Shown: positions 1 through 64,000 of the stretch, piece by piece
Layout: each line of letters starts with the position of its first letter
Numbering within the stretch: the stretch's first letter is position 1
NCBI RefSeq assembly: GCF_000708285.2
Contig: NZ_JAUG01000010.1
Location: 1 to 64,000, forward strand
DNA length: 64,000 nucleotides
Source of the DNA: Pedobacter borealis DSM 19626
GTDB taxonomy: Bacteria > Bacteroidota > Bacteroidia > Sphingobacteriales > Sphingobacteriaceae
Direction of reading: 5' to 3'
Made by a program: the position numbers and the translations under genes
Notes under the pieces: model-generated
The model's input: only the letters and a program-made list of their open reading frames with translations
Databases searched by the model: none
What the model was told of the DNA's origin: nothing

Positions 1-35
1 AAATTATATCTTATTTACGCCTAATCCCGCTTTAT

Positions 36-102
36 CGTCCTGCTGAATTTATTTCAGCATCTTTTTAGCGTGAAAGACCCTGAAATAAATTCAGGGTGAC
101 GA
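36..102. repeat. GTCAT-type intergenic inverted repeat
   Basis: Long imperfect inverted repeat. The left arm runs TCGTCCTGCTGAATTTATTT and the right arm ends in ATTCAGGGTGACGA. It belongs to the loose family of intergenic hairpins with GTCA/TGAC ends that recurs through the window. It lies downstream of the minus-strand symporter gene and could serve as its terminator, although no clean T-run follows. Confidence 0.6.
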
Positions 103-246
103 CCGTCTTAACAGAAAACTTGATTAAAACGCCACAAAATGAGATTTAATAATCGAACTCAGGTTACTATTAATGGCTGGGTCTCATAGCATAATTTCGC
201 TACGCTCTGCAACCGTAAATAGTGCCTACCTCCCTTGCCATTTAAA

Positions 247-320
247 CCTGATCGTAGTGGTTCCGATCCTTTACCGATAAATTGGCACTAAACTAGCATC
301 GGAAGTAGCGGAGAGCAGGG
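247..320 (+). repeat. Structured dispersed repeat, copy A
   Basis: The outer arms CCTG (247-250) and CAGG (316-319) enclose the blocks GTAGTGG and GTAGCGGAGAG. Inside these is a perfect 7-bp stem, TTCCGAT (261-267) with ATCGGAA (298-304). The layout matches four other copies at 5940, 20709, 39582 and 59823. The rest of positions 1-502 shows no credible gene. Confidence 0.65.
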
Positions 321-502
321 TTGTCATTAACCCGTGCTGCTGTATCTGCTTTCCAAAAAAAAATGATCACTTTCATAATTTGCTCAAATAAGCTTTTTTG
401 GGAAAAATTTAATTGCCTATTGTAAATGATTAATTCGTATAAAAACAAAAAAGCTTTCCTGTTTCCAGAAAAGCGTTAGAAATTATAATAAAAAGATGTT
501 TC

Positions 503-2179
503 CTACCAGTATATACTGTAAAGGGCTACCAATAAACCGATAATAATCAACGAACCAACAGCGAAACCTGTGGTGGTTTTGAACATTTTCGAATCGATTT
601 CCAGTCCTTTTGGATTAACACTGTTTTTGTTTTCGAATAAACTGATAATCACCATACCGATCACACAGAATACGAATACAAAGCCCATTCTATCTAAGAA
701 TGGAATTTCATATACACCCACTCCGTTTTTAACCGAGAAACCCATTCCTGATAACCAGGAAAGATCGGTCCATGTAGGAAGAACCTTTAACAATAACGAT
801 AATCCGAAGCCACCAACTGTTGCAAAAAGTGCTGCATTTGAGGTTGCTCTTTTCCAGAAGAAACCGAGAATGAACATGGCAAATATACCCGGAGAAACAA
901 AGCCTGTATACTCTTGGATATATTGGAATCCACCTTTTTTATCGATACCTAAGTATGGTGCAATAATAACGCCCAACACCATGGCTACAACTACGGCAAT
1001 TTTACCTGTAAAAACGAGGTTCTTTTCAGAAGCATCGGTTTTTAATACTTTTTTGTAAATATCTAATGTGAAAATGGTTGCAATACTATTTGCTTTACCA
1101 GCTAATGAGGCTACAACCGCTGCAGTTAATGCTGCAAACGATAAACCTTTTAATCCGGCAGGTAATAAGTTTAACAGTACCGGGTAAGCACGGTCTGGAT
1201 TAACAGCTCCATCCTGCAGCATTTCCGATTGGAAAGCCCCATCTTTATACAGTACATAAGCGGCAATACCTGGCAATACCACGATAATTGGCATTAATAA
1301 CTTTAAGAATGCAGCAAATAAAATACCCCCACGGGCAGTTTTTAAATCTGCACCTAAAGCACGTTGCGTAATGTATTGATTACAGCCCCAATAGTTAAGG
1401 TTTACAATCCACATACCACCTACTAATACGCTTAATCCCGGTAAATCAATGTAATTTTCATTATCAGGTTTTAAGATCATGTGGAAGTGTTCTGATGCTT
1501 TTGAGGTCATAAGGCTATAACCTTCAAAAATACCTGAGGTTCCGTAATGGGTAGAAACCAGGTTTAATGCCAGGTATGTTGTGGCCAAACCACCCAGAAT
1601 TAAGAAAAATACCTGAATAACATCAGTATAACCGATTACTTTCATTCCACCCAATGTAATTATAATGGCGAAAGCAGCAATAGCATACATACAGAACTTT
1701 AAATCGAATCCAGAGATACTGCTAACAGCTAAAGCACCTAAATAAAGAATTGATGTTAAGTTTACCACTACATACAACAATAACCAGAACACAGCCATAA
1801 TCATGGCAACGGTTCCGTTGTAGCGTTGGTGTAAAAACTGCGGCATTGTGGCGATCTTGTTTTTCAGGTAAACCGGAATAAAAAAAACAGCAACAATAAC
1901 CAGGGTAAGGGCAGCCATCCACTCGTAAGTTGCAATTGCCAATCCCATCTTAAAGCCCGATCCGCTCATGCCGATAAACTGTTCCGCAGAAATATTCGAT
2001 GCAATTAAAGATGCACCGATTGCCCACCATGTAAGTGAACCTTCAGCTAAGAAATAATCTTTTGAGCCTGTGGATGCGGATTTTTTCTTATTGTAGATGT
2101 ACAGACCGTAAGCAGCCACAATAACGAAGTACACCGCAAATACAATGTAATCCTTCGTGTCCAATAAATTGTTTTTCAT
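503..2179 (-). CDS. Sodium/solute symporter (SSS family), probable xylose transporter
   Basis: A 558-residue, very hydrophobic protein with about 14 predicted membrane segments, the usual size of solute:sodium symporters of the SLC5/vSGLT type. The N-terminal region (TDYIVFAVYFVIVAAYGLYI and the following AIGASLIASNISAEQFIGMSG) carries the SSS signature around the sodium site. It would import a sugar with Na+ across the inner membrane. It is the last gene of the xylB-xylA-symporter series on the minus strand, so D-xylose is the inferred substrate. The 267-base gap after xylA contains a strong hairpin, so its expression may be uncoupled from the kinase and isomerase. Family assignment is firm; substrate is inferred from neighbours. 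Confidence 0.85.
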   Translation of the reverse strand: MKNNLLDTKDYIVFAVYFVIVAAYGLYIYNKKKSASTGSKDYFLAEGSLTWWAIGASLIASNISAEQFIGMSGSGFKMGLAIATYEWMAALTLVIVAVFFIPVYLKNKIATMPQFLHQRYNGTVAMIMAVFWLLLYVVVNLTSILYLGALAVSSISGFDLKFCMYAIAAFAIIITLGGMKVIGYTDVIQVFFLILGGLATTYLALNLVSTHYGTSGIFEGYSLMTSKASEHFHMILKPDNENYIDLPGLSVLVGGMWIVNLNYWGCNQYITQRALGADLKTARGGILFAAFLKLLMPIIVVLPGIAAYVLYKDGAFQSEMLQDGAVNPDRAYPVLLNLLPAGLKGLSFAALTAAVVASLAGKANSIATIFTLDIYKKVLKTDASEKNLVFTGKIAVVVAMVLGVIIAPYLGIDKKGGFQYIQEYTGFVSPGIFAMFILGFFWKRATSNAALFATVGGFGLSLLLKVLPTWTDLSWLSGMGFSVKNGVGVYEIPFLDRMGFVFVFCVIGMVIISLFENKNSVNPKGLEIDSKMFKTTTGFAVGSLIIIGLLVALYSIYW

Positions 2180-2397
2180 TAATATAATAGTGGTTATTTG
2201 GTTTAGAAATCTAAATGTAGTAAAATCATAAATTAATCTCTGCTTTTTTTTTAATTAAAAAGTGTTAAAGTAACGTTTATTAATTTGAATATTTACTCTT
2301 ACTGTCATTCTGAACGCAGTGAAGAATCTTTTACCTATGGAGACAGCACCCTGAAAGTAAAGGATAACCGTTTTAATGGCATAGGTAAATTACTAAT

Positions 2398-2425
2398 CCG
2401 TGGTCTGTGAAGACACAGACCACGG
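2398..2425. other. Perfect 12-bp hairpin between xylA and the symporter gene
   Basis: CCGTGGTCTGTG (2398-2409), loop AAGA, then the exact complement (2414-2425). It lies 21 bases past the xylA stop in the transcript and is followed there by ATTAGTAATT rather than a T-run. It looks more like an mRNA 3'-end stabiliser or partial terminator than a full intrinsic terminator. Confidence 0.6.
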
Positions 2426-2446
2426 AGATTACATTTTATAAATAAA

Positions 2447-3778
2447 TTAAATATACCTGTTAATTAAGTTTTCCAGGTATTCTTGCTTTCCGCTGCGTAC
2501 CTCTGGTTCGCCGTTTTCTGCAGCGTAATTTCTCAAATCTTCTAAACTTAGTTTACCTTGTTCAAACTCGGCACCCTTTCCACTATCAAATGAAGCGTAA
2601 CGGTCTGTTCTTATTTTTTTGTAATCAGATTTTTGAAGAATGGCATCTGCAGTAATTAATGCCCTTGCGAAGATGTCCATGCCGCCAACGTGTGCATAGA
2701 AAAGGTCTTTGGGGTCTGTAGAGTTACGGCGGATTTTTGCATCGAAGTTTACACCTCCACCCTGTAAGCCACCACCTTCTAAAATGATCAACATCGTTTC
2801 CGTTAGTTCGTTAATATCGTTCGGGAACTGATCGGTATCCCAGCCATTTTGATAATCGCCACGGTTTGCGTCGATAGAACCTAATAAGCCGTTATCTACT
2901 GCAACCTGTAATTCATGCTGGAAAGTATGACCGGCCAAAGTAGCGTGGTTAACTTCTAAATTTAATTTGAAATCGGCGAGCAGATCGTATTGTTGTAAAA
3001 AGCCTTTTACGGTTGCCGCATCGTAATCATATTGATGTTTAGAAGGCTCACATGGTTTCGGTTCAATGAAGAATGTGCCTTTGAAACCCTGTTTGCGTGC
3101 ATAATCTTTAGCGGTATGTAAGAATTTTGCCAGGTGTTCCTGCTCACGTTTCATGTTGGTGTTCAATAAACTCATATAGCCTTCTCTTCCTCCCCAGAAC
3201 ACATAATTTTCGCCACCAAGGGCAATGGTAGCATCTAAAGCAGCTTTAACCTGTGCAGCTCCGTGTGCCAGCACATGGAAATCGGGATTGGTAGATGCAC
3301 CATTCATGTAGCGCTTATGGCTGAATAAATTTGCTGTTCCCCAAAGTAATTTTACCCCGCTATCTGCTTGTTTTTGCTTGGCGTATTCAACAAGGGCCTG
3401 TAATCTGCGCTCGTTTTCGGCAATATCGTCGCTATAATCTACCACATCCACATCATGGAAACAATAATAAGGGATCTGCATTTTAGTGATAAATTCAAAG
3501 GCAGCGTCCATTTTATCTTTTGCCCTTTCTACTGCATCTTTTTTCTCATCCCAAGGGAAAATGTGCGTTGCGCCACCAAACGGATCTGCACCATTGCCGT
3601 TAAATGAATGCCAATACGCGCAGGCAAATTTAAAATGCTCGTTCATGGTTTTGCCTGCTACTACTTTGTTGGCATCATACCATCTAAATGCTAATGGATT
3701 GTCACTTCCCAGGCCTTCAAACTTGATCTGCTCAATGCCCTTAAAAAATTCCTTTGCTCCTGTTACTACTTTTGTCAT
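2447..3778 (-). CDS. xylA: Xylose isomerase
   Basis: A 443-residue class II-length xylose isomerase converting D-xylose to D-xylulose in the cytoplasm. Visible active-site features are H108-D109 in CFHDVDVV, the metal ligands E239 and K241 in [14 protein letters not shown]275 and H278 in LNLEVNHA, and the substrate segment [15 protein letters not shown]. The reading frame stays open 23 codons further upstream, but those residues come from a G/T-rich repetitive spacer. [12 protein letters not shown] is where family members usually begin, so I place the start at 3778. It follows xylB by 72 bases on the same strand and its product is the substrate of XylB. Confidence 0.95.
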
Positions 3779-3850
3779 GTTATTTTGTTTTTTGGTTGGT
3801 GGTCTGTTGGTCAATAGTTCATAGTCGGTCTTGCTATGTACGATCAATCA

Positions 3851-5335
3851 TTAACCAATTGCTAATTGTTTCTCTAATATTTTTTTCCAATCCTGATAAA
3901 TGGGTTCGTATGTTGCCGAATGTTGTGGGATTAAAGTTTTAATTACTTCGTGGTTGTTAAAAGCTTCTTCTGCGTTTTTGAAAATCCCAGCCCCTATACC
4001 GGCACCTAAGGCTGCGCCAACACTGCCGTCGTTTTCGTAAAGTTCTACCGGAATGCCTGTAACGTCGACAAAAGTTTGTGCAAATACATCACTTAAAAAG
4101 AGGTTGGCCCTCCCAGCACGGATTACCTTAGGTTTCATGCCGTTTTCTCTCATAATATCCAGTCCATAGCGGAAAGAAAAGGCAATCCCTTCTTGTACTG
4201 CCCTAAAAATATCTGATTGATTGTGGAGGTTTAAGTCGATACCTAACAACTGGGCGCCAGTATACTTGTTGTTTAACATCCGCTCGGCACCGTTTCCGAA
4301 GGGGAGCACTTTTAAGCCATTGCTACCTATTGGCGCTTTTAATGCCAGGTTATTCAGTTCAGGATATGTAGACTGTGGTGCGAAATTATATTTTGCCCAA
4401 CGGTACATGCTGCCAGTGCCATTGATACAAAGTAAAACGCCGGTATGTTTTTTCTCTTCTGAATAGGTTACATGTGCAAAGGTATTCACCCTTGATTGTT
4501 TATCGTAGGTAAGATTGTTGCTTACCCCGTAAATCACACCTGATGTTCCGGCCGTTGCAGCAACTTCCCCAGGCTTTAATACATTTAAAGAAAGCGCGTT
4601 ATTGGGCTGATCGCCGGATTTATAAGCGACAGGGATACCGGCTGACAGGCCAAGAGACGTTGCAATATCGGCCTTTAAATGACCGTGTTCGGAAAATAAA
4701 GCTTTCACCTGTGGAATAACGTTGCCTGAGATTCCGTAATAATCCATTACATCTTCAGAAATTTCATGATTTTCAAAATCCCAGAAAATGCCTTCAGATA
4801 ATGCAGAAATACTTGTTGTAATTTCTCCTGTTAATTTCATTGCGATGAAATCGCCAGGCAGCATTATTTTATCGATGCGGTTATAGATCTCTGGCTCATT
4901 TGCTTTTACCCAGGCCAGCTTGGAGGCTGTAAAGTTTCCCGGAGAGTTTAGGAGGTGTTTTAGCGATTTTTCCTCTCCAATGGCCTCAAAAGCACTATTG
5001 CCTAGCCCGACTGCCCTGCTATCGCACCAGATAATACTATCGCGGAGTACGTTTTGATCTTTATCTACTACAACCAGACCATGCATTTGGTAAGCAACAC
5101 CAATGGCTTTAATCTCTTTAGGGTCAAATAAGCCGGTGGCATTTAATTTAAGGATTGCCTGTTGAACATTTTGCCACCAATCATCAGGTGATTGTTCTGC
5201 CCAGCCCGATTGCAAAGATTTAATTGTTGTTTCCTCTTCCGGGTATTGTGCTGTCGCAATGTTTTTTTGTGAAGCTACATCAACAACTGCAACTTTTATA
5301 GATGAGGTTCCTAAATCAATCCCTAATAAATACAT
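3851..5335 (-). CDS. xylB: Xylulokinase
   Basis: A 494-residue FGGY-family carbohydrate kinase that phosphorylates D-xylulose to xylulose 5-phosphate for the pentose phosphate pathway. The N-terminal phosphate-binding loop is LLGIDLGTSSIKVAVVD. The SGDQPNNALSLN segment carries the expected catalytic aspartate, and AGTSGVIYG with NDGSVGAALGAGIGAG forms the second nucleotide-binding half. It is the first gene of the xylose operon. Its promoter overlaps a LacI-type operator, so repression lifted by a sugar signal is likely. No regulator gene lies in the window. Confidence 0.95.
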   Translation of the reverse strand: MYLLGIDLGTSSIKVAVVDVASQKNIATAQYPEEETTIKSLQSGWAEQSPDDWWQNVQQAILKLNATGLFDPKEIKAIGVAYQMHGLVVVDKDQNVLRDSIIWCDSRAVGLGNSAFEAIGEEKSLKHLLNSPGNFTASKLAWVKANEPEIYNRIDKIMLPGDFIAMKLTGEITTSISALSEGIFWDFENHEISEDVMDYYGISGNVIPQVKALFSEHGHLKADIATSLGLSAGIPVAYKSGDQPNNALSLNVLKPGEVAATAGTSGVIYGVSNNLTYDKQSRVNTFAHVTYSEEKKHTGVLLCINGTGSMYRWAKYNFAPQSTYPELNNLALKAPIGSNGLKVLPFGNGAERMLNNKYTGAQLLGIDLNLHNQSDIFRAVQEGIAFSFRYGLDIMRENGMKPKVIRAGRANLFLSDVFAQTFVDVTGIPVELYENDGSVGAALGAGIGAGIFKNAEEAFNNHEVIKTLIPQHSATYEPIYQDWKKILEKQLAIG

Positions 5336-5360
5336 GGTTTTAAATTATTTTAATATTTGG

Positions 5361-5380
5361 TTATGCAAACGGTTGCATAA
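5361..5380. promoter_or_regulatory. LacI-type operator O1 of the xylose operon
   Basis: Perfect 8-bp arms TTATGCAA and TTGCATAA separated by ACGG, with the central CG typical of LacI/GalR operators. On the minus strand it starts inside the -7 element and runs over the expected transcription start, a position that would block initiation. Confidence 0.75.
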
Positions 5381-5408
5381 AGATAGTAGTTAAAATATAA
5401 AACGCAAA
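5378..5408 (-). promoter_or_regulatory. Promoter of xylB-xylA-symporter
   Basis: Read on the minus strand there is TTTG (5408-5405), exactly 19 bases, then TATCTTTA (5385-5378). This is the Bacteroidota sigma-ABfr arrangement with seven of eight matches at -7. The start codon of xylB is 43 bases downstream. Confidence 0.7.
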
Positions 5409-5432
5409 TTTTTTGTAAAATTCTATTCCGCT

Positions 5433-5452
5433 TTATGCAATCGGTTGAATTG
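5433..5452. promoter_or_regulatory. LacI-type operator O2, auxiliary site
   Basis: TTATGCAA TCGG TTGAATTG is a degenerate second copy of O1 with the same central CG. The centres of O1 and O2 are 72 bases apart, close to seven helical turns, which fits one tetrameric repressor bridging both. It lies between the xyl promoter and the divergent csaA promoter. Confidence 0.6.
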
Positions 5453-5499
5453 AATGCTATTCCTAATTTAAACTACAATCGAATTATTTTAATAATTTA

Positions 5500-5507
5500 T
5501 ATTTTTG
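5500..5507 (+). promoter_or_regulatory. Bacteroidota -7 element for csaA
   Basis: TATTTTTG matches TAnnTTTG and ends 20 bases before the csaA ATG. No convincing TTTG is seen near -33. Confidence 0.5.
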
Positions 5508-5527
5508 CCGTTACATTAAAATTATTT

Positions 5528-5863
5528 ATGGAAGAGATTACCTGGAATGATTTCGAAAAGGTAGAATTGAGGGTAGGCACTATTTTAGAGGCTTTCGAGT
5601 TTCCTGAAGCCCGACGGCCTGCCTATAAAGTTAAGGTAGACTTCGGCGAATTCGGCATAAAAATGAGCAGTGCGCAGATTACCAAACATTATACTTTGGA
5701 CGAATTACCAGGGAAACAGATTGTAGGGGTGATCAACTTCCCTAAAAAACAGATCGGCAAATTTATGTCCGAATTTTTGGTTACCGGTTTTGCCGACGAA
5801 AACGGTGATATCGTATTGACTGCCGTACAAAGTAAAGTTCCTAATGGGAGTAAACTTGTGTAA
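5528..5863 (+). CDS. csaA: CsaA-type tRNA-binding domain protein
   Basis: A 111-residue protein that is a single OB-fold tRNA-binding domain. It follows the Bacillus CsaA pattern along its whole length: WNDFEKVELRVGTILEAFEF, then PAYKVKVDFG, SSAQITKHYT and VVNFP-like VGVINFPKKQIGKFMSE, ending in PNGSKLV. CsaA has been described as a chaperone-like, tRNA-binding and secretion-related protein; its exact role here is unknown. The frame is open back to an ATG at 5435, but that ATG sits inside operator O2 and upstream of the -7 element. The start at 5528 (MEEITW) matches the family and the promoter. Confidence 0.88.
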   Translation: MEEITWNDFEKVELRVGTILEAFEFPEARRPAYKVKVDFGEFGIKMSSAQITKHYTLDELPGKQIVGVINFPKKQIGKFMSEFLVTGFADENGDIVLTAVQSKVPNGSKLV

Positions 5864-5864
5864 T

Positions 5865-5921
5865 GCGCAGACTTCCGAAGTTTTGCTGGCCCCTGCCCTT
5901 GGGAACTTCGGAAGTCTGCGC
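5865..5921. terminator. Perfect 18-bp hairpin downstream of csaA
   Basis: GCGCAGACTTCCGAAGTT (5865-5882) pairs exactly with 5904-5921 around a 21-base loop. It starts one base after the csaA stop codon. No T-run follows. Its inner sequence recurs in the hairpin at 6061-6109, so it may be the end of a small repeat element as well as a transcript end. Confidence 0.55.
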
Positions 5922-5939
5922 TCAGGTCTTGCTAAATAG

Positions 5940-6002
5940 CCCTGATTGAAGTGAAAAGACCGCAAGCGAGGCACGAGTGCGGACTTGCAACGGAAAGCAG
6001 GA
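5940..6002 (+). repeat. Structured dispersed repeat, copy B
   Basis: The outer arms are CCTG (5941-5944) and CAGG (5998-6001). The conserved blocks are GAAGTGAAAA and GCAACGGAAAG. The inner stem is AAGACCGCA (5956-5964) with TGCGGACTT (5978-5986), eight of nine positions paired. The same layout is seen in copies A, C, D and E. Confidence 0.65.
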
Positions 6003-6060
6003 CTGAAGCAGCCGACAGGCAGTAACATTGCGCTCCAAAACCTAATGAAATTTTCAACTT

Positions 6061-6109
6061 AGACTTCAGAAGTTTACCACGCCCATGGCTACCGAAACTT
6101 CGGAAGTCT
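6061..6109. terminator. Hairpin sharing arms with the 5865 hairpin
   Basis: AGACTTCAGAAGTTT (6061-6075) pairs with AAACTTCGGAAGTCT (6095-6109), with one mismatch, and runs into TTTTT. The arms are the same sequence as in the hairpin at 5865-5921. The two bracket a 249-base segment containing structured repeat copy B. Confidence 0.5.
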
Positions 6110-6127
6110 TTTTGGCCAATATTACCC

Positions 6128-6135
6128 TATATTTG
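6128..6135 (+). promoter_or_regulatory. -7 element of tadA, predicted leaderless
   Basis: TATATTTG matches TAnnTTTG and ends four bases before the tadA ATG at 6140, so the expected transcription start falls at or next to the A of ATG. Confidence 0.55.
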
Positions 6136-6139
6136 CTCC

Positions 6140-6607
6140 ATGAGTTTTTACAACTTCGAAAATACCGACCCTGAAGAAGAGGATATCCATTATATGAAAT
6201 TGGCTTTGGAAGAAGCAAAAAAAGCTTTGGCTGATGATGAAATTCCAATCGGCGCGATAGTGGTTAGTAAAAACAGGATTATTGGCCGTGGCTACAATTT
6301 AACGGAGCGCTTTAATGATGTTACTGCGCATGCTGAAATGCAGGCTTTTACCTCTGCAGCGCAAACGATAGGCGGCAAATATTTAAGGGATTGTACCTTA
6401 TATGTAACCATCGAGCCTTGTGTAATGTGTGCCGGTGCAAGTTATTGGACACAGATTGGCCGCATTGTGTATGGTGCCAGGGAAGAAAAAAGAGGCTTTA
6501 TATCCAAAAACGCGAATCTGCTGCATCCCAAAACGATATTGAAAGGAGGGATAATGGCAGAGGAATGTGCATTATTGATGAGGGATTTTTTTGCAAAGAA
6601 AAGATGA
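6140..6607 (+). CDS. tadA: tRNA-specific adenosine deaminase (TadA family)
   Basis: A 155-residue zinc deaminase of the cytidine/deoxycytidylate family. H64-A-E66 (zinc ligand and catalytic glutamate) and P93-C94-V-M-C97 (zinc cysteines, in IEPCVMCAGA) are both present. The flanking NLTERFNDVTAHAEMQA and YGAREEKRG are typical of TadA, which makes inosine at the wobble position of tRNA-Arg(ACG). A nucleoside (guanine) deaminase cannot be fully excluded, but the gene is the usual TadA length and type. The start at 6140 sits four bases after a -7 element. An internal ATG (M19) is the alternative. Confidence 0.88.
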   Translation: MSFYNFENTDPEEEDIHYMKLALEEAKKALADDEIPIGAIVVSKNRIIGRGYNLTERFNDVTAHAEMQAFTSAAQTIGGKYLRDCTLYVTIEPCVMCAGASYWTQIGRIVYGAREEKRGFISKNANLLHPKTILKGGIMAEECALLMRDFFAKKR

Positions 6608-6610
6608 GTT

Positions 6611-6679
6611 AATGGCTCATGGTTTATAGTTCATAGGCAAGTGGGCTATCAACTATAAACCATGAACCATTGACCAATT
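6611..6679 (+). terminator. tadA terminator built from 7-nt repeat arms
   Basis: AATGGCTCATGG (6611-6622) continuing to 6631 pairs over 21 positions, with one mismatch, with 6651-6671, followed shortly by a T-run. Each arm is itself a 7-nt periodic array: ATGGCTC, ATGGTTT, ATAGTTC, ATAGGCA on the left, and CTATCAA, CTATAAA, CCATGAA, CCATTGA on the right. The array starts just after the tadA stop. Confidence 0.7.
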
Positions 6680-6805
6680 TTTTTTATTATCCTACTATGG
6701 CTATCGTCCTGAACCTTACAGCTTTTAAATCCTCCCAGCTTTACAACAACTGAACAGAAAACGATTTGATGATAATAACATGAACAAATCTTAACGTTCT
6801 AATGT

Positions 6806-6813
6806 TATATTTG
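6806..6813 (+). promoter_or_regulatory. -7 element of the superoxide dismutase gene
   Basis: TATATTTG matches TAnnTTTG and lies 39 bases before the ATG, leaving an ordinary leader. No obvious -33 TTTG is seen. Confidence 0.5.
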
Positions 6814-6852
6814 CTACAAGAAACATTTTTAAATCTTTAAACATAAAACATT

Positions 6853-7461
6853 ATGGCTTTTGAATTACCTGCGTTACATTACGCAACCGATGCATTAGAA
6901 CCGCATATTGATAAAACTACCATGGAAATCCACCATGACAAACACCATCAAGCTTACGTTACCAACCTAAATAAAGCTTTAGAAGGCAAGCCAGAAGCGA
7001 CTTCTAGCATCGAGGAAATTGTAAAAAACATTTCAAAATTCCCGGCTGCTGTGAGAAACAACGGTGGAGGTCACTATAATCACTCTTTGTTCTGGAACAT
7101 TTTAGGTCCAAATAAAGGTGGTGAGCCAACTGGCGATTTAGCTAAAGCAATTAACGAAACTTTTGGTTCATTTGCTGATCTTAAAACTAAATTACAAGAA
7201 GCTGGTGCTACCCGTTTTGGTTCTGGCTGGGCTTGGTTATCAGTAGGTGCTGATAAAAAACTTCAGGTTTCTTCTACACCAAACCAGGATAACCCTTTAA
7301 TGGATGTTGCTGAAGTTAAAGGAACGCCAATTTTAGGTATCGATGTTTGGGAGCATGCATACTATTTAAAATACCAGAACAAACGCCCTGATTATTTAGC
7401 GGCAATTTGGAATGTAGTTAACTGGGATGCAGTTGCTGAGCTTTATAAAAAAGCTTTGTAA
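6853..7461 (+). CDS. sodA: Superoxide dismutase, Mn-type
   Basis: A 202-residue Fe/Mn superoxide dismutase. The metal ligands are H27 (in MEIHHDKHH), H76 (in HYNHSLFW), D163 and H167 (in [10 protein letters not shown]). The C-terminal domain supplies the outer-sphere glutamine in [10 protein letters not shown], and the N-terminal position that holds glutamine in Fe enzymes is glycine ([10 protein letters not shown]). Together these point to a manganese or cambialistic enzyme. No signal peptide, so cytoplasmic. It is a single-gene unit with its own -7 element and a clear terminator. The peroxide sensor OxyR is encoded 1.1 kb away, but no binding site was identified. Confidence 0.95.
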
Positions 7462-7484
7462 GCTAGAAGTTCAATGAAATTTAG

Positions 7485-7518
7485 AAAGTCCCGATGCAAA
7501 TCGGGACTTTCTTGTTTT
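7485..7518 (+). terminator. Intrinsic terminator of sodA
   Basis: AAAGTCCCGAT, loop GCAA, ATCGGGACTTT, followed by TTCTTG. The arms pair perfectly over 11 bases (7485-7495 with 7500-7510). Confidence 0.85.
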
Positions 7519-7548
7519 AAGATAATTAAGTAACTTCGCAGATATAAA

Positions 7549-8019
7549 ATGTTCGAAATGAAAAGGCTTGTAATTTTATTTTTAATTATTGTTGGTGTAA
7601 ATGGATTGGTGCGTGCACAGCAAAATAAAGTACCTACTCCAGGAGAAATTGCACAGAAGAATGTGGAGGATCTGGATAAGCGATTAAAACTAAATGGCAC
7701 GCAAAAAAGCGTAATTTACAGCTTTACCTATAACCAGGCGAAGGAACAGGCTGATTTAATCAAAAGACAACAGGCAGGCAACTCGCGCGAAGAGGATGTA
7801 GATAAATTCTACAAACTACAGAACGAAACCTCAAAAAATATCCGCAATGTTTTAAGGCCAGAGCAACAAACCGAATATGATAAAATCATTGAGGAACGTT
7901 TAAGCGGTAAAGGCTTAAAAGCAAAAAATAAGAAAAAGAAAAAAGGCGAGGAAGAGGAAGTAGAGAGTGATATTAAAGGATTGTTATCAGCACCCCCAGT
8001 AGGAAAACAAGATCTCTAA
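7549..8019 (+). CDS. Secreted small protein of unknown function
   Basis: A 156-residue protein, or 153 if the in-frame ATG at 7558 is used; MKRLVILFLIIVGVNGLVRA is a standard signal peptide, which favours 7558. The mature part is helical and charged. Its LKLNGTQKSVIYSFTY and KLQNETSKNIRNVLRPEQQ segments resemble the helical hairpins of Spy/CpxP-like periplasmic proteins (weak similarity, inferred). A lysine run near residue 130 is followed by glutamates. It is likely periplasmic. The role is not recognised. Confidence 0.7.
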   Translation: MFEMKRLVILFLIIVGVNGLVRAQQNKVPTPGEIAQKNVEDLDKRLKLNGTQKSVIYSFTYNQAKEQADLIKRQQAGNSREEDVDKFYKLQNETSKNIRNVLRPEQQTEYDKIIEERLSGKGLKAKNKKKKKGEEEEVESDIKGLLSAPPVGKQDL

Positions 8020-8058
8020 GCAAGCTAGTGTTTTTGTAATCGATTAATTCAATAACAA

Positions 8059-8298
8059 ATGCCAGAGATAATCGTAGGCACTATTGTACTCGGACTACTA
8101 TTGTCGCCACAGTTACTTGCAGGTTTTTTGGCAAAGCGAACAGGCCGGAATTTTTGGTTCTGGTTTTTTATTTCCTTTTTAATCCCCATTATTTCATTAA
8201 TTGTTTTGATCTTTTTAGAAGATAAAAACCCCGCTGCATCAGGCTATAAGTTGGCTGATCATGTAGATAGAGACCATGAGCTAACTCACGAAGTTTAA
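8059..8298 (+). CDS. Small membrane protein, unknown
   Basis: A 79-residue protein with two hydrophobic helices (about residues 3-22 and 30-52) separated by FLAKRTGRNFWFWF, and an acidic, histidine-containing tail. The FWFWFFISFLIPIISLIVL segment is common in small Bacteroidota membrane proteins. It sits 39 bases after the secreted protein gene and may share its transcript. Function not recognised. Confidence 0.6.
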   Translation: MPEIIVGTIVLGLLLSPQLLAGFLAKRTGRNFWFWFFISFLIPIISLIVLIFLEDKNPAASGYKLADHVDRDHELTHEV

Positions 8299-8353
8299 AA
8301 GCCTCTTTTATTGATTTAGTACTTATTAAGTATTATCAAAATACAGCAGTACA

Positions 8354-8505
8354 GTCGTCATTGCGAGGTACGAAGATAACCGAACGATTGAGCTCATGAA
8401 TACCTTTAAAAAGAACTGCAAAAATGAATAATCTTAATGCACGTGCTACTAACGATCGTTGTAAGATTGCTTCGTCGGCTGAAAAAGCCTTCTCGCAATG
8501 ACGAC
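8354..8505 (-). repeat. GTCATTGCGAG dispersed repeat, long form
   Basis: It is bounded by perfect 14-bp inverted ends, GTCGTCATTGCGAG (8354-8367) and its complement (8492-8505). Read on the minus strand it matches the 96-bp copy at 39322-39417 almost base for base, except for about 54 extra bases near its distal end. It sits between a plus-strand gene end and the 3' end of oxyR. Confidence 0.75.
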
Positions 8506-8565
8506 CATATTAAAAGCTTTCGAAGTTTTTCCATCGCTTCACCCTTTTAAACTTCGCAAGAAGAA

Positions 8566-9498
8566 CTATATCCCAACAATATCTTTTTTCTTCTTTTGCT
8601 TCATGGCTTTTGGGATAATTTCTAAAATCTCATCTTTTAAAGCATTAAGCATCCGTTTTTTAATAAAGTTTTTATGGGTTACCAGGCTGATCTCACGCAC
8701 AGGCTCAGGCGATTTAAAATGACGGATTTTGCTAGTCTGTTTTGCATTTAATTCTGCTATGGCCAGCTCAGGCAATAATGTTGCGCCACCGTTTAAATCG
8801 ACCATTCTAACCAGCGTTTCTACACTGCCTGTATTGTATTCCAGTCCCTGTAATCTGTTGTTTTTTGTAGAGCGGCAAATGTTCAATACCTGATTGCGCA
8901 TACAATGACCTTCGTTCAAAAGCCAGATGTTTTCATCATTCAGGTCTTCCGTATCAACGGCTTTCTTTTTATAAAGCTTGCTGTTTTTGCTGATATAGCT
9001 TACAAAGTTTTCGTAATATAATGGAATTTCGGTAATGTTCGGATCGGTAAGTGGTGTGGCTAAAATACCACAATCCAGTACACCTGTTTTGAGGTGGTGA
9101 ATAATATCTTCGGTGGTATATTCCCAGATTAAAAGTTTTAATTCAGGATATTTATCCAGCATGGCAGAAATTACTTCGGGGAGCAGGTATGGCGCAACAG
9201 TTGGAATTACGCCTATTCTTAGTTCGCCTAAAACATCCTGCTGCTGACTGCTGATCAGTTCTTTTATTTTTCCGCTTTCCTGTAAAATAACCCTGGCCTG
9301 GGCAATAATCTGGGCGCCAATTTCGGTCGGACTTACCGGTTGTTTGCTCCTGTCGAAAATTTTAACGCTGATCAGTTCTTCCAGTTTTTGCACCTGCATA
9401 CTTAAGGTAGGTTGCGTTACAAAACATTTATCTGCAGCGGTAACAAAACTTCTGTAAGTATCTACGGCAACGATATATTCTAGCTGAACTAAAGTCAT
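8566..9498 (-). CDS. oxyR: Peroxide-sensing LysR-type regulator OxyR
   Basis: A 310-residue LysR-family activator. The winged helix-turn-helix covers about residues 1-65 (AADKCFVTQPTLSMQVQKLE) and the effector domain starts near 90 (LGELRIGVIPTVAPYLLP). The redox pair is present at C199 and C208 in NEGHCMRNQVLNIC, the same spacing and numbering as the E. coli disulfide switch. It should sense hydrogen peroxide and activate catalase and peroxidase genes. It is transcribed alone, tail to tail with the repeat at 8354. The basic KKKK tail is not part of the family core. Confidence 0.93.
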   Translation of the reverse strand: MTLVQLEYIVAVDTYRSFVTAADKCFVTQPTLSMQVQKLEELISVKIFDRSKQPVSPTEIGAQIIAQARVILQESGKIKELISSQQQDVLGELRIGVIPTVAPYLLPEVISAMLDKYPELKLLIWEYTTEDIIHHLKTGVLDCGILATPLTDPNITEIPLYYENFVSYISKNSKLYKKKAVDTEDLNDENIWLLNEGHCMRNQVLNICRSTKNNRLQGLEYNTGSVETLVRMVDLNGGATLLPELAIAELNAKQTSKIRHFKSPEPVREISLVTHKNFIKKRMLNALKDEILEIIPKAMKQKKKKDIVGI

Positions 9499-9558
9499 AT
9501 AGTTAAAATTTATTTATAAAAACAAATATATAAATTTTAACTATACAAAATAATCGAA

Positions 9559-9593
9559 TGAGAGAATTGACTGGCAATTAAAGCATTCTCTCA
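9559..9593 (-). terminator. Hairpin after the GDP-fucose synthase gene
   Basis: TGAGAGAAT (9559-9567) pairs perfectly with ATTCTCTCA (9585-9593), four bases past the stop of the minus-strand gene. Only a weak T-rich stretch follows. Confidence 0.55.
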
Positions 9594-9597
9594 TTTC

Positions 9598-10545
9598 TTA
9601 ATACCGGCTTTCAAAATCCTGATAAGCCAACGCAATACCTTCGCGAAGTTCTATTTGATGTTTCCAGCCTAAATTATGAAGTTTGCTTACGTCCATCAGC
9701 TTACGCGGTGTTCCATCTGGTTTACTCGCGTCAAATACCAATTTGCCTTCAAAACCCAAAACATCTTTGATCAATAAAGCCAGGTCTTTAATGGTTAGAT
9801 CGTGTCCGGTACCAATATTGATCAGATGCGGTTCGTTATAGTTTTGCATCAGGAAATAACAGGCGTCTGCCAGATCATCGGCGAACAAAAATTCGCGCAT
9901 GGGCGATCCTGATCCCCAAACCACAATCTCTTTTTCGTTATTTGCTTTTGCCTCGTGTACCTTACGGATCAAAGCAGGTAAAACATGCGAATTTTGAGGG
10001 TGATAATTATCATTAAAGCCATATAAATTTGTTGGCATCACCGAGATAAAATTACAGCCATACTGATCGCGGTAGGCATCGCACATTTTGATCCCTGCAA
10101 TTTTTGCAATCGCATAAGGTTCATTGGTATGCTCTAATGTTCCGGTTAAAAGGTAATCTTCTTTTAAAGGCTGTGGGGCCATTTTTGGGTAAATACAGCT
10201 CGATCCCAAAAACATGAGTTTCTTAACGCCATTTACATAAGCATTGTGGATCACATTATTTTGTATGGCTAAATTCTCGTAGAGGAAATCGGCCCTGTAT
10301 GTATTGTTGGCTACAATGCCACCTACCTTTGCTGCGGCAAGAAATACATAATCTGGTTTTTCTGCTGCAAAGAAATCGGTAACCGCCTGTTGGTTGCGTA
10401 AATCTAGCTCGCTCGAAGTTTTGGTTATAATATTCTCGTAACCCTCATTTTGCAGTTTGCGGTAAATGGCCGAACCCACCATACCACGATGACCCGCAAC
10501 ATATATTTTAGCGTTTTTTTCCACGGTATTTTTTATAGGGTACAA
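9598..10545 (-). CDS. fcl: GDP-L-fucose synthase
   Basis: A 315-residue short-chain dehydrogenase-like epimerase/reductase that makes GDP-L-fucose from GDP-4-keto-6-deoxymannose using NADPH. Visible features are the nucleotide loop GHRGMVGSA (18-26), the SSCIYP serine region (115-120), catalytic Y144 and K148 in EPYAIAK, and [16 protein letters not shown], which is diagnostic of the family. No GDP-mannose dehydratase gene lies nearby, so it is an isolated sugar-nucleotide gene here; its product would feed surface glycans. Confidence 0.92.
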
Positions 10546-10615
10546 AAATACGATTCCTAAATAAGAATGACATTAATCTTTCTGGCAAAAGAAACTTCGA
10601 TTATTGATTTAATTG

Positions 10616-10623
10616 TATTTTTG
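10616..10623 (+). promoter_or_regulatory. -7 element of trmB
   Basis: TATTTTTG matches TAnnTTTG and ends 14 bases before the TTG start codon of trmB. Confidence 0.5.
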
Positions 10624-10637
10624 CAGAAAAAAAACTT

Positions 10638-11288
10638 TTGGGTAAAGATAAACTTAGGCGTTTTGCAGAAATTGAAACATTTGCAAACGTATATCAATTA
10701 GAACAAGGAAAAACTTTAAAGGGAAACTGGGCTTCAGCACATTTTAAAAATACGAACCCCATTGTGCTCGAACTGGCATGTGGAAAAGGCGAATATTCGG
10801 TAAACTTAGCCAGGTTATTTCCTGAAAAAAACTTTTTAGGTGTTGATTATAAAGGTAACCGCATTTGGAGAGGTGCAAAAACAGCTATTGAAGATGGAAT
10901 TAACAACGTTGCTTTTTTAAGAATCCAGATTGAAAATTTATTGGATTATTTTAACGAAGGAGAAATTGACGAGATCTGGATCACTTTCCCCGATCCGCAA
11001 CCACAAGATAGCCGTGAGAAAAAACGTTTGACTTTCCCCGCATTCCTGAACCGTTATAAACTTGTTTTAAAACCAGGTGGCAATGTTAATTTGAAAACGG
11101 ATAACGACCATTTGTATACTTATACTTGCGAAAAGGTGGCAGAATTAGGATTACCTGTACATAAAAACACCGACCATCTGTATACTTCTGATCTGGTTGA
11201 TGAAGTATTGTCGATCAAAACCTATTACGAAAAAAAATACTTGTTACACGATAAAAATATTAATTATATTCAGTTTTCTTTTGAATAA
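10638..11288 (+). CDS. trmB: tRNA (guanine-N7)-methyltransferase
   Basis: A 216-residue SAM-dependent methyltransferase that forms m7G46 in the tRNA variable loop. The SAM loop is ELACGKGEYSV (45-55) and the TrmB signature ITFPDPQPQDSREKKRL occupies about 115-131. The start codon is TTG. The MGKDKLRRFAEIETF N-terminus is conserved in the family and there is no in-frame ATG that would keep it, so TTG is the real start. The stop codon overlaps the next ATG by one base (TAATG), implying translational coupling with the alkyltransferase-like gene. Confidence 0.92.
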   Translation: MGKDKLRRFAEIETFANVYQLEQGKTLKGNWASAHFKNTNPIVLELACGKGEYSVNLARLFPEKNFLGVDYKGNRIWRGAKTAIEDGINNVAFLRIQIENLLDYFNEGEIDEIWITFPDPQPQDSREKKRLTFPAFLNRYKLVLKPGGNVNLKTDNDHLYTYTCEKVAELGLPVHKNTDHLYTSDLVDEVLSIKTYYEKKYLLHDKNINYIQFSFE

Positions 11289-11620
11289 TGGACACCAACT
11301 TTTACGAACAGGTTTATGAGATTGCCCGGTTAATTCCGAAAGGAAGGGTTACGTCTTATGGGGCTATCGCGAAAAGTTTAGGTGCAGCAAAATCATCAAG
11401 AATGGTGGGGCATGCCATGCTTTATGCCGGAACAGCCCACCCTGGTGTACCTGCCCATAGGGTGGTAAATAGTAGTGGTTTGCTTACCGGAAAGTTTCAT
11501 TTCAAACCGCCCGAACTGATGGAGGAGCTGTTGAGGAACGAAGGCGTCGAAGTAAAGAACGATAAGGTGGTGAACTTTAAAAAAGTATTCTGGAATCCGC
11601 TCGAAGAAATTATAGTATAA
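11288..11620 (+). CDS. Alkyltransferase-like (ATL) DNA-binding protein
   Basis: A 110-residue protein corresponding to the C-terminal DNA-binding domain of O6-alkylguanine-DNA alkyltransferases. The helix-turn-helix segment GRVTSYGAIAKSLG and the RMVGHAM arginine finger (R38) are intact. The acceptor motif PCHR is PAHR (55-58), so the methyl-accepting cysteine is alanine and the protein cannot repair by transfer. Such ATL proteins bind O6-alkylguanine and hand the lesion to nucleotide excision repair. It overlaps trmB by one base, and its 3' end overlaps the convergent membrane protein gene by 11 bases. Confidence 0.88.
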   Translation: MDTNFYEQVYEIARLIPKGRVTSYGAIAKSLGAAKSSRMVGHAMLYAGTAHPGVPAHRVVNSSGLLTGKFHFKPPELMEELLRNEGVEVKNDKVVNFKKVFWNPLEEIIV

Positions 11621-11975
11621 CGGGTAAACTTCGTTTATAATCGGTAAGGGTAAAAATAATCAGAATCAATAAACCTAAACAGGCGTAGAAAATTTCGTCG
11701 GTTAAATTCCCCTTAAAAAGCGTAAATGCTAAAATAACAAGAACAATACTGACGAAAAACTCGATAAGACCGTGAAGTTTAAGGTTAATGATCTTAAAAA
11801 TACCCCCGCTGAAATTAGTGGTTATCGTTAATAAAAAATGAATGATGCCCAATGTGTAAGCCAGTGTTGAAGCGGTTTTAGAAAGACCAAAAATATCGGG
11901 CGAAGCCAATAAAAGCATTACCAATAGGTAATCTAAAACGGCATGAAATTTTGGAGATATCATTTTCATAATCAA
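11610..11975 (-). CDS. Small four-helix membrane protein (SPW-like)
   Basis: A 121-residue protein with four predicted membrane helices. The opening SPKFHAVLDYLLVMLLLASP resembles the SPW-repeat/DUF class of small bacterial membrane proteins, with a second related half near LKLHGLIEFFVSIVLVI. M5 (ISPKFH follows) is an equally possible start. It converges on the ATL gene and overlaps its last 11 bases. Function unknown. Confidence 0.65.
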   Translation of the reverse strand: MIMKMISPKFHAVLDYLLVMLLLASPDIFGLSKTASTLAYTLGIIHFLLTITTNFSGGIFKIINLKLHGLIEFFVSIVLVILAFTLFKGNLTDEIFYACLGLLILIIFTLTDYKRSLPVIL

Positions 11976-12020
11976 ATGTTTATATCCCTAACAAATAACA
12001 GTTAAAAAAGATTTTAAAAT

Positions 12021-12374
12021 ATGGGAAAGCTTGTAGAAGAATTTAATGGCTATCGTGAAAAAATGAACGATAGAATTATGGAGACAGCGAATACAAATAT
12101 TAAACGATTTTTTGCGCTCGATACAACCTCCTATGCTGATGGAGCCTTAGATGTTAAAACGAAAGAGATGTTAGGGCTGGTCGCCTCGATGGTTTTGCGT
12201 TGTGATGATTGCATTAAATACCATTTGGGCAAATGTTTCGATGCAGGAGTAAATCATGATGAGATGAACGAAATTTTCATGATCGCCAATCTTGTAGGCG
12301 GTAGTATTGTAATTCCGCATTACAGGAGAGCGGTGGAGTATTGGGATGAGTTGAGTTTGGAGGCGGGAGTTTAG
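12021..12374 (+). CDS. Carboxymuconolactone decarboxylase / AhpD-like protein
   Basis: A 117-residue all-helical protein of the CMD/AhpD superfamily. The redox motif C61-D-D-C64 with H68 (CDDCIKYHLG) is the AhpD-type thiol active site, suggesting a peroxidase-linked or disulfide-reducing role. The body (TKEMLGLVASMVLRCDDCIKYH, then HDEMNEIFMIANLVGG) follows the family closely. The last few codons and the TAG stop lie inside a 7-nt repeat array, so the C-terminal LEAGV is repeat-derived. Substrate unknown. Confidence 0.8.
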   Translation: MGKLVEEFNGYREKMNDRIMETANTNIKRFFALDTTSYADGALDVKTKEMLGLVASMVLRCDDCIKYHLGKCFDAGVNHDEMNEIFMIANLVGGSIVIPHYRRAVEYWDELSLEAGV

Positions 12375-12384
12375 AGTTGGGAGT
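12357..12384 (+). repeat. 7-nt periodic array across the stop codon of the AhpD-like gene
   Basis: TTGGAGG, CGGGAGT, TTAGAGT, TGGGAGT: four heptads in phase with consensus NNGGAGT. The TAG stop (12372-12374) is inside the third unit. More decayed units seem to continue to about 12430. Confidence 0.6.
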
Positions 12385-12477
12385 TTCCTTGCATGTCCCA
12401 GATTGGAACTGTGAGTTTTTAGAGTGGGAATTCTTAAAATCACTAAATAATGCAATTGAATGTTCTTATATTTAATC

Positions 12478-12852
12478 ATGGGAACAATTAAGGATTTATT
12501 GGCTTATCAGAAAGGATTTAAACTTTCAATGGAAATATTCCATATCTCTAAAAGGTTTCCATCAGAAGAAAAATATAGTTTAACAGATCAGGTCAGAAGA
12601 TGCTCAAGAAGTGTTTGCGCGAACCTAGCAGAGGCTTATAGAAAAAGGAAATATCCTAACCATTTTGTTAGTAAGCTTTCTGATGCTGATACTGAAAACG
12701 GTGAAACTCAAACTTGGCTAGAATTCGCTCTGGCCTGTAGTTACATTTCTGAGGATGAATTTAATATGTTAAATGGTCAAGCAGAGGAAGTTGCAAAGTT
12801 ATTGGTATACATGATGAATAACCCAGAAAAGTTCTTAATCAAATTGTCTTAA
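12478..12852 (+). CDS. Four-helix bundle protein (23S rRNA intervening sequence protein family)
   Basis: A 124-residue protein of the IVP/S23 family, which folds as a four-helix bundle and forms pentamers. Typical segments are LLAYQKGFKLSMEIFHISK, FPSEEKYSLTDQVRRCSRSV and ANLAEAYRKR. The founders are encoded inside 23S rRNA insertions, but no rRNA is nearby and this copy is free-standing between two repeat-rich spacers. The start at 12478 (MGTIKDLLAYQ) is chosen over an upstream codon at 12460. TATATTTA three bases before this ATG resembles a -7 element. Function unknown. Confidence 0.8.
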   Translation: MGTIKDLLAYQKGFKLSMEIFHISKRFPSEEKYSLTDQVRRCSRSVCANLAEAYRKRKYPNHFVSKLSDADTENGETQTWLEFALACSYISEDEFNMLNGQAEEVAKLLVYMMNNPEKFLIKLS

Positions 12853-12892
12853 CGTGTTGCTTTGAATGACTCCAAGCGCCAAGCTTAGCCCT

Positions 12893-13483
12893 ATGCCAAC
12901 TCAAAACTCCCATCCCCAAACTCCCAACTCGATAATCCGCTGCAGCTGGGCAGGCTCCGATCCACTTTATATCAAATACCACGATGAAGAATGGGGAAAG
13001 CCTGTTTATGATGATAAAATTTTATTCGAATTCCTGATTCTCGAAGGTGCGCAGGCTGGCTTAAGCTGGATTACTATTCTCAGAAGGCGCGAAAACTATC
13101 GTAAGGCCTTCGCCGATTTTGAGGTTAACAAAGTAGCTGCTTTTACCGAAAAAGATGTAGAGCGGCTGATGAACGATGAAGGTATTATCCGCAATCGTTT
13201 AAAAGTTAACGGAGCCATTACCAACGCTAAACTGTTTATCGAAATCCAGAAAGAATTTGGCAGTTTTTCTAAATACATGTGGGCTTTTGTTCCAGGTGGC
13301 AAACCGATCCAAAATCACATCGAAAAAATGAGCGATGTTCCTCCACGAACTGAACTTTCCGATCAGATTAGTAAAGACATGAAAAAACGTGGCTTCAAAT
13401 TTTTCGGCACCACCATCTGTTATGCACATATGCAGGCAACCGGAATGGTTAACGATCATTTATTAAACTGCTGCGCAAGATAA
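12893..13483 (+). CDS. tag: DNA-3-methyladenine glycosylase I
   Basis: A base-excision repair enzyme that removes 3-methyladenine. The zinc-snap residues are in place: cysteine in RCSWAGSDPLY, histidine in KYHDEEWG, and histidine and cysteine in VNDHLLNCC. EFLILEGAQAGLSWITIL and the GFKFFGTTICYAHMQA segment are family hallmarks. E. coli Tag begins essentially at the RCGW segment; here about 13 residues precede it and are encoded by a 7-nt repeat array. I use the ATG at 12893; an ATG at 12866 would add nine more repeat-coded residues. Confidence 0.9.
   Translation: MPTQNSHPQTPNSIIRCSWAGSDPLYIKYHDEEWGKPVYDDKILFEFLILEGAQAGLSWITILRRRENYRKAFADFEVNKVAAFTEKDVERLMNDEGIIRNRLKVNGAITNAKLFIEIQKEFGSFSKYMWAFVPGGKPIQNHIEKMSDVPPRTELSDQISKDMKKRGFKFFGTTICYAHMQATGMVNDHLLNCCAR
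12898..12932. repeat. 7-nt periodic array coding the N-terminus of Tag
   Basis: AACTCAA, AACTCCC, ATCCCCA, AACTCCC, AACTCGA: five heptads in exact phase. Related but out-of-phase units (GACTCCA, AGCGCCA) extend left to about 12868. Confidence 0.7.
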
Positions 13484-13553
13484 GACCTACGAATCTAATT
13501 AGAAACTTTAGGCGTAACGATCTTACAATCTTATAATCGCTTAATAATCCTAT

Positions 13554-14234
13554 TTACTTTTTAGTCGCGTTATACTCCTTAACCCATTCTATTACATCTC
13601 TGCTATTAAAATCTGTTCCAGCTTCAACTTTAGCTTTTAAAGCAGGTTGGTCGCCCATTTTTTGCAATAAAATATTTTTAACTTCAGTTTTTTTAGTGTC
13701 TTCGGTTATCGCTTTCATCGGTACTTCCTGTAAAGGACCAGCGCCAGGTTTTTCAATAAAGTAGCGAACAACAGGCGCACCTGCAGGTCTTTCTGGTGCA
13801 GTATTACGACCACCGCCGATGCTAATGCCTCCGCCCATACCCATGCCGCCATACCCGCCGGTTCCCGTTCCAATACCAATTGATGGCCTGAATTTTACCT
13901 TTTTCTCTTTCACCTCAGGAACCAAGGTGCCTCCTCCAAAAGAATAAAGATTAACCGTTCCCATTTCGATTACCTTAACAAAACGGTATTCAAAATTGCG
14001 GCCATTTGCAAAACCTTTGCTCACAAAGCTATCACCGTTCCAAAAGAAGTTTTTAATGTCCTTTGCAGGCAAAATCACATCAGCCTCATCATTGGCACTG
14101 ATAAAAACAGAAAAATAATCAGTACCCTTTATTGTTCCGCGGATGACCTCATCATTGTTTTTAACAATAAAATCCTGGGCATTACCGGTAATAATTATTG
14201 AAAAAAATAAAATAAAAAAGCTAAAAATCTTCAT
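13554..14234 (-). CDS. Secreted protein with glycine-rich middle, unknown
   Basis: A 226-residue protein with a signal peptide (MKIFSFFILFFSIIITGNAQ). The N-terminal half (DFIVKNNDEVIRGTIKGTDY, VILPAKDIKNFFWNGDSF) resembles beta-rich envelope proteins that begin with a prosthetic-like DFIV segment. A Gly/Met-rich stretch (about 118-142) links to a charged C-terminal part. Probably periplasmic or surface-associated. No family recognised with confidence. Confidence 0.65.
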   Translation of the reverse strand: MKIFSFFILFFSIIITGNAQDFIVKNNDEVIRGTIKGTDYFSVFISANDEADVILPAKDIKNFFWNGDSFVSKGFANGRNFEYRFVKVIEMGTVNLYSFGGGTLVPEVKEKKVKFRPSIGIGTGTGGYGGMGMGGGISIGGGRNTAPERPAGAPVVRYFIEKPGAGPLQEVPMKAITEDTKKTEVKNILLQKMGDQPALKAKVEAGTDFNSRDVIEWVKEYNATKK

Positions 14235-14292
14235 ATGTTAGTAATCTCGGGATATAACGCAAGTTATTCAAAAATAATATTCAATTATACGA

Positions 14293-14991
14293 ATGATACA
14301 AACGCTCTCTGCATTTTGGCAATTCTTAAAAAAGCCAAAACCTTTAAAACTCAGTAAAGATAATAAATCTCTTTGGAGAGATATGTTATGGCTGCTCATA
14401 CTTGACCTTTTATTTGCAGGTTTAGTAATAAGCACCTACTGTATTCTAGTGCATTTTAACATTATTAAAGAATATGTTCAGGAAATCGATATCCTTAAAA
14501 AGTATGGGTTAATTGTGACCTTACTTTTGGTCTGTATTTTTGCTCCAGTACTAGAAGAGTTTTTATTTAGATGGCACCTGAGAAAGAAGTATCTGCCAAT
14601 ATACTTTGTGTGTTTTACCTTGGGCCTCATATCAAATTACTTCATAAAGAGCAGTTTTCTTACCTGGCCTGTTTATATCTTTTTTCTTTTTGTGGCATTA
14701 ATTATTTCAGGATATTTTAAAAGGATAGACATACGCAAGAGGCTGGTTTTTCAGCAAAGATCATTTGGCTATCTCTTTTATTATTCTGCTATCATATTTG
14801 GTTTAACACACTTAGGCAATATTAAAGGTTTAACCCTAAGTGATCCTGCTTTCATTCTATTCGTCATTTCCCAAACATTTACAGGTATATCACTTGGTTT
14901 TATACGCATCAAATATGGCTTGGGCTATTCAATATTATTACATGGCTTCTTTAATTTTATCCTGGTATTATTAACGGTCTTTTTCTGTTAA
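14293..14991 (+). CDS. CPBP family intramembrane metalloprotease
   Basis: A 232-residue multi-pass membrane protein of the CAAX-protease/bacteriocin-processing (Abi) family. Motif 1 is E88-E89-xxx-R93 in APVLEEFLFRWHLR, motif 2 is H173 in FGLTHLGN, and motif 3 is H217 with N221 in LLHGFFNF. These are the zinc-binding and catalytic positions. About six membrane helices are predicted. It is transcribed on the plus strand shortly before polA. The substrate cannot be told from sequence. Confidence 0.82.
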   Translation: MIQTLSAFWQFLKKPKPLKLSKDNKSLWRDMLWLLILDLLFAGLVISTYCILVHFNIIKEYVQEIDILKKYGLIVTLLLVCIFAPVLEEFLFRWHLRKKYLPIYFVCFTLGLISNYFIKSSFLTWPVYIFFLFVALIISGYFKRIDIRKRLVFQQRSFGYLFYYSAIIFGLTHLGNIKGLTLSDPAFILFVISQTFTGISLGFIRIKYGLGYSILLHGFFNFILVLLTVFFC

Positions 14992-15018
14992 ATTGAAACT
15001 ATATCTTTTCTAAACCTT

Positions 15019-15026
15019 TAACTTTG
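15019..15026 (+). promoter_or_regulatory. -7 element of polA
   Basis: TAACTTTG matches TAnnTTTG. The predicted start near 15030 gives a leader of roughly 55 bases that contains the inverted repeat at 15041-15060. Confidence 0.5.
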
Positions 15027-15040
15027 GTTACTTTTATCAC

Positions 15041-15060
15041 CTGATAAATCCATTTATCAG
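15041..15060. promoter_or_regulatory. Inverted repeat in the polA leader
   Basis: CTGATAAA TCCA TTTATCAG has perfect 8-bp arms with a 4-base spacer, 26 bases before the polA ATG. It could be an operator or a leader hairpin. Confidence 0.5.
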
Positions 15061-15086
15061 TGTAATCATTAAATCGGTGTAATCAC

Positions 15087-17894
15087 ATGAATAAAAAACT
15101 CTTTCTCCTAGATGGTATGGCGCTGATGTACAGAGCGCATTTTGCATTAAGTAAAAACCCTCGTTTCACCTCTACAGGCATTAATACATCGGCAGTTATG
15201 GGCTTTACCAATACTTTGTTAGATGTTTTGAAGAAAGAAAAACCAACACACATTGCAGTTGTTTTCGATACCGAGGCGCCGACTGAAAGGCATACTTCTT
15301 TCGAAGCGTATAAAGCACACCGCCAGGCCATGCCCGAAGATCTGGCTGCGGCGATGCCTTATGTGATTAAATTAATTACGGGTTTTAATATTCCCGTGAT
15401 CACCTCTGATGGTTATGAGGCCGATGATATTATTGGTACACTGGCTAAAAAAGCCGAACAGAAAGGCTATCAGGTTTATTGCATGACGCCAGATAAGGAT
15501 TTTGCGCAATTGGTTTCTGAAAATATTTTTATTTACAAACCTGCCCGTATGGGTAACGATATGGAAATATTGGGCGTAAAAGAAATATTAGTGAAATGGG
15601 AGATCGAAAATGTATTACAGGTAATCGATATTTTAGGATTATGGGGCGATGCGGTAGATAATATACCGGGCATTCCAGGCATAGGAGAGAAAACGGCAAA
15701 AGCGCTGATTAAACAATACGGTTCTATGGAGAACATTATTGCAAATTCGCACGAACTAAAAGGCAAACAGCGCGAAAACGTAGAAAATTTTGCAGAACAA
15801 GGCTTAATCTCAAAAAAACTGGCAACAATTCTGTTGAATGTTCCTGTTGAATTGGATGAAGCGAGTTTGGAACTCTGCGATCCGAGCCGCGATTTATTAG
15901 AACCATTATTTACCGAATTAGAATTCAGAACTTTAGGGCGTAGGGTATTTGGCGATGAATTTTCGGTTACTACAGCACGCTTTCAGGAAGGTACGCAGAC
16001 CGATTTATTCGGAAATCAAGCTGGCGAAGCCATTCAATACACCAACACACTTGAAGAAGAACCAGCAGAAAAGCTTCCGGCCAAAACCATCGAAAATACA
16101 GAACACGATTATCAGTTGGTTGATACTGCTGAGCAACGCGCCGATCTGATCAAATTATTGCTGGCCGAAAAAAGGATCTCATTTGATACAGAAACCACAG
16201 GTACCGATGCAAACATGGCCGATTTAGTTGGTTTATCTTTCTCCATAAAACCAGGCACAGGTTATTACATTCCGGTTCCGGCAGTGAGAGAAGAGGCTCA
16301 GCTTATTGTAGACGAATTTAGAGTCGTATTGGAAAATGAAGAAATTGAAAAAATTGGTCAGAATACCAAATACGATATTTTAGTGTTGAAATGGTATGGT
16401 GTTCAGGTGAAGGGTAAACTTTTTGATACCATGCTTGCGCACTATTTAATCGACCCTGATACCCGCCATGGTATGGATGTTTTATCAGAGAACTACCTTG
16501 GTTATTCACCGATCTCTATTACCAAATTGATTGGTGCAAAAGGCAAAAACCAAGGCACCATGCGTGATGTGCCTGTAATAGATGTGGTAGATTACGCGGC
16601 CGAAGATGCTGATGTGACATTACAATTAGCGCACATCTTTGAACCAAAATTAAAACAACTAAATGCAGCCAAGCTAGCCGAAGAGATTGAGAATCCGTTG
16701 GTTTATGTTTTGGCAGATATAGAAAAAGAAGGTGTTCGCATTGATATCGAAACCTTAAAAGCTTATTCTAAAGAGCTCGAAACTGAAATTATCAAGTTCG
16801 AACAGAATGTTTACGATAAAGCAGGAGTTAAATTTAATCTTGCCTCGCCAAAGCAATTGGGAGAGGTTTTATTTGATAAACTTCAGTTAGATCCGAAAGC
16901 AAAAAAAACGAAAACCGGTCAGTACCAAACCGGAGAAGACGTTTTAATGGCCTTAGCCAGCAAAAGTGATATTGTACAGGATATTTTAGACTTCCGCCAG
17001 TTACAGAAACTTAAATCAACCTATGTTGATGCATTGCCATTAATGGTTAACCCTAAAACAGGTAGAGTGCATACATCCTACAATCAGGCTGTTGCAGCAA
17101 CGGGAAGATTAAGCTCCAATAACCCAAATTTACAGAATATTCCGATCCGTACCGAGCGTGGCAGAGAGGTGCGCAAAGCCTTTATTGCAAGGGATGAAAA
17201 CCACATTTTGTTATCGGCCGATTATTCGCAGATAGAATTGCGCATTATTGCCGAAATCAGTAAGGAAGAGAATATGCTCGATGCTTTTAACAAAGGGATC
17301 GATATCCACACGGCAACTGCAGCTAAAGTGTATGGCGTAAGCATCGAAGAGGTAGATGGAACACAGCGCAGAAATGCCAAAGCCGTTAACTTCGGAATTA
17401 TTTATGGTCAGTCTGCTTTTGGTTTATCGCAAAATTTAGGTATTCCACGTAAGGAAGCTGCAGAAATTATTGAACAATATTTTGCACAATACCCAGGTAT
17501 TAAACGCTACATGAGCGATACCATGAACTTCGCACGCGAGAACGGATTTGTAGAAACCATAATGGGCAGAAGACGTTATTTAAGAGACATTAACTCTGCC
17601 AACCAAACCGTAAGAGGTTTTGCAGAACGAAATGCCATTAATGCACCCATTCAAGGTTCTGCAGCCGATATGATCAAGATTGCGATGATCAATATCCATA
17701 AAGAAATGAAAGCGCAGCATATGCAGTCAACCATGACCATGCAGGTGCATGATGAGTTGGTGTTTGATGTACTGAGATCAGAAAAAGAAGCGATGAAGGC
17801 AATTATTCAGGATAAAATGGCCAATGCCATTAAATTAACCGTGCCCATTGTTGTAGAAATTGGTGAAGGAGATAATTGGTTAGCTGCGCATTAA
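15087..17894 (+). CDS. polA: DNA polymerase I
   Basis: A 935-residue family A polymerase for gap filling and Okazaki fragment maturation. The 5'-3' exonuclease occupies about residues 1-290 (DGMALMYRAHFALS, SDGYEADDIIGTLA, GLWGDAVDNIPGIPGIGEKT). The 3'-5' exonuclease occupies about 345-520 and keeps its acidic residues (FDTETTG, NTKYD, YAAEDADVT), so proofreading should be active. The polymerase domain carries motif A (DYSQIELRI), motif B (RRNAKAVNFGIIYG) and motif C (MQVHDELVFD). The next gene starts one base after its stop, so the two are probably co-transcribed. Confidence 0.97.
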   Translation: MNKKLFLLDGMALMYRAHFALSKNPRFTSTGINTSAVMGFTNTLLDVLKKEKPTHIAVVFDTEAPTERHTSFEAYKAHRQAMPEDLAAAMPYVIKLITGFNIPVITSDGYEADDIIGTLAKKAEQKGYQVYCMTPDKDFAQLVSENIFIYKPARMGNDMEILGVKEILVKWEIENVLQVIDILGLWGDAVDNIPGIPGIGEKTAKALIKQYGSMENIIANSHELKGKQRENVENFAEQGLISKKLATILLNVPVELDEASLELCDPSRDLLEPLFTELEFRTLGRRVFGDEFSVTTARFQEGTQTDLFGNQAGEAIQYTNTLEEEPAEKLPAKTIENTEHDYQLVDTAEQRADLIKLLLAEKRISFDTETTGTDANMADLVGLSFSIKPGTGYYIPVPAVREEAQLIVDEFRVVLENEEIEKIGQNTKYDILVLKWYGVQVKGKLFDTMLAHYLIDPDTRHGMDVLSENYLGYSPISITKLIGAKGKNQGTMRDVPVIDVVDYAAEDADVTLQLAHIFEPKLKQLNAAKLAEEIENPLVYVLADIEKEGVRIDIETLKAYSKELETEIIKFEQNVYDKAGVKFNLASPKQLGEVLFDKLQLDPKAKKTKTGQYQTGEDVLMALASKSDIVQDILDFRQLQKLKSTYVDALPLMVNPKTGRVHTSYNQAVAATGRLSSNNPNLQNIPIRTERGREVRKAFIARDENHILLSADYSQIELRIIAEISKEENMLDAFNKGIDIHTATAAKVYGVSIEEVDGTQRRNAKAVNFGIIYGQSAFGLSQNLGIPRKEAAEIIEQYFAQYPGIKRYMSDTMNFARENGFVETIMGRRRYLRDINSANQTVRGFAERNAINAPIQGSAADMIKIAMINIHKEMKAQHMQSTMTMQVHDELVFDVLRSEKEAMKAIIQDKMANAIKLTVPIVVEIGEGDNWLAAH

Positions 17895-17895
17895 G

Positions 17896-18762
17896 ATGAA
17901 ACAGATACTATTTATTTTGATAAGTACGATTTGTACTAATGCTTTTGCACAAAAGAGTGACACTACTAGATTATATACTGATGCTAGTATGAAAACGGTT
18001 GAGGCTAAAGATGCCACATTCAAATTCAAATATTACAAAAAAGCTCCAAATCAATTCATTTTTGAAATGTTTGATAAAAATAATAGCATTTTGAAAAGTG
18101 AGAGTTATTTAGATAGTCTGATCCAAATAAAGCAAGGTCCGTTTATTGAATATATTGCGGGAAATCCAAGTGTTAAAGGTTCATATTTAAATAACCAATT
18201 ACATGGCGATTTTAGTTATTATAACAAAGAGGTTTTAAAGCGAACGGCTAAATTTGAAAATAATTTATTAAACGGAGCAATGATAGAATATTTTGCAAAC
18301 GGGCAGCCAGAGCTTACCGGGCAATTTATCAATGGAAAAAAAACCGGTGAATGGAAAGGTTATCTTGCTTCTGGACGACATTTTAAAACACAAAATTTTG
18401 ACAATGATAAATTAGTTGATGAATTTTATTATGATGATAATGGGAAGAAATTAAAAAAAGAGGAATATGAACGCGTACCTCAATTCTATGGTGGAACAGT
18501 CGCGTTCTCAAAATTTATCTCCCAAAATCTAAAATACCCTAAAGAAGCTATCAGAGACAGAACTCAAGGAAAAGTAGTCGTATCGTTTGTGATTGATTTT
18601 GATGGGTCGGTTATAGATGTGAAAATTAGCAAAGGGGTAGATATGTTTCTTGATGATGAAGCCAAAAGGATTATCGAACTATCGCCAAAATGGATTCCAG
18701 GATTGCAAAATGGTAAGCCTGTTAAAGTTGCTTATTCAGTTCCTATTACATTCTCACTTTAA
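17896..18762 (+). CDS. Periplasmic TonB C-terminal domain protein with MORN-like repeats
   Basis: A 288-residue protein with a signal peptide (MKQILFILISTICTNAFAQ). Residues about 85-170 hold MORN/YwqK-like repeats (GPFIEYIAGNP, NNQLHGDFSYYNKEVL, NNLLNGAMIEYFANGQPEL, NGKKTGEWKGYLASG). Residues about 200-288 form a TonB C-terminal domain (LKYPKEAIRDRTQGKVVVSF, IPGLQNGKPV). It lacks the N-terminal anchor and Pro-rich linker of true TonB, so it is probably not an energy transducer. It is placed one base after polA with no evident functional link. Confidence 0.8.
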   Translation: MKQILFILISTICTNAFAQKSDTTRLYTDASMKTVEAKDATFKFKYYKKAPNQFIFEMFDKNNSILKSESYLDSLIQIKQGPFIEYIAGNPSVKGSYLNNQLHGDFSYYNKEVLKRTAKFENNLLNGAMIEYFANGQPELTGQFINGKKTGEWKGYLASGRHFKTQNFDNDKLVDEFYYDDNGKKLKKEEYERVPQFYGGTVAFSKFISQNLKYPKEAIRDRTQGKVVVSFVIDFDGSVIDVKISKGVDMFLDDEAKRIIELSPKWIPGLQNGKPVKVAYSVPITFSL

Positions 18763-18925
18763 TCTTTGGTATAGCATTATTAAGCCCAGTTTTTATAAAA
18801 AGATGTGATAATATTTTTTGGAGAAAATTAAACACCTTATTTTTATTGCTATCTTCATCATATCTTCATCCCGATTAATCAATTTTATATCAACAAATAA
18901 ACGAGTAAAACAAAAATCGAAAATT

Positions 18926-19267
18926 ATGAAAAAGTTATTGAGTTTAATCGCAATCGCAGCATTTGGTTTAACCACAGCATTTGCTCAAACGCCGGCTACC
19001 GCTCCTGCGGCTAAAGCTAAAACAGTAGTAAAAAAAGAAGTAAAAACAACAACAGCACCTGTTAAAGCAGGCGTAAAACAAGAGGCTAAAAAAGTAGAAA
19101 CTAAAACAACTACTACAGCTGCTAAAGTAAAAGCAGATGGTACGCCAGATATGCGTTTTAAAGAAAATAAAGCAAAAGCGGTAACTAAAGTTGCTGGTCC
19201 AACAAAAAAAGACGGAACAGCCGATATGCGTTACAAAGCAAACAAAGCTGCAGCTAAAAAGAATTAG
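18926..19267 (+). CDS. Secreted Lys/Ala-rich protein with DGTxDMRxK repeats
   Basis: A 113-residue protein: a signal peptide (MKKLLSLIAIAAFGLTTAFA), a Lys/Ala/Thr-rich stretch, and two copies of a short motif, ADGTPDMRFKENKAKA and KDGTADMRYKANKAA. It is strongly basic after export. The open frame extends upstream to 18818, but MKKLLSLIA is the natural signal-peptide start. A strong terminator follows. Function unknown; a cationic periplasmic or surface-binding role is only a guess. Confidence 0.72.
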   Translation: MKKLLSLIAIAAFGLTTAFAQTPATAPAAKAKTVVKKEVKTTTAPVKAGVKQEAKKVETKTTTTAAKVKADGTPDMRFKENKAKAVTKVAGPTKKDGTADMRYKANKAAAKKN

Positions 19268-19287
19268 GTTCAGGTTTATAATTTGAA

Positions 19288-19320
19288 GGGTCTCCAATGA
19301 AAATCGGAGGCCCTTTTTTT
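19288..19320 (+). terminator. Intrinsic terminator of the Lys/Ala-rich protein gene
   Basis: GGGTCTCC (19288-19295) pairs with GGAGGCCC, including one G-T pair, followed by TTTTTTT. Confidence 0.85.
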
Positions 19321-19370
19321 GTTTTAATGGTGCCTGTTCGAACGACACATTAGGTGCATTCAAAGAGATG

Positions 19371-19479
19371 TCGTCATCTCGACTGAAGCGCAGCGGAACG
19401 GAGAGATCTATCTAGACAGATTTAGCTTCGCTGAGCAATCGTGGTTCTCGACTACGCTGCACTCCGCTCGAAATGACGG
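19371..19479. repeat. GTCAT-type intergenic repeat
   Basis: It begins TCGTCATCTCGACTGAAGCG and ends CTCCGCTCGAAATGACGG, the usual GTCAT...ATGAC ends with internal GCGGAACGGAGAG. It is in the spacer between convergent genes. Confidence 0.6.
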
Positions 19480-19487
19480 TTTTCGTT

Positions 19488-19536
19488 GGTCGTGATTTGC
19501 AATCACGACCGTTCAAACGGCGGATTTGTAATCCGC
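19488..19536. repeat. Pair of GATT-NNN-AATC mini-hairpins
   Basis: GGTCGTGATT TGC AATCACGACC (19488-19510) and GCGGATT TGT AATCCGC (19520-19536) are perfect hairpins with 3-base loops. Three relatives occur at 36753-36834. Confidence 0.6.
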
Positions 19537-19542
19537 ACGAGG

Positions 19543-20220
19543 CTATAAGTTTATTGTTTCACCAATTTCTGGCAATAATAAAGTTTTGTTTTCGCGTTTA
19601 AATTTATCTAACGCAGCCTGAGTATCAATTTCGATTACCGGAAAGGTATTGTAGTGTACGCCGATTACATGATCACAGTCGAAATATTTAGTCGCAACCA
19701 AAGCATCATCAACATCCATGGTATAATTTCCGCCGATAGGTAAAATGGCATAATCCAGGTTGTAAATATCAGCCAAAACTTTCATCTCGATGGTTAAACC
19801 TGTATCGCCTGCAAAGTAAATCTGTTTGCCATCCACTTCAAGTACAAAGCCTGCCGGGTTTCCTCCATAACTTCCATCTGGCAAACCCGATGAGTGGGTA
19901 GCTGGCACCATGCGTACCGTTCCCCAATCGAAAGTAAATTTGCCAAAATTCATTGCATGTACTTTTTCTACGCCTTGTTTCTCTGCCCAGCTGGTTACCT
20001 CTGGTATGGCAATAACGGTGGCTTGCGTTTGCTTGGCCAGTGCTACCAGATCGGCCACATGATCGCCATGGCCATGGCTAACCAGTATATAATCGGCCTC
20101 AATGGCTTTAATATCTATATGTTTAGCTAATGGATTATGTGATATAAAGGGATCGAATAGTAATTTTTTGCCGGCTGCCTCTAACAGGAAGCAAGATTGG
20201 CCGTAATAGGTATATTTCAT
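19543..20220 (-). CDS. UPF0173 metal-dependent hydrolase
   Basis: A 225-residue metallo-beta-lactamase-fold hydrolase of the UPF0173 (YtkL-like) family. The metal motif is H49-x-H51-x-D53-H54 in VSHGHGDHVADL, with further ligands in PATHSSG and FAGDTGLT. The HYNTFPVIEID segment near the C-terminus is typical. Cytoplasmic; the physiological substrate of the family is unknown. It lies 78 bases downstream of the YbaB-family gene on the same strand and may be in its transcript. Confidence 0.88.
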   Translation of the reverse strand: MKYTYYGQSCFLLEAAGKKLLFDPFISHNPLAKHIDIKAIEADYILVSHGHGDHVADLVALAKQTQATVIAIPEVTSWAEKQGVEKVHAMNFGKFTFDWGTVRMVPATHSSGLPDGSYGGNPAGFVLEVDGKQIYFAGDTGLTIEMKVLADIYNLDYAILPIGGNYTMDVDDALVATKYFDCDHVIGVHYNTFPVIEIDTQAALDKFKRENKTLLLPEIGETINL

Positions 20221-20223
20221 AAT

Positions 20224-20258
20224 AATAGTATCAAGATTTGAGTCTCGAGTAGCAAGAT
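20224..20258. repeat. 7-nt periodic array between ybaB and the UPF0173 gene
   Basis: AATAGTA, TCAAGAT, TTGAGTC, TCGAGTA, GCAAGAT: five heptads in phase, sharing AG(A/T) at a fixed position. They sit just upstream of the UPF0173 start. Confidence 0.6.
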
Positions 20259-20298
20259 CGATTCTTCTTAGGATAAACAGTTAAGTTAACTAATGGTT

Positions 20299-20604
20299 TT
20301 ATTGTCCAAACATACCGCCTAAGCTCCCGAGCATATCTTGTGCCGATGCCTGCATTTCGGCGGCACTTACCTGTTCGGCGCTAGCCATAGCCTTATTAAT
20401 AGCCGTTAACAAAAGTTCTTCTAATTCTTCCTTATCGGCATTTTTCAAAAACTCCTCATCAATGGAAATTCCGGTGATGGCCTTGTTTGCTGTAGCGGTG
20501 ATTTTTATGGCACCATTTTCAACTTCGCCAAATACTGAGATCGTATCCAGGCGTTTTTTAATTTCCTCGGCTTTTTGTTGAGCCGAAAATAATTTATCGA
20601 ACAT
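20299..20604 (-). CDS. YbaB/EbfC family nucleoid-associated protein
   Basis: A 101-residue DNA-binding protein of the YbaB family, which forms a dimer with a tweezer shape. Features are an N-terminal helix (FDKLFSAQQKAEEIKKRL), a central sheet (VFGEVENGAIKITATANKAI), a C-terminal helix (KEELEELLLTAINKAMASAE) and the Gly/Met-rich tail LGSLGGMFGQ. It probably contributes to nucleoid organisation. In many bacteria it sits by recR or dnaX; neither is here. Confidence 0.88.
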   Translation of the reverse strand: MFDKLFSAQQKAEEIKKRLDTISVFGEVENGAIKITATANKAITGISIDEEFLKNADKEELEELLLTAINKAMASAEQVSAAEMQASAQDMLGSLGGMFGQ

Positions 20605-20708
20605 AACTTGTTGTTTTTATTATAAAACGAAATTAAGGTAAATTGATTTTTAGTGAAAGAAATATTTGTTTTTGAAGCGCAGGTGCAGCAACCAGATCAA
20701 TGTTTGTT

Positions 20709-20765
20709 CCCGTTCTTCGTTATATCCTTTCGCTGCGCTACAGGGATACCACTTCGCCCAGGGCT
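20709..20765 (-). repeat. Structured dispersed repeat, copy E
   Basis: Read on the minus strand: CCCTGGGCGAAGTGG, then stem TATCC (20748-20744), a loop, GGATA (20727-20723), then TAACGAAGAACGGGAAC. The order of outer arm, internal block, stem, internal block and outer arm is as in copies A-D. It lies in the 433-base gene-free spacer 20605-21037, which otherwise holds only the repeat at 20858. Confidence 0.6.
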
Positions 20766-20857
20766 ATGCAGTTAAATCCTGTTCAATTAGGCTCTGCTAA
20801 CAACCCAATCAATTAAACCTGATGGGCAATGTCAATGGAGTTGAGTACTCTGCCGTT

Positions 20858-20955
20858 GTCAGTCTGAGCTTGTCGAAGGCCTTTCTATAGTCAAAAACGA
20901 AAAAACATTTGTCCTTCGACAGGCTCTCCGTAGGAGTCCTTTGGACAGGATGACA
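20858..20955. repeat. GTCAG/ATGAC hairpin repeat interrupted by a 20-nt insert
   Basis: GTCAGTCTGAGCTTGTCGAAGG on the left faces CCTTCGACAGGCT...CAGGATGAC on the right. The same right half is uninterrupted at 25080-25097 and 27027-27047, showing that 20926-20945 is an insertion. Confidence 0.65.
20926..20945 (+). mobile_element. 20-nt double-hairpin insert, copy 1
   Basis: CTCC GTA GGAG followed by TCC TTT GGA: two tiny hairpins. Removing it restores the canonical GACAGGCTCAGGATGAC. A second copy with a compensated stem is at 51867-51886. Confidence 0.55.
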
Positions 20956-21037
20956 ATGTTTTTTGTTTTCTCTTTAACTTAATGACACTACTCGACAGGA
21001 GCAAAATGCTGATTTCTCTGTTGTCTAAATATCGTAA

Positions 21038-22270
21038 TTAATCTTCATCACTTCCAGGTAAACTGCCATTGCCATGGTAAGCCCCTTTGCGGATAACCGG
21101 CATATTGAAGTGTTTGTACAGCTCGTCAAGATGCATCAAACTGCCATTAGTAAGGTTACCTAAAAATATGATTACAATATTCTTGTCTAAATCTCGCACA
21201 TAAATATGGCGGAAACCATGCCACCAACCTGTGTGGTAAACTACTTTGTCCATCTTTTCACCATCGAACATCCTCCAACCATAGCCATAGTTAAAATGAC
21301 CATTTATAGGTTTATTGCGACCCACATATGCCGAATCAAGGCTTTTTTTGGTCAGTAATCTTCCGTTTTTCAAGTATTTATCAAATAATACCAAATCGTG
21401 TACCGTGCTATAAATGCCTTTATCTCCAACAGGACCGTCTAAAAAATTCTGCGCAACAGAATATCTAAAACTATTGCGGTCATGACCAACCACATCAACC
21501 GGAATTTTTTCATACTCAGTGGTGCTATACACATGCGTGTGCTTTAATCCGGCTGGTTTAAACACATGCTCCATCATATACTGTGAGTAACGTTGTCCGG
21601 TAACCTTTTCTATAATGGCACCCAAAACCATAAAGTTTGAGTTGTTATAGTGAAAGCGGTTATCGGGTTTAGTATATGGGTTTGGTTTTCGCTCAGCAAT
21701 AACATTCATTACTTCCTGATTGGTTACACCTTTTTTCATGTTGCGCTTTTCCTTACGCCAGATATCGTCAATAAAATAAACATAGTTCATCATGCCACTA
21801 CGGTGAGAAAGTAATAACTTCACCGTTATGCCCTCATAGGGGAAATTAGGATAGAATTTTTTTACGTTATCGTTCAATGAAAGTTTGCCGGCTTCTACCA
21901 ATTGCATAATCGCTGTACCGGTAAAGGTTTTGGTAATCGAAGCCAGTTCAAATTCCGAGTTGATGGTTAAACTATCGCGGTGCAGGTAATCGGCCCATCC
22001 GACGGCTTTTTCGTAAAGAATTTTTCCATCTTTGGCTACCAGCATATTTCCGTTGAAATTGAATTTCCGGTGTAGGTTATCTACAAAATCAGCAATCCAT
22101 TTATCACCTTTTTGCGGATTATAAACCAGTAAGAGGCTATCAGCTTTGTCGTCGTCTTTGGTGCGGATTTTTTTTTCAGCGGCCTTTTTCTCTTCAGATT
22201 TTTTGCTTGAACATGCAGTTAGTAAAGTTACAGAGAGGGCTAATGCTGAACATATATATCGAAAATTCAT
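21038..22270 (-). CDS. Serine hydrolase lipoprotein, beta-lactamase class C fold
   Basis: A 410-residue protein with a lipoprotein signal (lipobox ending LLTAC, C20) and a charged Lys/Glu linker. The penicillin-binding-protein-like motifs are S111-x-x-K114 (ASITKTFTG), a tyrosine motif in FHYNNSNFMVLGAII, and VYHTGWWHGFR as the KTG equivalent. This is the class C beta-lactamase/D-peptidase/esterase fold (serine hydrolase family). It is anchored in the envelope, and the substrate could be peptidoglycan peptides or esters. Beta-lactam resistance should not be assumed from the fold. Confidence 0.85.
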   Translation of the reverse strand: MNFRYICSALALSVTLLTACSSKKSEEKKAAEKKIRTKDDDKADSLLLVYNPQKGDKWIADFVDNLHRKFNFNGNMLVAKDGKILYEKAVGWADYLHRDSLTINSEFELASITKTFTGTAIMQLVEAGKLSLNDNVKKFYPNFPYEGITVKLLLSHRSGMMNYVYFIDDIWRKEKRNMKKGVTNQEVMNVIAERKPNPYTKPDNRFHYNNSNFMVLGAIIEKVTGQRYSQYMMEHVFKPAGLKHTHVYSTTEYEKIPVDVVGHDRNSFRYSVAQNFLDGPVGDKGIYSTVHDLVLFDKYLKNGRLLTKKSLDSAYVGRNKPINGHFNYGYGWRMFDGEKMDKVVYHTGWWHGFRHIYVRDLDKNIVIIFLGNLTNGSLMHLDELYKHFNMPVIRKGAYHGNGSLPGSDED

Positions 22271-22338
22271 TTATATTAGGGATAGTGTATTTAAAACCCG
22301 AAAATTAAAGAATTTTAGACGGTTAAAACGAAAGAGTT

Positions 22339-22890
22339 TTACACATTTTCGCAATTTTGATTGTACCAGCATTCAAATAAGTGACCTTTACTTCCATAAA
22401 CGGGGTCGCTGTCTGGATTTTTTACTTTGGCTATGGTTTCATCTGCTTCAGGGCGCTCTTCGGCTTTGCCATATTTAATATCGTAGTCTGAGCCATTCGG
22501 GTATGCGCCAACAACAGTGAAGTCGTCGGTTGAGTTCAGTTTTTTATGTGCCACACCTGCAGGGATAATAATTACATCACCTTTATCCAGTTCTATACAA
22601 ACACCATGATCGCCTCCAAACTGTACATCGGCCTTGCCACAAAATACCCCCATTACTTCGTGCGTATTGCTATGGTAGTGGTGGTAATCAAAAATACCAT
22701 CAACCCAGGCATTGGTATACCCGTTCTGTGCAAAAACTTTCTTGATTACTTCTTCGGTATCATCAGGGTGCAACCTAAATGTACCTTTGTAAATCATTAA
22801 CGGTAAAGTAGGATTGTTCGGAAAATTGCCATTCTCCTCTATTTTATGTGCAACTAAATAAGCTTCTTGTATCAATTTTTCTTTGTCCAT
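22339..22890 (-). CDS. Cupin domain protein (YjlB-like)
   Basis: A 183-residue cupin. The metal motif is DYHHYHSNTHEVMGVF (H70-H77, E78), and the second cupin motif is in IIIPAGVAHKKL. The frame runs 26 codons further upstream, but MDKEKLIQEAY starts the conserved part and the upstream residues come from repeat-like spacer, so 22890 is used. The close resemblance of the metal motif to Bacillus YjlB is recalled, not computed. Probably a small cytoplasmic metal-dependent enzyme or binding protein; reaction unknown. Confidence 0.78.
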   Translation of the reverse strand: MDKEKLIQEAYLVAHKIEENGNFPNNPTLPLMIYKGTFRLHPDDTEEVIKKVFAQNGYTNAWVDGIFDYHHYHSNTHEVMGVFCGKADVQFGGDHGVCIELDKGDVIIIPAGVAHKKLNSTDDFTVVGAYPNGSDYDIKYGKAEERPEADETIAKVKNPDSDPVYGSKGHLFECWYNQNCENV

Positions 22891-23015
22891 GATTTGCGGG
22901 TGTTTAATAGTTAACAAAGTAATGGGCAAAGGGTTTACAGATCGCGATCTTTTCTCCCGCAGATCCAAGGAGATTATCGCAGATTGTGGTTCATTTATCT
23001 ATCCGCGTCCGTTGC

Positions 23016-23081
23016 GATATCTGCGGGAACAATATTGCGTTTAGGTTTTCTCCCGCAGATTTAAGAAGATCGACGCAGAGT
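23016..23081 (+). repeat. Left direct repeat flanking the GxxExxY gene
   Basis: It begins GATATCTGCGGGAAC and continues through TTTTCTCCCGCAGATTTAAG to GACGCAGAG. It matches 23620-23687 over about 65 bases with scattered differences. Further CGCAGATT fragments lie just to its left (22963-22995). Confidence 0.65.
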
Positions 23082-23175
23082 CGCTTTCTTTTTCTTAGAA
23101 TTTTGATAATTACAGAGATTATAATATTTTTAGTTAATCATCCTGATTTAAGAATACCCATTAAATTTTTATACT

Positions 23176-23553
23176 ATGGATGAGAACGATATCTCCTATC
23201 AAATAAGGGGTGCAATATTTACAGTTTACAATGCATTAGGCCCCGGGCTATTAGAATCCGTTTATGAAACGGTACTGGCTTATGTTTTAACCGGAAATGG
23301 CTTAGATGTTAAGCAACAGGTAAAATTGCCAGTTGTTTTTGAAGGTATAACCCTCGATGCTGGCTATCGGATAGATTTATTAATAAACGATTTGGTCATT
23401 ATCGAAATAAAATCAGTAGAAATACTTGCGCCAGTTCACCATAAGCAAGTACTTACTTACCTGAAACTTTCTGGCTTACGACTTGGAATGCTTGTTAATT
23501 TTAATTCTTCAAACATATCACAATCAATCTGGAGAAAAGTGAACGGCCTTTAA
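23176..23553 (+). CDS. GxxExxY protein, PD-(D/E)XK nuclease-like
   Basis: A 125-residue member of the GxxExxY family, named for G24-x-x-E27-x-x-Y30 in LGPGLLESVYE. The core looks like a small PD-(D/E)XK nuclease, with D67 in YRIDLLI and E77-x-K79 in VIIEIKSVE. The HHKQVLTYLKLSG segment is also conserved. Function is not established in the family. Its bracketing by two direct repeats rich in CGCAGATT suggests it moves, or is spread, with those repeats. Confidence 0.85.
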   Translation: MDENDISYQIRGAIFTVYNALGPGLLESVYETVLAYVLTGNGLDVKQQVKLPVVFEGITLDAGYRIDLLINDLVIIEIKSVEILAPVHHKQVLTYLKLSGLRLGMLVNFNSSNISQSIWRKVNGL

Positions 23554-23619
23554 TAAATGTTTTCTATAGATCTAAGAAGATTAATTCAGATTTCAACTAT
23601 TTTTATCTGCGCACTTTGT

Positions 23620-23687
23620 GATATCTGCGGGAAACAATTTGCTATTTGGGTTTTGTTCCACAGATTTAAGAAGATTCGCACAGATTA
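23620..23687 (+). repeat. Right direct repeat flanking the GxxExxY gene
   Basis: It begins GATATCTGCGGGAAAC and continues through GGGTTTTGTTCCACAGATTT to GCACAGATT. It is the same unit, in the same orientation, as 23016-23081. It runs three bases into the 3' end of the DUF418 gene. Confidence 0.65.
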
Positions 23688-24890
23688 AGGTTGTTGATAT
23701 TCAGTACTAGAGTTAAGAGGCTTCCCAGCTAACTTTTTAAGCGGTAATCTTTTTCCATAGCTTAACTGGCGCCAGATCCACTCGATGGGGCCATAATTAT
23801 ACCTCGAAAGCCACCATTTGCTAAAGTAAACCTGCAATGCGTAAATAATAATCGCCAATATTAAATAAAAGCCTATTGGCATTGATGTCCAGATACCAAG
23901 ACCAAAGCCAGAAAAAATAAGCAGGCCGATCAGGTTTTGTACCATATAATTGGTCAGGGTCATTTTGCCCATAACTGCCAAATTACCCAAAAAGGTTTTG
24001 CATTTACCTGAAATATACAGCCAGCAAATGGCGCTGGAAATAAATAACATGGTGCTTAAAATTAGCCAATAACGTATGTTATAATAATCCTTAACGTTCC
24101 ACTTTAATTTATCGATAATAGGAAAATAGGCAGAAAGCATTAGGGTAACACCCAATGAAATCCAAAACATTTTTTTTACCAGCTTTATTTTGGTTGGCAA
24201 TGCATTAAAGAAATTGATCTTGTACAGGCTAAAACCCCATAAAAAACAACAGAACATTACAACATGTACGGTATATAAGTACGGCTTACTGATCATTTGG
24301 GCAACATAGGTGCCTTTTAGTCCGAAGTACAGTACATCTACCAGGTGATTGCTCCTGTAGAGGTAAAACAGTTTTGTGATATCCTCGCGGCCAGTGTCGT
24401 GCAGCGAGTTGACAAAAGCACTTAATGCCGGGATAATCAACAAGAGCACCAGGCTTACCGCAAAAGTGGTTTTAGCTGATCTTTGATAGAAAAATAACAG
24501 TAATATTCCTAAAATGGCGTAATCTTTTAGAATATCGCCAAAAAACAATGCACTGTTAATTAATGCGAGCACCAGCAGCCAGAACATGCGACCTGCAAAA
24601 AAAGTATAAGGATTCTGCCCCTTATTGCCTATGTTGTTCATTAGAACAGCAAAACCGTAGCCAAAAAGCAAACTCAACATTGTCCACGATTTGGCTGCAA
24701 AAACTGTTTTTGAGAAATACATCAAGCCGTCGGTTAAACCATCTGGCTTGAAGAGAACAGGGTCTTTATCCAGTACAAAAAAATCATAATAATTCATCAA
24801 AACAACACCTAAAAGCGCCCAGCCTCTAAGTATATCAATAATCATCGTGCGCTGATTGAGTTGAATAGGTTGGCTTGGTAAGGTATTCAT
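23685..24890 (-). CDS. DUF418 family membrane protein
   Basis: A 401-residue polytopic protein with about ten membrane helices. The N-terminal RTMIIDILRGWALLGVVLMN and the C-terminal SRYNYGPIEWIWRQLSYGKR are the hallmarks of DUF418 proteins (YeiB-like). The start at 24890 (MNTLPSQP) is used; the frame extends 11 codons upstream without support. Its last three bases lie in the right repeat of the GxxExxY cassette and the C-terminal residues after RQLSYGKR are variable. Transport or acyl-transfer roles have been proposed for related families; none is established. Confidence 0.82.
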   Translation of the reverse strand: MNTLPSQPIQLNQRTMIIDILRGWALLGVVLMNYYDFFVLDKDPVLFKPDGLTDGLMYFSKTVFAAKSWTMLSLLFGYGFAVLMNNIGNKGQNPYTFFAGRMFWLLVLALINSALFFGDILKDYAILGILLLFFYQRSAKTTFAVSLVLLLIIPALSAFVNSLHDTGREDITKLFYLYRSNHLVDVLYFGLKGTYVAQMISKPYLYTVHVVMFCCFLWGFSLYKINFFNALPTKIKLVKKMFWISLGVTLMLSAYFPIIDKLKWNVKDYYNIRYWLILSTMLFISSAICWLYISGKCKTFLGNLAVMGKMTLTNYMVQNLIGLLIFSGFGLGIWTSMPIGFYLILAIIIYALQVYFSKWWLSRYNYGPIEWIWRQLSYGKRLPLKKLAGKPLNSSTEYQQP

Positions 24891-24991
24891 ACAGTAGAAA
24901 TTAATTATCTTGCTTAAAGGCACGATAGAATATTTTATTAGAATCTAATGGTCCCGGTTACAAATAATATAATGATGATGAATGACAAAAA

Positions 24992-25121
24992 AGAGGCTGT
25001 GTCATAAAGGCGATTTCACCTCAGATGCTGTCATGTTGAGCCTGTCGAAACACCTTAAAGCGTATTTAAACGGGTCCTTCGACAAGCTCAGGATGACATA
25101 TATATTTATGATACAGCCTCT
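24992..25121 (-). terminator. Long hairpin terminator with nested GTCAT repeat
   Basis: AGAGGCTGTGTCATAAA (24992-25008) pairs with 25105-25121 with a single G-T position. Nested inside is a GTCAT...ATGAC repeat (25029-25098). On the minus strand the structure ends in TTTTTT, so it terminates the DUF885 gene. Confidence 0.7.
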
Positions 25122-25126
25122 CAATT

Positions 25127-26905
25127 TTACTTCTGGCTTTCTGCCCAGGTATCCATCTTCGCTTCAAAAACAGATAAAGGGAACGATCCATCTTTTAAAA
25201 CTGCAGTATGAAAAGCGGCTAATTTAAATTTCGGACCTAATTCTTTTTCATATTTGGTTCTCAACTCTCTTATTTTCATTGCACCTGTTTTATAGCCTAA
25301 AGCTTGTGCAGGTATGCCCATGTAACGTTCAATTTCTGCTGTTGCACCTTCAGTGCTGATGGCTTCATTGTCTGTCATATATTTTATGGCTTCTTCCCTG
25401 CTCATGTTTTTGGTATGGATGGCCACATCAACCACTAAACGGATTGCCCTATGCATTTCATCGCCCAAAGCGCCCATATGCTGGTAAGGATCCTGGTATA
25501 GGCCTAATTCTTTACCTAATGATTCACAATATAATGCCCAACCCTCTACATAAGCATTATGTCCACCAAAACGGCGGAAATTAGGAAGTGATTTATTTTC
25601 TTGGGTTAAAGAAATCTGATAATGGTGACCTGGAATTGCCTCGTGAAGAAAAAGAGATTCCATGCCCGAGGTCGTGTTAAATGTTTTAGCGTCTAAAATT
25701 GGCACATAAAAGATTCCTGGGCGAGACCCATCAGCCGAACCTTGATTATACTCTGCACTGGCCGATGCTGCTCTGAAAGCTTCTGTTTGGCGGATTTCGA
25801 AAGGTGTTTTAGGTTCAACATCAAACATTTTTTTCAAATTAGGTTTCATGCGCTGATGGATGTTTTCAAAAGCAGCTAATACTTCTTTTGGTGTTTTATA
25901 AGGCATGAATTTTTTATCAGTTTTCATGTATTCGAAAAAAGCCTTCAAATCGCCCTTAAATCCAACTAAGTTTTTGATGCTATCCATTTGGCCTTTAATC
26001 CTGGCAACTTCTTTTAAGCCCGTTTGATAGATCTCTTCAGGCGTTTTACTGGTGGTAGTTTGTTGTTTAACCAGATAAGTATACCAGGCCAAGCCACCTG
26101 GCATGGCAGAATAGCCTGAGGTAGTTCTTGTTTTTGGCAAATATTCGTTCTGCAGGTAATCGCCCAATTTTTTATAGGTAGGGATAATTACTTTAGTGAT
26201 CGAATTGCGGTAAGCTTCTGTAAGCTTCTGCTTATCTGCTGCAGAAAAACTTGCAGGCATTAATTTGATCGGCCCATAAAATAAACTTTCTTCGGGTTTA
26301 GCCACAACCATACTCTGCATTTGAGGAATCATTTTAATCACCAATGCTTTCGGCAATACAATACCGGCGGCAGCGCCTTTTTTAAAATTGCCAATGGCGG
26401 TATCAGCCCATACCGAAAACGCATCAATACGTTTTAACCAATCTTCGTAATTTTTTACCGTTTTAAAAGGCTGAATGCCTGTACCGGAACCAAACTGACC
26501 AATGGTTAAAGGCAAAGCAAACATCTGGTTAAACGGCAGGTATTCGAAGTGATATTTAAGCCCTTCGATATTGATATCCAACTGATCTTTTAAATAATCG
26601 AAAGATAATTTGTCGTTTGCACTTAGGCTTTCTCTATCATATTTGCCGAGGCTATCTAAATAACGTTCGTTATAGCTTTTAATTTCTTTTATATAGGCTT
26701 GCGACCCATCATTAGCTAAAAGGTCGTTATAACGCTCGTCGCCAATATAGGTGGCGTTAATGGGGTTCAGTTTTAATCCTTCCTGGTAGTATTGTTCGCA
26801 CAAGGCTGCAAAAGCTTTGTTTTCGGTGGTATTGTCCGAGCTGCTTTTTTGTTTACAGGCAGCAAAAGCCGTAATACAGGCAGCAAAAAGAAATATCTTT
26901 TTCAT
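25127..26905 (-). CDS. DUF885 family lipoprotein, putative metallopeptidase-like
   Basis: A 592-residue lipoprotein (MKKIFLFAACITAFAAC, lipobox cysteine at 17) of the DUF885 family. The zinc-protease-like motif is HEAIPGHHYQIS, preceded by TTSGMESLFL, with the downstream NAYVEGWALYCESLG and AISTEGATAEIERYMGIPAQ that characterise the family. It is presumed to be a periplasmic or surface hydrolase acting on peptides. Single-gene unit with its own terminator. Confidence 0.85.
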   Translation of the reverse strand: MKKIFLFAACITAFAACKQKSSSDNTTENKAFAALCEQYYQEGLKLNPINATYIGDERYNDLLANDGSQAYIKEIKSYNERYLDSLGKYDRESLSANDKLSFDYLKDQLDINIEGLKYHFEYLPFNQMFALPLTIGQFGSGTGIQPFKTVKNYEDWLKRIDAFSVWADTAIGNFKKGAAAGIVLPKALVIKMIPQMQSMVVAKPEESLFYGPIKLMPASFSAADKQKLTEAYRNSITKVIIPTYKKLGDYLQNEYLPKTRTTSGYSAMPGGLAWYTYLVKQQTTTSKTPEEIYQTGLKEVARIKGQMDSIKNLVGFKGDLKAFFEYMKTDKKFMPYKTPKEVLAAFENIHQRMKPNLKKMFDVEPKTPFEIRQTEAFRAASASAEYNQGSADGSRPGIFYVPILDAKTFNTTSGMESLFLHEAIPGHHYQISLTQENKSLPNFRRFGGHNAYVEGWALYCESLGKELGLYQDPYQHMGALGDEMHRAIRLVVDVAIHTKNMSREEAIKYMTDNEAISTEGATAEIERYMGIPAQALGYKTGAMKIRELRTKYEKELGPKFKLAAFHTAVLKDGSFPLSVFEAKMDTWAESQK

Positions 26906-26975
26906 TTATTTTGGGTTAAGGTTCTAATCAAAAATAGCAAATTATTAGCCATTTAAGTGTAGCCCTTCTTAACGC

Positions 26976-27007
26976 AAAAAAGCCATCCCTTTTTAAAGGA
27001 TGGCTTT
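26976..27007 (-). terminator. Intrinsic terminator of the pdhA-pdhC operon
   Basis: On the minus strand AAAGCCATCC, loop, GGATGGCTTTTTT. The arms pair over ten or more bases and end in a T-run. Confidence 0.85.
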
Positions 27008-27053
27008 GAAGTTTTATAATGAGATCCTTCGACAAGCTCAGGATGACAAAGTA

Positions 27054-28730
27054 TTATGCTAATAACCTGATCGGCTCTTCTAATAAACCTTTTAATGTTT
27101 GTAAGAACTGTGCTCCGGTTGCACCATCAACCACACGGTGATCGCAACCTAAAGTCAATTTCATTACGTTACCAGGAACAACAGCACCGTTTTTAACAAC
27201 AGGAACCTGTTGTATAGCACCTACTGATAAAATTGCACCATCAGGAGAGTTGATAATTGAAGTAAACTCATCAATACCAAACATACCTAAGTTAGATACG
27301 GTGAAAGTAGAACCTTCCCAATCTGCTGGTTGTAATTTTTTAGCTTTTGCTTTACCACCAAAATCTTTTACTTCTGCAGAGATGTGTGATAAAGATTTGC
27401 CATCAGCGAAACGCACTACCGGCACCAATAAACCATCTTCAACAGCCATCGCTACACCAATGTTGGTATGTTCGTTAAATCTGATTTTATCGCCGCCCCA
27501 TGATGAGTTAACAGCCGGGTGTTTTTTCAATGCAACAGCAACCGCTTTAATTACGATATCGTTGAAAGAAACCTTAACAGGAGCAACTGCGTTAATAGCC
27601 GTACGTGCAGCCATTGCATTATCCATATCAATGCTGATGGTTAAGTAGAAGTGTGGAGCAGTAAATAAACTTTCTGCTAAACGTTTTGCAATTACCTTAC
27701 GCATCTGCGAAACCGGAGCTTCTGTAAATTTAACCTCACCCACAAATTGAGGAATAACTGGTGCTGGTGCAGCAGCTTTCTCGGCAGCCGGAGCTGATGC
27801 AGATTCTGCTTTTGCTGGCGCTGCACTTGGTTTAAAGTTTTCGATATCTTTTTTAATGATACGGCCACCTTCTGCACTACCCGCAACCTGTGCTAAATCG
27901 ATCCCTTTATCTTTAGCAATTTTCTTAGCTAAAGGAGATGCTTTAACGCGGCTATCAGCGTTGTCTGCAGTTGTACCACATGATGAGGTTCTTGGTGTTT
28001 CAATTTCTGCAACATTTGCAGATTTTTCTTCTTGAGGTGCTTCAGCACTTTCGGCTTTTGGAGCCGGAGTTGAGCCGCCCGCTAAAATTCCACTCACATC
28101 AGTTCCTTCAGGACCAACGATTGCGATAATTCCGTTTACTTTTGCGGCAGCACCTTTCTCTACACCGATGTGTAATAAAGTTCCGGTTGCGTAGCCCATT
28201 ACTTCCATAGTTGCCTTATCGGTTTCTACATCAGCAAGAACATCATCATCTTTTACTTTATCGCCAACTTTTTTATGCCATTCGGCAATTACGCCTTCAG
28301 TCATGGTATCGCTTAACAAAGGCATGCGGATAACCGTAACACCTTTTGCTGCTAATTCTTCTTCGCTTAAGCCACCGCCTTGAGCAGGTGCAGCCTCTTC
28401 TTTTTTATCTTCAGCTTTAGGAGCGTCAGCACTTTCGGCTTTTGGAGCCGCTGCACCTTTTTCTGCCTCTAATGCTGCTTTATAATCTTCGCCTTCTTTA
28501 CCAATAACGGCCATGATTGCATCAACGGGAACAGCTGTTCCTTCTTCTACACCTACGTATAAAAGAGTTCCATCCCAATAAGATTCCATATCCATTGTTG
28601 CTTTGTCAGTTTCTACTTCTGCCAAAACATCGCCGCTTTTCACTTTATCGCCCACTTTTTTATGCCACTTCGCCAAAACCCCTTCGGTCATGGTGTCGCT
28701 CATTTTGGGCATTTTAATTACATCAGCCAT
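27054..28730 (-). CDS. pdhC: Pyruvate dehydrogenase complex E2, dihydrolipoyl acetyltransferase
   Basis: A 558-residue E2 with two lipoyl domains (lipoyl lysines K43 and K172, each in VETDKATM), Ala/Pro-rich linkers, a peripheral subunit-binding domain (about 262-300, VKASPLAKKIAKDKGIDL) and the catalytic acetyltransferase core (H531 and D535 in CDHRVVDGATG). It transfers acetyl groups to CoA and forms the core of the complex. It follows pdhA by 30 bases on the minus strand. E1-beta and E3 genes are not in the window, so the complex is split across the genome. Confidence 0.95.
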   Translation of the reverse strand: MADVIKMPKMSDTMTEGVLAKWHKKVGDKVKSGDVLAEVETDKATMDMESYWDGTLLYVGVEEGTAVPVDAIMAVIGKEGEDYKAALEAEKGAAAPKAESADAPKAEDKKEEAAPAQGGGLSEEELAAKGVTVIRMPLLSDTMTEGVIAEWHKKVGDKVKDDDVLADVETDKATMEVMGYATGTLLHIGVEKGAAAKVNGIIAIVGPEGTDVSGILAGGSTPAPKAESAEAPQEEKSANVAEIETPRTSSCGTTADNADSRVKASPLAKKIAKDKGIDLAQVAGSAEGGRIIKKDIENFKPSAAPAKAESASAPAAEKAAAPAPVIPQFVGEVKFTEAPVSQMRKVIAKRLAESLFTAPHFYLTISIDMDNAMAARTAINAVAPVKVSFNDIVIKAVAVALKKHPAVNSSWGGDKIRFNEHTNIGVAMAVEDGLLVPVVRFADGKSLSHISAEVKDFGGKAKAKKLQPADWEGSTFTVSNLGMFGIDEFTSIINSPDGAILSVGAIQQVPVVKNGAVVPGNVMKLTLGCDHRVVDGATGAQFLQTLKGLLEEPIRLLA

Positions 28731-28760
28731 TATATCTAATTAATTGAAATCTTATTAATA

Positions 28761-29756
28761 TTAGTCCATTACATAAGGGTAGTCCTGTTGCATATATACA
28801 TCTTTGTATAATTCAGATGCATCAGGCCAAGGAGATTCTTCAGCAAATTTTACTGCCTGATCTACAATTGCTTTTACTTTAGCTTCTACTTCTTCAATCC
28901 AGGCTTGGTCTGCATACTTTTCTTTAAGAATCGTTTCTCTTGCATGCTCAACCGGATCTTTTGCTTTATAATCTTCTAATTCTTCTTTGGTACGGTATTT
29001 TGCCGGATCTGACATGGAGTGACCACGGTAACGGTAAGTTCTCATTTCTAAGAAAGTAGGTCCTTCACCTTTACGTGCACGTTGGATTGCCTCGTCCATT
29101 GCATTGTGAACAGCAACCGGATCCATACCATCAACTGGCGCACATGGCATATCAAAACCTAAACCTATTTTATAAATATCGGTCATGTTAGTGGTACGTT
29201 GTACTGAGGTACCCATTGCATAACCATTGTTTTCGCAAACAAAAATAACAGGCAATTTCCAAAGCATGGCCATGTTAAAAGTTTCGTTTAATGCACCCTG
29301 GCGCACAGCACCATCGCCCATGTAACAAATGTTAACATTATCAGTTCCTTTGTATTTTTCTGCAAAAGCAACGCCGGCACCTAACGGAATCTGACCGCCA
29401 ACAATTGCATGACCGCCGTAGAAGTTATGCTCTTTACTGAACATGTGCATTGAACCACCTTTACCTTTAGAGCAACCTGTAGCTTTACCATACATTTCTG
29501 CCATAATACTATCAGCACTAACTCCTAAAGCTAAGGCATGAGCATGATCACGGTATGTTGTAATCATTGAATCACCTTTTTGCATTGCAGATATAGCACC
29601 TGCAACTACAGCTTCTTGTCCAATGTATAAATGACAAAAGCCACGTATTTTTTGTTGTCCGTATAACTGGCCAGTTTTTTCTTCGAATTTGCGCATAAGC
29701 AACATCGACTCAAACCACTTTAACCAGGTATCTTTATTTATTTCTACTGCACTCAT
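28761..29756 (-). CDS. pdhA: Pyruvate dehydrogenase E1 component alpha subunit
   Basis: A 331-residue thiamine diphosphate enzyme subunit. The ThDP motif is G147-D-G...N157 in MGDGAVRQGALNETF. RGFCHLYIGQEAV, TTYRDHAHAL, KGKGGSMHMF and the loop YRGHSMSDPAKYR are all standard for PDH E1-alpha. It pairs with an E1-beta encoded elsewhere and works with the E2 encoded just downstream. A -7 element lies 27-34 bases upstream. Confidence 0.95.
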   Translation of the reverse strand: MSAVEINKDTWLKWFESMLLMRKFEEKTGQLYGQQKIRGFCHLYIGQEAVVAGAISAMQKGDSMITTYRDHAHALALGVSADSIMAEMYGKATGCSKGKGGSMHMFSKEHNFYGGHAIVGGQIPLGAGVAFAEKYKGTDNVNICYMGDGAVRQGALNETFNMAMLWKLPVIFVCENNGYAMGTSVQRTTNMTDIYKIGLGFDMPCAPVDGMDPVAVHNAMDEAIQRARKGEGPTFLEMRTYRYRGHSMSDPAKYRTKEELEDYKAKDPVEHARETILKEKYADQAWIEEVEAKVKAIVDQAVKFAEESPWPDASELYKDVYMQQDYPYVMD

Positions 29757-29782
29757 TTTAGGGTATTTGTTTTTTGCGACAG

Positions 29783-29790
29783 CAAATCTA
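29783..29790 (-). promoter_or_regulatory. -7 element of pdhA-pdhC
   Basis: On the minus strand TAGATTTG matches TAnnTTTG, placing the start about 20 bases before the pdhA ATG. Confidence 0.5.
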
Positions 29791-30152
29791 ATTTTTTTAT
29801 TGTAATTTTTGGCACTTTTTAGTGTAAAAACATCATAGTATTAGGGTTATAATCAGATTTAACAGTTGTTTTACAATTAAATACAAATCCTGGTAACCGA
29901 TATCGATTTAACACTGATTTCTTATAACTAAATCAACACCCTTTATCATAATATGGAATCAATTTATTCTGAAATTTAATTCTGTATATATGCTTATTCT
30001 CATAATTTAAAATAACATCGATTTATTCCTGTTTAGCGAACAGAAGTAAATCGTTTTTTTAGAAAAGATGAATTTTTTAGGAGGTGTTTATCACAAAAAA
30101 TGATGGCGGGAAAACAAAAATGTTAATAACTTTCGTTTTTTAACGTCTAACA
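29791..30152. other. AT-rich divergent spacer
   Basis: About 360 gene-free bases between the divergent pdhA and NlpC/P60 genes. Very AT-rich, with several ATCGATTTA-like words (29898, 30013) but no clear repeat structure, RNA gene or ORF. Confidence 0.5.
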
Positions 30153-30184
30153 TTTGGATAACATTTGTATAATTAATACTTTTG
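30153..30184 (+). promoter_or_regulatory. Promoter of the NlpC/P60 gene
   Basis: TTTG (30153-30156), 20 bases, then TACTTTTG (30177-30184): a full match to both Bacteroidota elements. The predicted leader is about 60 bases. Confidence 0.75.
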
Positions 30185-30252
30185 GCAACCAACAATAAGC
30201 CCATGTGGTGTACGTTAATGTGTAAGTGAATACCCAAACATAACTGTATAAC

Positions 30253-30810
30253 ATGATTAAAAAATTTTTGTTTTCTACTCTAATTGCTATTTGCACGCTC
30301 TCTGCCGCATTTGCGCAAACAAAAACAAAAGAATCTGGTAAAGAATTAAATGATCCTGACAACCTTGCATCACAATATTTTTCGCAGGTTATGGGTGTTG
30401 CGGTAGATGCAACTTCGAATTTAAAACTGTACAAGTTTATTTACGAATGGATCGGAACGCCTTATAGTTATGGTGGAAACACCAAAAGAGGGATCGATTG
30501 TTCGGCTTTCACTAAAGCGATTTACGATAAAGTTTTCAACACTACCATCAGAAGAAATTCGCGCGATATTTTTAGTATGGTGGATCCACTGTCTAAAGAA
30601 GATTTAAAAGAGGGCGATTTAGTTTTCTTCAAGATTAAAAGCAGAAGTATTTCACATGTTGGTATTTACCTGGGCGATAACAGATTTGCACATGCATCAA
30701 GTTCTCGTGGTGTAGTAATCAGCAACTTGAACGAGCCTTATTACAGCCGTTATTTTTACAAAGGCGGTCGCGTTTTAGAATCGTTTAAGAAAGAATTTAC
30801 AGTAGAATAG
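30253..30810 (+). CDS. NlpC/P60 family peptidoglycan endopeptidase
   Basis: A 185-residue exported cysteine peptidase with signal peptide MIKKFLFSTLIAICTLSAAFAQ. The catalytic residues are C83 (in RGIDCSAFT), H135 (in SISHVGIYL) and H147 (in FAHASSSRG). It would cleave stem-peptide bonds in the cell wall during growth. It is a single gene with a well-formed promoter, a 7-nt repeat array directly after the stop and then an intrinsic terminator. Confidence 0.92.
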   Translation: MIKKFLFSTLIAICTLSAAFAQTKTKESGKELNDPDNLASQYFSQVMGVAVDATSNLKLYKFIYEWIGTPYSYGGNTKRGIDCSAFTKAIYDKVFNTTIRRNSRDIFSMVDPLSKEDLKEGDLVFFKIKSRSISHVGIYLGDNRFAHASSSRGVVISNLNEPYYSRYFYKGGRVLESFKKEFTVE

Positions 30811-30845
30811 TTCAGTTAACAGTTGGCCATTTTCGGTTGACAGTA
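30811..30845 (+). repeat. 7-nt periodic array directly after a stop codon
   Basis: TTCAGTT, AACAGTT, GGCCATT, TTCGGTT, GACAGTA: five heptads in perfect phase (consensus NNCAGTT), beginning with the first base after the TAG of the NlpC/P60 gene. Confidence 0.75.
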
Positions 30846-30857
30846 AAAAACATATAC

Positions 30858-30889
30858 AATCCTCCTAAAGAAATTTTGGAGGATTTTTT
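30858..30889 (+). terminator. Intrinsic terminator of the NlpC/P60 gene
   Basis: AATCCTCC, short loop, GGAGGATT followed by TTTTG. Confidence 0.85.
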
Positions 30890-30914
30890 GTTGAACTAGC
30901 ATTTTTCAAGCGAT

Positions 30915-30975
30915 CGTCATCCTGAATTTATTTCAGGATCTTTCTCGCTATCTTTCTATCTTATTTAAGATAGCG
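30915..30975. repeat. GTCAT-type hairpin
   Basis: CGTCATCCTGAATTTATTTC opens one small hairpin (CCTGAA/TTCAGG). It is followed by CGCTATCTT pairing with AAGATAGCG (30967-30975). Confidence 0.5.
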
Positions 30976-31001
30976 AACAATATTTTAAAATAAAATTACT
31001 A

Positions 31002-32099
31002 ATGAAGCTCATCAACACCATCTTAGTCCTTCCCTTTGTTCTCATTATCACAATCAGCTGCACGAGCAATAATGCGCAGATTACAACGCATGTAGCCAGG
31101 CAAGATACGTTAATCAGAAAAATAAAAGATACTATCTCCATTACTGCTGTAGGCGATATTATGCTCGGCTCCGCTTTTCCATCTAAAACCAACCTCCCTC
31201 CTGATGATGCTGTAAACAGCTTCCAGGCGATTGATCGTTTATTAAAAGGAGATATTGTTTTTGGAAACTTAGAGGGCTGTTTTCTCAACTCAGGCAATTC
31301 GAACAAATGTAACGGCATTAATCCGAATAACTGCTATGCTTTTAGAATGCCGGAGCGCTATGCCGGGATATACAAGGATGTAGGATTTAATGTTTTGAGC
31401 ATTGCCAACAACCATGTTGGTGATTTTGATGCCAGGGGAAGAAAAAATACGGCAAGGATTTTAGATTCGCTGCAGATCCATTATGCCGGGCAGGTAAACA
31501 AACCTTTTGAAGTTTTTGAAAAAGATAGTATAAAATATGCATTCTGTGCCTTTGCGCCAAACGAAAATACGGTATCGATTAATAAAATCGACAGTGCCAA
31601 GGCTTTGGTTGCCCGCTTAAAATTGATGGCCGATATTGTGATTGTTTCTTTTCACGGCGGTGGTGAAGGCGCAAGGTTTGAACATGTTCCCCGTAAAAAC
31701 GAAATTTTTTATAAAGAGAACAGAGGTAATGTTTATGCCTTTGCACATGCTGTTATTGATGCCGGTGCCGATGTAGTGCTGGGGCATGGCCCGCATGTAA
31801 CCCGGGCTGTTGAAGTGTATAAAAATAAATTCATCGCTTACAGCCTGGGTAATTTTTGCACTTATGGGATGTTTAGCTTAAAAGGCAATAATGCTATTGC
31901 GCCCTTGCTTCAACTAAAAATAAATGCGAAGGGCGATTTTCTATATGCAGATATCACATCAGTTAAACAGGATAAGATTAACCGTTTAACTCTGGATGAT
32001 AATTATGGTGCCTTTAAACGGATTAAAGAATTGACAGATATTGATTTCATTGGCCATCAGCTAAAATTCGCTGATAACAAGATCAGTTTAAAAGATTAA
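31002..32099 (+). CDS. CapA family lipoprotein (poly-gamma-glutamate synthesis-like)
   Basis: A 365-residue lipoprotein (lipobox ITISC, C20) of the CapA/PGA_cap family, which has a calcineurin-like metallophosphatase fold. Typical segments are AVGDIMLGS, GNLEGCF, SIANNHVGDF, VSFHGGGEG and VLGHGPHVTRAVEVY. In Bacillus CapA takes part in poly-gamma-glutamate capsule export, but no capB or capC is present here. A general periplasmic phosphoesterase role is as likely. Confidence 0.85.
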   Translation: MKLINTILVLPFVLIITISCTSNNAQITTHVARQDTLIRKIKDTISITAVGDIMLGSAFPSKTNLPPDDAVNSFQAIDRLLKGDIVFGNLEGCFLNSGNSNKCNGINPNNCYAFRMPERYAGIYKDVGFNVLSIANNHVGDFDARGRKNTARILDSLQIHYAGQVNKPFEVFEKDSIKYAFCAFAPNENTVSINKIDSAKALVARLKLMADIVIVSFHGGGEGARFEHVPRKNEIFYKENRGNVYAFAHAVIDAGADVVLGHGPHVTRAVEVYKNKFIAYSLGNFCTYGMFSLKGNNAIAPLLQLKINAKGDFLYADITSVKQDKINRLTLDDNYGAFKRIKELTDIDFIGHQLKFADNKISLKD

Positions 32100-32334
32100 T
32101 CTTCTGCGACATCAATCTCAATTTATTTCAGAATATTTGTCGTATGAAACCATCATGATTTTTCAAAGCACATTAGTGGGATGAATAAACGGCTCAAGCC
32201 TTCTTGAAAACCGTTACAACAGCTACATTGGTGAAAAACCTGATCGCTTCATCACCTTTAAAAATAAACCGAGCTTTTGCAGGCTCATTAATGCCATTGA
32301 AGACAATGAGCAATAAATTAATAATTATATAACG

Positions 32335-32517
32335 ATGAAAAAAGGATTAATACTTCATTATATTATAGGTATTGCAGCTGCAATTTTAGTATTGGTAGCA
32401 GCCTACTACATCAACCAAAATTCCGAGAACCTATTGTCTGCAGGAATTATTATTCTGGCGGGTTGCCTGGTTGCTTTTAGCCAGTACCAGATCATCAAGC
32501 ACAAAAAGAAGCAATAG
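32335..32517 (+). CDS. Small two-helix membrane protein
   Basis: A 60-residue protein with two hydrophobic helices (about 5-25 and 33-50) and a basic HKKKQ tail. It is followed after one base by a second tiny ORF, and by a convergent small membrane protein gene. No family recognised. Hydrophobic pattern and a good start suggest it is real. Confidence 0.55.
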   Translation: MKKGLILHYIIGIAAAILVLVAAYYINQNSENLLSAGIIILAGCLVAFSQYQIIKHKKKQ

Positions 32518-32518
32518 T

Positions 32519-32641
32519 ATGATTGCAATTATATTACAGGCTACGAAGGCTGATAACTTTAAAGATCGGATCTATCTTGGTTTAGCCATCGGAGCTGCTT
32601 TGTATTGTTTGTGCTATCTAAAAAGTTTAGGAGAAACCTAG
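32519..32641 (+). CDS. Very small ORF with one membrane helix
   Basis: A 40-codon frame (MIAIILQATKADNFKDRIYL, then a hydrophobic GLAIGAALYCLCYL segment) starting one base after the previous stop. Probably translated with it if real. Supported only by position and hydrophobicity. Confidence 0.35.
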   Translation: MIAIILQATKADNFKDRIYLGLAIGAALYCLCYLKSLGET

Positions 32642-32642
32642 T

Positions 32643-32828
32643 TTAACTTTCGTCCTTTGTGTTCTTCACCAAGCCAATTCCTGATACAAAGAATATAAGT
32701 CCGATGATGCCATAAACCATTAATCCCCTTGTATTTTCGCTGTGGCTTACAAAACCATAGCCAGCGTATATTAAACCAATTATACCAAGTACGGTTAATA
32801 TGGTTCCAAAAGTGCGTTTTACATTCAT
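32643..32828 (-). CDS. Small two-helix membrane protein
   Basis: A 61-residue protein, MNVKRTFGTILTVLGIIGLI followed by a second helix GLMVYGIIGLIFFVSGIGLV. The pattern of a short KRT-like N-terminus, a Gly-rich helix and a second Gly-rich helix is common among uncharacterised Bacteroidota membrane proteins. It converges with the 40-codon ORF, one base apart. Confidence 0.6.
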   Translation of the reverse strand: MNVKRTFGTILTVLGIIGLIYAGYGFVSHSENTRGLMVYGIIGLIFFVSGIGLVKNTKDES

Positions 32829-32885
32829 ATGATTATTATTTAATAAGGTAAAGACAAAATATCATCGTTTTTGTTTTAAGGAAAC

Positions 32886-32922
32886 AAAGAAGTCCATCTC
32901 ATTGACTGAAATGGACTTCTTT
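32886..32922. terminator. Bidirectional terminator before the M13 protease gene end
   Basis: AAAGAAGTCCAT (32886-32897) pairs perfectly with 32911-32922. T-rich on the plus side and TTTG on the minus side; it ends the minus-strand M13 protease transcript. Confidence 0.75.
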
Positions 32923-32941
32923 TATTAAATGAAAAGGTAAC

Positions 32942-34984
32942 TTACCAAACACCTAATCTGTTTGCCGGAGTTACATACATTTTTGCTGTTGCAGGAATAT
33001 TGAATGCCTTGTAAAATGCTTCCATATTGTAAACAGGACCGTTTACACGGAACATCTCCGGGCTATGCGGATCTGTTTTTAACCTTACACGCATACTTTC
33101 ATCGCGGGTTTTGATTCTCCATACCTGGGCAAAGCTTAAAAAGAAACGTTGGTCAGGAGTAAAACCATCAATCTTTTTATCGCCTTTTCCTTGCTCAGTT
33201 AATTTAAAGGCATCGTATGCAATGTTTAAGCCACCAATATCGGCAAGGTTTTCGCCCAATGTTAATGAACCGTTTACATGCTGATTATCCAACAGCGAGA
33301 AGTTATTGTAAAATGTTTCTACTTTACCGGCTTTAGCTTTAAATTTATCAGCATCGGCTTTTGTCCACCATTCTTTTAAATTGCCTACTGCATCGTACTG
33401 GCGACCTTGATCGTCAAAACCATGCGTCATTTCGTGACCAATTACAGCACCTATTGCACCATAGTTAATGGCGTCATCTGCGGTAAAATCAAAGAACGGG
33501 AACTGTAAAATTCCGGCCGGGAAAACAATTTCGTTGAAAGACGGATTGTAATAGGCATTAACCGTCGGTGGAGTCATTCCCCACTCGGTTTTATCAACAT
33601 TTTTGCCGAGTTTATCCATCATTTCTTTGTAGGCATGTTTACTTGCCGACTGAAGATTTGCATAATAAGTGTTTTTCGAAACCTCAACATCATCATACTT
33701 TTTCCATTTATCAGGATAGCCGATTTTTTTGATAAAAGCGTTTAGTTTTTCTAAAGCTTTCTTTTTGGTTTCAGGTGTCATCCAATCTACCTTCTGGATT
33801 CTTTCTGCATATACTTTCTGTAAATTGTTTACCAGGGTTAACATACGCTCTTTGGCCTCTGGTTTGAAATACTTTTCGGCATATAATTGACCTAAAAGCT
33901 CGCCCAAATTACGATCGGTAGAATTTACGATAGCTTTCCATCTTTCTGTTGGTGCTTGTTGACCGTATAGTGTTTTAGAGAAAAAATCGAATTTTGCATC
34001 TCTGAACTTTTTGGTAAAGGCATTAGCCGATCTGTTTAAAGCATCGAACTTTAATTTTTCTTTCCAGATTTCGATAGGCTGGCTTTTTACCAGGGCCGAT
34101 AAAGTTTGATAATATTTTGGCTGCCTAACAATAACGGTATCCGTGTTTGCACCCAGTTTACTTAAAACAGATTTCCACTCTATGTTCGGGGTCTGTTTTT
34201 GAAAATCAGCCACAGTCATTTTGTTATAATTCTTCTGTGGATCGCGCAGTTGAACAGGAGTTGAATGCGACTGTGCAATCGCCGTTTCCAGTTTTAAAAT
34301 ATTGTCAGCATATTTAGCTGCATTAGCAGAATCGCCTGCCAGGCTAAAAATTTTTGTGATGTATTTAATGTATTCGGCTCTGATTTTTTTTGCCTTCTCA
34401 TCTTGCTCTAAATAATAGCTGCGATCAGGCAGGGTAAGACCGGCCTGCGAAAATGATAAAGCATTTTTAGTGCTTAATTTATCATCTGGTTCTACACCAA
34501 AGCCCAATAAATCTCCCTCACCATCTTTATAGCCGTCGGCAACAAAATTAATTAAATCCTTATCGTTTTTAATCCCATCTATTTTACTTAAGAGCGGCTT
34601 TATAGGTTCAATGCCCAATTTCTCAATGGTAAGGGTATCCATTCCACTGGTATAGAAATCGCCAACTTTCTGTTCGGTACTTCCTTTGGCAGCATTAGCT
34701 TTTGAAGCATTTTCAAGAATACTGTTCAGATTTTTCAGGTTATCGTTATATAAAGTATAAAAAGAACCCCAGCCTGTTTCGGTTTTTGGAATTTCGGTAT
34801 TTTTCATCCATTTCCCATTGGCATACAGGAAAAAGTTATCACCAGGTTTTACAGTGGTATCCATGCCGGCTTTATCGAAAAATTCGGTGCGTGCATTCGC
34901 AACATCGGCATCTTGATGGCTTTTATTCTGGCAAGCAGCAAAAAGCAATACGCCGGCCGCGGGAAGAAATAATTTAATTTTCAT
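32942..34984 (-). CDS. pepO: M13 family zinc metalloendopeptidase (PepO/neprilysin-like)
   Basis: A 680-residue lipoprotein (lipobox LLFAAC) of the neprilysin family. The zinc site is H517-E518-x-x-H521 in VIGHEMTHGFDDQG with E578 in GENLADIGGLNIAY. NAYYNPSFNEIVFPAGILQ and the C-terminal PHSPEMFRVNGPVYNMEAF are family hallmarks. It cleaves oligopeptides outside the inner membrane. Single-gene unit, divergent from the SPFH protein gene. Confidence 0.94.
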   Translation of the reverse strand: MKIKLFLPAAGVLLFAACQNKSHQDADVANARTEFFDKAGMDTTVKPGDNFFLYANGKWMKNTEIPKTETGWGSFYTLYNDNLKNLNSILENASKANAAKGSTEQKVGDFYTSGMDTLTIEKLGIEPIKPLLSKIDGIKNDKDLINFVADGYKDGEGDLLGFGVEPDDKLSTKNALSFSQAGLTLPDRSYYLEQDEKAKKIRAEYIKYITKIFSLAGDSANAAKYADNILKLETAIAQSHSTPVQLRDPQKNYNKMTVADFQKQTPNIEWKSVLSKLGANTDTVIVRQPKYYQTLSALVKSQPIEIWKEKLKFDALNRSANAFTKKFRDAKFDFFSKTLYGQQAPTERWKAIVNSTDRNLGELLGQLYAEKYFKPEAKERMLTLVNNLQKVYAERIQKVDWMTPETKKKALEKLNAFIKKIGYPDKWKKYDDVEVSKNTYYANLQSASKHAYKEMMDKLGKNVDKTEWGMTPPTVNAYYNPSFNEIVFPAGILQFPFFDFTADDAINYGAIGAVIGHEMTHGFDDQGRQYDAVGNLKEWWTKADADKFKAKAGKVETFYNNFSLLDNQHVNGSLTLGENLADIGGLNIAYDAFKLTEQGKGDKKIDGFTPDQRFFLSFAQVWRIKTRDESMRVRLKTDPHSPEMFRVNGPVYNMEAFYKAFNIPATAKMYVTPANRLGVW

Positions 34985-35074
34985 TGTTTATGAATTAGTT
35001 AGAAAAACTTAAAGCTACAAAATGTCTGATGTAGTTTGTATGAATTTTTTATAACTTCATAAAAAAATCTAATT

Positions 35075-36013
35075 ATGCAATACACCATTTACCTTATAGC
35101 TGTTATAGGATTTATTATCCTGCTGAGCTCGTTTGTTACCGTTAAACAGGGAACCATTGCGGTGGTAACCGTTTTCGGCAAGTACCGCCGCCAGTTAAGG
35201 CCAGGCTTAAATTTTAAAATTCCATTAATAGAGCAGATTTATTCTCGTATTTCCATTCAAAACCGCTCTGTAGAGCTGTCGTTTCAAGCGGTAACACAAG
35301 ATCAGGCCAATGTATATTTCAAGGCCATGCTATTGTATTCTGTGGTAAACCAGGATGAAGAAACGATCAAAAATGTAGCTTTTAAGTTTGTAGATGCGAC
35401 CAACTTAATGCAGGCACTAATCAGGACCATTGAAGGTTCGATCAGGGCTTACGTGGCCACACAAAAGCAGGCAAACGTATTGGCCCAACGCAACGAAATT
35501 GTACTTCACGTTAAGGAACAGATCGATCAGGTTTTAGACGGATGGGGTTATCATCTTCAGGATCTTCAATTGAATGATATTACCTTTGATGAGGAAATTA
35601 TGCGTTCAATGAGTCGTGTGGTCGCTTCAAACAACTTAAAAGCAGCGGCTGAGAACGAAGGACAGGCATTATTAATTACTAAAACCAAGGCCGCTGAGGC
35701 GGATGGTAATGCGATTAAAATTGCAGCTACAGCCGAGCGCGAGGCTGCACAGTTACGCGGGCAGGGTATCGCTTTATTCCGTGCAGAGGTAGCTCATGGT
35801 ATGAGTAAAGCCGCTCAGGAAATGGAGCAGGCCAACCTGGATATTTCGGTAATCTTATTTACCATGTGGACTGAATCGATTAAACATTTTGCAGAAAACG
35901 GAGATGGAAACGTTATTTTTCTTGATGGCAGTGCCGATGGCATGAATAAAACCATGAAAGAAATGATGGCCATGCAGTTGAATAAACAAACTGAGCCAAC
36001 GGCGAAGAAATAA
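35075..36013 (+). CDS. SPFH/Band 7 (stomatin/prohibitin-like) membrane protein
   Basis: A 312-residue protein with one N-terminal membrane helix (IYLIAVIGFIILLSSFV) and an SPFH domain (about 20-200: VKQGTIAVVTVFGKYRRQLR, PGLNFKIPLIEQIYSR, QDLQLNDITF). A long Ala/Glu-rich coiled coil follows (about 205-265). Such proteins oligomerise into membrane scaffolds and often guard proteases or membrane microdomains. No NfeD partner gene is adjacent. Its terminator is followed by the group II intron fragment. Confidence 0.88.
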   Translation: MQYTIYLIAVIGFIILLSSFVTVKQGTIAVVTVFGKYRRQLRPGLNFKIPLIEQIYSRISIQNRSVELSFQAVTQDQANVYFKAMLLYSVVNQDEETIKNVAFKFVDATNLMQALIRTIEGSIRAYVATQKQANVLAQRNEIVLHVKEQIDQVLDGWGYHLQDLQLNDITFDEEIMRSMSRVVASNNLKAAAENEGQALLITKTKAAEADGNAIKIAATAEREAAQLRGQGIALFRAEVAHGMSKAAQEMEQANLDISVILFTMWTESIKHFAENGDGNVIFLDGSADGMNKTMKEMMAMQLNKQTEPTAKK

Positions 36014-36042
36014 GTATATTTAGACCTCGGAGGTTTGTCGTG

Positions 36043-36195
36043 CTGTCAGATGTTACCATCTGACAGTTAAATAGATTAAAGATAATATTGTTTAGCGTCG
36101 GATAGGAATATCCGACACCACAAAATTCCAAATGTCTAATATGCCTTTAGAGTTGTCAACTTTCTAGCGAATTGGTTATTAAAGTTGACAACTCT
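36043..36195. repeat. Cluster of intergenic hairpins
   Basis: CTGTCAGATG TTAC CATCTGACAG (36043-36066), GTCGGATA GGAA TATCCGAC (36097-36116) and AGAGTTGTCAACTTT pairing with 36181-36195, all perfect. A fourth small palindrome, ACCTCGGAGGT, precedes them at 36024. They are unrelated in sequence and lie in series between the SPFH gene and its terminator. Confidence 0.6.
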
Positions 36196-36210
36196 GAAAT
36201 CTAATTACAA

Positions 36211-36248
36211 AAAAGGCCACTTTAGTTTTGCTAAAGCGGCCTTTTTTT
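36211..36248 (+). terminator. Intrinsic terminator of the SPFH gene
   Basis: AAAAGGCCACTTTAG, loop TTTTG, CTAAAGCGGCC followed by TTTTTTT. One A-C mismatch in a 15-bp stem. Confidence 0.85.
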
Positions 36249-36250
36249 AT

Positions 36251-36700
36251 GTGCGCCCGGCACGGGCGCAAACTCTAGGGTGGAAGTCCCGAACGCGCCT
36301 TGATAGTGGGAAGCGTTAACTTAAGGCAAGGGTGTCCTCTGTGAGGAGGAATCTGAAGGAAGCCGGCGGTAAATCTCCGGCCTGACGAACAGGAAGCGAA
36401 TTAGGCAGTTGGATGTGGGTGAGTTTGCATAACAAAACAAAGCCCTAAACTATCCGAAACATCCTGCTGTATATTCGACAGGTATATGGAGAGAAAGTTT
36501 GCGTTCTTACCCGGGGAGATCTGCCGGGCCGTTGCCGGAGGGAGATGCGCCTCCCGAAGGAACAAGGTTCTGTAGCGATACATAACTGGTCCCGCAGAAG
36601 TCAGCAGAGGCCATAGTACTTTTTTTTTTTTTAGAAAGGAAGGGCTGAACATTAAACGTCCGAGTAGTACTACCGGAAATGGGATTACCGTAAAGAAAGC
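36251..36700 (+). mobile_element. Group II intron fragment, 5' part only
   Basis: It starts with the conserved 5' end GTGCGCCCGG, then CTCTAGGGTGGAAGTCCCG and TTAAGGCAAGGGTGTCCTC, GAAGGAAGCCGGCGG and, near the end, GAAGTCAGCAGAGGCCATAG and GAAGGGCTGAAC. These are domain I-III and early domain IV landmarks of bacterial group II introns. The reverse transcriptase ORF and domains V and VI are missing. The 3' limit is uncertain (about 36660-36750). A run of 13 T (36620-36632) breaks the domain IV region. The intron begins two bases after an intrinsic terminator, the site used by class C introns. Confidence 0.8.
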
Positions 36701-36752
36701 AGAAAACTCCGAATGGAGAGCTGGCCTGTAAGGAATATGCTGGAAGCAGAAA

Positions 36753-36834
36753 GGTCCGGATTACAAATCCAGACCAGCATACTGTTAGTCGGGATTTGTA
36801 ATCCCGTCTTAAGAACTTAGGATTTATAATCCTA
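36753..36834. repeat. Three GATT-NNN-AATC mini-hairpins
   Basis: GGTCCGGATT ACA AATCCAGACC (36753-36775), CGGGATT TGT AATCCCG (36790-36806) and TAGGATT TAT AATCCTA (36818-36834). The core GGATT-NNN-AATCC is shared and the outer pairs differ while staying complementary. They adjoin the broken end of the intron fragment. Confidence 0.6.
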
Positions 36835-36869
36835 TTAGAACAATTAAAAACCAAACCAGCACCTCAAAA

Positions 36870-38270
36870 TTATTCAATCTCAAATACCTGATGGTATTCG
36901 GGGATAGCCACATGTTTAAAACCTGCATCTTTCAATTTGCTGGCGAAATGTTGCTGTACTTCGTATTCTCCATGTACCAAAAACAGCTGTTTTACCTTAG
37001 CTGGATCCTGACCTGATAAAAAATGCAATAAATCTTCATAGTCGCCATGTGCGCTCATCGATTTTATCGATTGCACTTCGGCCTTAACCTCATATTCATC
37101 GCGGAAAATCTCCACAACTTTTTGTCCGGCAATTAACCTACCCCCAAGCGATTTAGGTTCGCAATAGCCCACCATTAAAATGGTATTTTTCTGGTTGCCA
37201 ATATTGTTCCTGATGTGGTGCTTTACCCTGCCGGCCTCTGCCATGCCTGATGCAGAAATAATTACACATGGCCTGGGATCGGCATTTAAAGCTTTCGATT
37301 CTTCTACACTTTCGATAAAACGCAGGCCTTTAAAACCAAATATATCATGATCAACCTTTAAAGTCTCTTTAACCCCATTATTGTATACCTCAGGGTGGTT
37401 TTTAAGAATTTCAGTCGCTTTTGATGATAAAGGACTATCTACATAGTATAATACATCAGGCAGTTTACCTTTTAACTCAAGCCCATTTAAAGCATAAAGC
37501 AGCTCTTGAGTACGGCCAACGGCAAAGGCAGGAATAATTACCTTGCCCTTTTTTACTTTGCAGGTATTATTAATAATCTCTAAAAGCATGTTTTCGATCG
37601 GATCGAGATCTTTATGTAGCGAATCGCCGTAGGTTGATTCCATTAAGATATAATCGGCCTGATCAAACTGCTGCGGACTTTTTAAAAGCAGATCGCCATA
37701 ACGGCCAACATCGCCAGAAAAGGTAATCCGCGTAGGTTTTCCATCTTCGGTAATGGTAAGATGAACCGCAGCGCTGCCTAAAATGTGACCTGCATCTGTA
37801 AACTTTAATCGGATTCCCGCTTCAATCTCAAAGTCCTCTTCATACTCCACAATCTTCATCTGACTAACCGTTTTGGTAACGTCTTCATCGGTGTACAGTG
37901 GTTCTTCCATTTCTTCGCCTTCGCGCAGATGGCGGTTAGAAAACTCTGCATCCTGCATCTGGATTTTGGCAGAATCCATCATTAAAATGCGGGCCAGATC
38001 CATCGTTGCCGAAGTACAGAAAATTTTACCTTCAAATCCTTCTGCAACCAATTTAGGCAATAAGCCACAATGATCTATATGCGCATGTGATAAAACCAGG
38101 TAAGTAACCTTTTTGGCATCAAAGCCGAAAAGATCATTTAATTTATCGGTAACACGGCCCATTCCCTGGAATAAGCCACAGTCTAATAAAATCTGGGTGC
38201 CGTTTTTTAAGGTAATAAGGTGCTTACTCCCCGTAACAGTACGGGCGGCACCATGAAAAGCAATGTTCAT
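36870..38270 (-). CDS. Metallo-beta-lactamase/beta-CASP ribonuclease
   Basis: A 466-residue enzyme with an MBL domain (H62-x-H64-x-D66-H67 in LSHAHIDHCGLLP), a beta-CASP insert (about 210-330) and a C-terminal RNA-specificity (RMMBL) segment (SIKSMSAHGDYEDLLHFL, LFLVHGEYE). This architecture is that of RNA-processing nucleases such as RNase J relatives and archaeal CPSF-like proteins. It is cytoplasmic and probably acts on RNA. It is not the main RNase J, which is longer. Confidence 0.88.
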   Translation of the reverse strand: MNIAFHGAARTVTGSKHLITLKNGTQILLDCGLFQGMGRVTDKLNDLFGFDAKKVTYLVLSHAHIDHCGLLPKLVAEGFEGKIFCTSATMDLARILMMDSAKIQMQDAEFSNRHLREGEEMEEPLYTDEDVTKTVSQMKIVEYEEDFEIEAGIRLKFTDAGHILGSAAVHLTITEDGKPTRITFSGDVGRYGDLLLKSPQQFDQADYILMESTYGDSLHKDLDPIENMLLEIINNTCKVKKGKVIIPAFAVGRTQELLYALNGLELKGKLPDVLYYVDSPLSSKATEILKNHPEVYNNGVKETLKVDHDIFGFKGLRFIESVEESKALNADPRPCVIISASGMAEAGRVKHHIRNNIGNQKNTILMVGYCEPKSLGGRLIAGQKVVEIFRDEYEVKAEVQSIKSMSAHGDYEDLLHFLSGQDPAKVKQLFLVHGEYEVQQHFASKLKDAGFKHVAIPEYHQVFEIE

Positions 38271-38333
38271 CGAGATGGTGGTTAGAAAATATATAGAATA
38301 AAAATGCCGGATATTTCCGGCACTTCCAATTCT

Positions 38334-38561
38334 TTATGCATTTATTTCTGCTATTTTATCTTTCACCTTATCAGCTACACCCGATGCTTTGTCTGCTAAA
38401 CCAGCAAGTTTATCTTTTGAAGAATCTAAAATATCTGCTAACCAATCTGATACTTTACCTTTTAAATCGCTTGTCGAATCTGAAGATAATGCCAATGCGA
38501 TTGTTGCACCAAGTGCTGCTCCAGCTAATACGCCTACTATAATTTTTGTTTCCTTTGTCAT
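38334..38561 (-). CDS. YtxH-like small protein
   Basis: A 75-residue protein with a single Gly/Ala-rich membrane helix (IIVGVLAGAALGATIALALS) followed by an amphipathic helical tail with repeated LAGLADKASGVADKVKDK. This matches the YtxH/gas-vesicle-like stress protein pattern. It lies 63 bases downstream of the beta-CASP gene start on the same strand, divergent from the HAD gene. Function unknown; homologues are often stress induced. Confidence 0.7.
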   Translation of the reverse strand: MTKETKIIVGVLAGAALGATIALALSSDSTSDLKGKVSDWLADILDSSKDKLAGLADKASGVADKVKDKIAEINA

Positions 38562-38639
38562 AACTTTATTCTTTAATAATTAAACATTAATTGGCACTTG
38601 TTGTTTTGCTTTTATTACAACATAAATCATTCCATTTAC

Positions 38640-39263
38640 ATGAAGCATATTTTTTTTATCGATTTAGACAATACCATCTATTTTACCAAACCTAACGAAG
38701 CGCAGTTAATGAGCGGTTTATACCAGCTTTTAGATGAGGAAGATTTAGGGATTACTGATGAGATATATCAAACATCGAAAAAAGAAATGCTGAGAACACC
38801 TTTCCAAAAAGTAGCCAAAAAATATGGCTTTAAACAACTTGCTATAGATCGGGCAGTTGATTATTTAAAAAACCGCGAAGTAACCAGCCCCTTAAACCCA
38901 AGTGATGATTATCATTACATTAAAAGTCTTAAAGGCCGGAAATTTATTGTAACTGCAGGTTTCTCAAAACAGCAAACTTCAAAAGTAAAGATGTTGGGCA
39001 TTGCTGATGATTTTGAAGCCGTGCATGTTGTGGATGTTTCGACCACCAATAAAAAAGAAGCTTTTAAACTACTTATTGACAAGTACGACTTAAACACAGA
39101 TGATATTTTAATTATAGGTGATGATGCAGAATCGGAAATTAAATTCGGACTTGAACTCGGTATTGAGACATTTTTATTAGACCCCGAAAACCTGCATCCA
39201 AATGCCGAAAGTACTTTTAGGGGAACTGATTTAAGCAAGCTTCATGCAGCGGCGGGACAGTAA
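38640..39263 (+). CDS. HAD superfamily hydrolase
   Basis: A 207-residue haloacid dehalogenase-like phosphatase. Motif I is FIDLDNTIYF (D8, D10), motif II is in FIVTAGFSKQQ, and motifs III/IV are around KKEAF and ILIIGDDAESEIKFGLELG. The frame extends 14 codons upstream of the chosen ATG at 38640, but MKHIFFIDLDNT is the natural start. Likely a cytoplasmic sugar- or nucleotide-phosphate phosphatase; substrate unknown. Confidence 0.85.
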   Translation: MKHIFFIDLDNTIYFTKPNEAQLMSGLYQLLDEEDLGITDEIYQTSKKEMLRTPFQKVAKKYGFKQLAIDRAVDYLKNREVTSPLNPSDDYHYIKSLKGRKFIVTAGFSKQQTSKVKMLGIADDFEAVHVVDVSTTNKKEAFKLLIDKYDLNTDDILIIGDDAESEIKFGLELGIETFLLDPENLHPNAESTFRGTDLSKLHAAAGQ

Positions 39264-39321
39264 CATAACCACATTTTTTCTCGTGACATTGAAATTAAGG
39301 AGATGATAACCTTGGAAAGTA

Positions 39322-39417
39322 TCGTCATTGAGAAGGCTTTTTCAGCCGACGAAGCAATCTTATAACTATCGCCAGTAGCGTGTGCTTTAAGATTGCTTCG
39401 TGCCTCGCAATGACGAC
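39322..39417 (+). repeat. GTCATTGCGAG dispersed repeat, short form
   Basis: TCGTCATTGAGAAGGC at the left and GTGCCTCGCAATGACGA at the right, with inner GACGAAGCAATCTTA and TAAGATTGCTTCGT forming a second inverted pair. It is the same element as 8354-8505, lacking the internal 54-base stretch. Confidence 0.75.
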
Positions 39418-39478
39418 CTATCTATTAGAAGAGCAGCTCTCTACAACTATTTGGGTTTCTTCCCACTTTCTGTTTTAT

Positions 39479-39512
39479 CCCGATGAAGGATCGGAATGTT
39501 CACTCCAATCGG
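39479..39512. other. CCCGAT/ATCGGG hairpin
   Basis: CCCGATGAAGGATCGGAATG faces CACTCCAATCGGG. It lies in the gene-free stretch 39264-39779, which also holds the repeats at 39322 and 39582 and a terminator. Confidence 0.4.
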
Positions 39513-39581
39513 GTCTAGGTGGCCCGTTAGGTGGTGCTATTTTTGATTGGGTGCTTAACTGCACAGTCCTTTGTTTCTAAA

Positions 39582-39648
39582 CCCGGTAGCAGCGGCAGCT
39601 CCTCCCGGGTTTACATCGGGATTTATCGGAGCTATAGCGGATAACGGG
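39582..39648 (+). repeat. Structured dispersed repeat, copy C
   Basis: CCCG (39582-39585) and CGGG (39645-39648) form the outer arms. The blocks are GCAGCGGC and ATAGCGGATAA. The inner stem is AGCTCC (39597-39602) with GGAGCT (39628-39633), perfect. It shares the 3' extension CTG...TTCCCGAAG with copy D. Confidence 0.7.
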
Positions 39649-39749
39649 ACTGCTGTTCCCGAAGCAATACTGAATGTTCATTTCCAAAACAGTAGAGTGA
39701 ACAAAATCTTTAATTCTTATTTTAAGATTACAAAGTCTTTAAAATAAAA

Positions 39750-39773
39750 AAGTCCCGATTTTCATCGGGACTT
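39750..39773 (-). terminator. Intrinsic terminator of the DUF6600 gene
   Basis: On the minus strand AAGTCCCGAT, loop GAAA, ATCGGGACTT followed by TTTTATTTTA. Ten perfect pairs. Confidence 0.85.
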
Positions 39774-39779
39774 ATCAAT

Positions 39780-41453
39780 CTATCCTCTACCACCTCTTGA
39801 TGGTCTTCCTCCTTCAGAGCCGCTTCTTTCACCACCTCTTTGTTGCTGTTGTTGTGGTGCTTCCGTTCTTCTTTGTTCTTGTCTTTGTTGCTGCTGCTGT
39901 ACTCTTTGTTGTTGAGCCTGGGCATCACGCTGTGCGCGTTCCTGCTGTTGTTGCTGCGCTTGTTGAGTGCGTTGCTGCTGTGCCTGAGCATCGCGTTGCG
40001 CCCTTTCCTGTTGCTGTGCCTGAGCCTGCTGCGCACGTTGTTGTTGCATCTGCTCATTTCTTTGCTGTTGCATCTGTGCGTCACGTTGAGTCCTTTCCTG
40101 TTGTTGGGCCTGGGCTTGTTGTGCACGTTGCTGTTGCATCTGCTCATTACGTTGTTGCTGTCCCTGAGCATCACGTTGCGTACGCTGTTGTTGAAATTGC
40201 TCGTTACGCTGTGCCCTTTGTTGCTCCATTTGAGCCGCACGTTGTTGTTGGTCTGCCTGACCACGTTGCTGTGTTTGAGCATCGCGCTGTGTACGTTGCT
40301 GATCTTGGCTCATACGGTCTTGCTGTGAACGCTGCTGTCTCATCTGCTCCAAACGTTGCTGATCTTGACCACGGTTTACGTTTTCCTGTCCGTTTCTTCC
40401 GTCTATACCATTGGTATTGCCACGACTAACACGTCCGTTAGCATCTCTATTATAAACTTCACCTCTGTTATTAGGCTGATTATTATTATCTCTGCCTATA
40501 ATGCCGTTGTTCCTATCGGATTGCCCGGTACGGTTATCTCCTCTCGATCCAAAACGGTTATCGTTATTATTGCTATTACCGCCTCTTTGATCGCGATTGG
40601 TATAACCTTCATTCCTTCCACCCCTGCTAATGCCAGCATTACCTTGCTCAAATTTTCTAGGTGCAGCACTACGGTTATCAGCATTACGCTCTGGTCTAGG
40701 TCTGTAAATAGATACTTCCCTGCTATTAATCCTGCTTGCACCTGGCCTAGAACCTTGCGCATATCTATAAACGGTTACATCTCTATTGGTTGCACGTCTG
40801 ATATCTTCTACCCTTGGGCCACCATAATAGCTCCTTCTGTTATAAACATAAGTATTATTAATAATGGTGGTATTGCGGATATATACATTATTGCGCCCGT
40901 AATCATATCTTGGGAAAGTATTGATATAAATATTACGTTGTGGAATAAAGTTCCAGCAAAATTCTGGCACAGAATAACGACGGCCAAAGCTCAGATTTAT
41001 ACTGATACTTGGCGCCATTGGAGCCCATCCGTAATAACCATCGCCGCTTCTCCAATCTACCCAGGCTGGTCCCCAATTGGTATCAGGTAACCAGATCCAT
41101 TGTCTGTAACTGTTAATTACCCAACGACCATAGTGGAAAGGTGCCCAGCCCCAATCATAATTGGAAACCCAGGTATTACCATATTCGGTCATTGCCCAAC
41201 GTCCGTTTGTATAATATGGACGAAATTCGCTTTGATCTACATCAGGGCGCCAAACATATCCATATTGAGGGTCTTGTATCCAGGTACCATAAGGCGAAAG
41301 TTCATCATAAAAAGTCTGTAAAGAAACATTGCCAGTGCTGTAACCATCATCCTGGTAATCGTTTTGATAGTCTTGTGCCCTGACAAGGGTTGTGGTTCCG
41401 GCAAGGAGCGCAAAGAGCCCCAGCACAAGTGCCGTAGATTTCAGTGTTTTCAT
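39780..41453 (-). CDS. DUF6600-type exported protein with long Gln/Arg-rich tail
   Basis: A 557-residue protein with a signal peptide (ending TTLVRAQ). Residues about 45-190 are rich in Trp/Tyr with SLQTFYDELSPYGTWIQDP, YTNGRWAMTEYGNTWVS, WGWAPFHYGRW and GYYGWAPM, the pattern of DUF6600 proteins. Residues about 250-365 are Arg/Asn/Gly-rich, and about 370-545 consist of near-repeats such as QQQRAQQAQAQQQERAQRDA, predicted as a charged, Gln-rich helix. It ends in an RGG-like RPSRGGRG. Envelope-associated; function unknown. Long open frames in other phases here are composition artefacts. Confidence 0.8.
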   Translation of the reverse strand: MKTLKSTALVLGLFALLAGTTTLVRAQDYQNDYQDDGYSTGNVSLQTFYDELSPYGTWIQDPQYGYVWRPDVDQSEFRPYYTNGRWAMTEYGNTWVSNYDWGWAPFHYGRWVINSYRQWIWLPDTNWGPAWVDWRSGDGYYGWAPMAPSISINLSFGRRYSVPEFCWNFIPQRNIYINTFPRYDYGRNNVYIRNTTIINNTYVYNRRSYYGGPRVEDIRRATNRDVTVYRYAQGSRPGASRINSREVSIYRPRPERNADNRSAAPRKFEQGNAGISRGGRNEGYTNRDQRGGNSNNNDNRFGSRGDNRTGQSDRNNGIIGRDNNNQPNNRGEVYNRDANGRVSRGNTNGIDGRNGQENVNRGQDQQRLEQMRQQRSQQDRMSQDQQRTQRDAQTQQRGQADQQQRAAQMEQQRAQRNEQFQQQRTQRDAQGQQQRNEQMQQQRAQQAQAQQQERTQRDAQMQQQRNEQMQQQRAQQAQAQQQERAQRDAQAQQQRTQQAQQQQQERAQRDAQAQQQRVQQQQQRQEQRRTEAPQQQQQRGGERSGSEGGRPSRGGRG

Positions 41454-41720
41454 TTGTGTGTTTTATTTTAATAACCTAATGTGTGTGTATCAATTAGAGA
41501 ACCAAAAATGCAGAAGGTTTAATATGCATGCATAGTTTCTGTGTTTTCCTTCAAATATTGCCCTATGAGGCATATTTAACTAATATTTAACGTTTTAAGC
41601 ACATTTTAATTGTGCAGAAAATAAGTCAGTTAGAAATAAAATTTGCTACACCTTTGTTCACAAAAGAGATTATATTGCCATTACTGTAAACTTTAGAACT
41701 TAAATTCTATTTATTGTGAG

Positions 41721-41728
41721 TATTTTTG
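41721..41728 (+). promoter_or_regulatory. -7 element of the RsmI-like gene, predicted leaderless
   Basis: TATTTTTG ends four bases before the ATG at 41733, so the expected transcription start coincides with the start codon. Confidence 0.55.
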
Positions 41729-41732
41729 TAGC

Positions 41733-42434
41733 ATGCAAAAAGGCACTTTATACCTTATTCCCGTACCATTGGCTGAAGAGGTAGCACATAAAACTTTTAC
41801 CCCTTATTTGGTTGATACCATTAACCAGATTGATACCTACATTGTAGAAAACAGTAAGACAGCCCGTCGGTTTTTGAAAGAGGCTGGTTTAAAAACACCA
41901 CAAAAAGATTTGATCGTACACGATTATGGCAAACATAACCGGACAGATTTAGGTCAGTTTTTTGTTGAGCTTGCTGCCGGAAAAGATGTAGGCTTAATGA
42001 GCGAAGCCGGTTGCCCGGGCATTGCCGATCCTGGAGCTGATATTGTTGCCGAAGCACATAAACGCGGCATTAAAGTGGTACCATTGGTGGGGCCAAGTTC
42101 GATTTTGCTGGCTTTAATGGCCTCAGGTTTTAACGGACAGAGTTTCGCCTTTTGGGGTTATTTACCGATCGATAAAGAGCAACGTACCAAACGGATTAAA
42201 GATTTAGATTTATCGGCAAGCCGTTATAAACAAACACAGATATTCATCGAAACACCTTTCCGCAACAACCAGCTTTTTGAAGAAGTGCTGAAAAGCTGCA
42301 AACCCAATACGCAGGTTTGTGTAGCCAGCAATCTTACTGCAGAAGATGAATTTATTAAAACTCAAAGTGTTTATAATTGGCGCAAAGAGGAGATAGATCT
42401 TCATAAACAGCCTACCATATTTTTGTTATACTAG
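41733..42434 (+). CDS. SAM-dependent methyltransferase, RsmI/tetrapyrrole methylase family
   Basis: A 233-residue methylase with the tetrapyrrole-methylase fold. Opening KGTLYLIPVPLAEE, then VENSKTARRFLK, GLMSEAGCPGIADPGADIV and VPLVGPSSILLALMASG are the RsmI-type motifs. RsmI 2'-O-methylates C1402 of 16S rRNA. This is the shorter Bacteroidota variant of about 230 residues that lacks the usual C-terminal part, so a different RNA target is possible. Confidence 0.85.
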   Translation: MQKGTLYLIPVPLAEEVAHKTFTPYLVDTINQIDTYIVENSKTARRFLKEAGLKTPQKDLIVHDYGKHNRTDLGQFFVELAAGKDVGLMSEAGCPGIADPGADIVAEAHKRGIKVVPLVGPSSILLALMASGFNGQSFAFWGYLPIDKEQRTKRIKDLDLSASRYKQTQIFIETPFRNNQLFEEVLKSCKPNTQVCVASNLTAEDEFIKTQSVYNWRKEEIDLHKQPTIFLLY

Positions 42435-42449
42435 GTTTCCTTAGTCGAG

Positions 42450-42519
42450 CGTCATTCCCTCGAAGGAGGGAATCTTAAAGCTTATTGCATTACGATTCCC
42501 AATCAAGTTGGGAATGACG
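42450..42519. repeat. GTCATTCCC...GGGAATGAC inverted repeat
   Basis: CGTCATTCCC (42450-42459) and GGGAATGACG (42510-42519) are exact inverted ends of a 70-base element with an inner GAGGGAATCTTAA / TTACGATTCCC pair. It follows the RsmI-like gene. Confidence 0.65.
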
Positions 42520-42624
42520 GACTACGCCATGAGAAATATTAGAATTTCAAAAAATCAAAACATATCCAATCCCACATTGGTTGTAATAACAGCGCTCTAT
42601 AACTTATTCAAAAACTTTATAGCG

Positions 42625-42804
42625 ATGAAAAATACGAGCATACCAAAAAACAATCCAACGGTTCAAGGCAGTTCAATAGCTGACCGGGCTAACCACGATG
42701 TTAAAACAGATAAAAAAATACAGGGAATAACCAATGGAGGTGGCCAACGGTCAGATCAAACTTCCAACAAGGACAATCAAAGAAAATACGACAATAAAAA
42801 ATAA
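42625..42804 (+). CDS. Small hydrophilic protein, unknown
   Basis: A 59-residue, highly polar protein (MKNTSIPKNNPTVQGSSIAD and a Lys/Asn/Gln-rich tail). The frame continues upstream to 42508, but that part runs through repeat and spacer sequence, so the ATG at 42625 is preferred. No signal peptide or membrane helix; probably disordered. A terminator follows. Confidence 0.45.
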   Translation: MKNTSIPKNNPTVQGSSIADRANHDVKTDKKIQGITNGGGQRSDQTSNKDNQRKYDNKK

Positions 42805-42831
42805 TAGTAGGTAGCTAATATACCAAAAAGG

Positions 42832-42871
42832 CTTGTCGGAAGATCCATATTGAATGAGATTTTCCGACAAG
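42832..42871. terminator. Bidirectional terminator
   Basis: CTTGTCGGAA (42832-42841) pairs with TTCCGACAAG (42862-42871) between convergent genes. Confidence 0.7.
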
Positions 42872-42893
42872 TCATTATTTAACGAATGGCATT

Positions 42894-43418
42894 TTATTTC
42901 GCCATTACATTATAGAAATTATAATCCGTCATAGGGGCACCCGTTATTCCCAAATTATGGCAAATGGTAATGATCTGGCCACGATGGTAGGTACTGTGGT
43001 TGAACACATGTAAAACATATTCAAAATTCTGAAAGTCGGAAGTAAACCAAGGACTTTGAATTTCTGTTTTCTCATTAAATCTATCTTCACTGATTGCAGT
43101 AATATAAACGGCTAAATTTTCTGACTGCTTCAACAGCGCATTAAAAATATCATTCAAACTTCCATATTCGCGAAATTCGAATTCGGTTTTAGTAAGAATT
43201 GAATACCAATACTCCTGTGCCTGTAAAATATGGGCGAGCGTTAACTTTACACTTTTAAAACTCGATAATACTTCCTGTTCCAATAATTCTTCAGGATGAT
43301 TTTTTAACCAATTTACCAAGGTTAAATTTGCCCAGAAATTATAGTTTGCATAATTTTTCATTAAATACACAAGGGAAGTTTCTTCCATTGTTTCTGCGAA
43401 TAATTGTTCCTGTACCAT
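42894..43418 (-). CDS. DinB family protein
   Basis: A 174-residue four-helix bundle protein of the DinB/DfsA superfamily. The metal-binding histidines are in LAHILQAQEYW and FNHSTYHRGQIITICHNLG. LVYLMKNYANYNFWANLTLV is the typical first helix. The family includes thiol-S-transferases and proteins induced by DNA damage; the reaction here is unknown. Single gene. Confidence 0.85.
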   Translation of the reverse strand: MVQEQLFAETMEETSLVYLMKNYANYNFWANLTLVNWLKNHPEELLEQEVLSSFKSVKLTLAHILQAQEYWYSILTKTEFEFREYGSLNDIFNALLKQSENLAVYITAISEDRFNEKTEIQSPWFTSDFQNFEYVLHVFNHSTYHRGQIITICHNLGITGAPMTDYNFYNVMAK

Positions 43419-43556
43419 GTCTTTTTTGTTTTAGTTACACAAAGAAAACACGGGCGACTGACAACCCTATGGCAGTCTAAAAATCAACATAAAAATATTT
43501 TTAAAATAAAGTGTTTTCTTCATTTCAGTTTACATTTCCATCATGCATTTTCCCTC

Positions 43557-43874
43557 TTACCTGATCATCCTGTCAGGAGAAAAAGCAATAAAATATTCTG
43601 ATCCGGTTTGGATACTAACATTAAGATCTGGCACATTAATTTTAGGTTGTTCTTTAAGCTGCGATAATACGCTTGCTGCAAAATCATGTATCTTTTTTGG
43701 GTCTACCTGAACAGAAACCGTAGGGAAGAAATCGTGTTCTATTTCTGCCTTTCCCTGCTCACTTACCTGGCTGAACTTCCACGATTCTTTGGTCCGAAAA
43801 CCATTTTCGTTGTTGGCATTGTTTAAATGATATAAAAACACTTTCGCCTGTAAGGCTATACTCTCATTTTGCAT
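43557..43874 (-). CDS. Conserved-looking protein of unknown function
   Basis: A 105-residue soluble protein without signal or membrane helix. It opens MQNESIALQAKVFLYHLNNA and contains KESWKFSQVSEQGKAEIEHD. Alternating strands and a helix are likely. I do not recognise a family. Codon use looks normal, and it lies between single-gene units. Confidence 0.55.
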   Translation of the reverse strand: MQNESIALQAKVFLYHLNNANNENGFRTKESWKFSQVSEQGKAEIEHDFFPTVSVQVDPKKIHDFAASVLSQLKEQPKINVPDLNVSIQTGSEYFIAFSPDRMIR

Positions 43875-44121
43875 ATTATAAAATTTGGGCTTTTTTGGCC
43901 ATAATTTGGCAAGGTAAGAAGAATTAATCGGTAGTACCCTTTTTTTGGTTGGTAAGCGATATGGAATTAATCTCGTTTTTCTTTGACAACTCTTATTTAA
44001 CTAAAATATTATCGATAAAACAGATTGTTGATATAAATTTTTAAATACAAACATAACTTTAAAACATTACAAAGCATATCGATTAAGTTTTCGTGTAAAA
44101 TTATCCTACAGCCAAAAATTA
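43875..44121. other. Gene-free AT-rich spacer
   Basis: The first part of a 309-base spacer between divergent genes. No ORF, repeat or RNA gene is evident apart from the inverted repeat at 44122. Confidence 0.5.
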
Positions 44122-44144
44122 ATGTAACAAGTTCTGTTACATTT
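44122..44144. promoter_or_regulatory. Inverted repeat upstream of the M57 protease gene
   Basis: AATGTAACA AGTTC TGTTACATT has perfect 9-bp arms, 40 bases before the ATG. The size fits a dimeric regulator site. Confidence 0.5.
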
Positions 44145-44183
44145 GTTTATCAGCTCCGAAAGGACTTAACTAACTTAAACTTC

Positions 44184-44954
44184 ATGAAAAATAATCTAAA
44201 AAAGATTGCCGTCGTTGCCATGGTAGCATTGGTAATTGCGGCCTGTAAAAAAAATCAGGAATCGACCACTGAGCCACAAGAAACGGTAAAAAATTCGGAC
44301 AAAGTTTTGCAGTACATTAAAGACCTTGGTTTTCCTGCAACAAGTATTGTTGATAATGGAAATGAATTTATCGTAGAAGAAGATATTACATTTCCCAAAA
44401 ACATGGAAATCCCCACTAATGGCGCTGGAGCGAAAACAGAGCAGTATTATACCGGAAGCATTGTAAACAGTACTAAAAAGCTAAACATTAGAATTTTTGT
44501 AGATCCGTCTATGACTTCGATGAGCAGCGAGATCAATAGTGCAATTGCGCAATGGAATGGTGTAACCGGCTCTACGCTAAGGTTTAGTATTGTAACTACA
44601 GCTCCTTACGACATCTTAATAAAGGATGAAGCCTTAACAGCGCCTCCGGGATATGTTACCTGCGGAATGGCACAATTCCCTTCGGGCGGAAGTGCTGGTG
44701 CCCTGGTAAGAATTAACAAAGCAGGCATAGCAGGTAATTCATTTGCACAACGTGCCAGAACGATTTGCCATGAATTTGGACACTGTATTTCTTTCAGGCA
44801 CACTAACTGGTCTGCTCAGGGCGAATCTACTGCTACAAATGTTCCTGGTGTTACAGGAACAGATGCTTTATCATTAATGAATGGTGGCCAATGCGGATCA
44901 GGTGCAACAGTATTATCGCAAAAAGATAAAGATGCTACTGCTGTATTATATTAA
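44184..44954 (+). CDS. M57 (HEIGH-type) zinc protease lipoprotein
   Basis: A 256-residue lipoprotein (lipobox VIAAC, C21). The zinc motif is H196-E-F-G-H200 with H206 in ICHEFGHCISFRHTNW, the extended HExGHxxxxxH of the dual-action HEIGH metallopeptidases. A central matrixin-like region (IRIFVDPSMTSM, INSAIAQWNGVTGSTLRF) precedes it. Envelope-anchored protease; substrates unknown. An inverted repeat lies upstream and a bidirectional terminator downstream. Confidence 0.87.
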   Translation: MKNNLKKIAVVAMVALVIAACKKNQESTTEPQETVKNSDKVLQYIKDLGFPATSIVDNGNEFIVEEDITFPKNMEIPTNGAGAKTEQYYTGSIVNSTKKLNIRIFVDPSMTSMSSEINSAIAQWNGVTGSTLRFSIVTTAPYDILIKDEALTAPPGYVTCGMAQFPSGGSAGALVRINKAGIAGNSFAQRARTICHEFGHCISFRHTNWSAQGESTATNVPGVTGTDALSLMNGGQCGSGATVLSQKDKDATAVLY

Positions 44955-45008
44955 AATTTGCTAAAAACAAAAAACAAACCTAAACTGGTCTATAAGGAGC
45001 TGATAATT

Positions 45009-45046
45009 AATAAGCCCGGGAGTTCATTGTAGCACCCGGGCTTATT
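45009..45046. terminator. Bidirectional terminator overlapping a stop codon
   Basis: AATAAGCCCGGG (45009-45020) pairs perfectly with 45035-45046. The right arm includes the stop codon (45042-45044) of the minus-strand gene. Confidence 0.8.
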
Positions 45047-45713
45047 CTTTTGATAAGGCAATAATGTCTTTTCCTTCTAAAATGCGCCGCTCGCCATTGT
45101 GGCTTAAAGTATTAATCATGGCATTGGCCAGTTCGGCCATGGTGCAGAATCCACTCGGATAAATAGCTCTTCCAATAGGAAATAACCAATTAATATAAGT
45201 ATAAAATTTATGTGCATATTTTTGTCCTGGCAGTGGTTTAATAAAACCCGGGCGAAAATTAAACACCTGTGCAAAAGGCAATCTCATTAAATCATGCTCT
45301 GTTTTACCCTTTACCTGCGCCCATTTCAACCGTCCATTTTCATTGGTTCCCCCTCCGGAAACATAACAAAAAGTCATCCCCTCATTTAGCTTACTTAACG
45401 TTTCTGCAACATGCATGGTTAGCGTATAAGTCATTTTGTAATAGATATCGTTATTAACACCTACCGAAGTAATCCCTAAACAAAAAAAACATGCATTGTA
45501 ACCCAAAAGCTGATTTTCAATCTGCGAAAAATCAAAAAAATCGGGATGGATGATCTCCTTAAGCTTTGGATGGTTATAACCACATGGCTTGCGGTTAATC
45601 ACTAAAACAGTATCAATTTCAGGGCTGTTTAGGCACTGCATTAATACCCCTTCGCCAACCATCCCAGTAGCACCCGTTATGATTACATTATTCTGATCTC
45701 TGGTTTTTCCCAT
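45042..45713 (-). CDS. NAD(P)-binding oxidoreductase/epimerase-like protein
   Basis: A 223-residue atypical short-chain dehydrogenase. The dinucleotide loop is VIITGATGMVGEGVL. FCLGITSVGVN, FCYVSGGGTNENGR with WAQVKGKTEHDL, and FRPGFIKPLPGQ follow the HTATIP2/YwnB-like pattern. The usual YxxxK is replaced by the VKGKTE segment. Substrate unknown. Its stop codon lies inside the terminator stem. Confidence 0.8.
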   Translation of the reverse strand: MGKTRDQNNVIITGATGMVGEGVLMQCLNSPEIDTVLVINRKPCGYNHPKLKEIIHPDFFDFSQIENQLLGYNACFFCLGITSVGVNNDIYYKMTYTLTMHVAETLSKLNEGMTFCYVSGGGTNENGRLKWAQVKGKTEHDLMRLPFAQVFNFRPGFIKPLPGQKYAHKFYTYINWLFPIGRAIYPSGFCTMAELANAMINTLSHNGERRILEGKDIIALSKE

Positions 45714-45814
45714 AATATGATTTGCTTAATAAACAAAAGCTAAAAAAGAGGTTCTTTGTTCATTGCTAAAGGTAATATAAATAAAAAGAGCAACTGATTA
45801 GGTTGCTCTTAAAG

Positions 45815-47947
45815 TTATTTTATACTGGCTTTCATTTGATAATCTTTAGGTGGTTCTGTTCCTAAAAGATGTTGTACAAAATAATCCCAACGGCGACGTG
45901 TCATATAAGGTGAGTATTCACCATAACCATGTGCACTATTTGGAAAAATAACCAGATCGAAAGATTTATTTGCTTTTTCTAATGCCTCCACAACTAATAA
46001 TGTGTTGTAAGGTGGCACATTATCATCCATCATACCATGTACCAACATCAGTTTTCCTTTTAGGTTTTTAGCATAGTTCTGGTTGGCCTGTGCTTCGTAA
46101 TCGGCGTTTTCTACTAAACCATTGTAACGTTCGCCCCAATCATCCTCGTAGTTCCTGTTGTCGTGGTTACCTGATTCGGAAATTCCTACTTTAAAGAAAT
46201 CCGGATAACGGAACATGGCTGCAGCAGTAGCAAAACCTCCACCAGAGTGTCCCCAGATACCTACCTTATTCGTATCAATAGGGTATTTAGCAGAGAGCTG
46301 CCTGATAGCCGCAATCTGGTCAGGCAAAGTATTCTCAGCCATATTGCCATAGCTCATATCATGAAAACTTTTAGAGCGGTCTGGGTTACTGGTCCCCTCT
46401 ATTACCACTACAATAAAGCCCAGTTCGGCCAAAGCCTGATTATCGCCTCGTGAAGCAGCAAAGGACCAACTGCCAACGCTACCACCCTGAGGACCTGGAT
46501 AAATATAATCGATAACCGGATATTTCTGCCCTGCATCCATTTTTGTCGGTGTGAAAACCAATCCGTAGATATCGGTTTTACCATCTTTGGCTTTAACAGA
46601 AACCGGGATAGGTGCTTTCCAGCCTGTAGCAGTTAACCTGGATACATCTGTTTTCTCTAAGGTGTTGATCAGTTTACCATTTATACTTCTTAAAACCGTA
46701 ACGGCTGGTACATCTGGTTGTGAATAAGTATCTACAAAATATTCGAACGATGGAGAAAATACCACCTGATGATTACCTTCTTCGGGGGTTAACAATGCTA
46801 GATTTTTTCCGTCGAAACCGATCTTGTACAAATGGCTAAAATAAGGATTTCCTTTTTCCCGGCCATTAGCCATGAAGTAAAGCGTGCGTGTTTTTTCGTC
46901 TACTTTAACTAAACGGGTTACTACGAAATCGCCTTTCGTAATCTGGTTCTTCAATTTTCCATTGGTAGCATCATATAAGTATAAATGGCCCCAGTTATCT
47001 CTTTCCGAATACCAGATAATCTCTTTAGACGCAGGAAGGTAACGCCAGTTGATGGCTCCCTGACCAGATTCGTACTGTGTTTTTACCGTTTCTTCGAAAA
47101 CTTCGCGAACGGCACCAGTTGTGGTATTGGCAATACGGAATTTTTCATTTTTATGATCGCGGGAGGTAGACAAAAATGCCACTTCAGTGCCATCGGCTTT
47201 CCAATCGATATCATCAAAAGTACCACTGCTCGAAATATCATCGCTTAAGGTTGCACGGTGTTGATCTGCAGGGATGTTTAGCGAAACCATCTTCGCGTTT
47301 TCTACGTCAATTACTACTCTTCTAATGGTTGCAATCTGTTTATCGCCAGGTAAAGGATATTTCCAGGCTTTTAATACTGGCGCACCCACATTTGTGGTTA
47401 CCAGGTACATGTCTTTTGAGTTTCTTTGGTCTTGTTGAAAAGTGGCTATCTTTTTCGAATCAGGCGACCAGCGCAAAATTGGTGCATCGCTATGCTTCCA
47501 TCCCGCATTATCGGTAGCATAACCATAATCTTTAATGCCGTCAGTGGTCAATTGCGTTAATTTTCCAGTAGCTACATCTTTAACAAAGAGGTTATAATCT
47601 TTAATTAAAATGGCTTTTTTCCCATCGGGAGATAGAACTTCATTCCGGCTGGCCCCACGTCGAGATGGTGTTGCACTGCCTTTATAATCGGTAGTTAAAG
47701 TTTTTGTTTTCTTTACCGGATCTACCAAAAAAGTCTGTTCAGTGCCATTGGTTTTAGTAGTATACCAGAATTTATCGCCCTCGAGCCAGTTAGGTTGCAC
47801 GCTGGCATGGTCGATATACTTTGCGGTATTATAACCCATAAAACTTTCCGCCCTTTCGTAATCTTTAACGGTTAGGGCCTTCTGCTGAGCATTTGCGGTA
47901 ATGACCAAAGTACAAGCCGTTACGGTAAGCCAATATTTATTCATCAT
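45815..47947 (-). CDS. S9 family peptidase, dipeptidyl peptidase IV-like
   Basis: A 710-residue exported serine peptidase (signal peptide ending TANAQ). An N-terminal eight-bladed propeller (about 40-480; KKIATFQQDQRNSKDMYLV, ISSSGTFDDIDWK) precedes an alpha/beta hydrolase domain. The triad is S568 (in GIWGHSGGGFA), D642 (in HGMMDDNVPP) and H673 (in NSAHGYGEYS). The nucleophile elbow is GHSGG rather than the common GWSYGG. It removes N-terminal dipeptides in the periplasm. Single gene. A second Met at residue 2 is an equally good start. Confidence 0.92.
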   Translation of the reverse strand: MMNKYWLTVTACTLVITANAQQKALTVKDYERAESFMGYNTAKYIDHASVQPNWLEGDKFWYTTKTNGTEQTFLVDPVKKTKTLTTDYKGSATPSRRGASRNEVLSPDGKKAILIKDYNLFVKDVATGKLTQLTTDGIKDYGYATDNAGWKHSDAPILRWSPDSKKIATFQQDQRNSKDMYLVTTNVGAPVLKAWKYPLPGDKQIATIRRVVIDVENAKMVSLNIPADQHRATLSDDISSSGTFDDIDWKADGTEVAFLSTSRDHKNEKFRIANTTTGAVREVFEETVKTQYESGQGAINWRYLPASKEIIWYSERDNWGHLYLYDATNGKLKNQITKGDFVVTRLVKVDEKTRTLYFMANGREKGNPYFSHLYKIGFDGKNLALLTPEEGNHQVVFSPSFEYFVDTYSQPDVPAVTVLRSINGKLINTLEKTDVSRLTATGWKAPIPVSVKAKDGKTDIYGLVFTPTKMDAGQKYPVIDYIYPGPQGGSVGSWSFAASRGDNQALAELGFIVVVIEGTSNPDRSKSFHDMSYGNMAENTLPDQIAAIRQLSAKYPIDTNKVGIWGHSGGGFATAAAMFRYPDFFKVGISESGNHDNRNYEDDWGERYNGLVENADYEAQANQNYAKNLKGKLMLVHGMMDDNVPPYNTLLVVEALEKANKSFDLVIFPNSAHGYGEYSPYMTRRRWDYFVQHLLGTEPPKDYQMKASIK

Positions 47948-48214
47948 GTTAGTTAATCTTGCGCTAAAAATAAGACTGTTTTAGGAAATGATTGGTATTA
48001 ATCGTGATACAAATTTTTCGGGTGAATGATCTGTTTAACCGCAAAGAGAAAAAGCAAATGCCACAAAGTTAAATTTTTCTTTTTTGCATAATCCACTCCA
48101 CACCACGTACTAACATCAACATCCATCTTTTTAAAGATCCTTCACTGCGTTCAGGATGACAAATCACAAGTCAGCTACGAACTCTAGGCTCCGGAATAAT
48201 TGACCAGTTAATCC
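47948..48214. other. Gene-free spacer with decayed repeats
   Basis: It contains one AAAGATCCTTCACTGCG...AGGATGAC half-repeat (48133-48162) and then ACTCC-type heptads that become regular from 48215. No ORF or RNA gene seen. Confidence 0.45.
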
Positions 48215-48291
48215 ACTCCAAACCCTCAACTCCAAACGCCCGACTCAAGATAAATCGACTCATGACTCCGAACTAAAGACTCCGGACTTAA
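48215..48291 (-). repeat. Eleven in-phase heptads directly after the rph stop codon
   Basis: ACTCCAA, ACCCTCA, ACTCCAA, ACGCCCG, ACTCAAG, ATAAATC, GACTCAT, GACTCCG, AACTAAA, GACTCCG, GACTTAA: 77 bases in exact 7-nt phase (plus-strand reading). The array ends at the base next to the stop codon of the minus-strand gene. This is the longest of the 7-nt arrays in the window. Confidence 0.8.
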
Positions 48292-50919
<2,628 letters not shown>

Positions 50920-51133
50920 TTAATCTGGTAGAAATTCATTCTTTATTAATCACATTTTTAAGGAACAAATCCAAAAATATAGGCTATAATACATGAAAAC
51001 AACGTTTTTTAACTATATTTTTTCAAGTGCAATAATGGTAGAAGTATTGGCGTTATCCTTACAACAAAGCGATAATAATTAATGCTATACTATCCACTTA
51101 TTTCCTCCAAATAATTTTTCTCAGTCTTAAATA

Positions 51134-51451
51134 TTGAAGAAGCTAGAATGTTATTGCAACTATGCGAAATACAGAAAAGGACACAAAATTAGCTGCATTA
51201 CCCCTGCAGCAGAGGCCAAAGTTTCGCCACGTTATTTAAGCGATATGCTCAGGGCTTTGACTGGACAAAATACCCAGCAACTTATTCACGAAAAGTTAGT
51301 TAAAAAAGCAAAAGAAAAACTTTCGACGCCTGAATTGTCGGTGAGTGAAATTGCCTACCAGCTGGGGTTTGAGCATCCACAATCATTTGGTAAGCTCTTT
51401 AAAACAAAAACGCATTTATCGCCTTTGGAGTTTAGGCATTCTTTTAATTAG
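51134..51451 (+). pseudogene. AraC-family regulator remnant
   Basis: The AraC helix-turn-helix domain is intact from about residue 25 (KVSPRYLSDMLRALTGQNTQ, ELSVSEIAYQLGFEHPQSFG, KLFKTKTHLSPLEFRHSFN). The N-terminal ligand-binding half is missing and the residues before it (KLECYCNYAKYRKGHKISC) look like decayed or frameshifted coding sequence with no good start codon. An intact relative would be about 280-300 residues. It lies divergently beside the rph gene. Confidence 0.75.
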
Positions 51452-51469
51452 AACTGGGATAGATCTAAA

Positions 51470-51555
<86 letters not shown>

Positions 51556-51557
51556 GG

Positions 51558-51800
51558 TTATATGATTTTATTTTGTTTCAAATAAATGTAGCCATTTACA
51601 GACTTATAATATTGTTCTCTTCTAAAAGCTTCACTTCTTGAATTAAATTCTTCAAAAAAGTGAATGATGAAAGGGCGCCTAGCTTTCGTTGATTTTACAT
51701 CTCCCCTATTATGTTTGATTAATCTTATTTCCAGGTTTTCAGTACTCCCATAATAGTACTTCCCATCTTTCTCGCTTTTCAAAATATAACTATAAAACAT
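51558..51800 (-). CDS. GIY-YIG nuclease domain protein
   Basis: An 80-residue stand-alone GIY-YIG nuclease domain of the UvrC/YhbQ-like type. The GIY equivalent is FYSYILKS and the YIG equivalent is YYYGST. The catalytic arginine lies in LEIRLIKHNRG and the glutamate in SRSEAFRREQYYKSVNG. The gene is wedged between a 5' half copy of tRNA-Ser and the intact tRNA-Ser. Its stop codon is two bases from the tRNA, so gene and tRNA are probably on one transcript. Homing or repair-like nicking at the tRNA gene is inferred. Confidence 0.85.
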   Translation of the reverse strand: MFYSYILKSEKDGKYYYGSTENLEIRLIKHNRGDVKSTKARRPFIIHFFEEFNSRSEAFRREQYYKSVNGYIYLKQNKII

Positions 51801-51840
51801 AATTATCTTTATTGCACAAAGATTAATTTATTAGTCCCTA

Positions 51841-51899
51841 CTTTCCAAGCGTGCTCGATCAACACTCCCCATAGGGGTCCTTTGGACTGACACCTCTCC
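51841..51899 (-). pseudogene. Displaced 5' half of tRNA-Ser, interrupted
   Basis: Read on the minus strand it matches the intact tRNA from the acceptor stem (GGAGAGGTGTCAG) through GATCGAGCACGCTTGGAAAG and stops just past the anticodon loop. The D-loop region carries a clean 20-base insert (51867-51886). It lacks the 3' half and cannot be a functional tRNA. Confidence 0.8.
51867..51886 (+). mobile_element. 20-nt double-hairpin insert, copy 2
   Basis: CCCC ATA GGGG followed by TCC TTT GGA. Removing it rejoins CACT with CTGACACC as in the intact tRNA. Compared with copy 1 (20926), one stem pair changes from T-A to C-G while staying paired. Both copies sit between CT and C. Confidence 0.55.
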
Positions 51900-52020
51900 T
51901 GTTTGGATTGTGAATATAAATAATTAATTAAAAAGCGTAGAGTGGTCCGGTATATATTTTTTAGTCTGTAATAAAAGTAGTTGAGATAGACCAACTACTT
52001 TTATTAGTGTATGATCTCAA

Positions 52021-52362
52021 TTATAGATCTTGTAATTCCATATTTGCAATCCGGACTTCAGAGGTAGTTGATCCATCTGTAAATCTCACCTTAAACCCTT
52101 TAACGGTATATCTACCCGTTGATGAATCATAAGTAATATCTGTATTTAAAAAAGCAAGAACAGTAAAGCCACCTTCCATAGTTACGTTGTCTAACGAGGT
52201 GCTATTAGAATCGAAAAATATATTATAAGTGTACGTTCCATCTCCATAAACAAATGATAATGGACTTCTTTTTTGTACAGTATAAACTGTATTAGCAAAA
52301 CTTGTACTGACATTAATTAAGCTAGTTGAACACAAGCAGGCAATTAAAAATAATTTTTTCAT
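52021..52362 (-). CDS. Small exported beta-rich protein, unknown
   Basis: A 113-residue protein with a signal peptide (MKKLFLIACLCSTSLINVST, cleavage near SFA-NT). The mature part is Ser/Thr/Tyr-rich with short strands (YGDGTYTYNIFFDSNSTSLD, YDSSTGRYTVKGFKVRF). Probably a secreted or surface protein. No family recognised. Confidence 0.6.
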   Translation of the reverse strand: MKKLFLIACLCSTSLINVSTSFANTVYTVQKRSPLSFVYGDGTYTYNIFFDSNSTSLDNVTMEGGFTVLAFLNTDITYDSSTGRYTVKGFKVRFTDGSTTSEVRIANMELQDL

Positions 52363-52528
52363 AGGATCATTTTTTTAAAATTAGAATAACTAATCTAATT
52401 TAACATTTAAATACCTTAACAACAAATTAGAACATAAAGTAAGTAAAATTTACAAATGCGATCCGCAAAACTAATTCAGACATTTGTTAAGCCAAATAAA
52501 ATAGGAGTCATAACTTATTGCATAAAAG

Positions 52529-52564
52529 AAGAGGTTGCGCCAATTTAATCTGATGCAACCTCTT
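52529..52564 (-). terminator. Intrinsic terminator of pyk
   Basis: On the minus strand AAGAGGTTGC, loop, GCAACCTCTT then CTTTTATG. Ten perfect pairs. Confidence 0.8.
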
Positions 52565-52584
52565 TAATTATTGAACGTTAGAAC

Positions 52585-54015
52585 TTAATCTATAACCGTA
52601 ATTTTTAACATGTTGGTTTTACCTTTTGCTTCCATTGGGATAGCAGCAGTATTGATGATGATATCACCTTGTTTAACCAATTTCTTGCTTTTCAAAAATT
52701 CGTTAACCTCGATGATGGTGTTATCGGTACTTTCCCACTTATCATAGTAGAAGCCTCTTACACCCCAAAGTAAACTTACTGCGTTTAATAAAGCCCTGTT
52801 ACTGGTAAAAATAAAGGTTAAAGCCTCCGGACGGTGGCTTGAGATTTCGAAAGCAGTGTAACCGCTTAAAGTCATCGATACAATACCTACCGCGTTAGTT
52901 TGTTTCGCTAAGAAACAAGCTGAATCGCAAATGGCATCGCTTAAGAAAGAAGGCGATTTTGGTTTTAAAAACTTATCAGGATTGAAAGGATAGTTGTTCT
53001 GTTCAATGTTCTGGATAATTTTCTGCATGGTTTCGATTACGATCAGTGGAAATTCTCCAACTGAAGTTTCGCCGCTTAACATCACTGCATCAGCACCATC
53101 CAAAACAGAATTCGCCACATCATTCACCTCTGCACGTGTTGGGCGAGGTGTAGTGATCATACTCTCTAACATTTGTGTAGCCACAATTACAGGTTTAGAA
53201 GCTGCTCTACATTTAGCAACGATCATTTTTTGTAATAATGGAACTTCTTCCATCGGACATTCAACACCTAAATCGCCACGGGCAACCATAATTCCATCTG
53301 AAACAGCGATAATTTCATCGATGTTAGCGATAGCTTCCGGTTTTTCTATTTTAGCAATTACACGGGCAGTTTTGCCACGCTCTGCAATAATCTTTTTAAG
53401 TTCGATAATATCATCAGCCTTGCGCACGAAAGATAAACCGATCCATTCTACATCGTTTTCCAGTACAAATTCTAAATTTTCACGGTCTTCTGGTGTTAAT
53501 GAAGGGATAGAAACTTTAGTATTTGGCAGGTTTACACCTTTTCTTGAAGTTAAAATACCACCATGAACAATCTCGCAAACTACTTCATCCTTTAAGTTGG
53601 TAGAAATCACTTTCATTTGAAGCTTTCCATCATCCAAAAGGATAATTTCGCCCGCCTGAACATCCTGAGGGAAGCTTTGGTAAGTGATGTAAATCCGCTC
53701 TTCGTTACCTACACATTCGGTAGTTGTAATTACGGTAGTTTTACCATTGATCAGGTTAATACCACCTTCTTTTACTAAACCGATGCGGATTTTAGGACCT
53801 TGTAAATCGGCAAGGATACCTACATTATAATCGTATTTTTTGTTTAAATCGCGGATGGTATCCAAAACCGCTTGGTGATCTGCTTGTGATCCGTGCGAAA
53901 AGTTTAAGCGGCAAACATCTAAACCAGCGTTAAACATACTATATAATACATCTGGTTTTGCTGATGCAGGCCCAAGCGTGGCAACAATTTTAGTTCTCGA
54001 ATGAAAAGGTTTCAT
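52585..54015 (-). CDS. pyk: Pyruvate kinase
   Basis: A 476-residue glycolytic enzyme making pyruvate and ATP from PEP and ADP. Signatures: TKIVATLGPAS, CRLNFSHG, GILADLQGPKIRIG, and the active-site stretch VIAKIEKPEAIANIDEII (catalytic lysine) with MVARGDLGVECP. NDVANSVLDGADAVMLSGET precedes the C-terminal allosteric domain. It lies upstream of its own terminator and downstream of the IPExxxVDY gene on the same strand, a pairing common in Bacteroidota. Confidence 0.97.
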   Translation of the reverse strand: MKPFHSRTKIVATLGPASAKPDVLYSMFNAGLDVCRLNFSHGSQADHQAVLDTIRDLNKKYDYNVGILADLQGPKIRIGLVKEGGINLINGKTTVITTTECVGNEERIYITYQSFPQDVQAGEIILLDDGKLQMKVISTNLKDEVVCEIVHGGILTSRKGVNLPNTKVSIPSLTPEDRENLEFVLENDVEWIGLSFVRKADDIIELKKIIAERGKTARVIAKIEKPEAIANIDEIIAVSDGIMVARGDLGVECPMEEVPLLQKMIVAKCRAASKPVIVATQMLESMITTPRPTRAEVNDVANSVLDGADAVMLSGETSVGEFPLIVIETMQKIIQNIEQNNYPFNPDKFLKPKSPSFLSDAICDSACFLAKQTNAVGIVSMTLSGYTAFEISSHRPEALTFIFTSNRALLNAVSLLWGVRGFYYDKWESTDNTIIEVNEFLKSKKLVKQGDIIINTAAIPMEAKGKTNMLKITVID

Positions 54016-54162
54016 TTAATTAATTGATTTTAGCAATGCAGTTTAAAGCATTAATTATTATCTAAAATAATCAAACTGCATCAAATTTTATATATTTTGT
54101 TCTTTTGTTCTTTGTTTGTAACCGTCAAATATAGTGTATTTAATACACCAAGTATATAATTT

Positions 54163-54582
54163 TTATATTACCAAATTCTCACGGCTCTTTAACTTGGCCG
54201 GATCTATCTTTGCAGCCACCTGTATATCAGGCAGTTTATTTAAACCGTTAATTAAATAATCCAAATCTTCCTTATCAATAAATTCTTTAATAATAATAAA
54301 AAAATCTACCTTGTTCATCTCCGGAATTAGAAACCCATCGCTGCTTTTATTGCAAATTAAGTAGTATTCTACCTCACCTTGCTCTACAAAAAAGTAATAT
54401 TTCGAGAAAGACCAGGCTGGTTCGTCGATATTAAAAAATATTTCATGGTCTTCTATTTTTTCAAATTGAGTATTTAACCGGGTATTAATTTTGTGGCAAA
54501 GCACATAGTCTTTTAAGGGTGCTGTGATCGCAATTAGTATAAAATCAAGGTCTAAGGTAAGTTTTAGGTAAGTCTTATTCAA
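54163..54582 (-). CDS. IPExxxVDY family protein
   Basis: A 139-residue protein named for I86-P-E...V92-D-F94 in FLIPEMNKVDFFIII; the last position is Phe rather than Tyr. The N-terminal YLKLTLDLDFILIAIT and central SFSKYYFFVEQGEVEYYLI segments fit the family. It is found almost only in Bacteroidota, next to pyruvate kinase as here. Function unknown. It is divergent from acpP. Confidence 0.82.
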   Translation of the reverse strand: MNKTYLKLTLDLDFILIAITAPLKDYVLCHKINTRLNTQFEKIEDHEIFFNIDEPAWSFSKYYFFVEQGEVEYYLICNKSSDGFLIPEMNKVDFFIIIKEFIDKEDLDYLINGLNKLPDIQVAAKIDPAKLKSRENLVI

Positions 54583-54740
54583 AGCGAAATAAATTATTTA
54601 CAGAACGAAATTAAAAAACTAATTCTATATTCGCTGTGTTATTGAGATACCAAAATTACGTATCGAAATAAAAACATTTGAAAATTGTAAGAATTTATTT
54701 TTCTTTGCACAGAATTATTTAACCATTAAATTATAAAATT

Positions 54741-54977
54741 ATGTCTGATATTGCTTCAAGAGTTAAGGCTATTATCGTAGAAAAACTAGGTGTTGACGAA
54801 AGCGAAGTTACGCCAGAGGCTTCATTCACCAACGATTTAGGTGCAGATTCTTTAGATACCGTAGAGTTGATTATGGAATTTGAAAAAGAATTCAATGTAG
54901 CTATTCCTGATGATCAGGCTGAAACCATCGGTACAGTTGGTCAAGCGATTGCTTATTTGGAAAAAAACGTTAAATAG
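54741..54977 (+). CDS. acpP: Acyl carrier protein
   Basis: A 78-residue four-helix carrier of fatty-acyl intermediates. The phosphopantetheine serine is S37 in [16 protein letters not shown]. It starts the acpP-fabF-rnc series on the plus strand, 21 bases before fabF. Confidence 0.97.
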
Positions 54978-54998
54978 AATTACGCTTTTTCAGTATAA

Positions 54999-56252
54999 AT
55001 GGAATTAAAAAGAGTAGTAGTAACAGGGTTGGGTGCGCTCACTCCTATAGGCAATAATGTTCCTGATTTTTGGGAAGGATTGACTAACGGGGTGAGTGGC
55101 GCTGCTCCTATTAAAGGTTTTGACACTGAAAAGTTCAAAACCAAATTCGCATGCGAGGTTAAAAATTTTAATCCGGAAGATTTTTTGGAGAAAAAAGAAG
55201 CCCGCAAGCTAGATCCGTTTGTACAATATGCTCTTGTAGCAACAGATGAGGCTGTGAAGGATGGTGGTTTTGATTTTGAAAAATTAGATACCAACCGGAT
55301 CGGTGTAATCTGGGGCGCGGGCATAGGTGGATTGAAAACTTTCCTGGATGAAATTTCGAATTTCGCCAAGGGAGATGGTACGCCAAGATACAATCCATTT
55401 TTTATCCCTAAAATGATTATTGATATTGCTCCAGGGCATATCTCGATCAAATACGGCTTACGTGGGCCAAATTTTGCAACCGTTTCGGCATGTGCTTCTT
55501 CAACAAACGCAATGATTGATGCATTTAACTATATCCGCTTGGGTATGGCTGATGTAATTATCAGTGGCGGTTCTGAAGCCATCATTAACGAAGCGGGTAT
55601 GGGTGGTTTTAATGCCATGCATGCATTATCAACACGGAACGAAGATCCGGCAACGGCATCACGCCCTTTTGATAAAGACCGTGATGGTTTCGTAGCCGGT
55701 GAGGGTGCCGGAACGATTATTTTAGAAGAACTTGAACATGCAAAAGCAAGAGGTGCAAAAATTTATGCAGAGCTTGTTGGCGGTGGAATGAGTGCCGATG
55801 CTAATCACATCACTGCACCACATCCTGAAGGTTTAGGCGCTAGAATGGTAATGACCAATGCACTAAAAGATGCTGGTTTAACAACTGCGGATATAGATTA
55901 TATCAATGTACACGGTACTTCTACACCTCTGGGTGATATTAGTGAAACCAAAGCCATTGGTACATTATTTGGTGAGGATGCTTATCGTTTAAACATCAGC
56001 TCAACCAAATCGATGACTGGCCACCTTTTGGGTGCAGCTGGAGCTATTGAGGCTATTGCAGCAATTCTTTCTGTTAAAAATGATATTGTTCCTCCAACAA
56101 TCAATCACTTTACAGATGATCCTGCATTTGACCCTAAATTGAATTTTACTTTTAACAAAGCGCAAAAACGTACCGTTAGAGCTGCTTTAAGTAATACATT
56201 CGGTTTTGGCGGCCATAACGCTTCTGTTATTTTTAAGAAATACGAAGATTAA
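54999..56252 (+). CDS. fabF: 3-oxoacyl-ACP synthase II
   Basis: A 417-residue condensing enzyme of fatty acid elongation. The catalytic triad is C165 (in VSACASSTNA), H305 (in NVHGTSTPLGD) and H342 (in SMTGHLLGAAG), and the C-terminal loop NTFGFGGHNAS is present. It takes malonyl-ACP carried by the product of the adjacent acpP. Confidence 0.97.
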   Translation: MELKRVVVTGLGALTPIGNNVPDFWEGLTNGVSGAAPIKGFDTEKFKTKFACEVKNFNPEDFLEKKEARKLDPFVQYALVATDEAVKDGGFDFEKLDTNRIGVIWGAGIGGLKTFLDEISNFAKGDGTPRYNPFFIPKMIIDIAPGHISIKYGLRGPNFATVSACASSTNAMIDAFNYIRLGMADVIISGGSEAIINEAGMGGFNAMHALSTRNEDPATASRPFDKDRDGFVAGEGAGTIILEELEHAKARGAKIYAELVGGGMSADANHITAPHPEGLGARMVMTNALKDAGLTTADIDYINVHGTSTPLGDISETKAIGTLFGEDAYRLNISSTKSMTGHLLGAAGAIEAIAAILSVKNDIVPPTINHFTDDPAFDPKLNFTFNKAQKRTVRAALSNTFGFGGHNASVIFKKYED

Positions 56253-56347
56253 TTTAAAACAGCCCTGCTATATAATTTTGTATGCTAATTAAAAATAGAT
56301 AACTTAGTTAAATATGCTAATTAGCCGTTAATTGTGTTATTTATTTA

Positions 56348-57076
56348 ATGCCGATATTAAAATTATATAAACTTTACCTCTCTCCCGAAAAGGAGTTTGT
56401 TAAAAAGCTGAAAAACATTTTAGGCTTTGTTCCAGGCAATGTTACGCTCTATAAAATGGCGTTCAGGCATCGTTCTGTAGCAAAAGTTTTAAAAAATGGA
56501 AGCAGGAGCAGCAACGAACGCTTAGAATTTTTAGGCGACGCTGTTTTAGGTTCGGTGATAGCAGAGCTGCTTTTTAAGCATTACCCCTACAAAGAAGAAG
56601 GTTTTTTAACCGAAATGCGTTCGAAGATTGTAAACCGGGCCAATTTAAATCAGCTGGCGAAGAAAATTGGTTTTGATAAGCTTATTCAGTTCGATCAGCG
56701 TTCAGTGAGCGTACAAACCAAGCACAATTCGATGCTGGGCGATGCTTTTGAAGCCATAGTGGGCGCCATCTACATGGATAAGGGCTATAACTTTACCAAA
56801 GAATTTTTATTGCGCAGGATCGTAAAACCACACATCGACATCCACACTTTAGAACTTACAGAAACCAATTTCAAAAGTAAATTGATCGAATGGTGCCAAC
56901 GCCATGGTAAGGATGTAATGTTCGAACTGGCAGAGAATGGCGAAGGCGAAAGCGCTAAATTATTTACCATTAGTGCTGTAGTAAAGGGCGAAAAAGTAGG
57001 TACCGGACGGGATTATAACAAGAAAAATGCTGAAAAATTAGCCGCAGAGAAAGCTTGCGAAGCGTTGAGTATATAA
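56348..57076 (+). CDS. rnc: Ribonuclease III
   Basis: A 242-residue double-strand-specific endoribonuclease for rRNA and mRNA processing. The signature is NERLEFLGDAVLGSVIAE (about 56-73) with the second acidic cluster in LGDAFEAIVGAIYMDKG. A C-terminal dsRNA-binding domain starts near 172 (FKSKLIEWCQRHGKDVMFEL) and ends NKKNAEKLAAEKACEAL. It is the third gene of the acpP-fabF-rnc arrangement found across Bacteroidota. Confidence 0.96.
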   Translation: MPILKLYKLYLSPEKEFVKKLKNILGFVPGNVTLYKMAFRHRSVAKVLKNGSRSSNERLEFLGDAVLGSVIAELLFKHYPYKEEGFLTEMRSKIVNRANLNQLAKKIGFDKLIQFDQRSVSVQTKHNSMLGDAFEAIVGAIYMDKGYNFTKEFLLRRIVKPHIDIHTLELTETNFKSKLIEWCQRHGKDVMFELAENGEGESAKLFTISAVVKGEKVGTGRDYNKKNAEKLAAEKACEALSI

Positions 57077-57207
57077 GTTCGTTGATTCGGTAGTTGTCAT
57101 TGGTTTATTTGGTTAATTGTATAAACTGGTTAGTCGGTTAACTGTAATGGCAAAGCCTTAAAACTTTCGATTTTTGCTAATGACACGCTCAACCCGAGCG
57201 CTAAACT

Positions 57208-57249
57208 GACTAAAGACTTCGGACTAAGAACTCTCGACTGAGGACTAAA
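57208..57249 (-). repeat. Six in-phase heptads after a stop codon
   Basis: GACTAAA, GACTTCG, GACTAAG, AACTCTC, GACTGAG, GACTAAA (plus-strand reading), ending one base short of the stop codon of the minus-strand gene at 57251. G/T-rich, weaker 7-nt phasing also follows the rnc stop (57077-57118). Confidence 0.75.
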
Positions 57250-57250
57250 A

Positions 57251-57961
57251 CTATTTCCCTTTCCCTAACGTATCGGTAAATTTCTTCGAAGATTCTTTAA
57301 TGTATTTAATGTAATCGTAGCTGTTCCAATGTTCTGCCTTATCAAATTCCGGACGACAGTTTAACATGTATTTCTCTAAAGTATCACCTCTTAGTTCGGT
57401 ATTGTTTTTAATGATACTCTGATTGAAGTATACATCAATTTGCGATTGTTTAATTTCATTGTCGGCATACCTGCCAAATCTTCGTGCATTTTTAGGATCA
57501 GTGCCAAATAAGTTATATAGTGCATTTAACGGACTGAATATAGCAGACAAAACGGTTGTTTTACCCCCATTATATACACCCTTATTCTTAAATTCGCGTT
57601 TAATTTCGTTCAGATCCTCTTTTTTGGTATTCCCCCTAATGGTAACATCGGCTAGCGTGGTACTTCCTCTAACCAGGTAAATGACCAGATCTTTTTCGCT
57701 GTTTACCACCACACGCTGATCGATCAGGTCACGTTTAATTACCAACAATGTATCGCCAATTCTGGCTTTTAACTGAAACATACCGATATCATTACTGCCC
57801 ACGCCAATTCCCGTACGCAGGTTGGTGATTTCGGATAATGCAATTCTGATATTCGAACCTTTTTCGATCAACACACCTTTTACAATAAAATCCTGTGCCT
57901 TTGCGATGAAGCTGATTGAGGTAAAAACAAATAGTATAACGGCAAATTTAAAGTTTTTCAT
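57251..57961 (-). CDS. Exported carboxypeptidase-regulatory-like domain protein, paralogue 1
   Basis: A 236-residue protein with a signal peptide (ending SFIAKAQ). Residues about 22-110 form a CarboxypepD_reg-like beta-sandwich (DFIVKGVLIEKGSNIRIALS, VGSNDIGMFQLKARIGDTLL). The rest is helical with basic patches. It is the second copy of a tandem pair, six bases downstream of its paralogue. The first 110 residues are nearly the same in both and the C-terminal halves diverge. Related domains sit at the N-termini of TonB-dependent transporters, but none is present here. Confidence 0.75.
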   Translation of the reverse strand: MKNFKFAVILFVFTSISFIAKAQDFIVKGVLIEKGSNIRIALSEITNLRTGIGVGSNDIGMFQLKARIGDTLLVIKRDLIDQRVVVNSEKDLVIYLVRGSTTLADVTIRGNTKKEDLNEIKREFKNKGVYNGGKTTVLSAIFSPLNALYNLFGTDPKNARRFGRYADNEIKQSQIDVYFNQSIIKNNTELRGDTLEKYMLNCRPEFDKAEHWNSYDYIKYIKESSKKFTDTLGKGK

Positions 57962-57967
57962 GGTGTG

Positions 57968-58684
57968 TTAATTTGTATGTTTCAAAGTATCGGTATATTT
58001 CTTAGCCGATTCTTTGATGTATTTAACAGCATCGTAATTGCTCCAATTAATGGTCATGCTGCGTGCTGGGTAATAATCCAGCAAAAATTTGTCCAGATCT
58101 TTTCCAGTTAAGGTAGTATTATTTGAAACTAAATTTTTATTAAAAAACTTGTCTACCTCAATCAAACTTAGCTCCTTTTTATAATAACGGTTAAAATTAC
58201 GCGCTCTTGCAGGCGTTTTGCCAAAAAGCTCATAAAAAAATGTTATCGGGCTTCCACCAAATGGGTTTAACAAAATTAATGGAGGTTTACCTGCATAAAA
58301 TGAACCATTTCGTTTCAGGTCGCTTTTTATGCTTTCCATTTCCTGCTTCTTGGTCTGCCCTTTAACCGTAACCTCCTCTAGCATAGTACTTCCTCTGATC
58401 AGATAAACAACCAGGTCATCATCTGTTTTAACGACTACTTTTTGCTCATTCAAGTTTCTTTTTTGAATCAACAATGTATCGCCAGTACGGGCACTTAACT
58501 GAAACATACCAATATCGTTACTTGTGGCGCCCATTTTACTGCGCATATTGGTAATCCCAGCCAAAGCAATCCGCACATTTGAGCCTTTTTCAATTACTAC
58601 ACCTTTCAGCACAAAATCCTGAGCCTTTGTTTTTAAGCCCTGTGTTAAGATAGTCAATAGAAGAATAATTTTTAAATGCTTCAT
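57968..58684 (-). CDS. Exported carboxypeptidase-regulatory-like domain protein, paralogue 2
   Basis: A 238-residue protein with a signal peptide (MKHLKIILLLTILTQGLKTKAQ). The beta-sandwich domain DFVLKGVVIEKGSNVRIALA is followed by TSNDIGMFQLSARTGDTLL and a helical C-terminal half ending KYIKESAKKYTDTL, the same order as in its downstream neighbour. The start is placed at 58684; the frame extends five codons further. Tandem duplication, probably one operon. Function unknown. Confidence 0.75.
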   Translation of the reverse strand: MKHLKIILLLTILTQGLKTKAQDFVLKGVVIEKGSNVRIALAGITNMRSKMGATSNDIGMFQLSARTGDTLLIQKRNLNEQKVVVKTDDDLVVYLIRGSTMLEEVTVKGQTKKQEMESIKSDLKRNGSFYAGKPPLILLNPFGGSPITFFYELFGKTPARARNFNRYYKKELSLIEVDKFFNKNLVSNNTTLTGKDLDKFLLDYYPARSMTINWSNYDAVKYIKESAKKYTDTLKHTN

Positions 58685-58907
58685 CGCATCAAATGGCAAG
58701 TTAAATTATCTGGTAGCGCAAATTGGTTTTCTATTTTAACAGCATATCGGTTTTGTTGTTTGTTTCTGCCCTAATTGTTACATCCTAACCAGAAAACTCC
58801 ATTATCTTCCTTACGAAAGGAGTAAAAAATACTTTCTTATCTACCAATATTTTTTGTAAAATTAACATTTGTTAAACTTGAAAACTGTTAAATAAACGTT
58901 AATAAAC

Positions 58908-59636
58908 ATGAGAAAACTAATTGGTGGATTTTATTTACTCTATTCGGCAATTATATTTTTCTTGCTTATGCTTGTCGTTTGCCCATTTATTCTAATTAGC
59001 ACAGGTATTTTTAAGGAGAAAACAGGAAGAAAAATTTCATTCTATTTTTTAAAATTCTGGGCATGGAGCTTTAGCGTTTTTACTTTTTTATGGTTTACCT
59101 CCGGTGGAGAAAAAATTGACACTTCGCGGGCTTATATCTACGTAGGCAATCACAGTTCATTTTTAGATGCTGTTGCCATTGTAACCTGCATTCCACAGGC
59201 CTTCAGTCCACTGGGAAAGATCGAAATGCTTAAAATCCCGGTATTTGGATGGATTTACAAACGTTTGGTGGTGATGATTGATCGAAGTAGCAGAGAAAGC
59301 CGAGACCATTCTGTAGCCGAACTGAGAAAAGACCTGGCCGATGGACAATCGATCCTGATTTTCCCCGAAGGGACAATGAATAAATCAGACAAACCTTTAA
59401 ATCCATTTTATGATGGCGCGTTTCGCCTGGCGATAGAAACCCAAACACCGATTTTACCTTTTGCGATATTGAACAGTAAGGAACATTTCCCCCGAACAAA
59501 CCCACTTTTACTCAACCCCGGGATGATTAGAACAGTATTTGGAGAAGCCATTGAGGCGAAGGGATTGGTTGCCGAAAACCTGGAAGAATTGAAGGAAAAA
59601 ACTTTTAGTGCTATTCTGAGCATGTTGGAAATGTAA
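58908..59636 (+). CDS. plsC: 1-acyl-sn-glycerol-3-phosphate acyltransferase family protein
   Basis: A 242-residue membrane-associated acyltransferase. Motif I is N-H82-S-S-F-L-D87 and motif III is IFPEGTMNKSD. An N-terminal helix pair (FYLLYSAIIFFLLMLVVCPFI) anchors it. It would convert lysophosphatidic acid to phosphatidic acid in phospholipid synthesis; a related acyl acceptor such as an aminolipid cannot be excluded. Single gene. Confidence 0.87.
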   Translation: MRKLIGGFYLLYSAIIFFLLMLVVCPFILISTGIFKEKTGRKISFYFLKFWAWSFSVFTFLWFTSGGEKIDTSRAYIYVGNHSSFLDAVAIVTCIPQAFSPLGKIEMLKIPVFGWIYKRLVVMIDRSSRESRDHSVAELRKDLADGQSILIFPEGTMNKSDKPLNPFYDGAFRLAIETQTPILPFAILNSKEHFPRTNPLLLNPGMIRTVFGEAIEAKGLVAENLEELKEKTFSAILSMLEM

Positions 59637-59822
59637 TATGCAAAGCGATTTTCATCATTATTATCATTAAGAAGTTAAGAGCATTAAGTTTTCGTCGTGC
59701 CAATTCCCAGGTTTAGTTATTTCATTGATTTAACGATTACCCTAATTAACAGTAATTTATCTTTCATTTGCACCATGCAGGCAACAAGCCTAGCCAAAAA
59801 CTACCGTGCTTTCTGCATTAAA

Positions 59823-59878
59823 CCCTGATTGAAATGAAAAGCCCACAGCGCAGTGAGGACTTGTAATGAAAAGCAGGG
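59823..59878 (+). repeat. Structured dispersed repeat, copy D
   Basis: CCCTG (59823-59827) and CAGGG (59874-59878) are the outer arms. The blocks are GAAATGAAAA and GTAATGAAAAG. The inner stem AAGCCCAC / GTGAGGACTT is imperfect. It is followed by CTGCAATTCCCGAAG, shared with copy C. It sits in the 377-base spacer between plsC and yicC, which holds no gene. Confidence 0.65.
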
Positions 59879-60002
59879 CTGCAATTCCCGAAGAAACACT
59901 GAACGCTGGTTTTCTAAATATTAACAAATATTCCTTAAAACTGTCATGCGCTGCAATTCTAACGCCCAGCCCATTATTATTTCTCCTTTCGGCTTAAAAC
60001 CC

Positions 60003-60010
60003 TATCTTTG
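60003..60010 (+). promoter_or_regulatory. -7 element of yicC, predicted leaderless
   Basis: TATCTTTG matches TAnnTTTG and ends three bases before the ATG at 60014. A TTTC lies 19 bases upstream (59980-59983) as a near-match -33. Confidence 0.6.
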
Positions 60011-60013
60011 CGC

Positions 60014-60889
60014 ATGATAAAATCCATGACAGGATACGGCTTAGCAACAGCCGATTATGCAAATGCGAAGTATAGTGTCGAAATCAAATCGCTCAACAGT
60101 AAATTCCTGGAGCTGAATTTAAAATATCCTAAAGCTTTTTCTGATAAAGAGCTGATCTTGCGCAACATTTGCAGTAAAGACATCGAAAGAGGAAAAGTAA
60201 GTTTAAGCATCAATGTAGAACGCACCAACGGTGAAGTTACGGGCGCTACCATTAATACGGTCTTATTAAGCCACTACTACAAACAGCTTATTGCCGTTAA
60301 CAACGAATTGGGTGCCGATAGCAGTAACTTATTGCAAACAGCATTAACTTTTCCTGATGTAATCAGTTACAAGGAAGAAAGTGTAAGTGAGGATGAGTGG
60401 AACCATTTGTTTCAGATTTTCACATCGGCTTTGGCCAATTTCAATAAATTCAGAGAAGATGAAGGCTCGGTTTTAAAGGCCGATTTAGAACTGAGAATTA
60501 AAAATATCCTTTCTTATTTCAAATCTGTTGAAGAATTAGAGCCTAAAAGAATCACCGCAATCCGCGATAAATTTACCCAGTTTTTAGACGATGCTGTAGG
60601 CAAAGTAAATATCGATCAGAACCGTTTCGAGCAGGAATTGATCTATTACATTGATAAAATAGACATTACCGAAGAAAAAACACGTTTAAAAAGCCATTGC
60701 GATTATTTCTTACAAACTTTAGCAAGCAAAGAAGCAAACGGCAAAAAAATGGGTTTCATTTCTCAGGAAATTGGAAGAGAAATTAATACCATGGGCGCTA
60801 AAGCAAATGATGCCCAGATGCAACAATTTGTTGTAGGTATGAAAGAAGAGTTAGAAAAGATAAAAGAACAATTACTGAATGTGTTGTAG
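60014..60889 (+). CDS. yicC: YicC/YloC family endoribonuclease
   Basis: A 291-residue protein of the YicC family, RNA-clamping endoribonucleases. The start IKSMTGYGLATADY is the family signature (MTGYG), then LNSKFLELNLKYP and, at the C-terminus, ANGKKMGFISQEIGREINTM and KEELEKIKEQLLNVL. It is placed just upstream of gmk, the usual order. The start at 60014 is used although the frame opens at TTG 60008, because that TTG belongs to the -7 element. The stop codon begins a 7-nt repeat array. Confidence 0.92.
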   Translation: MIKSMTGYGLATADYANAKYSVEIKSLNSKFLELNLKYPKAFSDKELILRNICSKDIERGKVSLSINVERTNGEVTGATINTVLLSHYYKQLIAVNNELGADSSNLLQTALTFPDVISYKEESVSEDEWNHLFQIFTSALANFNKFREDEGSVLKADLELRIKNILSYFKSVEELEPKRITAIRDKFTQFLDDAVGKVNIDQNRFEQELIYYIDKIDITEEKTRLKSHCDYFLQTLASKEANGKKMGFISQEIGREINTMGAKANDAQMQQFVVGMKEELEKIKEQLLNVL

Positions 60890-60935
60890 CGTTAGGCGGA
60901 AAGCCATAAGCGCTTAACGCCAGACGCCAATCGCA
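60887..60935 (+). repeat. Seven in-phase heptads beginning at the yicC stop codon
   Basis: TAGCGTT, AGGCGGA, AAGCCAT, AAGCGCT, TAACGCC, AGACGCC, AATCGCA: seven units with consensus NARCGCN. The TAG stop is the first three bases of the first unit. Confidence 0.75.
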
Positions 60936-60947
60936 AAATTTTTAAAA

Positions 60948-61514
60948 ATGCAAGGCAAATTAATCATATTTTCGGCACCATCAGGAGCAGGTAAAACCAC
61001 TATAGTACACCATTTATTAACAAAATTCCCTGAACTGAGCTTTTCTATTTCTGCAACCACCCGCGAATTAAGAGGCGCTGAAACACATGAAAACGATTAC
61101 TATTTTATTAGTAAAGAAGAGTTTTTGCACAAAGTAGCCCGCCAGGAATTTGTGGAATTTGAAGAGGTTTATAACGGAACTTTTTATGGCACCTTACGCT
61201 CAGAGATCGAACGCATCTGGAACGATGGCAAACATGTTATTTTCGATATTGATGTAGAAGGCGGTATCCGTTTGAAAAGAAAATATGAAGAAGATGCTTT
61301 GGCCATTTTTGTTCAGCCACCATCATTAGATGTTTTAAAAGAACGTTTAAGTGGCCGCGGAACAGATAGTCCGGAGAAATTACAGGAACGTTTTATCAAA
61401 GCTGAAAAAGAACTGCTTTATGCAGATAAGTTTGATGTGATTTTAAAAAATTACGATCTGGCTACAGCTTGTGCAGAAGCAGAGCAGTTGGTAGGAGATT
61501 TTTTGAAGAAATAG
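60948..61514 (+). CDS. gmk: Guanylate kinase
   Basis: A 188-residue enzyme phosphorylating GMP to GDP. The P-loop is APSGAGKTT (about 10-18), and the GMP-binding stretch is SFSISATTRELRGAE...YYFISKEEF. FEEVYNGTFYGT and IFDIDVEGGIRLK complete the pattern. It is part of the yicC-gmk-nadD set. Confidence 0.97.
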   Translation: MQGKLIIFSAPSGAGKTTIVHHLLTKFPELSFSISATTRELRGAETHENDYYFISKEEFLHKVARQEFVEFEEVYNGTFYGTLRSEIERIWNDGKHVIFDIDVEGGIRLKRKYEEDALAIFVQPPSLDVLKERLSGRGTDSPEKLQERFIKAEKELLYADKFDVILKNYDLATACAEAEQLVGDFLKK

Positions 61515-61538
61515 TTTTCTAAAGAAAGTAGAAATCTT

Positions 61539-61546
61539 TATATTTG
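61539..61546 (+). promoter_or_regulatory. -7 element of the vapBC module, predicted leaderless
   Basis: TATATTTG ends four bases before the antitoxin ATG at 61551. A TTTC 19 bases upstream (61516-61519) is a near-match -33. Confidence 0.6.
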
Positions 61547-61550
61547 AGTG

Positions 61551-61754
61551 ATGACTGATATTCAATTATATAGCCAAATATCTTCATTGCCTTCAGACCT
61601 GAAGAAGCAAGTGTCTGATTTTGTCACATCCCTCAAGAAAAAATCGAAAGAAAGTAAAAAATTGAAAGAAAGACAATTTGGCTATGCCAAAGATTTCTTT
61701 AAAATGGCTGCTGATTTTGATGAACCATTAGAAGACTTTAAAGATTATATGTAA
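61551..61754 (+). CDS. vapB: VapB-like antitoxin (DUF2281 type)
   Basis: A 67-residue antitoxin. SQISSLPSDLKKQVSDFVTSLKK is the DUF2281 helix pattern and the basic/acidic C-terminal part (KDFFKMAADFDEPLEDFKDY) would thread into the toxin. It overlaps the toxin start by one base (TAATG), the classic layout of a type II module. It probably binds its own promoter. The pair lies between gmk and nadD. ATG 61551 is preferred to GTG 61548. Confidence 0.85.
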   Translation: MTDIQLYSQISSLPSDLKKQVSDFVTSLKKKSKESKKLKERQFGYAKDFFKMAADFDEPLEDFKDYM

Positions 61755-62137
61755 TGCAGCTTCTGTTAGATACGCATACATTTATCTGGTTTATAAATGG
61801 AGATTCATCCTTGCCAAAGAAGATAGTTAATGAAATTAAAAACCTAAATAATCAATGTTTGATTAGCATTGCCAGTATTTGGGAAATTGCAATTAAATCT
61901 AAATTAAACAAACTTTCTTTAAGTTCAGATTTCGATAAAATTTTAGATTTTCTGGATCAAAATCAAATAGAAATATTGCCAATTTCATTCGATCATATTA
62001 TTAAGCTGAATGAATTAGATTTTTATCATCGCGATCCATTTGATCGGATTTTAATTGCTCAGGGCATCTCTGAAAACTTAACGATTTTAACAAAAGACCA
62101 AAATTTTAGCTTTTATAAGGTTAAAGCGCTTTGGTAA
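61754..62137 (+). CDS. vapC: VapC-like PIN-domain toxin
   Basis: A 127-residue PIN-domain ribonuclease. The acidic active-site residues are D6 (in LLDTHTFIW), E44 (in SIWEIAIK), D94 and D97 (in HRDPFDRILIAQ) and D115 (in TKDQNF). All are present, so it should be active against RNA unless held by the antitoxin encoded just upstream. The target is unknown; VapC toxins usually cut tRNA or 23S rRNA. It ends nine bases before nadD. Confidence 0.9.
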   Translation: MQLLLDTHTFIWFINGDSSLPKKIVNEIKNLNNQCLISIASIWEIAIKSKLNKLSLSSDFDKILDFLDQNQIEILPISFDHIIKLNELDFYHRDPFDRILIAQGISENLTILTKDQNFSFYKVKALW

Positions 62138-62146
62138 ATCATAAAC

Positions 62147-62719
62147 ATGAAAACTGGTCTTTTCTTTGGTTCATACAACCCCATCCATACCGGGCATTTA
62201 ATTATTGCCAATTACATGGCTAACCATACCGAGCTTGATGAAGTATGGTTGGTAGTTTCGCCACATAATCCGCTAAAAGATAAGAGTGGCTTAACCAATA
62301 TGTACGACCGTTTGGAAATGGCCAAACTGGCGACAGAAAATGCAGAGCATATCCGTGTGAGCGATATTGAATTTTCGCTACCTCAACCATCATACACTAT
62401 CGATACGCTCACTTACTTACACGAAAAATACCCTGAAAAGGAATTTGTGTTGATTATGGGCGCCGATAATCTGGTATCATTCAAAAAATGGAAAAACTAC
62501 GAGGTACTTTTAAAAAACTATCAGATTTATGTTTACCCACGCCCAGAGGCGAATGTAAGTGAATGGCGAAATCATCCTTCCATCACTTTTACCAAAACCC
62601 CTTTAATGGAAATTTCGTCAACTTTTATCCGCAAAGCCATTAAAGAGAAAAAGAATGTTCAGTTTTTCCTGCCCGATAAAGTGATCGATTTCATTGAAGG
62701 CAAGGGAATGTATAAATAG
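62147..62719 (+). CDS. nadD: Nicotinate-nucleotide adenylyltransferase
   Basis: A 190-residue nucleotidyltransferase of NAD synthesis that adenylates nicotinate mononucleotide. The motifs are GLFFGSYNPIHTGH (H14 and H17 of the HxGH motif) and MEISSTFIRKAIKE at the C-terminus. WLVVSPHNPLKDK and IMGADNLVSFKKWKNY are also typical. In relatives it follows gmk directly; here the vapBC module intervenes. Confidence 0.95.
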   Translation: MKTGLFFGSYNPIHTGHLIIANYMANHTELDEVWLVVSPHNPLKDKSGLTNMYDRLEMAKLATENAEHIRVSDIEFSLPQPSYTIDTLTYLHEKYPEKEFVLIMGADNLVSFKKWKNYEVLLKNYQIYVYPRPEANVSEWRNHPSITFTKTPLMEISSTFIRKAIKEKKNVQFFLPDKVIDFIEGKGMYK

Positions 62720-62860
62720 GAGAGATCAATATTTGTAACCTATACAGCACCTAGAAAACAACGGGCTTACAACATATTGTATTAAATCGATTAATGGATT
62801 GGTTTTTGTTTAATTCGCCTTTTGATTACTAATTTAGCGGCAGCAGATACAACAAAACAC

Positions 62861-64000
62861 GTGAAAAAAAACTTATTTATACTCATTGCCCTTTGTGGCG
62901 CAGCATTTTCGGCAAGCGCACAACAGAAAACCTACTTAGAATTATTGGCCAATCAACCTAAATGGGTCGATTCGGTTTTTAACAAACTTAACCGCAGAGC
63001 GCGTATTGCACAGATGTTCTTTGTTAGAGCACGTACCAATCTGGGTAAAAAATATACTGATTCGGTTGGTCAGGTAATTAAAAAAGAACAATTGGGTGGG
63101 GTTATCTTTTTTCAGGGAGGCCCTGGTCGGCAGGTTTTAGCCACAAACGCTTATCAAAAACTGAGTCGGGTGCCATTAATAGTGGCAAATGATGGTGAAT
63201 GGGGCCTGGGCATGCGTTTGGATAGTACCATTTCTTATCCTTATCAAATGACTTTGGGTGCCATCCAAAACAAAGAATTATTGTATAAAATGGGCCTTGA
63301 AGTGGCTAAAGATTACAAGCGCATGGGGATGCAGATGAATTTAGCTCCTGACGCCGATATCAATAACAACCCCAAAAACCCAGTAATCAATTACCGTTCT
63401 TTCGGCGAAAATAAATATAACGTAGCCACTAAGGTTGCCGCTTATATGAAAGGTATGCAGGATGGTGGTTTATTAACTACGTTGAAACATTTCCCTGGTC
63501 ATGGCGATACCGATGTAGATTCGCACTACGATTTACCACAGCTTACTTTCTCTGCTACACGTTTAGATACGTTGGAGATGTATCCGTTTAAAGAGCTGAT
63601 TAAACAAGGCGCATCGGGGGTGATGATTGCCCACATGAACATCCCATCGTTAGATGCTACACCAAACCTACCTTCTACCTTATCTAAACCGATTGTTACG
63701 GGCATTTTGAAACAGAAATTAGGTTTTAAAGGTTTGATTATCTCTGACGCGATGGATATGAAAGGCGTGGTAAAATATTTTAAAGATGGTGAAGCTGATT
63801 TAATGGGTATCATTGCCGGAAATGATATTATTGAGCTATCTGAAAACAGCGACAGGGCCATTAAATTGGTACGTAAAGCCGTAAGGCAGGATCGTGTAAG
63901 TATGGCCGAAATAGACCAGAGTGTGCGTAAAATATTGACTGCAAAATACTGGGCAGGCCTGGCCAAACGCGATACGATTGTAACCCAAGGTGTTATTACA
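62861..64000 (+). CDS. Glycoside hydrolase family 3 protein, incomplete at window end
   Basis: An open frame of 380 codons from GTG 62861 to the end of the window. It has a signal peptide (KKNLFILIALCGAAFSASAQ) and a family 3 N-terminal barrel like NagZ: VIKKEQLGGVIFFQGGPGRQ, RVPLIVANDGEWGLGMR, TTLKHFPGHGDTDVDSHYDL, GVMIAHMNIPSLDATPNLPS and LIISDAMDMKGVVKYF. The KHFPGHGDT...H motif is the NagZ-type acid/base region, suggesting beta-N-acetylglucosaminidase activity in peptidoglycan turnover. In many Bacteroidota such proteins continue into a beta-lactamase-like domain; that cannot be seen here. Confidence 0.87.
   Translation, partial: MKKNLFILIALCGAAFSASAQQKTYLELLANQPKWVDSVFNKLNRRARIAQMFFVRARTNLGKKYTDSVGQVIKKEQLGGVIFFQGGPGRQVLATNAYQKLSRVPLIVANDGEWGLGMRLDSTISYPYQMTLGAIQNKELLYKMGLEVAKDYKRMGMQMNLAPDADINNNPKNPVINYRSFGENKYNVATKVAAYMKGMQDGGLLTTLKHFPGHGDTDVDSHYDLPQLTFSATRLDTLEMYPFKELIKQGASGVMIAHMNIPSLDATPNLPSTLSKPIVTGILKQKLGFKGLIISDAMDMKGVVKYFKDGEADLMGIIAGNDIIELSENSDRAIKLVRKAVRQDRVSMAEIDQSVRKILTAKYWAGLAKRDTIVTQGVIT

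Follow-up and report, generated by a model that had tools for sequence, protein, structure and literature searches.

A guide and a distal anti-guide in the Flavo-1 repeats of Pedobacter are compatible with a folded single-stranded DNA element

The structured repeats in a 64,000-nucleotide stretch of Pedobacter DNA (the window, part of the 5.54-Mb genome G000) are established here as members of the Flavo-1 family, and they show a pairing between a guide and an anti-guide that is new here and lies outside the Rfam model. We tentatively favor reading Flavo-1 as a DNA element that acts as a folded single strand, with the build of a transposon end and a REPIN-like arrangement in doublets. In this model the three-nucleotide guide directly preceding the hairpin would pair with an anti-guide that lies about 30 nt further 3' and directly adjoins a YC[A/T]AA end, and a single-strand endonuclease acting in trans (HUH Y1 type or similar) would bind the hairpin and cut at the anti-guide. 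Binding and cutting by such an enzyme may have spread the doublets in the past. A domesticated host element and a true RNA are both serious rivals of this DNA-element reading.

Flavo-1 copies in the window

A sequence-only reading of the window had listed five hairpins, all of which we found in place and on the strands given, with the outer arms, purine-rich blocks and complementary stems it described. A sixth copy (4a below), absent from that list, is the inverted head-to-head partner of copy 4b on the opposite strand, 42 nt away.

234..366, + strand: copy 1 with tail; guide AAA 244-246, hairpin 247-319, anti-guide TTT 350-352, end TTTCCAAA
5928..6048, + strand: copy 2 with tail; guide AGC 5938-5940, hairpin 5941-6001, anti-guide GCT 6032-6034
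20662..20775, - strand: copy 3 with tail; guide AGC 20763-20765, hairpin 20709-20762, anti-guide GCT 20676-20678
39416..39526, - strand: copy 4a; guide AGA 39514-39516, hairpin 39462-39513, anti-guide TCT 39430-39432
39527..39568, no strand: 42-nt linker between the divergent arms 4a and 4b
39569..39696, + strand: copy 4b with tail (39582-39648 in the sequence-only reading); guide AAA 39579-39581, hairpin 39582-39648, anti-guide TTT 39681-39683
59811..59926, + strand: copy 5 with tail; guide AAA 59820-59822, hairpin 59823-59877, anti-guide TTT 59910-59912

Copy 2 is flanked by a CsaA-like gene (tRNA_bind) and a TadA-like deaminase gene, and copy 3 by ybaB/ebfC and a beta-lactamase-fold gene, with a linker and a degenerate partner arm (TAAACCTGAT...) following the latter copy. 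Copy 5 is flanked by an acyltransferase gene and a yicC-like gene; related species retain both arms at this locus (59.8 kb), while the left partner has decayed in G000.

Each copy begins with a 3-nt guide followed by the hairpin, in which a 4-bp outer stem and, beyond one mismatch, a further 2 bp lead to two 3x3 GNA/GNA loops separated by 2 bp and then to a variable apical stem with its loop; the anti-guide and YC[A/T]AA come after about 30 nt more (hairpin-to-anti-guide spacers are 29-32 nt in the window). The purine-rich blocks, described earlier as a symmetric internal loop, do match each other, though they form two loops around one two-base-pair step. Likewise, the CTG said usually to follow the hairpin is present, as the beginning of a 3' tail, conserved and about 30 nt long, that ends, on each window copy, with the complement of the guide triplet and then YC[A/T]AA. 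Sequence common to the copies runs to the end of this tail, with little shared beyond it, and the loops of some copies contain other short repeats.

Flavo-1 RNA (RF01705; Weinberg et al. 2010, PMC2864571) has the same hairpin, internal loops and phylum as the window copies, and its Rfam model, typed as sRNA, spans 76 positions and stops before the tail, without guide/anti-guide pairs or doublets. The comparison with Flavo-1 proposed from the sequence proved apt: all five listed copies match RF01705 (46.6, 36.7, 34.4, 33.4 and 29.0 bits), though only the copy at 5934 (46.6 bits) exceeds the gathering cut-off of 42 bits, the other four scoring 29-36.7. The covariance model that the same reading had proposed was built here from 27 copies including 3' tails (R2); it recovers copies left out of training and gave 97 matches in the fetched loci. 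Since copies 1 and 4b were kept out of the training set yet score 65.6 bits (E 1.9e-11) and 68.3 bits (E 4.7e-12) in 515 kb, a chance match is excluded; copy 4a scores 64.1 bits (E 4.5e-11) with R2. The Rfam model alone finds at least 83 copies in G000 among the 150 scored of 1212 candidates, about 40 of them over the 42-bit cut-off, and we put the total at about 100 copies or more. The complete relative G221 has at least 149 (149 of 150 scored candidates, R2), and these totals are lower bounds, with 150 candidates scored per genome.

Structural covariation, as claimed from the five hairpins, is very strong in the larger set. Across the 97 copies, in an alignment (R2) fitted to its own structure, 93.0% of cells are paired (71.9 when shuffled) and in 345 cells both partners have changed (98±11 in shuffles), with double changes at 14 of 16 pairs and loss of the signal when partners are slid. 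Given these controls (slid and shuffled) and the motifs in fixed columns, an alignment artefact is an unlikely source of this covariation. The covariation is repeated in 24 copies from distant genomes (97.3% of cells paired and 85 double changes versus 27, in a set biased toward good pairing by taking the best match per genome). A wide spread of such repeats in Bacteroidota is also supported. The conserved fold that defines membership of RF01705 (a paired outer stem, two internal loops and an apical stem) is present with 93-97% of cells paired.

Guide and anti-guide pairing

The guide/anti-guide match was first seen by eye, as bases 5' of the hairpin that vary with bases about 30 nt downstream. 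When the tails of 239 distinct copies were scored for the reverse complement of the 3-nt guide followed by two pyrimidines, 221 held a match, compared to 138±6 (maximum 156) with tails shuffled; for guides other than AAA the figures were 84 of 93 versus 49±4. The guide states found were AAA, AGC, AGA, AAG, AAC and GCA, and in distant families all three guide/anti-guide pairs covary, A11-U to G-C being among the changes. In the doublet at 39.5 kb the two arms carry different guides (AGA and AAA), each matched by its own tail.

A diverged subfamily in genomes of the Mucilaginibacter group has, by eye, a longer contact of five bases (GCGTG/CACGC, GCGTT/AACGC and GCATG/CATGC). It is low in copy number, its neighbors resemble rteC, ORF6N and GNAT/DUF1778 toxin-antitoxin genes (loci L298-L308 and L314), and it lies on what look, by eye, like integrated conjugative elements.

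This layout resembles the right ends of IS200/IS605 elements, whose terminal tetranucleotide forms base pairs with a guide lying immediately 5' of the hairpin foot (PMC6006769). Flavo-1 likewise has a hairpin, a guide 5' of its foot and terminal bases with which the guide pairs (the 221 of 239 copies above). Unlike those ends, it has about 30 nt between hairpin and terminal bases, forms inverted doublets rather than left and right ends in the same orientation, and shows neither a transposase gene between such ends nor replication-strand bias. The likeness to REP/BIME/REPIN elements with their TnpA_REP (RAYT) enzymes is also considerable: both are short, intergenic, high-copy hairpins with inverted doublets (the BIME/REPIN of PMC6006769) and tandem arrays, and both have guide bases directly 5' of the hairpin foot (PMC6006769). 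However, Flavo-1 has no GT[AG]G at its 5' foot, a motif also absent from subclass 2.6 and class 3 REPs (PMC6006769), and no linked, cognate tnpA_REP (RAYT) gene, with one exception in genome G037. Further, REPs are species-specific (PMC6006769), whereas Flavo-1 is conserved in sequence across the class and its guide co-varies with its distal end.

The doublets could also be seen as the long inverted repeats of a double-stranded DNA miniature transposon, which happen to hold a hairpin and whose duplex ends would be handled by an ordinary transposase, and their similar outer ends (TTTGG...CCAAA), total length of about 290 bp and frequent tandem arrays agree with this. We consider it highly improbable, as fold and guide/anti-guide pair are separate for each arm, also where the guides of a doublet differ (39.4-39.7 kb), single arms remain structured, no target-site duplication was seen, and the excess of G·U over A·C described below needs selection on one strand.

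RNA or single-stranded DNA

Flavo-1 copies are intergenic, with no clear gene-strand preference. Relative to flanking genes, those in G000 comprise 18 sense, 14 antisense, 15 convergent and 14 divergent placements, and a less biased set of loci comprises 11, 6, 5 and 10, respectively, the sense lean being non-significant. A replication-strand bias was sought in G221 and none was found (69:80). Neighbors less than 600 nt apart in that genome are divergent in 18 cases and convergent in 2 (p=0.0004), and divergent doublets place one arm on each strand.

The core stems of the 239 copies contain 1819 Watson-Crick, 34 G·U and 10 A·C cells (96% Watson-Crick; G·U over A·C, p=0.0004). This excess indicates selection on the fold of one strand and argues against double-stranded palindromes. 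The G·U share is 1.8%, compared to 8.3% in tRNA stems from the same fetched loci (a small sample of 18 tRNAs).

A true structured RNA, as in Rfam, would be a small RNA or UTR element that binds a protein or stabilizes transcripts, its doublets giving each transcription direction a sense hairpin. The covariation, the predominance of G·U over A·C on one strand and the 3x3 GNA/GNA loops, which are expected to be stable in RNA, count in its favor. In Flavobacterium psychrophilum, Flavo-1 hits occur on either strand of transcribed regions, some of them in 5' transcribed regions, but many lie outside transcribed regions (PMC9723704). The latter hits, the lack of a clear gene-strand preference and a G·U share four to five times below that of the tRNAs all weigh against an RNA, and a contact across a one-sided loop of 30 nt would be odd for one. 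An intrinsic terminator was rejected, since no U-run follows the hairpin, and integron attC sites were rejected by eye for want of matching core sites. We regard a true RNA as unlikely. Since there is no clear orientation bias, doublet arms lie on opposite strands, G·U pairs are rare and F. psychrophilum hits are positioned as described, DNA is favored over RNA, and the guide/anti-guide layout also counts toward folded single-stranded DNA. Our data suggest that a strand-specific single-stranded DNA fold fits the pairing and placement better than RNA does, and the RNA label of Flavo-1 is doubtful. The initial description, a folded RNA or hairpin element, therefore stands as to folding, with the choice between RNA and DNA partly resolved toward DNA. 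The study that described Flavo-1 also reported the STAXI motif, for which its authors considered folded single-stranded DNA (PMC2864571); STAXI differs from Flavo-1 in consisting of pseudoknot repeats, of unrelated sequence, adjoining genes for DNA-handling proteins.

Mobility, persistence and candidate enzymes

Tandem units of 270-310 bp differ in number between close relatives. Between csaA and tadA (5.9 kb in the window), about 20 Pedobacter species carry the element, an unusual persistence for REPs that speaks against a simple REP/RAYT account, and it is missing from most species with a short intergenic gap (1-112 bp). Flanking non-coding sequence at this locus is unrecognizable, while fold, guide and tail are retained with compensated pair changes (GT/AC, AT/AT and GC/GC; AAA/TTT versus AGC/GCT). 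Apical stems were replaced wholesale by types present elsewhere in the genomes, suggesting gene conversion as an alternative to point-by-point selection.

Such persistence would be expected of a domesticated single-stranded DNA structure that serves the host, a hairpin that replication or repair exposes and to which a host protein binds (as a priming site or nucleoid organizer), once a mobile doublet and now maintained site by site. Decay of one doublet arm while the other stays, and the presence of Flavo-1 in genomes with no detectable Y1 protein, are also in keeping with it. On the other hand, 14 Pedobacter genomes have no copies under strict filters, making the element dispensable for the genus, gene conversion among copies, as in the exchange of apical stems, could mimic selection, and we know of no binding protein for Flavo-1. 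We judge this host role rather unlikely.

No clean empty site of a recent Flavo-1 insertion was found. A candidate at 20.7 kb was rejected: eight relatives without the element carry there a 327-aa gene absent from G000, so the insertion boundaries are unreadable. This membrane-protein-like gene lies between ybaB and the beta-lactamase-fold gene (window 20634-21036; loci L326-L335), and in G000, G110 and G184 it is missing, with a Flavo-1 element in its place. Gene capture between divergent copies 0.3-9 kb apart was likewise rejected, as these showed no excess of divergent orientation.

The window holds other repeats and a possible intron. ACTTCNGAAGT palindromes stand on both sides of the 5.9 kb copy (about 5865-5925 and 6060-6115); a 150-bp dispersed repeat at 8354-8504, unrelated to Flavo-1, has dozens of counterparts at about 90% identity in related Pedobacter genomes; and two more dispersed repeats (19358-19481 and 20826-20987) are common to several places in relatives. 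Group II intron domains 1-4 give strong Rfam matches (145 and 66 bits) at 36335-36645 on the + strand, and the next large ORF (36870-38270, - strand) encodes a beta-CASP metallohydrolase, with no intron-encoded protein seen there.

Because the layout resembles IS200/IS605 right ends and REPs, we tested Y1 transposases. The Y1 classes, which match NCBIfam models of IS200/IS605 or REP-associated transposases (some below cut-off), showed no excess of Flavo-1 nearby (10 matches in 188 kb, none significant in 107 kb and 6 in 108 kb, versus 13 in 400 kb of sampled DNA). None of four Y1 types in the genus was enriched, each having its own palindromes: GACTTGCGC/AGTCTTAGCG for subclass 2.6-like genes, ACTTCNGAAGT for subclass 2.4-like RAYT genes (1.14 per kb versus a background of 0.01 in the genus), TCCGTAGGAAC and others for an IS200-like class with a YxxNQxxHH motif, and GGTTCGTG...CACGAACC for NPLQ-type genes. 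Our first hypothesis, a REP of RAYT group 5/TnpA_REP subclass 2.6, was rejected, as those genes bear the first of these palindromes, not Flavo-1. The YxxNQxxHH genes (L010, L088-L114) occur in several Pedobacter species, are flanked by short palindromes such as TCCGTAGGA and resemble subclass 1.2, described as having no end structures. Near one Y1 gene (L097), a GATTGNARYGRA match proved to be a 72-bp tandem repeat rather than Flavo-1.

Pedobacter genomes rich in Flavo-1 usually have Y1 genes, and those poor in it seldom do (44 of 48 versus 2 of 14, p=7e-8), but we rejected this co-occurrence as a sign of linkage: it is confounded by phylogeny, because the Flavo-1-poor genomes appear concentrated in one section of the genus, and G005 is an exception to it, with at least 27 Flavo-1 copies and no detectable PF01797 (Y1) protein. 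In G000 no recurring mobile gene was found near Flavo-1 copies, and Y1 loci were not flanked as by left and right ends. The only close linkage to a Y1 gene with duplication is in G037 (contig 25, L150), where two Flavo-1 copies lie downstream of a RAYT-like gene, with a fragment of that gene's 3' end between them. A match to a known transposon end, once raised as a possible explanation of all copies, was not found, in that Flavo-1 flanks none of the Y1 gene types tested in the genus more often than the background rate. As no Y1 class is so flanked, each has its own palindromes and G005 has no Y1 protein, the enzyme step is one that we infer. It is possible, and we suggest it with more reserve than the DNA fold itself, that Flavo-1 is the folded single-stranded end of an unrecognized, class-wide, non-autonomous REPIN-like family in Bacteroidia, its guide co-evolving with the terminal site and served in trans by an unlinked candidate endonuclease.

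Flavo-1 is an abundant Bacteroidota 'RNA' that has been filed as such since 2010 with its function unassigned, and if it is single-stranded DNA, the annotation is wrong in many genomes. The guide/anti-guide pairs offer a direct and cheap test of the single-stranded DNA reading. Even if Flavo-1 is RNA, the extra helix and tail correct the RF01705 family model. If the DNA reading is true, Flavo-1 would be a REPIN-like family conserved in sequence across a class rather than species-specific, which bears on how such elements persist.

Follow-up and report, generated by a model that had tools for sequence, protein, structure and literature searches.

A GIY-YIG nuclease gene at a broken and rebuilt tRNA-Ser(GGA) gene of Pedobacter borealis suggests a little-noticed kind of selfish element in Bacteroidota

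How does a small nuclease gene come to lie between a broken and a complete copy of the same tRNA gene, and what kind of element is it? The locus in question lies in a stretch of 64,000 nucleotides from Pedobacter borealis DSM 19626 (contig NZ_JAUG01000010.1, positions 1 to 64,000 of the forward strand), which we refer to as the window. On the minus strand, the order at the locus is a broken 5' part of tRNA-Ser(GGA), a GIY-YIG gene, 2 bases and a complete tRNA-Ser(GGA). Results from ARAGORN, the open reading frame and Pfam placed each of these where the original prediction, made from the letters of the window, had put it. The features are as follows, in window coordinates.

51470..51555, minus strand: whole tRNA-Ser(GGA) (ARAGORN; Rfam tRNA, 50.4 bits)
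51556..51557, minus strand: 2 bases separating the tRNA from the nuclease stop codon (sequence)
51558..51800, minus strand: GIY-YIG nuclease gene, 80 aa, single-domain (ORF; Pfam)
51801..51840, minus strand: spacer of 40 nt 5' of the nuclease start codon (sequence)
51841..51866, minus strand: broken copy of the tRNA from the D loop to just beyond the anticodon loop, 26 nt, ending in GGAAAG (sequence; blastn)
51867..51886, minus strand: D-loop insert in the broken copy, 20 nt, TCCAAAGGACCCCTATGGGG (sequence)
51887..51899, minus strand: initial 13 nt of the original tRNA-Ser gene, at the native promoter position (sequence; comparison with empty sites)

The segment at 51841..51866 is identical to tRNA positions 21-40 at 20 of 20 positions (blastn). 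It ends in GGAAAG past the anticodon loop as originally read, but the half is interrupted by the 20-nt insert, which that reading had missed. The insert forms two small hairpins (TCC/GGA and CCCC/GGGG) and occurs at a single place in the whole genome searched, which rules it out as a dispersed repeat. The spacer at 51801..51840 contains TAATCTTTG, a putative promoter motif, and its equivalent in less eroded relatives is still tRNA variable and T-arm sequence. Between the native promoter and the intact tRNA there are about 344 bp, with the GIY-YIG gene as the sole gene, so we rejected an integrative element of the tRNA-targeting kind with a tyrosine recombinase and att site. A group I intron was rejected as well, since at the window locus Rfam matched the tRNA alone, with no intron family, and the tRNA is contiguous. 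The window copy was the only tRNA-Ser(GGA) found in its own genome by several searches, one of which scored 150 of 500 candidates. From the spacing, it is plausible that transcription of the nuclease and the tRNA is linked. Beside the locus there are two further open reading frames. One of 113 aa (52021-52362) lies between pyk and the broken half, an interval that is short in the congeners read. The other, of 105 aa on the plus strand (51134-51451), resembles by eye the C-terminal part of an AraC-type regulator and is perhaps a truncated gene. Elsewhere in the window, Rfam matched group II intron domains D1D4 at 36335-36645 and, above the gathering score, Flavo-1 RNA at 5934-6008.

To reconstruct the history of the locus we compared it with congeners, all 99 of which have a match to the window tRNA-Ser(GGA) sequence. 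At nuclease-free loci the order is pyk, a terminator, promoter-like TATACTTTTGCAATCC and the tRNA, and at filled loci, for example that of G009, the broken half comes next after this promoter-like stretch. Because the broken half stands behind the native promoter, where empty loci have the tRNA, the displaced half is the original 5' end, and the nuclease with a new 5' part sits between this end and the native 3' half. The original prediction had asked for a strain with an empty site. One was found in G040, which has the window's 3' flank at an empty locus; blastn matched the pyk stretch and the sequence from the tRNA onward, with nothing between. In the complete tRNA at 51470..51555, the 5' part is by these alignments a replacement copy, with the 3' part and the downstream flank native. 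The idea that a cassette entered the tRNA-Ser(GGA) gene bringing its own 5' part is borne out by the empty congeners, where the promoter leads directly to the tRNA, and by the 3' flank shared with G040. The intact tRNA is identical (100%, 86 bp) in nuclease-bearing loci and 15 empty congeneric loci, and we therefore discarded the idea that a changed tRNA protects the donor. The flanks differ between filled and empty loci, so a target that spans the tRNA start is possible.

The site of insertion had been placed at the anticodon arm, and this did not hold. In L199 and L202, which are MAG relatives, the broken copy extends into the T arm and carries two inserts of about 20 nt, placed one each in the D and anticodon loops; the broken copy of L200 (Pedobacter ureilyticus) is similar. 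At Arg(CCT)-type loci the nuclease start is joined in the T loop. The original junction was probably in the T arm rather than the anticodon arm, and the window's broken half is an eroded version whose stop past the anticodon loop reflects erosion in its own lineage. Each of the 12 named Ser-type loci adjoins tRNA-Ser(GGA) and, by eye, has the D-loop insert, although these loci are not independent because several are from the same strains as genomes with G handles.

A survey of GIY-YIG genes with half-tRNAs, as had been proposed, found that 10 of the 99 congeners searched have this anatomy at this tRNA gene, a patchy distribution but one that excludes chance as the origin of the layout. The nuclease search gave 98 matches in 41 of the 99 congeners, with three matches (G074:C23, G083:C42 and G025:C20) left out of the locus set. 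Congeners and own genome together gave 89 distinct GIY-YIG rows, of which 54 had a tRNA, whole or broken, in the locus and 35 had none. In a tree of 84 rows, which omits 5 of the 89 (fragments or an extended duplicate), a branch with support 100/97 parts 51 tRNA-linked rows and one tmRNA row from 32 unlinked rows. The tmRNA row (L042, 926-1806), counted among the 35, falls on the tRNA-linked side of the tree yet lies just downstream of tmRNA, with Flavo-1 RNA nearby. Each tRNA identity clusters in this tree; the tRNA labels need 9 changes, which is the minimum, against a shuffled mean of 48, in a kind of test that near-copies inflate. A wider, phylum-level tree of 68 rows needs 16 changes where the least is 12, and loyalty to the tRNA is kept for Ser(GGA), Met and Leu and broken for Asp and Ala.

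The relatives adjoin Ser, Arg, Leu, Val, Asn, Asp, Met, Ala, Pro, Cys and Gly tRNA genes. A profile of the tRNA-linked group matched 248 of 395 sampled Bacteroidota genomes and 124 of 170 genera, at a cut-off that also counts some unlinked relatives. Among the best 29 loci outside the own genome, 26 had a complete and 28 a partial tRNA. For 20 loci from the lower part of the printed list, these numbers were 16 and 15, and the three with neither were all near contig ends. As controls, tRNA genes were present in 1 of 20 stretches of the window, which was the finding itself, and in 0 of 35 unlinked GIY loci. All clade members examined adjoin a tRNA except the contig-end cases and the tmRNA case. 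Thus, the window locus is not a one-off but one case of a widespread system with relatives phylum-wide at many tRNA genes. Two outcomes that would have spoken against the original prediction did not appear: the closest clade is tRNA-linked rather than placed independently of tRNA genes, and the half-tRNA is not an unrelated tandem duplication but belongs with the nuclease. In the open PMC literature, which lies apart from subscription papers and preprints, we found no paper describing a link between GIY-YIG genes and tRNA genes in Bacteroidota.

A second example is present in the own genome (L008, G000:C162, 1161-1725) at tRNA-Asn(GTT): upstream of the tRNA is a broken 5' copy that bears a hairpin, and downstream is the nuclease. 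The frame of this nuclease departs from its relatives near the C-terminus, and the nuclease start and terminator stretch are duplicated. The unlinked sister clade (L001-L006 and L009, with the congener loci L049, L053, L054, L078, L085, L087, L092 and L093) is, by eye, flanked by dispersed palindromic repeats, GTCATCCTGAGC..TCGAAGGAC and others. These flanks look like a REP-type association. Several of the sister-clade genes share one conserved position ahead of a fabG-like gene.

Purifying selection maintains the nuclease gene, with a dN/dS for the Ser type of about 0.03-0.09 in pairs with dS > 0.5. Stops or frameshifts occur in 3 of 10 Ser-type copies. In 10 of 10 pairs among G000, G009, G001, G020 and G011, dS was lower in the nuclease (0.02-0.16) than in the adjacent end of pyk (0.22-0.39). 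Fisher's tests of nuclease against pyk, made on six pairs with approximate site numbers, gave p < 0.001 in four; the value was 0.13 for G000-G020, and G000-G027 was at parity (p 0.47). With pyk as the one neighbouring gene compared, a nuclease dS below that of pyk fits recent spread between species, and the nuclease seems to move between species independently of the next gene. We do not claim a cross-order transfer from L198, which is labelled Flavobacteriaceae: its nearest neighbour in the tree is Pedobacter ureilyticus, its flanks, too, resemble those of Pedobacter loci (about 75%), and the label may be wrong.

The window protein (P0001) has GIY-YIG as its sole Pfam match (E 9e-14, 52 bits against a cut-off of 22.6), with the domain spanning residues 2-69 of 80. 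Across 20 aligned tRNA-linked relatives, Y5, Y16, G18, R26 and H30 are invariant and E62 nearly so, which places P0001 in the GIY-YIG superfamily by its domain with catalytic Tyr, Arg and Glu. The predicted structure (pLDDT 96.7) is one bare domain, and neither Pfam nor the model gave a separate DNA-binding domain or long recognition part in the 80 aa. Its best structural neighbours include the branched-DNA nucleases HIGLE and Slx1 (Z 7.5-5.7) and I-TevI (Z 5.8), values below 8 that may mean merely a common arrangement. The fold is also like that of the single-domain GIY-YIG proteins of Slx1 and UPF0213 (Foldseek E 1e-3 to 0.05; Z 7.3-5.1). Slx1 has a second domain and a partner, and to our knowledge neither Slx1 nor UPF0213 has been described as tRNA-linked. 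Because the fold is as near HIGLE and Slx1 as I-TevI, recognition of a DNA structure such as a hairpin is a serious option. A phage origin was dropped, since 50,697 phage records gave 7 matches, each below 60% identity and none from a Bacteroidota phage by name. P0001 was unmatched in the defence library, where two relatives had weak partial matches (E 5e-4 to 5e-3), and it had one weak homing-endonuclease match in PHROGs (E 5e-4), where the two relatives had none.

On balance, we favour the idea of a selfish cassette of tRNA genes whose action resembles that of an intronless (free-standing) homing endonuclease. It provides the part of the tRNA that is lacking, so that there is again one complete tRNA, and the displaced original is a hairpin-bearing broken copy. 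The related nucleases keep to one tRNA identity, and the gene decays in some and forms tandem arrays. In the mechanism we propose, the nuclease would break the DNA of the tRNA gene or of the hairpin, or make such a break more likely, and repair via tRNA homology would copy the cassette into empty alleles and expand the arrays. The host would survive because the whole tRNA is restored. The hairpin would be a structural feature that the system needs, as a recognition or recombination site. The likeness is to a homing endonuclease in action, and we would not file the locus as one. The window gene has the free-standing position of such enzymes, outside introns and inteins and beside its presumed target tRNA. 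It is a poor fit to the textbook homing enzyme in that the resident tRNA (86 bp) is unchanged relative to empty alleles and the protein has no separate DNA-binding domain.

We hold with less confidence, and as a tentative proposal, that this is a new class of minimal mobile element, Bacteroidota-wide, made of a bare, possibly structure-specific GIY-YIG nuclease and a hairpin-marked pseudo-tRNA. In this reading, the hairpin and tRNA homology, not a long recognition sequence, would give target choice, and each lineage would be loyal to one tRNA gene and rebuild the tRNA upon insertion.

We examined the hairpins in the broken copies. In the Asn, Leu, Val, Met, Asp and Ala types, a hairpin that ends in TCC and GGA takes the place of an arm, usually that of the anticodon, in whole or in part. 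A first measure (perfect stem of at least 7) was met in 55 of 89 broken copies, 30 of 96 intact tRNAs and 31 of 352 random stretches; in that test 17 of 106 loci had no broken copy. This measure was too coarse, since it also catches terminators and tRNA arms, and was replaced by the TCC..GGA measure. With this, which was chosen after the motif was seen and is post hoc, hairpins were found in 50 of 78 broken copies as compared to 5 of 84 complete tRNAs with 30-nt flanks and 5 of 315 random stretches, a count that leaves out the 12 named Ser loci (L192-L203) and in which 16 of 94 loci have no broken copy. The ends are constant and the cores variable, with 44 distinct hairpins. The TCC..GGA kind is absent from Ser (0/14) and Arg (0/6), where there are other hairpins. 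Among 12 Asn variants, picked by the pattern that fixed their flanks, 97.6% of cells pair, and two-sided changes are seen in 12 cells; none of 500 shuffles was as high and no slid version came near. In the Ser D-loop insert one pair is two-sided, in 2 of 9 distinct rows; the Asn type is the only one with strong covariation. We infer that the system needs the hairpin because its structure is kept while the letters change. A palindrome-correcting mutational process could give the same picture without selection. We favour a structural role because mere destruction of the target would not require a kept structure.

REP/RAYT systems have a small nuclease-type gene beside short hairpin repeats, with units that are multiplied without the gene; the RAYT is an HUH/Y1 enzyme. 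A hairpin-associated mobile system of this sort, in which the nuclease recognises hairpin DNA and copies the hairpin-bearing broken tRNA in cis and in trans with the tRNA as a landing site, would account for the constant ends and variable cores of most broken copies, the two-sided changes that keep their structure and the Slx1-like fold. Broken copies are also repeated without a nuclease gene between them in L062, L088 and L186, the own-genome unlinked GIY genes lie by eye between dispersed palindromic repeats, and TCCCGA..TCGGGA hairpins occur at 83 places in the own genome as compared to 1 for a reversed control. By contrast, the TCC..GGA kind does not extend to the Ser and Arg types, the unrepeated Ser insert is not a dispersed repeat there, and the window's two TCCCGA..TCGGGA palindromes (7489-7506 and 39753-39770) have AAAG and CTT flanks and look like terminators. 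RAYTs are HUH/Y1 enzymes, whereas the window protein is GIY-YIG alone by Pfam and its units are tRNA-derived. We consider this explanation unlikely.

The arrangement of the loci bears on two further explanations. At tRNA-Leu in G057 there is a tandem array of 8 copies with a period of about 399 bp, and smaller arrays occur elsewhere. Such arrays, some of broken tRNAs only, together with purifying selection on the nuclease, could mean that the device is useful to the host, with the nuclease amplifying tRNA genes in a SegB-like accordion or making tRNA decoys when the cell is stressed, for example by phage anticodon nucleases. In the case of SegB, amplification raises tRNA dosage against Septu (PMC13096335). 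However, most of the arrays seen multiply broken, not whole, tRNAs (L056 has one whole tRNA-Leu and 8 broken), upstream-type broken copies have no 3' half, and the Ser type is in merely 10 of 99 congeners. A benefit of this sort to the host seems improbable to us. In L045, L051 and L163, ARAGORN labels broken tRNA-Val copies that bear a hairpin as Ile(TAT) or Lys(TTT), so the number of tRNAs annotated in those genomes may be too high.

The nuclease and nearest tRNA are co-oriented in 76 of 76 loci, with the tRNA upstream of the nuclease in 39 and downstream in 37. The upstream kind, about half of loci, is the mirror of the window layout: a complete tRNA, a terminator, the nuclease and then a broken tRNA without its first nucleotides. 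Co-orientation, the stop codon 2 nt from the tRNA, and the C-termini of Asn- and Leu-type nucleases, which read through the broken tRNA into the hairpin, would also be seen if the system acted on RNA, with the protein cleaving tRNA or the broken tRNA serving as RNA partner, antitoxin or processing signal in the nuclease mRNA. Hairpin covariation is expected of an RNA too. This is quite improbable in our view, for the arms kept differ among broken copies and the characterised GIY-YIG enzymes that we know of are DNA nucleases. We give almost no credence to a neutral leftover of ordinary tRNA tandem duplication, with the nuclease caught between and a functionless broken copy decaying: duplicated tRNA genes are common in the own genome and broken copies do erode, but the whole clade is tRNA-linked with one tRNA per clade, the 35 unlinked GIY loci have no tRNA, dN/dS is low and the hairpin position in broken copies is conserved across genera, and chance or simple tandem duplication is ruled out by the tree linkage, dN/dS and tRNA-free unlinked controls.

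The selfish cassette that we favour can be compared with several known systems. In fungal mitochondria, intronless endonuclease genes replace the 3' end of a gene by a duplicate, as in Allomyces atp6. As at the window locus, the endonuclease gene lies within a gene, a duplicate keeps the gene whole and the original end is displaced. Those cases are mitochondrial protein genes, whereas the window cassette is in a bacterial tRNA gene. Group I introns with endonuclease genes occur in bacterial tRNA genes, among them Leu(UAA) and Arg(CCU), and the tRNA stays functional. There the tRNA is restored by splicing, whereas in the window it is restored by duplication, without an intron and with the tRNA contiguous.

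The closest system is SegB, a free-standing GIY-YIG enzyme of T-even phages whose gene, like that in the window, adjoins tRNA genes. Its action causes tRNA-Tyr and segB to be amplified in tandem, with the tRNA 5' region recombining with the segB 3' region (PMC13096335). SegB cuts inside tRNA genes, and the same logic may apply to the window cassette on the chromosome. It is phage-borne, whereas the window nuclease is chromosomal and only 80 aa. One SegB enzyme meets many tRNAs, whereas in Bacteroidota there is one nuclease clade per tRNA, and hairpin-marked broken tRNAs, present in the Bacteroidota loci, are not described in the sections on SegB consulted (PMC13096335).

Together, these data suggest that the same arrangement at many tRNA genes across Bacteroidota is a little-noticed kind of selfish element. 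If this is true, a large and overlooked family of selfish nucleases resides in the tRNA genes of a major phylum of bacteria, which would be a bacterial counterpart of SegB-driven gene amplification. It would also explain duplicated, broken and mis-called tRNA genes as well as contig breaks at tRNA arrays. How a nuclease without a DNA-binding domain picks one tRNA gene, and what purpose the hairpin has, become testable questions.

What the first reader, a model, noticed from the sequence alone, without database searches (positions are those of the whole stretch)
60887..60935. Degenerate arrays with an exact 7-nt period and locus-specific sequence, mostly starting at stop codons
At least eight spacers carry runs of heptads in strict phase, each locus with its own consensus: NARCGCN at 60887-60935 (7 units, the first containing the yicC TAG), NNCAGTT at 30811-30845 (5 units from the base after TAG), GACTNNN at 48215-48291 (11 units ending beside the rph stop) and 57208-57249 (6 units), NNGGAGT at 12357-12384 (stop codon inside), AACTCNN at 12898-12932, both arms of the tadA hairpin at 6612-6673, and 20224-20258. 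The period is conserved but the sequence is not, which is hard to explain by copying one repeat. Cyanobacterial STRR heptanucleotide repeats are the nearest known parallel. A process that adds or copies seven bases at a time near 3' ends of genes, or a protein reading RNA in 7-nt steps, would give this pattern.
Basis: seen in the sequence. Interest (0 to 1): 0.8.

Follow-up and report, generated by a model that had tools for sequence, protein, structure and literature searches.

The report
Seven-base ladders after bacterial stop codons
In a group of Pedobacter soil bacteria, roughly one gene end in seven (among ends with room for it) carries a run of loosely repeated seven-base units that starts at the stop codon, runs in the direction of the gene and gains or loses whole units; similar repeats are known from Xanthomonas and Nostoc, but this many-sequence, stop-anchored version is new and its cause is not known.

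Summary
The genome is a Pedobacter. In 44 loci from one Pedobacter clade, period-7 arrays in spacers exceed dinucleotide shuffles 66-fold; other periods from 4 to 16 stay below 10-fold, except the harmonic 14. The other 36 Pedobacter loci show no period-7 peak. Arrays sit just after stop codons (64 of 472 gene ends, 1.7 expected). They run in the sense of the upstream gene (AGTC arrays 53 of 74 within 25 nt of a sense stop; the reverse, GACT, 0 of 73). TAG stops are enriched five-fold. Indels inside arrays peak at 7, 14 and 21 nt. Each locus keeps a 3-5-nt core (AGTC, AAGG, AAAG, CAGTT, AGCG) beside a free triplet. Cores recur between loci, but triplet order does not, so arrays are not block copies. 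Some arrays are the 5' arm of a stem-loop; most have no detectable partner, and several precede a separate ordinary terminator. Best reading: 3'-UTR heptad arrays that grow and shrink by 7-nt slippage from the stop codon, with weak constraint on the core. Nearest known kind: the G-rich heptamer repeats of Xanthomonas and Nostoc. New variant of a known kind; why seven bases remains open.

The parts
60887..60935 (+). Heptad array (core GCG then CGC) starting with the TAG stop of yicC; folds as one stem-loop before gmk
   Evidence: Orthologous spacer carries at least three other, unrelated heptad structures in related species and is 12-36 nt without a hairpin in most other Pedobacter
57205..57250 (-). 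AGTC array in the sense of the gene at 57251-57961 (-), starting at its TAG stop; partner gene RNase III is convergent
   Evidence: 28 of 45 orthologous ends of this gene carry an array, with 29 distinct array starts
48215..48291 (-). AGTC array (11 units) directly after the TAA stop of the PPDK-domain gene 48292-50907 (-)
30811..30845 (+). CAGTT array directly after the TAG stop of an NlpC/P60 gene; followed by a separate inverted repeat with a T run
   Evidence: score alone is not significant in the window (p 0.175)
12347..12392 (+). GGAGT array that spans the TAG stop (12372-12374) of a carboxymuconolactone decarboxylase-family gene
6606..6678 (+). tadA 3' stem-loop whose two arms are both heptad arrays
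   Evidence: (dG -42.5 kcal/mol for 6590-6700)
12898..12932 (.). AACTC array, 46 nt after one stop and just before the glycosylase domain start; exception to the stop rule

Best explanation
These are 3'-untranslated heptad arrays. A 7-nt stretch that includes or directly follows the stop codon (often TAG plus the next bases) is multiplied by slipped-strand replication in whole 7-nt steps. Growth is tolerated on the downstream side only, so arrays begin at the stop and read in the direction of the gene. Units then diverge; the 3-5-nt core changes about half as fast as the triplet, either because it matters at the RNA or DNA level or because it is the microhomology that keeps slippage in register. 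Where a complementary array follows, the two form a stem-loop of 4-bp steps and 3-nt internal loops, and at yicC that stem is maintained. Shown: period, position, orientation, 7-nt indels, clade restriction, core recurrence without block copying. Inferred: slippage as the cause, permissiveness of the 3' side, constraint on the core. Not explained: why seven, and why neighbouring triplets differ.
For: Period 7 only, with harmonic 14. 64 of 472 gene ends with an array, 1.7 expected. TAG stop at 37 of 63 array ends against 86 of 406 others (odds 5.3, p 4e-9), and odds 4.9, p 3e-13 in relatives. Stop bases fit the array in phase 0.43 against 0.20-0.30 off phase, while the coding sequence upstream stays near background. 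Orientation 53 of 74 against 0 of 73 for AGTC/GACT, 13 of 23 against 0 of 22 for AAGG/CCTT. Indels in arrays: 20 of 7 nt, 8 of 14, 4 of 21, against 2, 0 and 2 outside arrays, including loss or gain of one AGTCCGA unit and a 14-nt change in (GACTAAT)n. Long perfect arrays of GACTAAT show recent expansion. Triplet order not shared between same-core loci: 3 against 3.4 expected. Core against free columns 0.13 against 0.25 divergence in a symmetric test.
Against: Simple duplication predicts that neighbouring units resemble each other; in degenerate arrays their triplets are less alike than after shuffling unit order (pooled z -6.4). Same-core arrays at many unrelated loci need more than local slippage. 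Presence of an array is kept at the same gene ends while its sequence is replaced (yicC 32 of 42 species with 21 distinct starts), which looks like function. Stop codon and array are in phase in only about a third of arrays (inferred). No polymerase or repair feature of the clade was identified.
Confidence: 0.5

Rival explanations
1. R-loop-assisted growth: nascent RNA is naked just after the stop codon because ribosomes leave it. G-rich, C-poor transcripts re-anneal to the template there, and the displaced strand promotes expansion of repeats in that orientation.
For: Arrays are G-rich and C-poor in the sense strand: G 0.305, C 0.146, against 0.170 and 0.168 after other stops; relatives 0.261 and 0.161. 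Explains position and strand together. Xanthomonas heptamers are G-rich and downstream of ORFs on the coding strand (PMC4692102).
Against: No R-loop data. One sampled genome, G201, has arrays that are not G-rich. Does not give seven.
Confidence: 0.2
2. A protein or ribonucleoprotein binds the 3' UTR with a 7-nt repeat distance, and arrays are its multivalent binding sites.
For: Strict spacing, sense orientation, core retained better than triplet, array presence conserved at certain gene ends with changed sequence. All main cores contain AG.
Against: Many different cores and none universal beyond AG. Arrays missing from much of the same genus. No candidate protein identified.
Confidence: 0.15
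3. The arrays are transcription terminators or mRNA-stabilising 3' stem-loops, and heptads are the way their stems grow.
For: Same-core arrays within 60 nt are always ordered 5' arm then 3' arm (28 against 0, orthologues included). The yicC stem shows 92.8% paired cells and a covariation score reached by 1 of 500 shuffles.
Against: Only 12 of 57 testable arrays have a significantly complementary downstream arm. Folding z-scores do not differ between ends with and without arrays. Several arrays precede a separate inverted repeat with a T run, for example after 30845. The yicC-gmk pair lacks any hairpin in most other Pedobacter.
Confidence: 0.12
4. REP-like mobile hairpins moved by RAYT (Y1) transposases.
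For: All 18 Pedobacter genomes with at least one GACT-array hit have a Y1_Tnp gene; 13 of 17 without a hit have none (about 2e-6 by hand, uncorrected for kinship).
Against: The Y1 genes examined are flanked by palindromes of their own or by none, not by heptad arrays. Same-core arrays do not share triplet order. Arrays have no fixed length or tag.
Confidence: 0.05

Closest known systems
GGGAATC / GGGGA(C/T)T heptamer repeats of Xanthomonas and Nostoc (Rehm et al. 2015, PMC4692102)
   Same: Tandem heptamers, partly degenerate; intergenic; mostly within 50 bp downstream of ORFs on the coding strand, some overlapping the stop codon; inverted pairs in convergent orientation; same gene neighbourhood kept while length and sequence vary; not tied to mobile elements
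   Different: There one G-rich, G-quadruplex-capable core per genome; here several cores side by side, AGTC arrays that have no G tracts, a strong TAG bias, and replacement of one core by another at the same gene end. Their Anabaena set prefers the non-coding strand
TAACTGA direct repeats (MacGregor 2015, PMC4679880)
   Same: Heptamer direct repeats in intergenic regions, including a few Bacteroidetes; indels in 7-nt increments between close strains
   Different: One fixed sequence, mostly just upstream of start codons in the Beggiatoaceae studied; here degenerate units after stops
STRR heptanucleotide repeats of cyanobacteria
   Same: Three tandem heptanucleotides reported in Calothrix, as cited in PMC4692102
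   Different: Position relative to stops and degenerate structure not compared here
REP elements and REPtrons (PMC3733652)
   Same: Extragenic, mostly downstream of genes, stem-loops, opposed pairs
   Different: 20-40-bp palindromes of fixed sequence with GTAG or CGTC tag, linked to RAYT genes for the GTAG class; here 7-nt units of variable number without tag or linked gene

Membership tests
Heptamer repeats of the Xanthomonas/Nostoc kind | Tandem 7-nt units in intergenic DNA | tested here: met
Heptamer repeats of the Xanthomonas/Nostoc kind | Downstream of the stop within 50 bp on the coding strand | tested here: met
   compared
Heptamer repeats of the Xanthomonas/Nostoc kind | Inverted pairs in convergent orientation | tested here: met
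   28 ordered pairs, none in the opposite order; same order in two other genera
Heptamer repeats of the Xanthomonas/Nostoc kind | G-tract core able to form G-quadruplexes | tested here: not met
   Main cores AGTC, CAGTT, AAAG, AAGG lack GGG; TTTAGGG arrays are rare
TAACTGA repeats | Fixed heptamer, mostly upstream of start codons | tested here: not met
GTAG REPs with RAYT | RAYT genes flanked by the repeat | tested here: not met
GTAG REPs with RAYT | Fixed 20-40-bp palindrome with a tag at one end | tested here: not met
Intrinsic terminators | Stem-loop in most members | tested here: not met
   12 of 57 arrays with a complementary arm; T run examined only by eye
Known structured RNAs (Rfam 15) | Match over the curated score at an array | tested here: not met
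   no match overlaps the listed arrays
Sequence-specific RNA-binding protein sites | A partner protein that binds | not testable with these tools
   Needs binding experiments

The most novel reading that the evidence does not exclude
A clade-specific machinery acts at stop codons on the transcribed strand and either writes or selects units of exactly seven bases: it keeps a short AG-containing core, leaves the triplet free, avoids equal neighbours, and swaps cores at the same gene end over evolution, as expected of a multivalent 7-nt-spaced 3'-UTR code or an untemplated addition process.
Probability: 0.15. Interest if true: 0.88.

Novelty: new variant of a known kind. Interest (0 to 1): 0.62.

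Why it matters
It turns a vague statement (heptamers are over-represented in bacteria) into a testable case. Here is a large set of loci, oriented to genes and anchored at stops, that is present in one clade of a genus and nearly absent from its sister species, with AGTC arrays that cannot be explained by G-quadruplexes. That makes the old question of why seven open to genetics, and it shows that bacterial 3' untranslated regions can turn over completely in sequence while keeping an architecture.

Tried and rejected
Rfam: no match at the listed arrays. Backup stop codons in all frames: the base before AGTC is T in only about 27% of units (letter counts), so not pursued. Rho sites: considered and dropped because arrays are C-poor in the sense strand and AAGG/AAAG cores hold no C. 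Internal pairing of triplets in register: not found for GACT hairpins (0.32 against 0.40 between loci). Neighbouring triplets as reverse complements: no signal. RAYT transposases: correlated in presence, but their flanks carry other repeats. A first general test of core against free columns showed little difference; later tests showed 2- to 4-fold, of which one search is biased upwards because arrays were defined by the core. A first gap scan with linear gap costs was too insensitive. Paper searches found no account of these arrays in Pedobacter; the library lacks most subscription journals.

Full report
Identity. The window is G000:C10:1-64000 of a 5.5-Mb draft genome. Its RNase III protein is 100% identical to that of Pedobacter sp. 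ISL-64 and Bi126, and the best 80 loci in genome contigs are nearly all named Pedobacter.

Is it there? Yes. The listed stretches read as heptads. In window spacers period 7 gives 94 windows over threshold against 10.7 expected; other periods from 4 to 14 give 9-46 against 9-12. In 464 kb of the genome period 7 gives 824 against 30. In 44 loci of the closest Pedobacter species the ratio is 66, next highest period 14 at 31 and all others below 10; in 36 loci of other Pedobacter it is 6.5, no higher than several other periods. GACTNNN x4 is found 108 times in the genome with 0 for the reversed pattern, and in only part of the genus. Taken one by one, 20224-20258 is not significant and 30811-30845 is weak.

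What do the arrays look like? Most have a 3-5-nt core and a free remainder. Cores recur: AGTC/GACT, AAGG/CCTT, AAAG/CTTT, CAGTT/AACTG, AGCG. Within degenerate arrays the free triplets of neighbours are less alike than after shuffling unit order (pooled z -6.4). Arrays with the same core at different loci share no triplet order beyond chance (3 against 3.4 for GACT), so they are not block copies, apart from a few perfect satellites such as (GACTATG)n.

Where are they? Of 472 gene ends with at least 45 nt of spacer, 64 carry an array within 20 nt of the stop, 1.7 expected from shuffles. AGTC arrays start within 25 nt after a sense stop in 53 of 74 cases, 16 of them as TAGTC where stop and core overlap; GACT arrays in 0 of 73. 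AAGG 13 of 23, CCTT 0 of 22; AAAG 14 of 50, CTTT 3 of 49 (orthologues included). TAG is the stop in 37 of 63 array ends against 86 of 406 others (p 4e-9), and 65 of 107 against 149 of 619 in relatives (p 3e-13). The array phase predicts the stop bases 43% of the time against 20-30% off phase, and does not continue into the coding sequence. The arrays are G-rich and C-poor in the sense strand.

How do they change? At the yicC end, related species carry at least four unrelated heptad structures, while most other Pedobacter have a 12-36-nt spacer without hairpin. Arrays occur at 32 of 42 yicC ends and 28 of 45 ends of the neighbour of RNase III, with 21 and 29 distinct starts; the matching spacers in other Pedobacter are 22 and 7 nt long (medians). 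Indels in heptad context peak at 7, 14 and 21 nt (20, 8 and 4 events; neighbours 6 and 8 nt have 2 and 6; outside arrays 2, 0 and 2). Examples against P. ginsenosidimutans (genome G011, identified by a contig of 320,397 bases) show single-unit loss or gain. Core columns diverge half as fast as free ones in a symmetric test (0.13 against 0.25).

Stem-loops. Same-core arrays within 60 nt are always 5' arm then 3' arm, and in two other genera the order in the hit list is the same. The AAAG/CTTT element at yicC keeps a stem over 16 species: 92.8% paired cells, four pairs with changes on both sides, covariation score reached by 1 of 500 shuffles; core identity 0.85-0.89 against 0.55-0.63 for the triplets. 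But only 12 of 57 testable arrays have a significant complementary arm, array ends do not fold better than others, and several arrays are followed by a separate inverted repeat with a T run. Stem formation is therefore a frequent secondary feature, not the definition.

Beyond Pedobacter. Heptads with species-specific cores are patchy over the phylum: a CTTT pattern occurs in 37 of 198 genomes. In four genomes chosen for that pattern period 7 stands 9.5- to 38-fold over shuffles, in one of them together with period 8 (20-fold), and array ends at stops number 7 of 104, 6 of 84, 6 of 102 and 1 of 94. The TAG bias is not clear there, and in a small locus set not every array lay at a stop.

Mechanism. 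Whole-unit changes and perfect arrays point to slippage in 7-nt steps. The stop codon as first unit in many arrays, and the stop as the upstream border, fit growth on the side where nothing is coded. This alone does not explain recurrent cores, unlike neighbours or persistence at the same ends. R-loop help, a 7-nt reader, and constraint on structure remain possible and are listed with tests. The literature found offers, for heptamers in general, only the idea of polymerase slippage set by the size of its active site (cited in PMC4692102).

Comparison. The heptamer repeats of Xanthomonas and Nostoc share position, strand and inverted pairing. They differ by a single G-rich core. The Pedobacter AGTC arrays show that G-quadruplexes are not needed for this arrangement. 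TAACTGA repeats and REPs fail on sequence, position or linked gene.

Limits. Genes are mechanical ORFs of at least 80-100 codons; many relatives' spacers are orthologous and not independent; about 15% of the genome was read; no expression data exist here.

Noticed in passing
G000 C13:69299, C37:23352, C38:8473, C10:74715, C7:53608, C20:27036 (L221-L227): Y1 (IS200/RAYT-type) transposase genes; two long-type ones (L225, L227) are flanked by clusters of their own palindromes, as in REPtrons, and Y1 presence tracks heptad arrays across 35 Pedobacter genomes
   Followed up: partly
own genome, for example after arrays in L153, L159, L161, L169: Many AGTC arrays are followed by stretches such as GATTAACCGATTAACC or CAATTTAAACAATTAACC with a period near 8; period 8 is also over-represented
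   Followed up: no
C1:118340-118414 and C1:117976-118030 of the own genome; L168:16561: Near-perfect (TTTAGGG)n arrays, the plant telomere sequence, right after a TAG stop in L168
   Followed up: no
window 36335-36645: Two Rfam group II intron D1-D4 matches (RF02001, RF01998) next to each other on the + strand
   Followed up: no
window 5934-6008: Flavo-1 RNA match (RF01705); a weak period-7 stretch lies inside it at 5987
   Followed up: no
window 39970-40181: 90-nt tandem repeat within the coding sequence of a DUF6600 protein (39780-41453, -)
   Followed up: no
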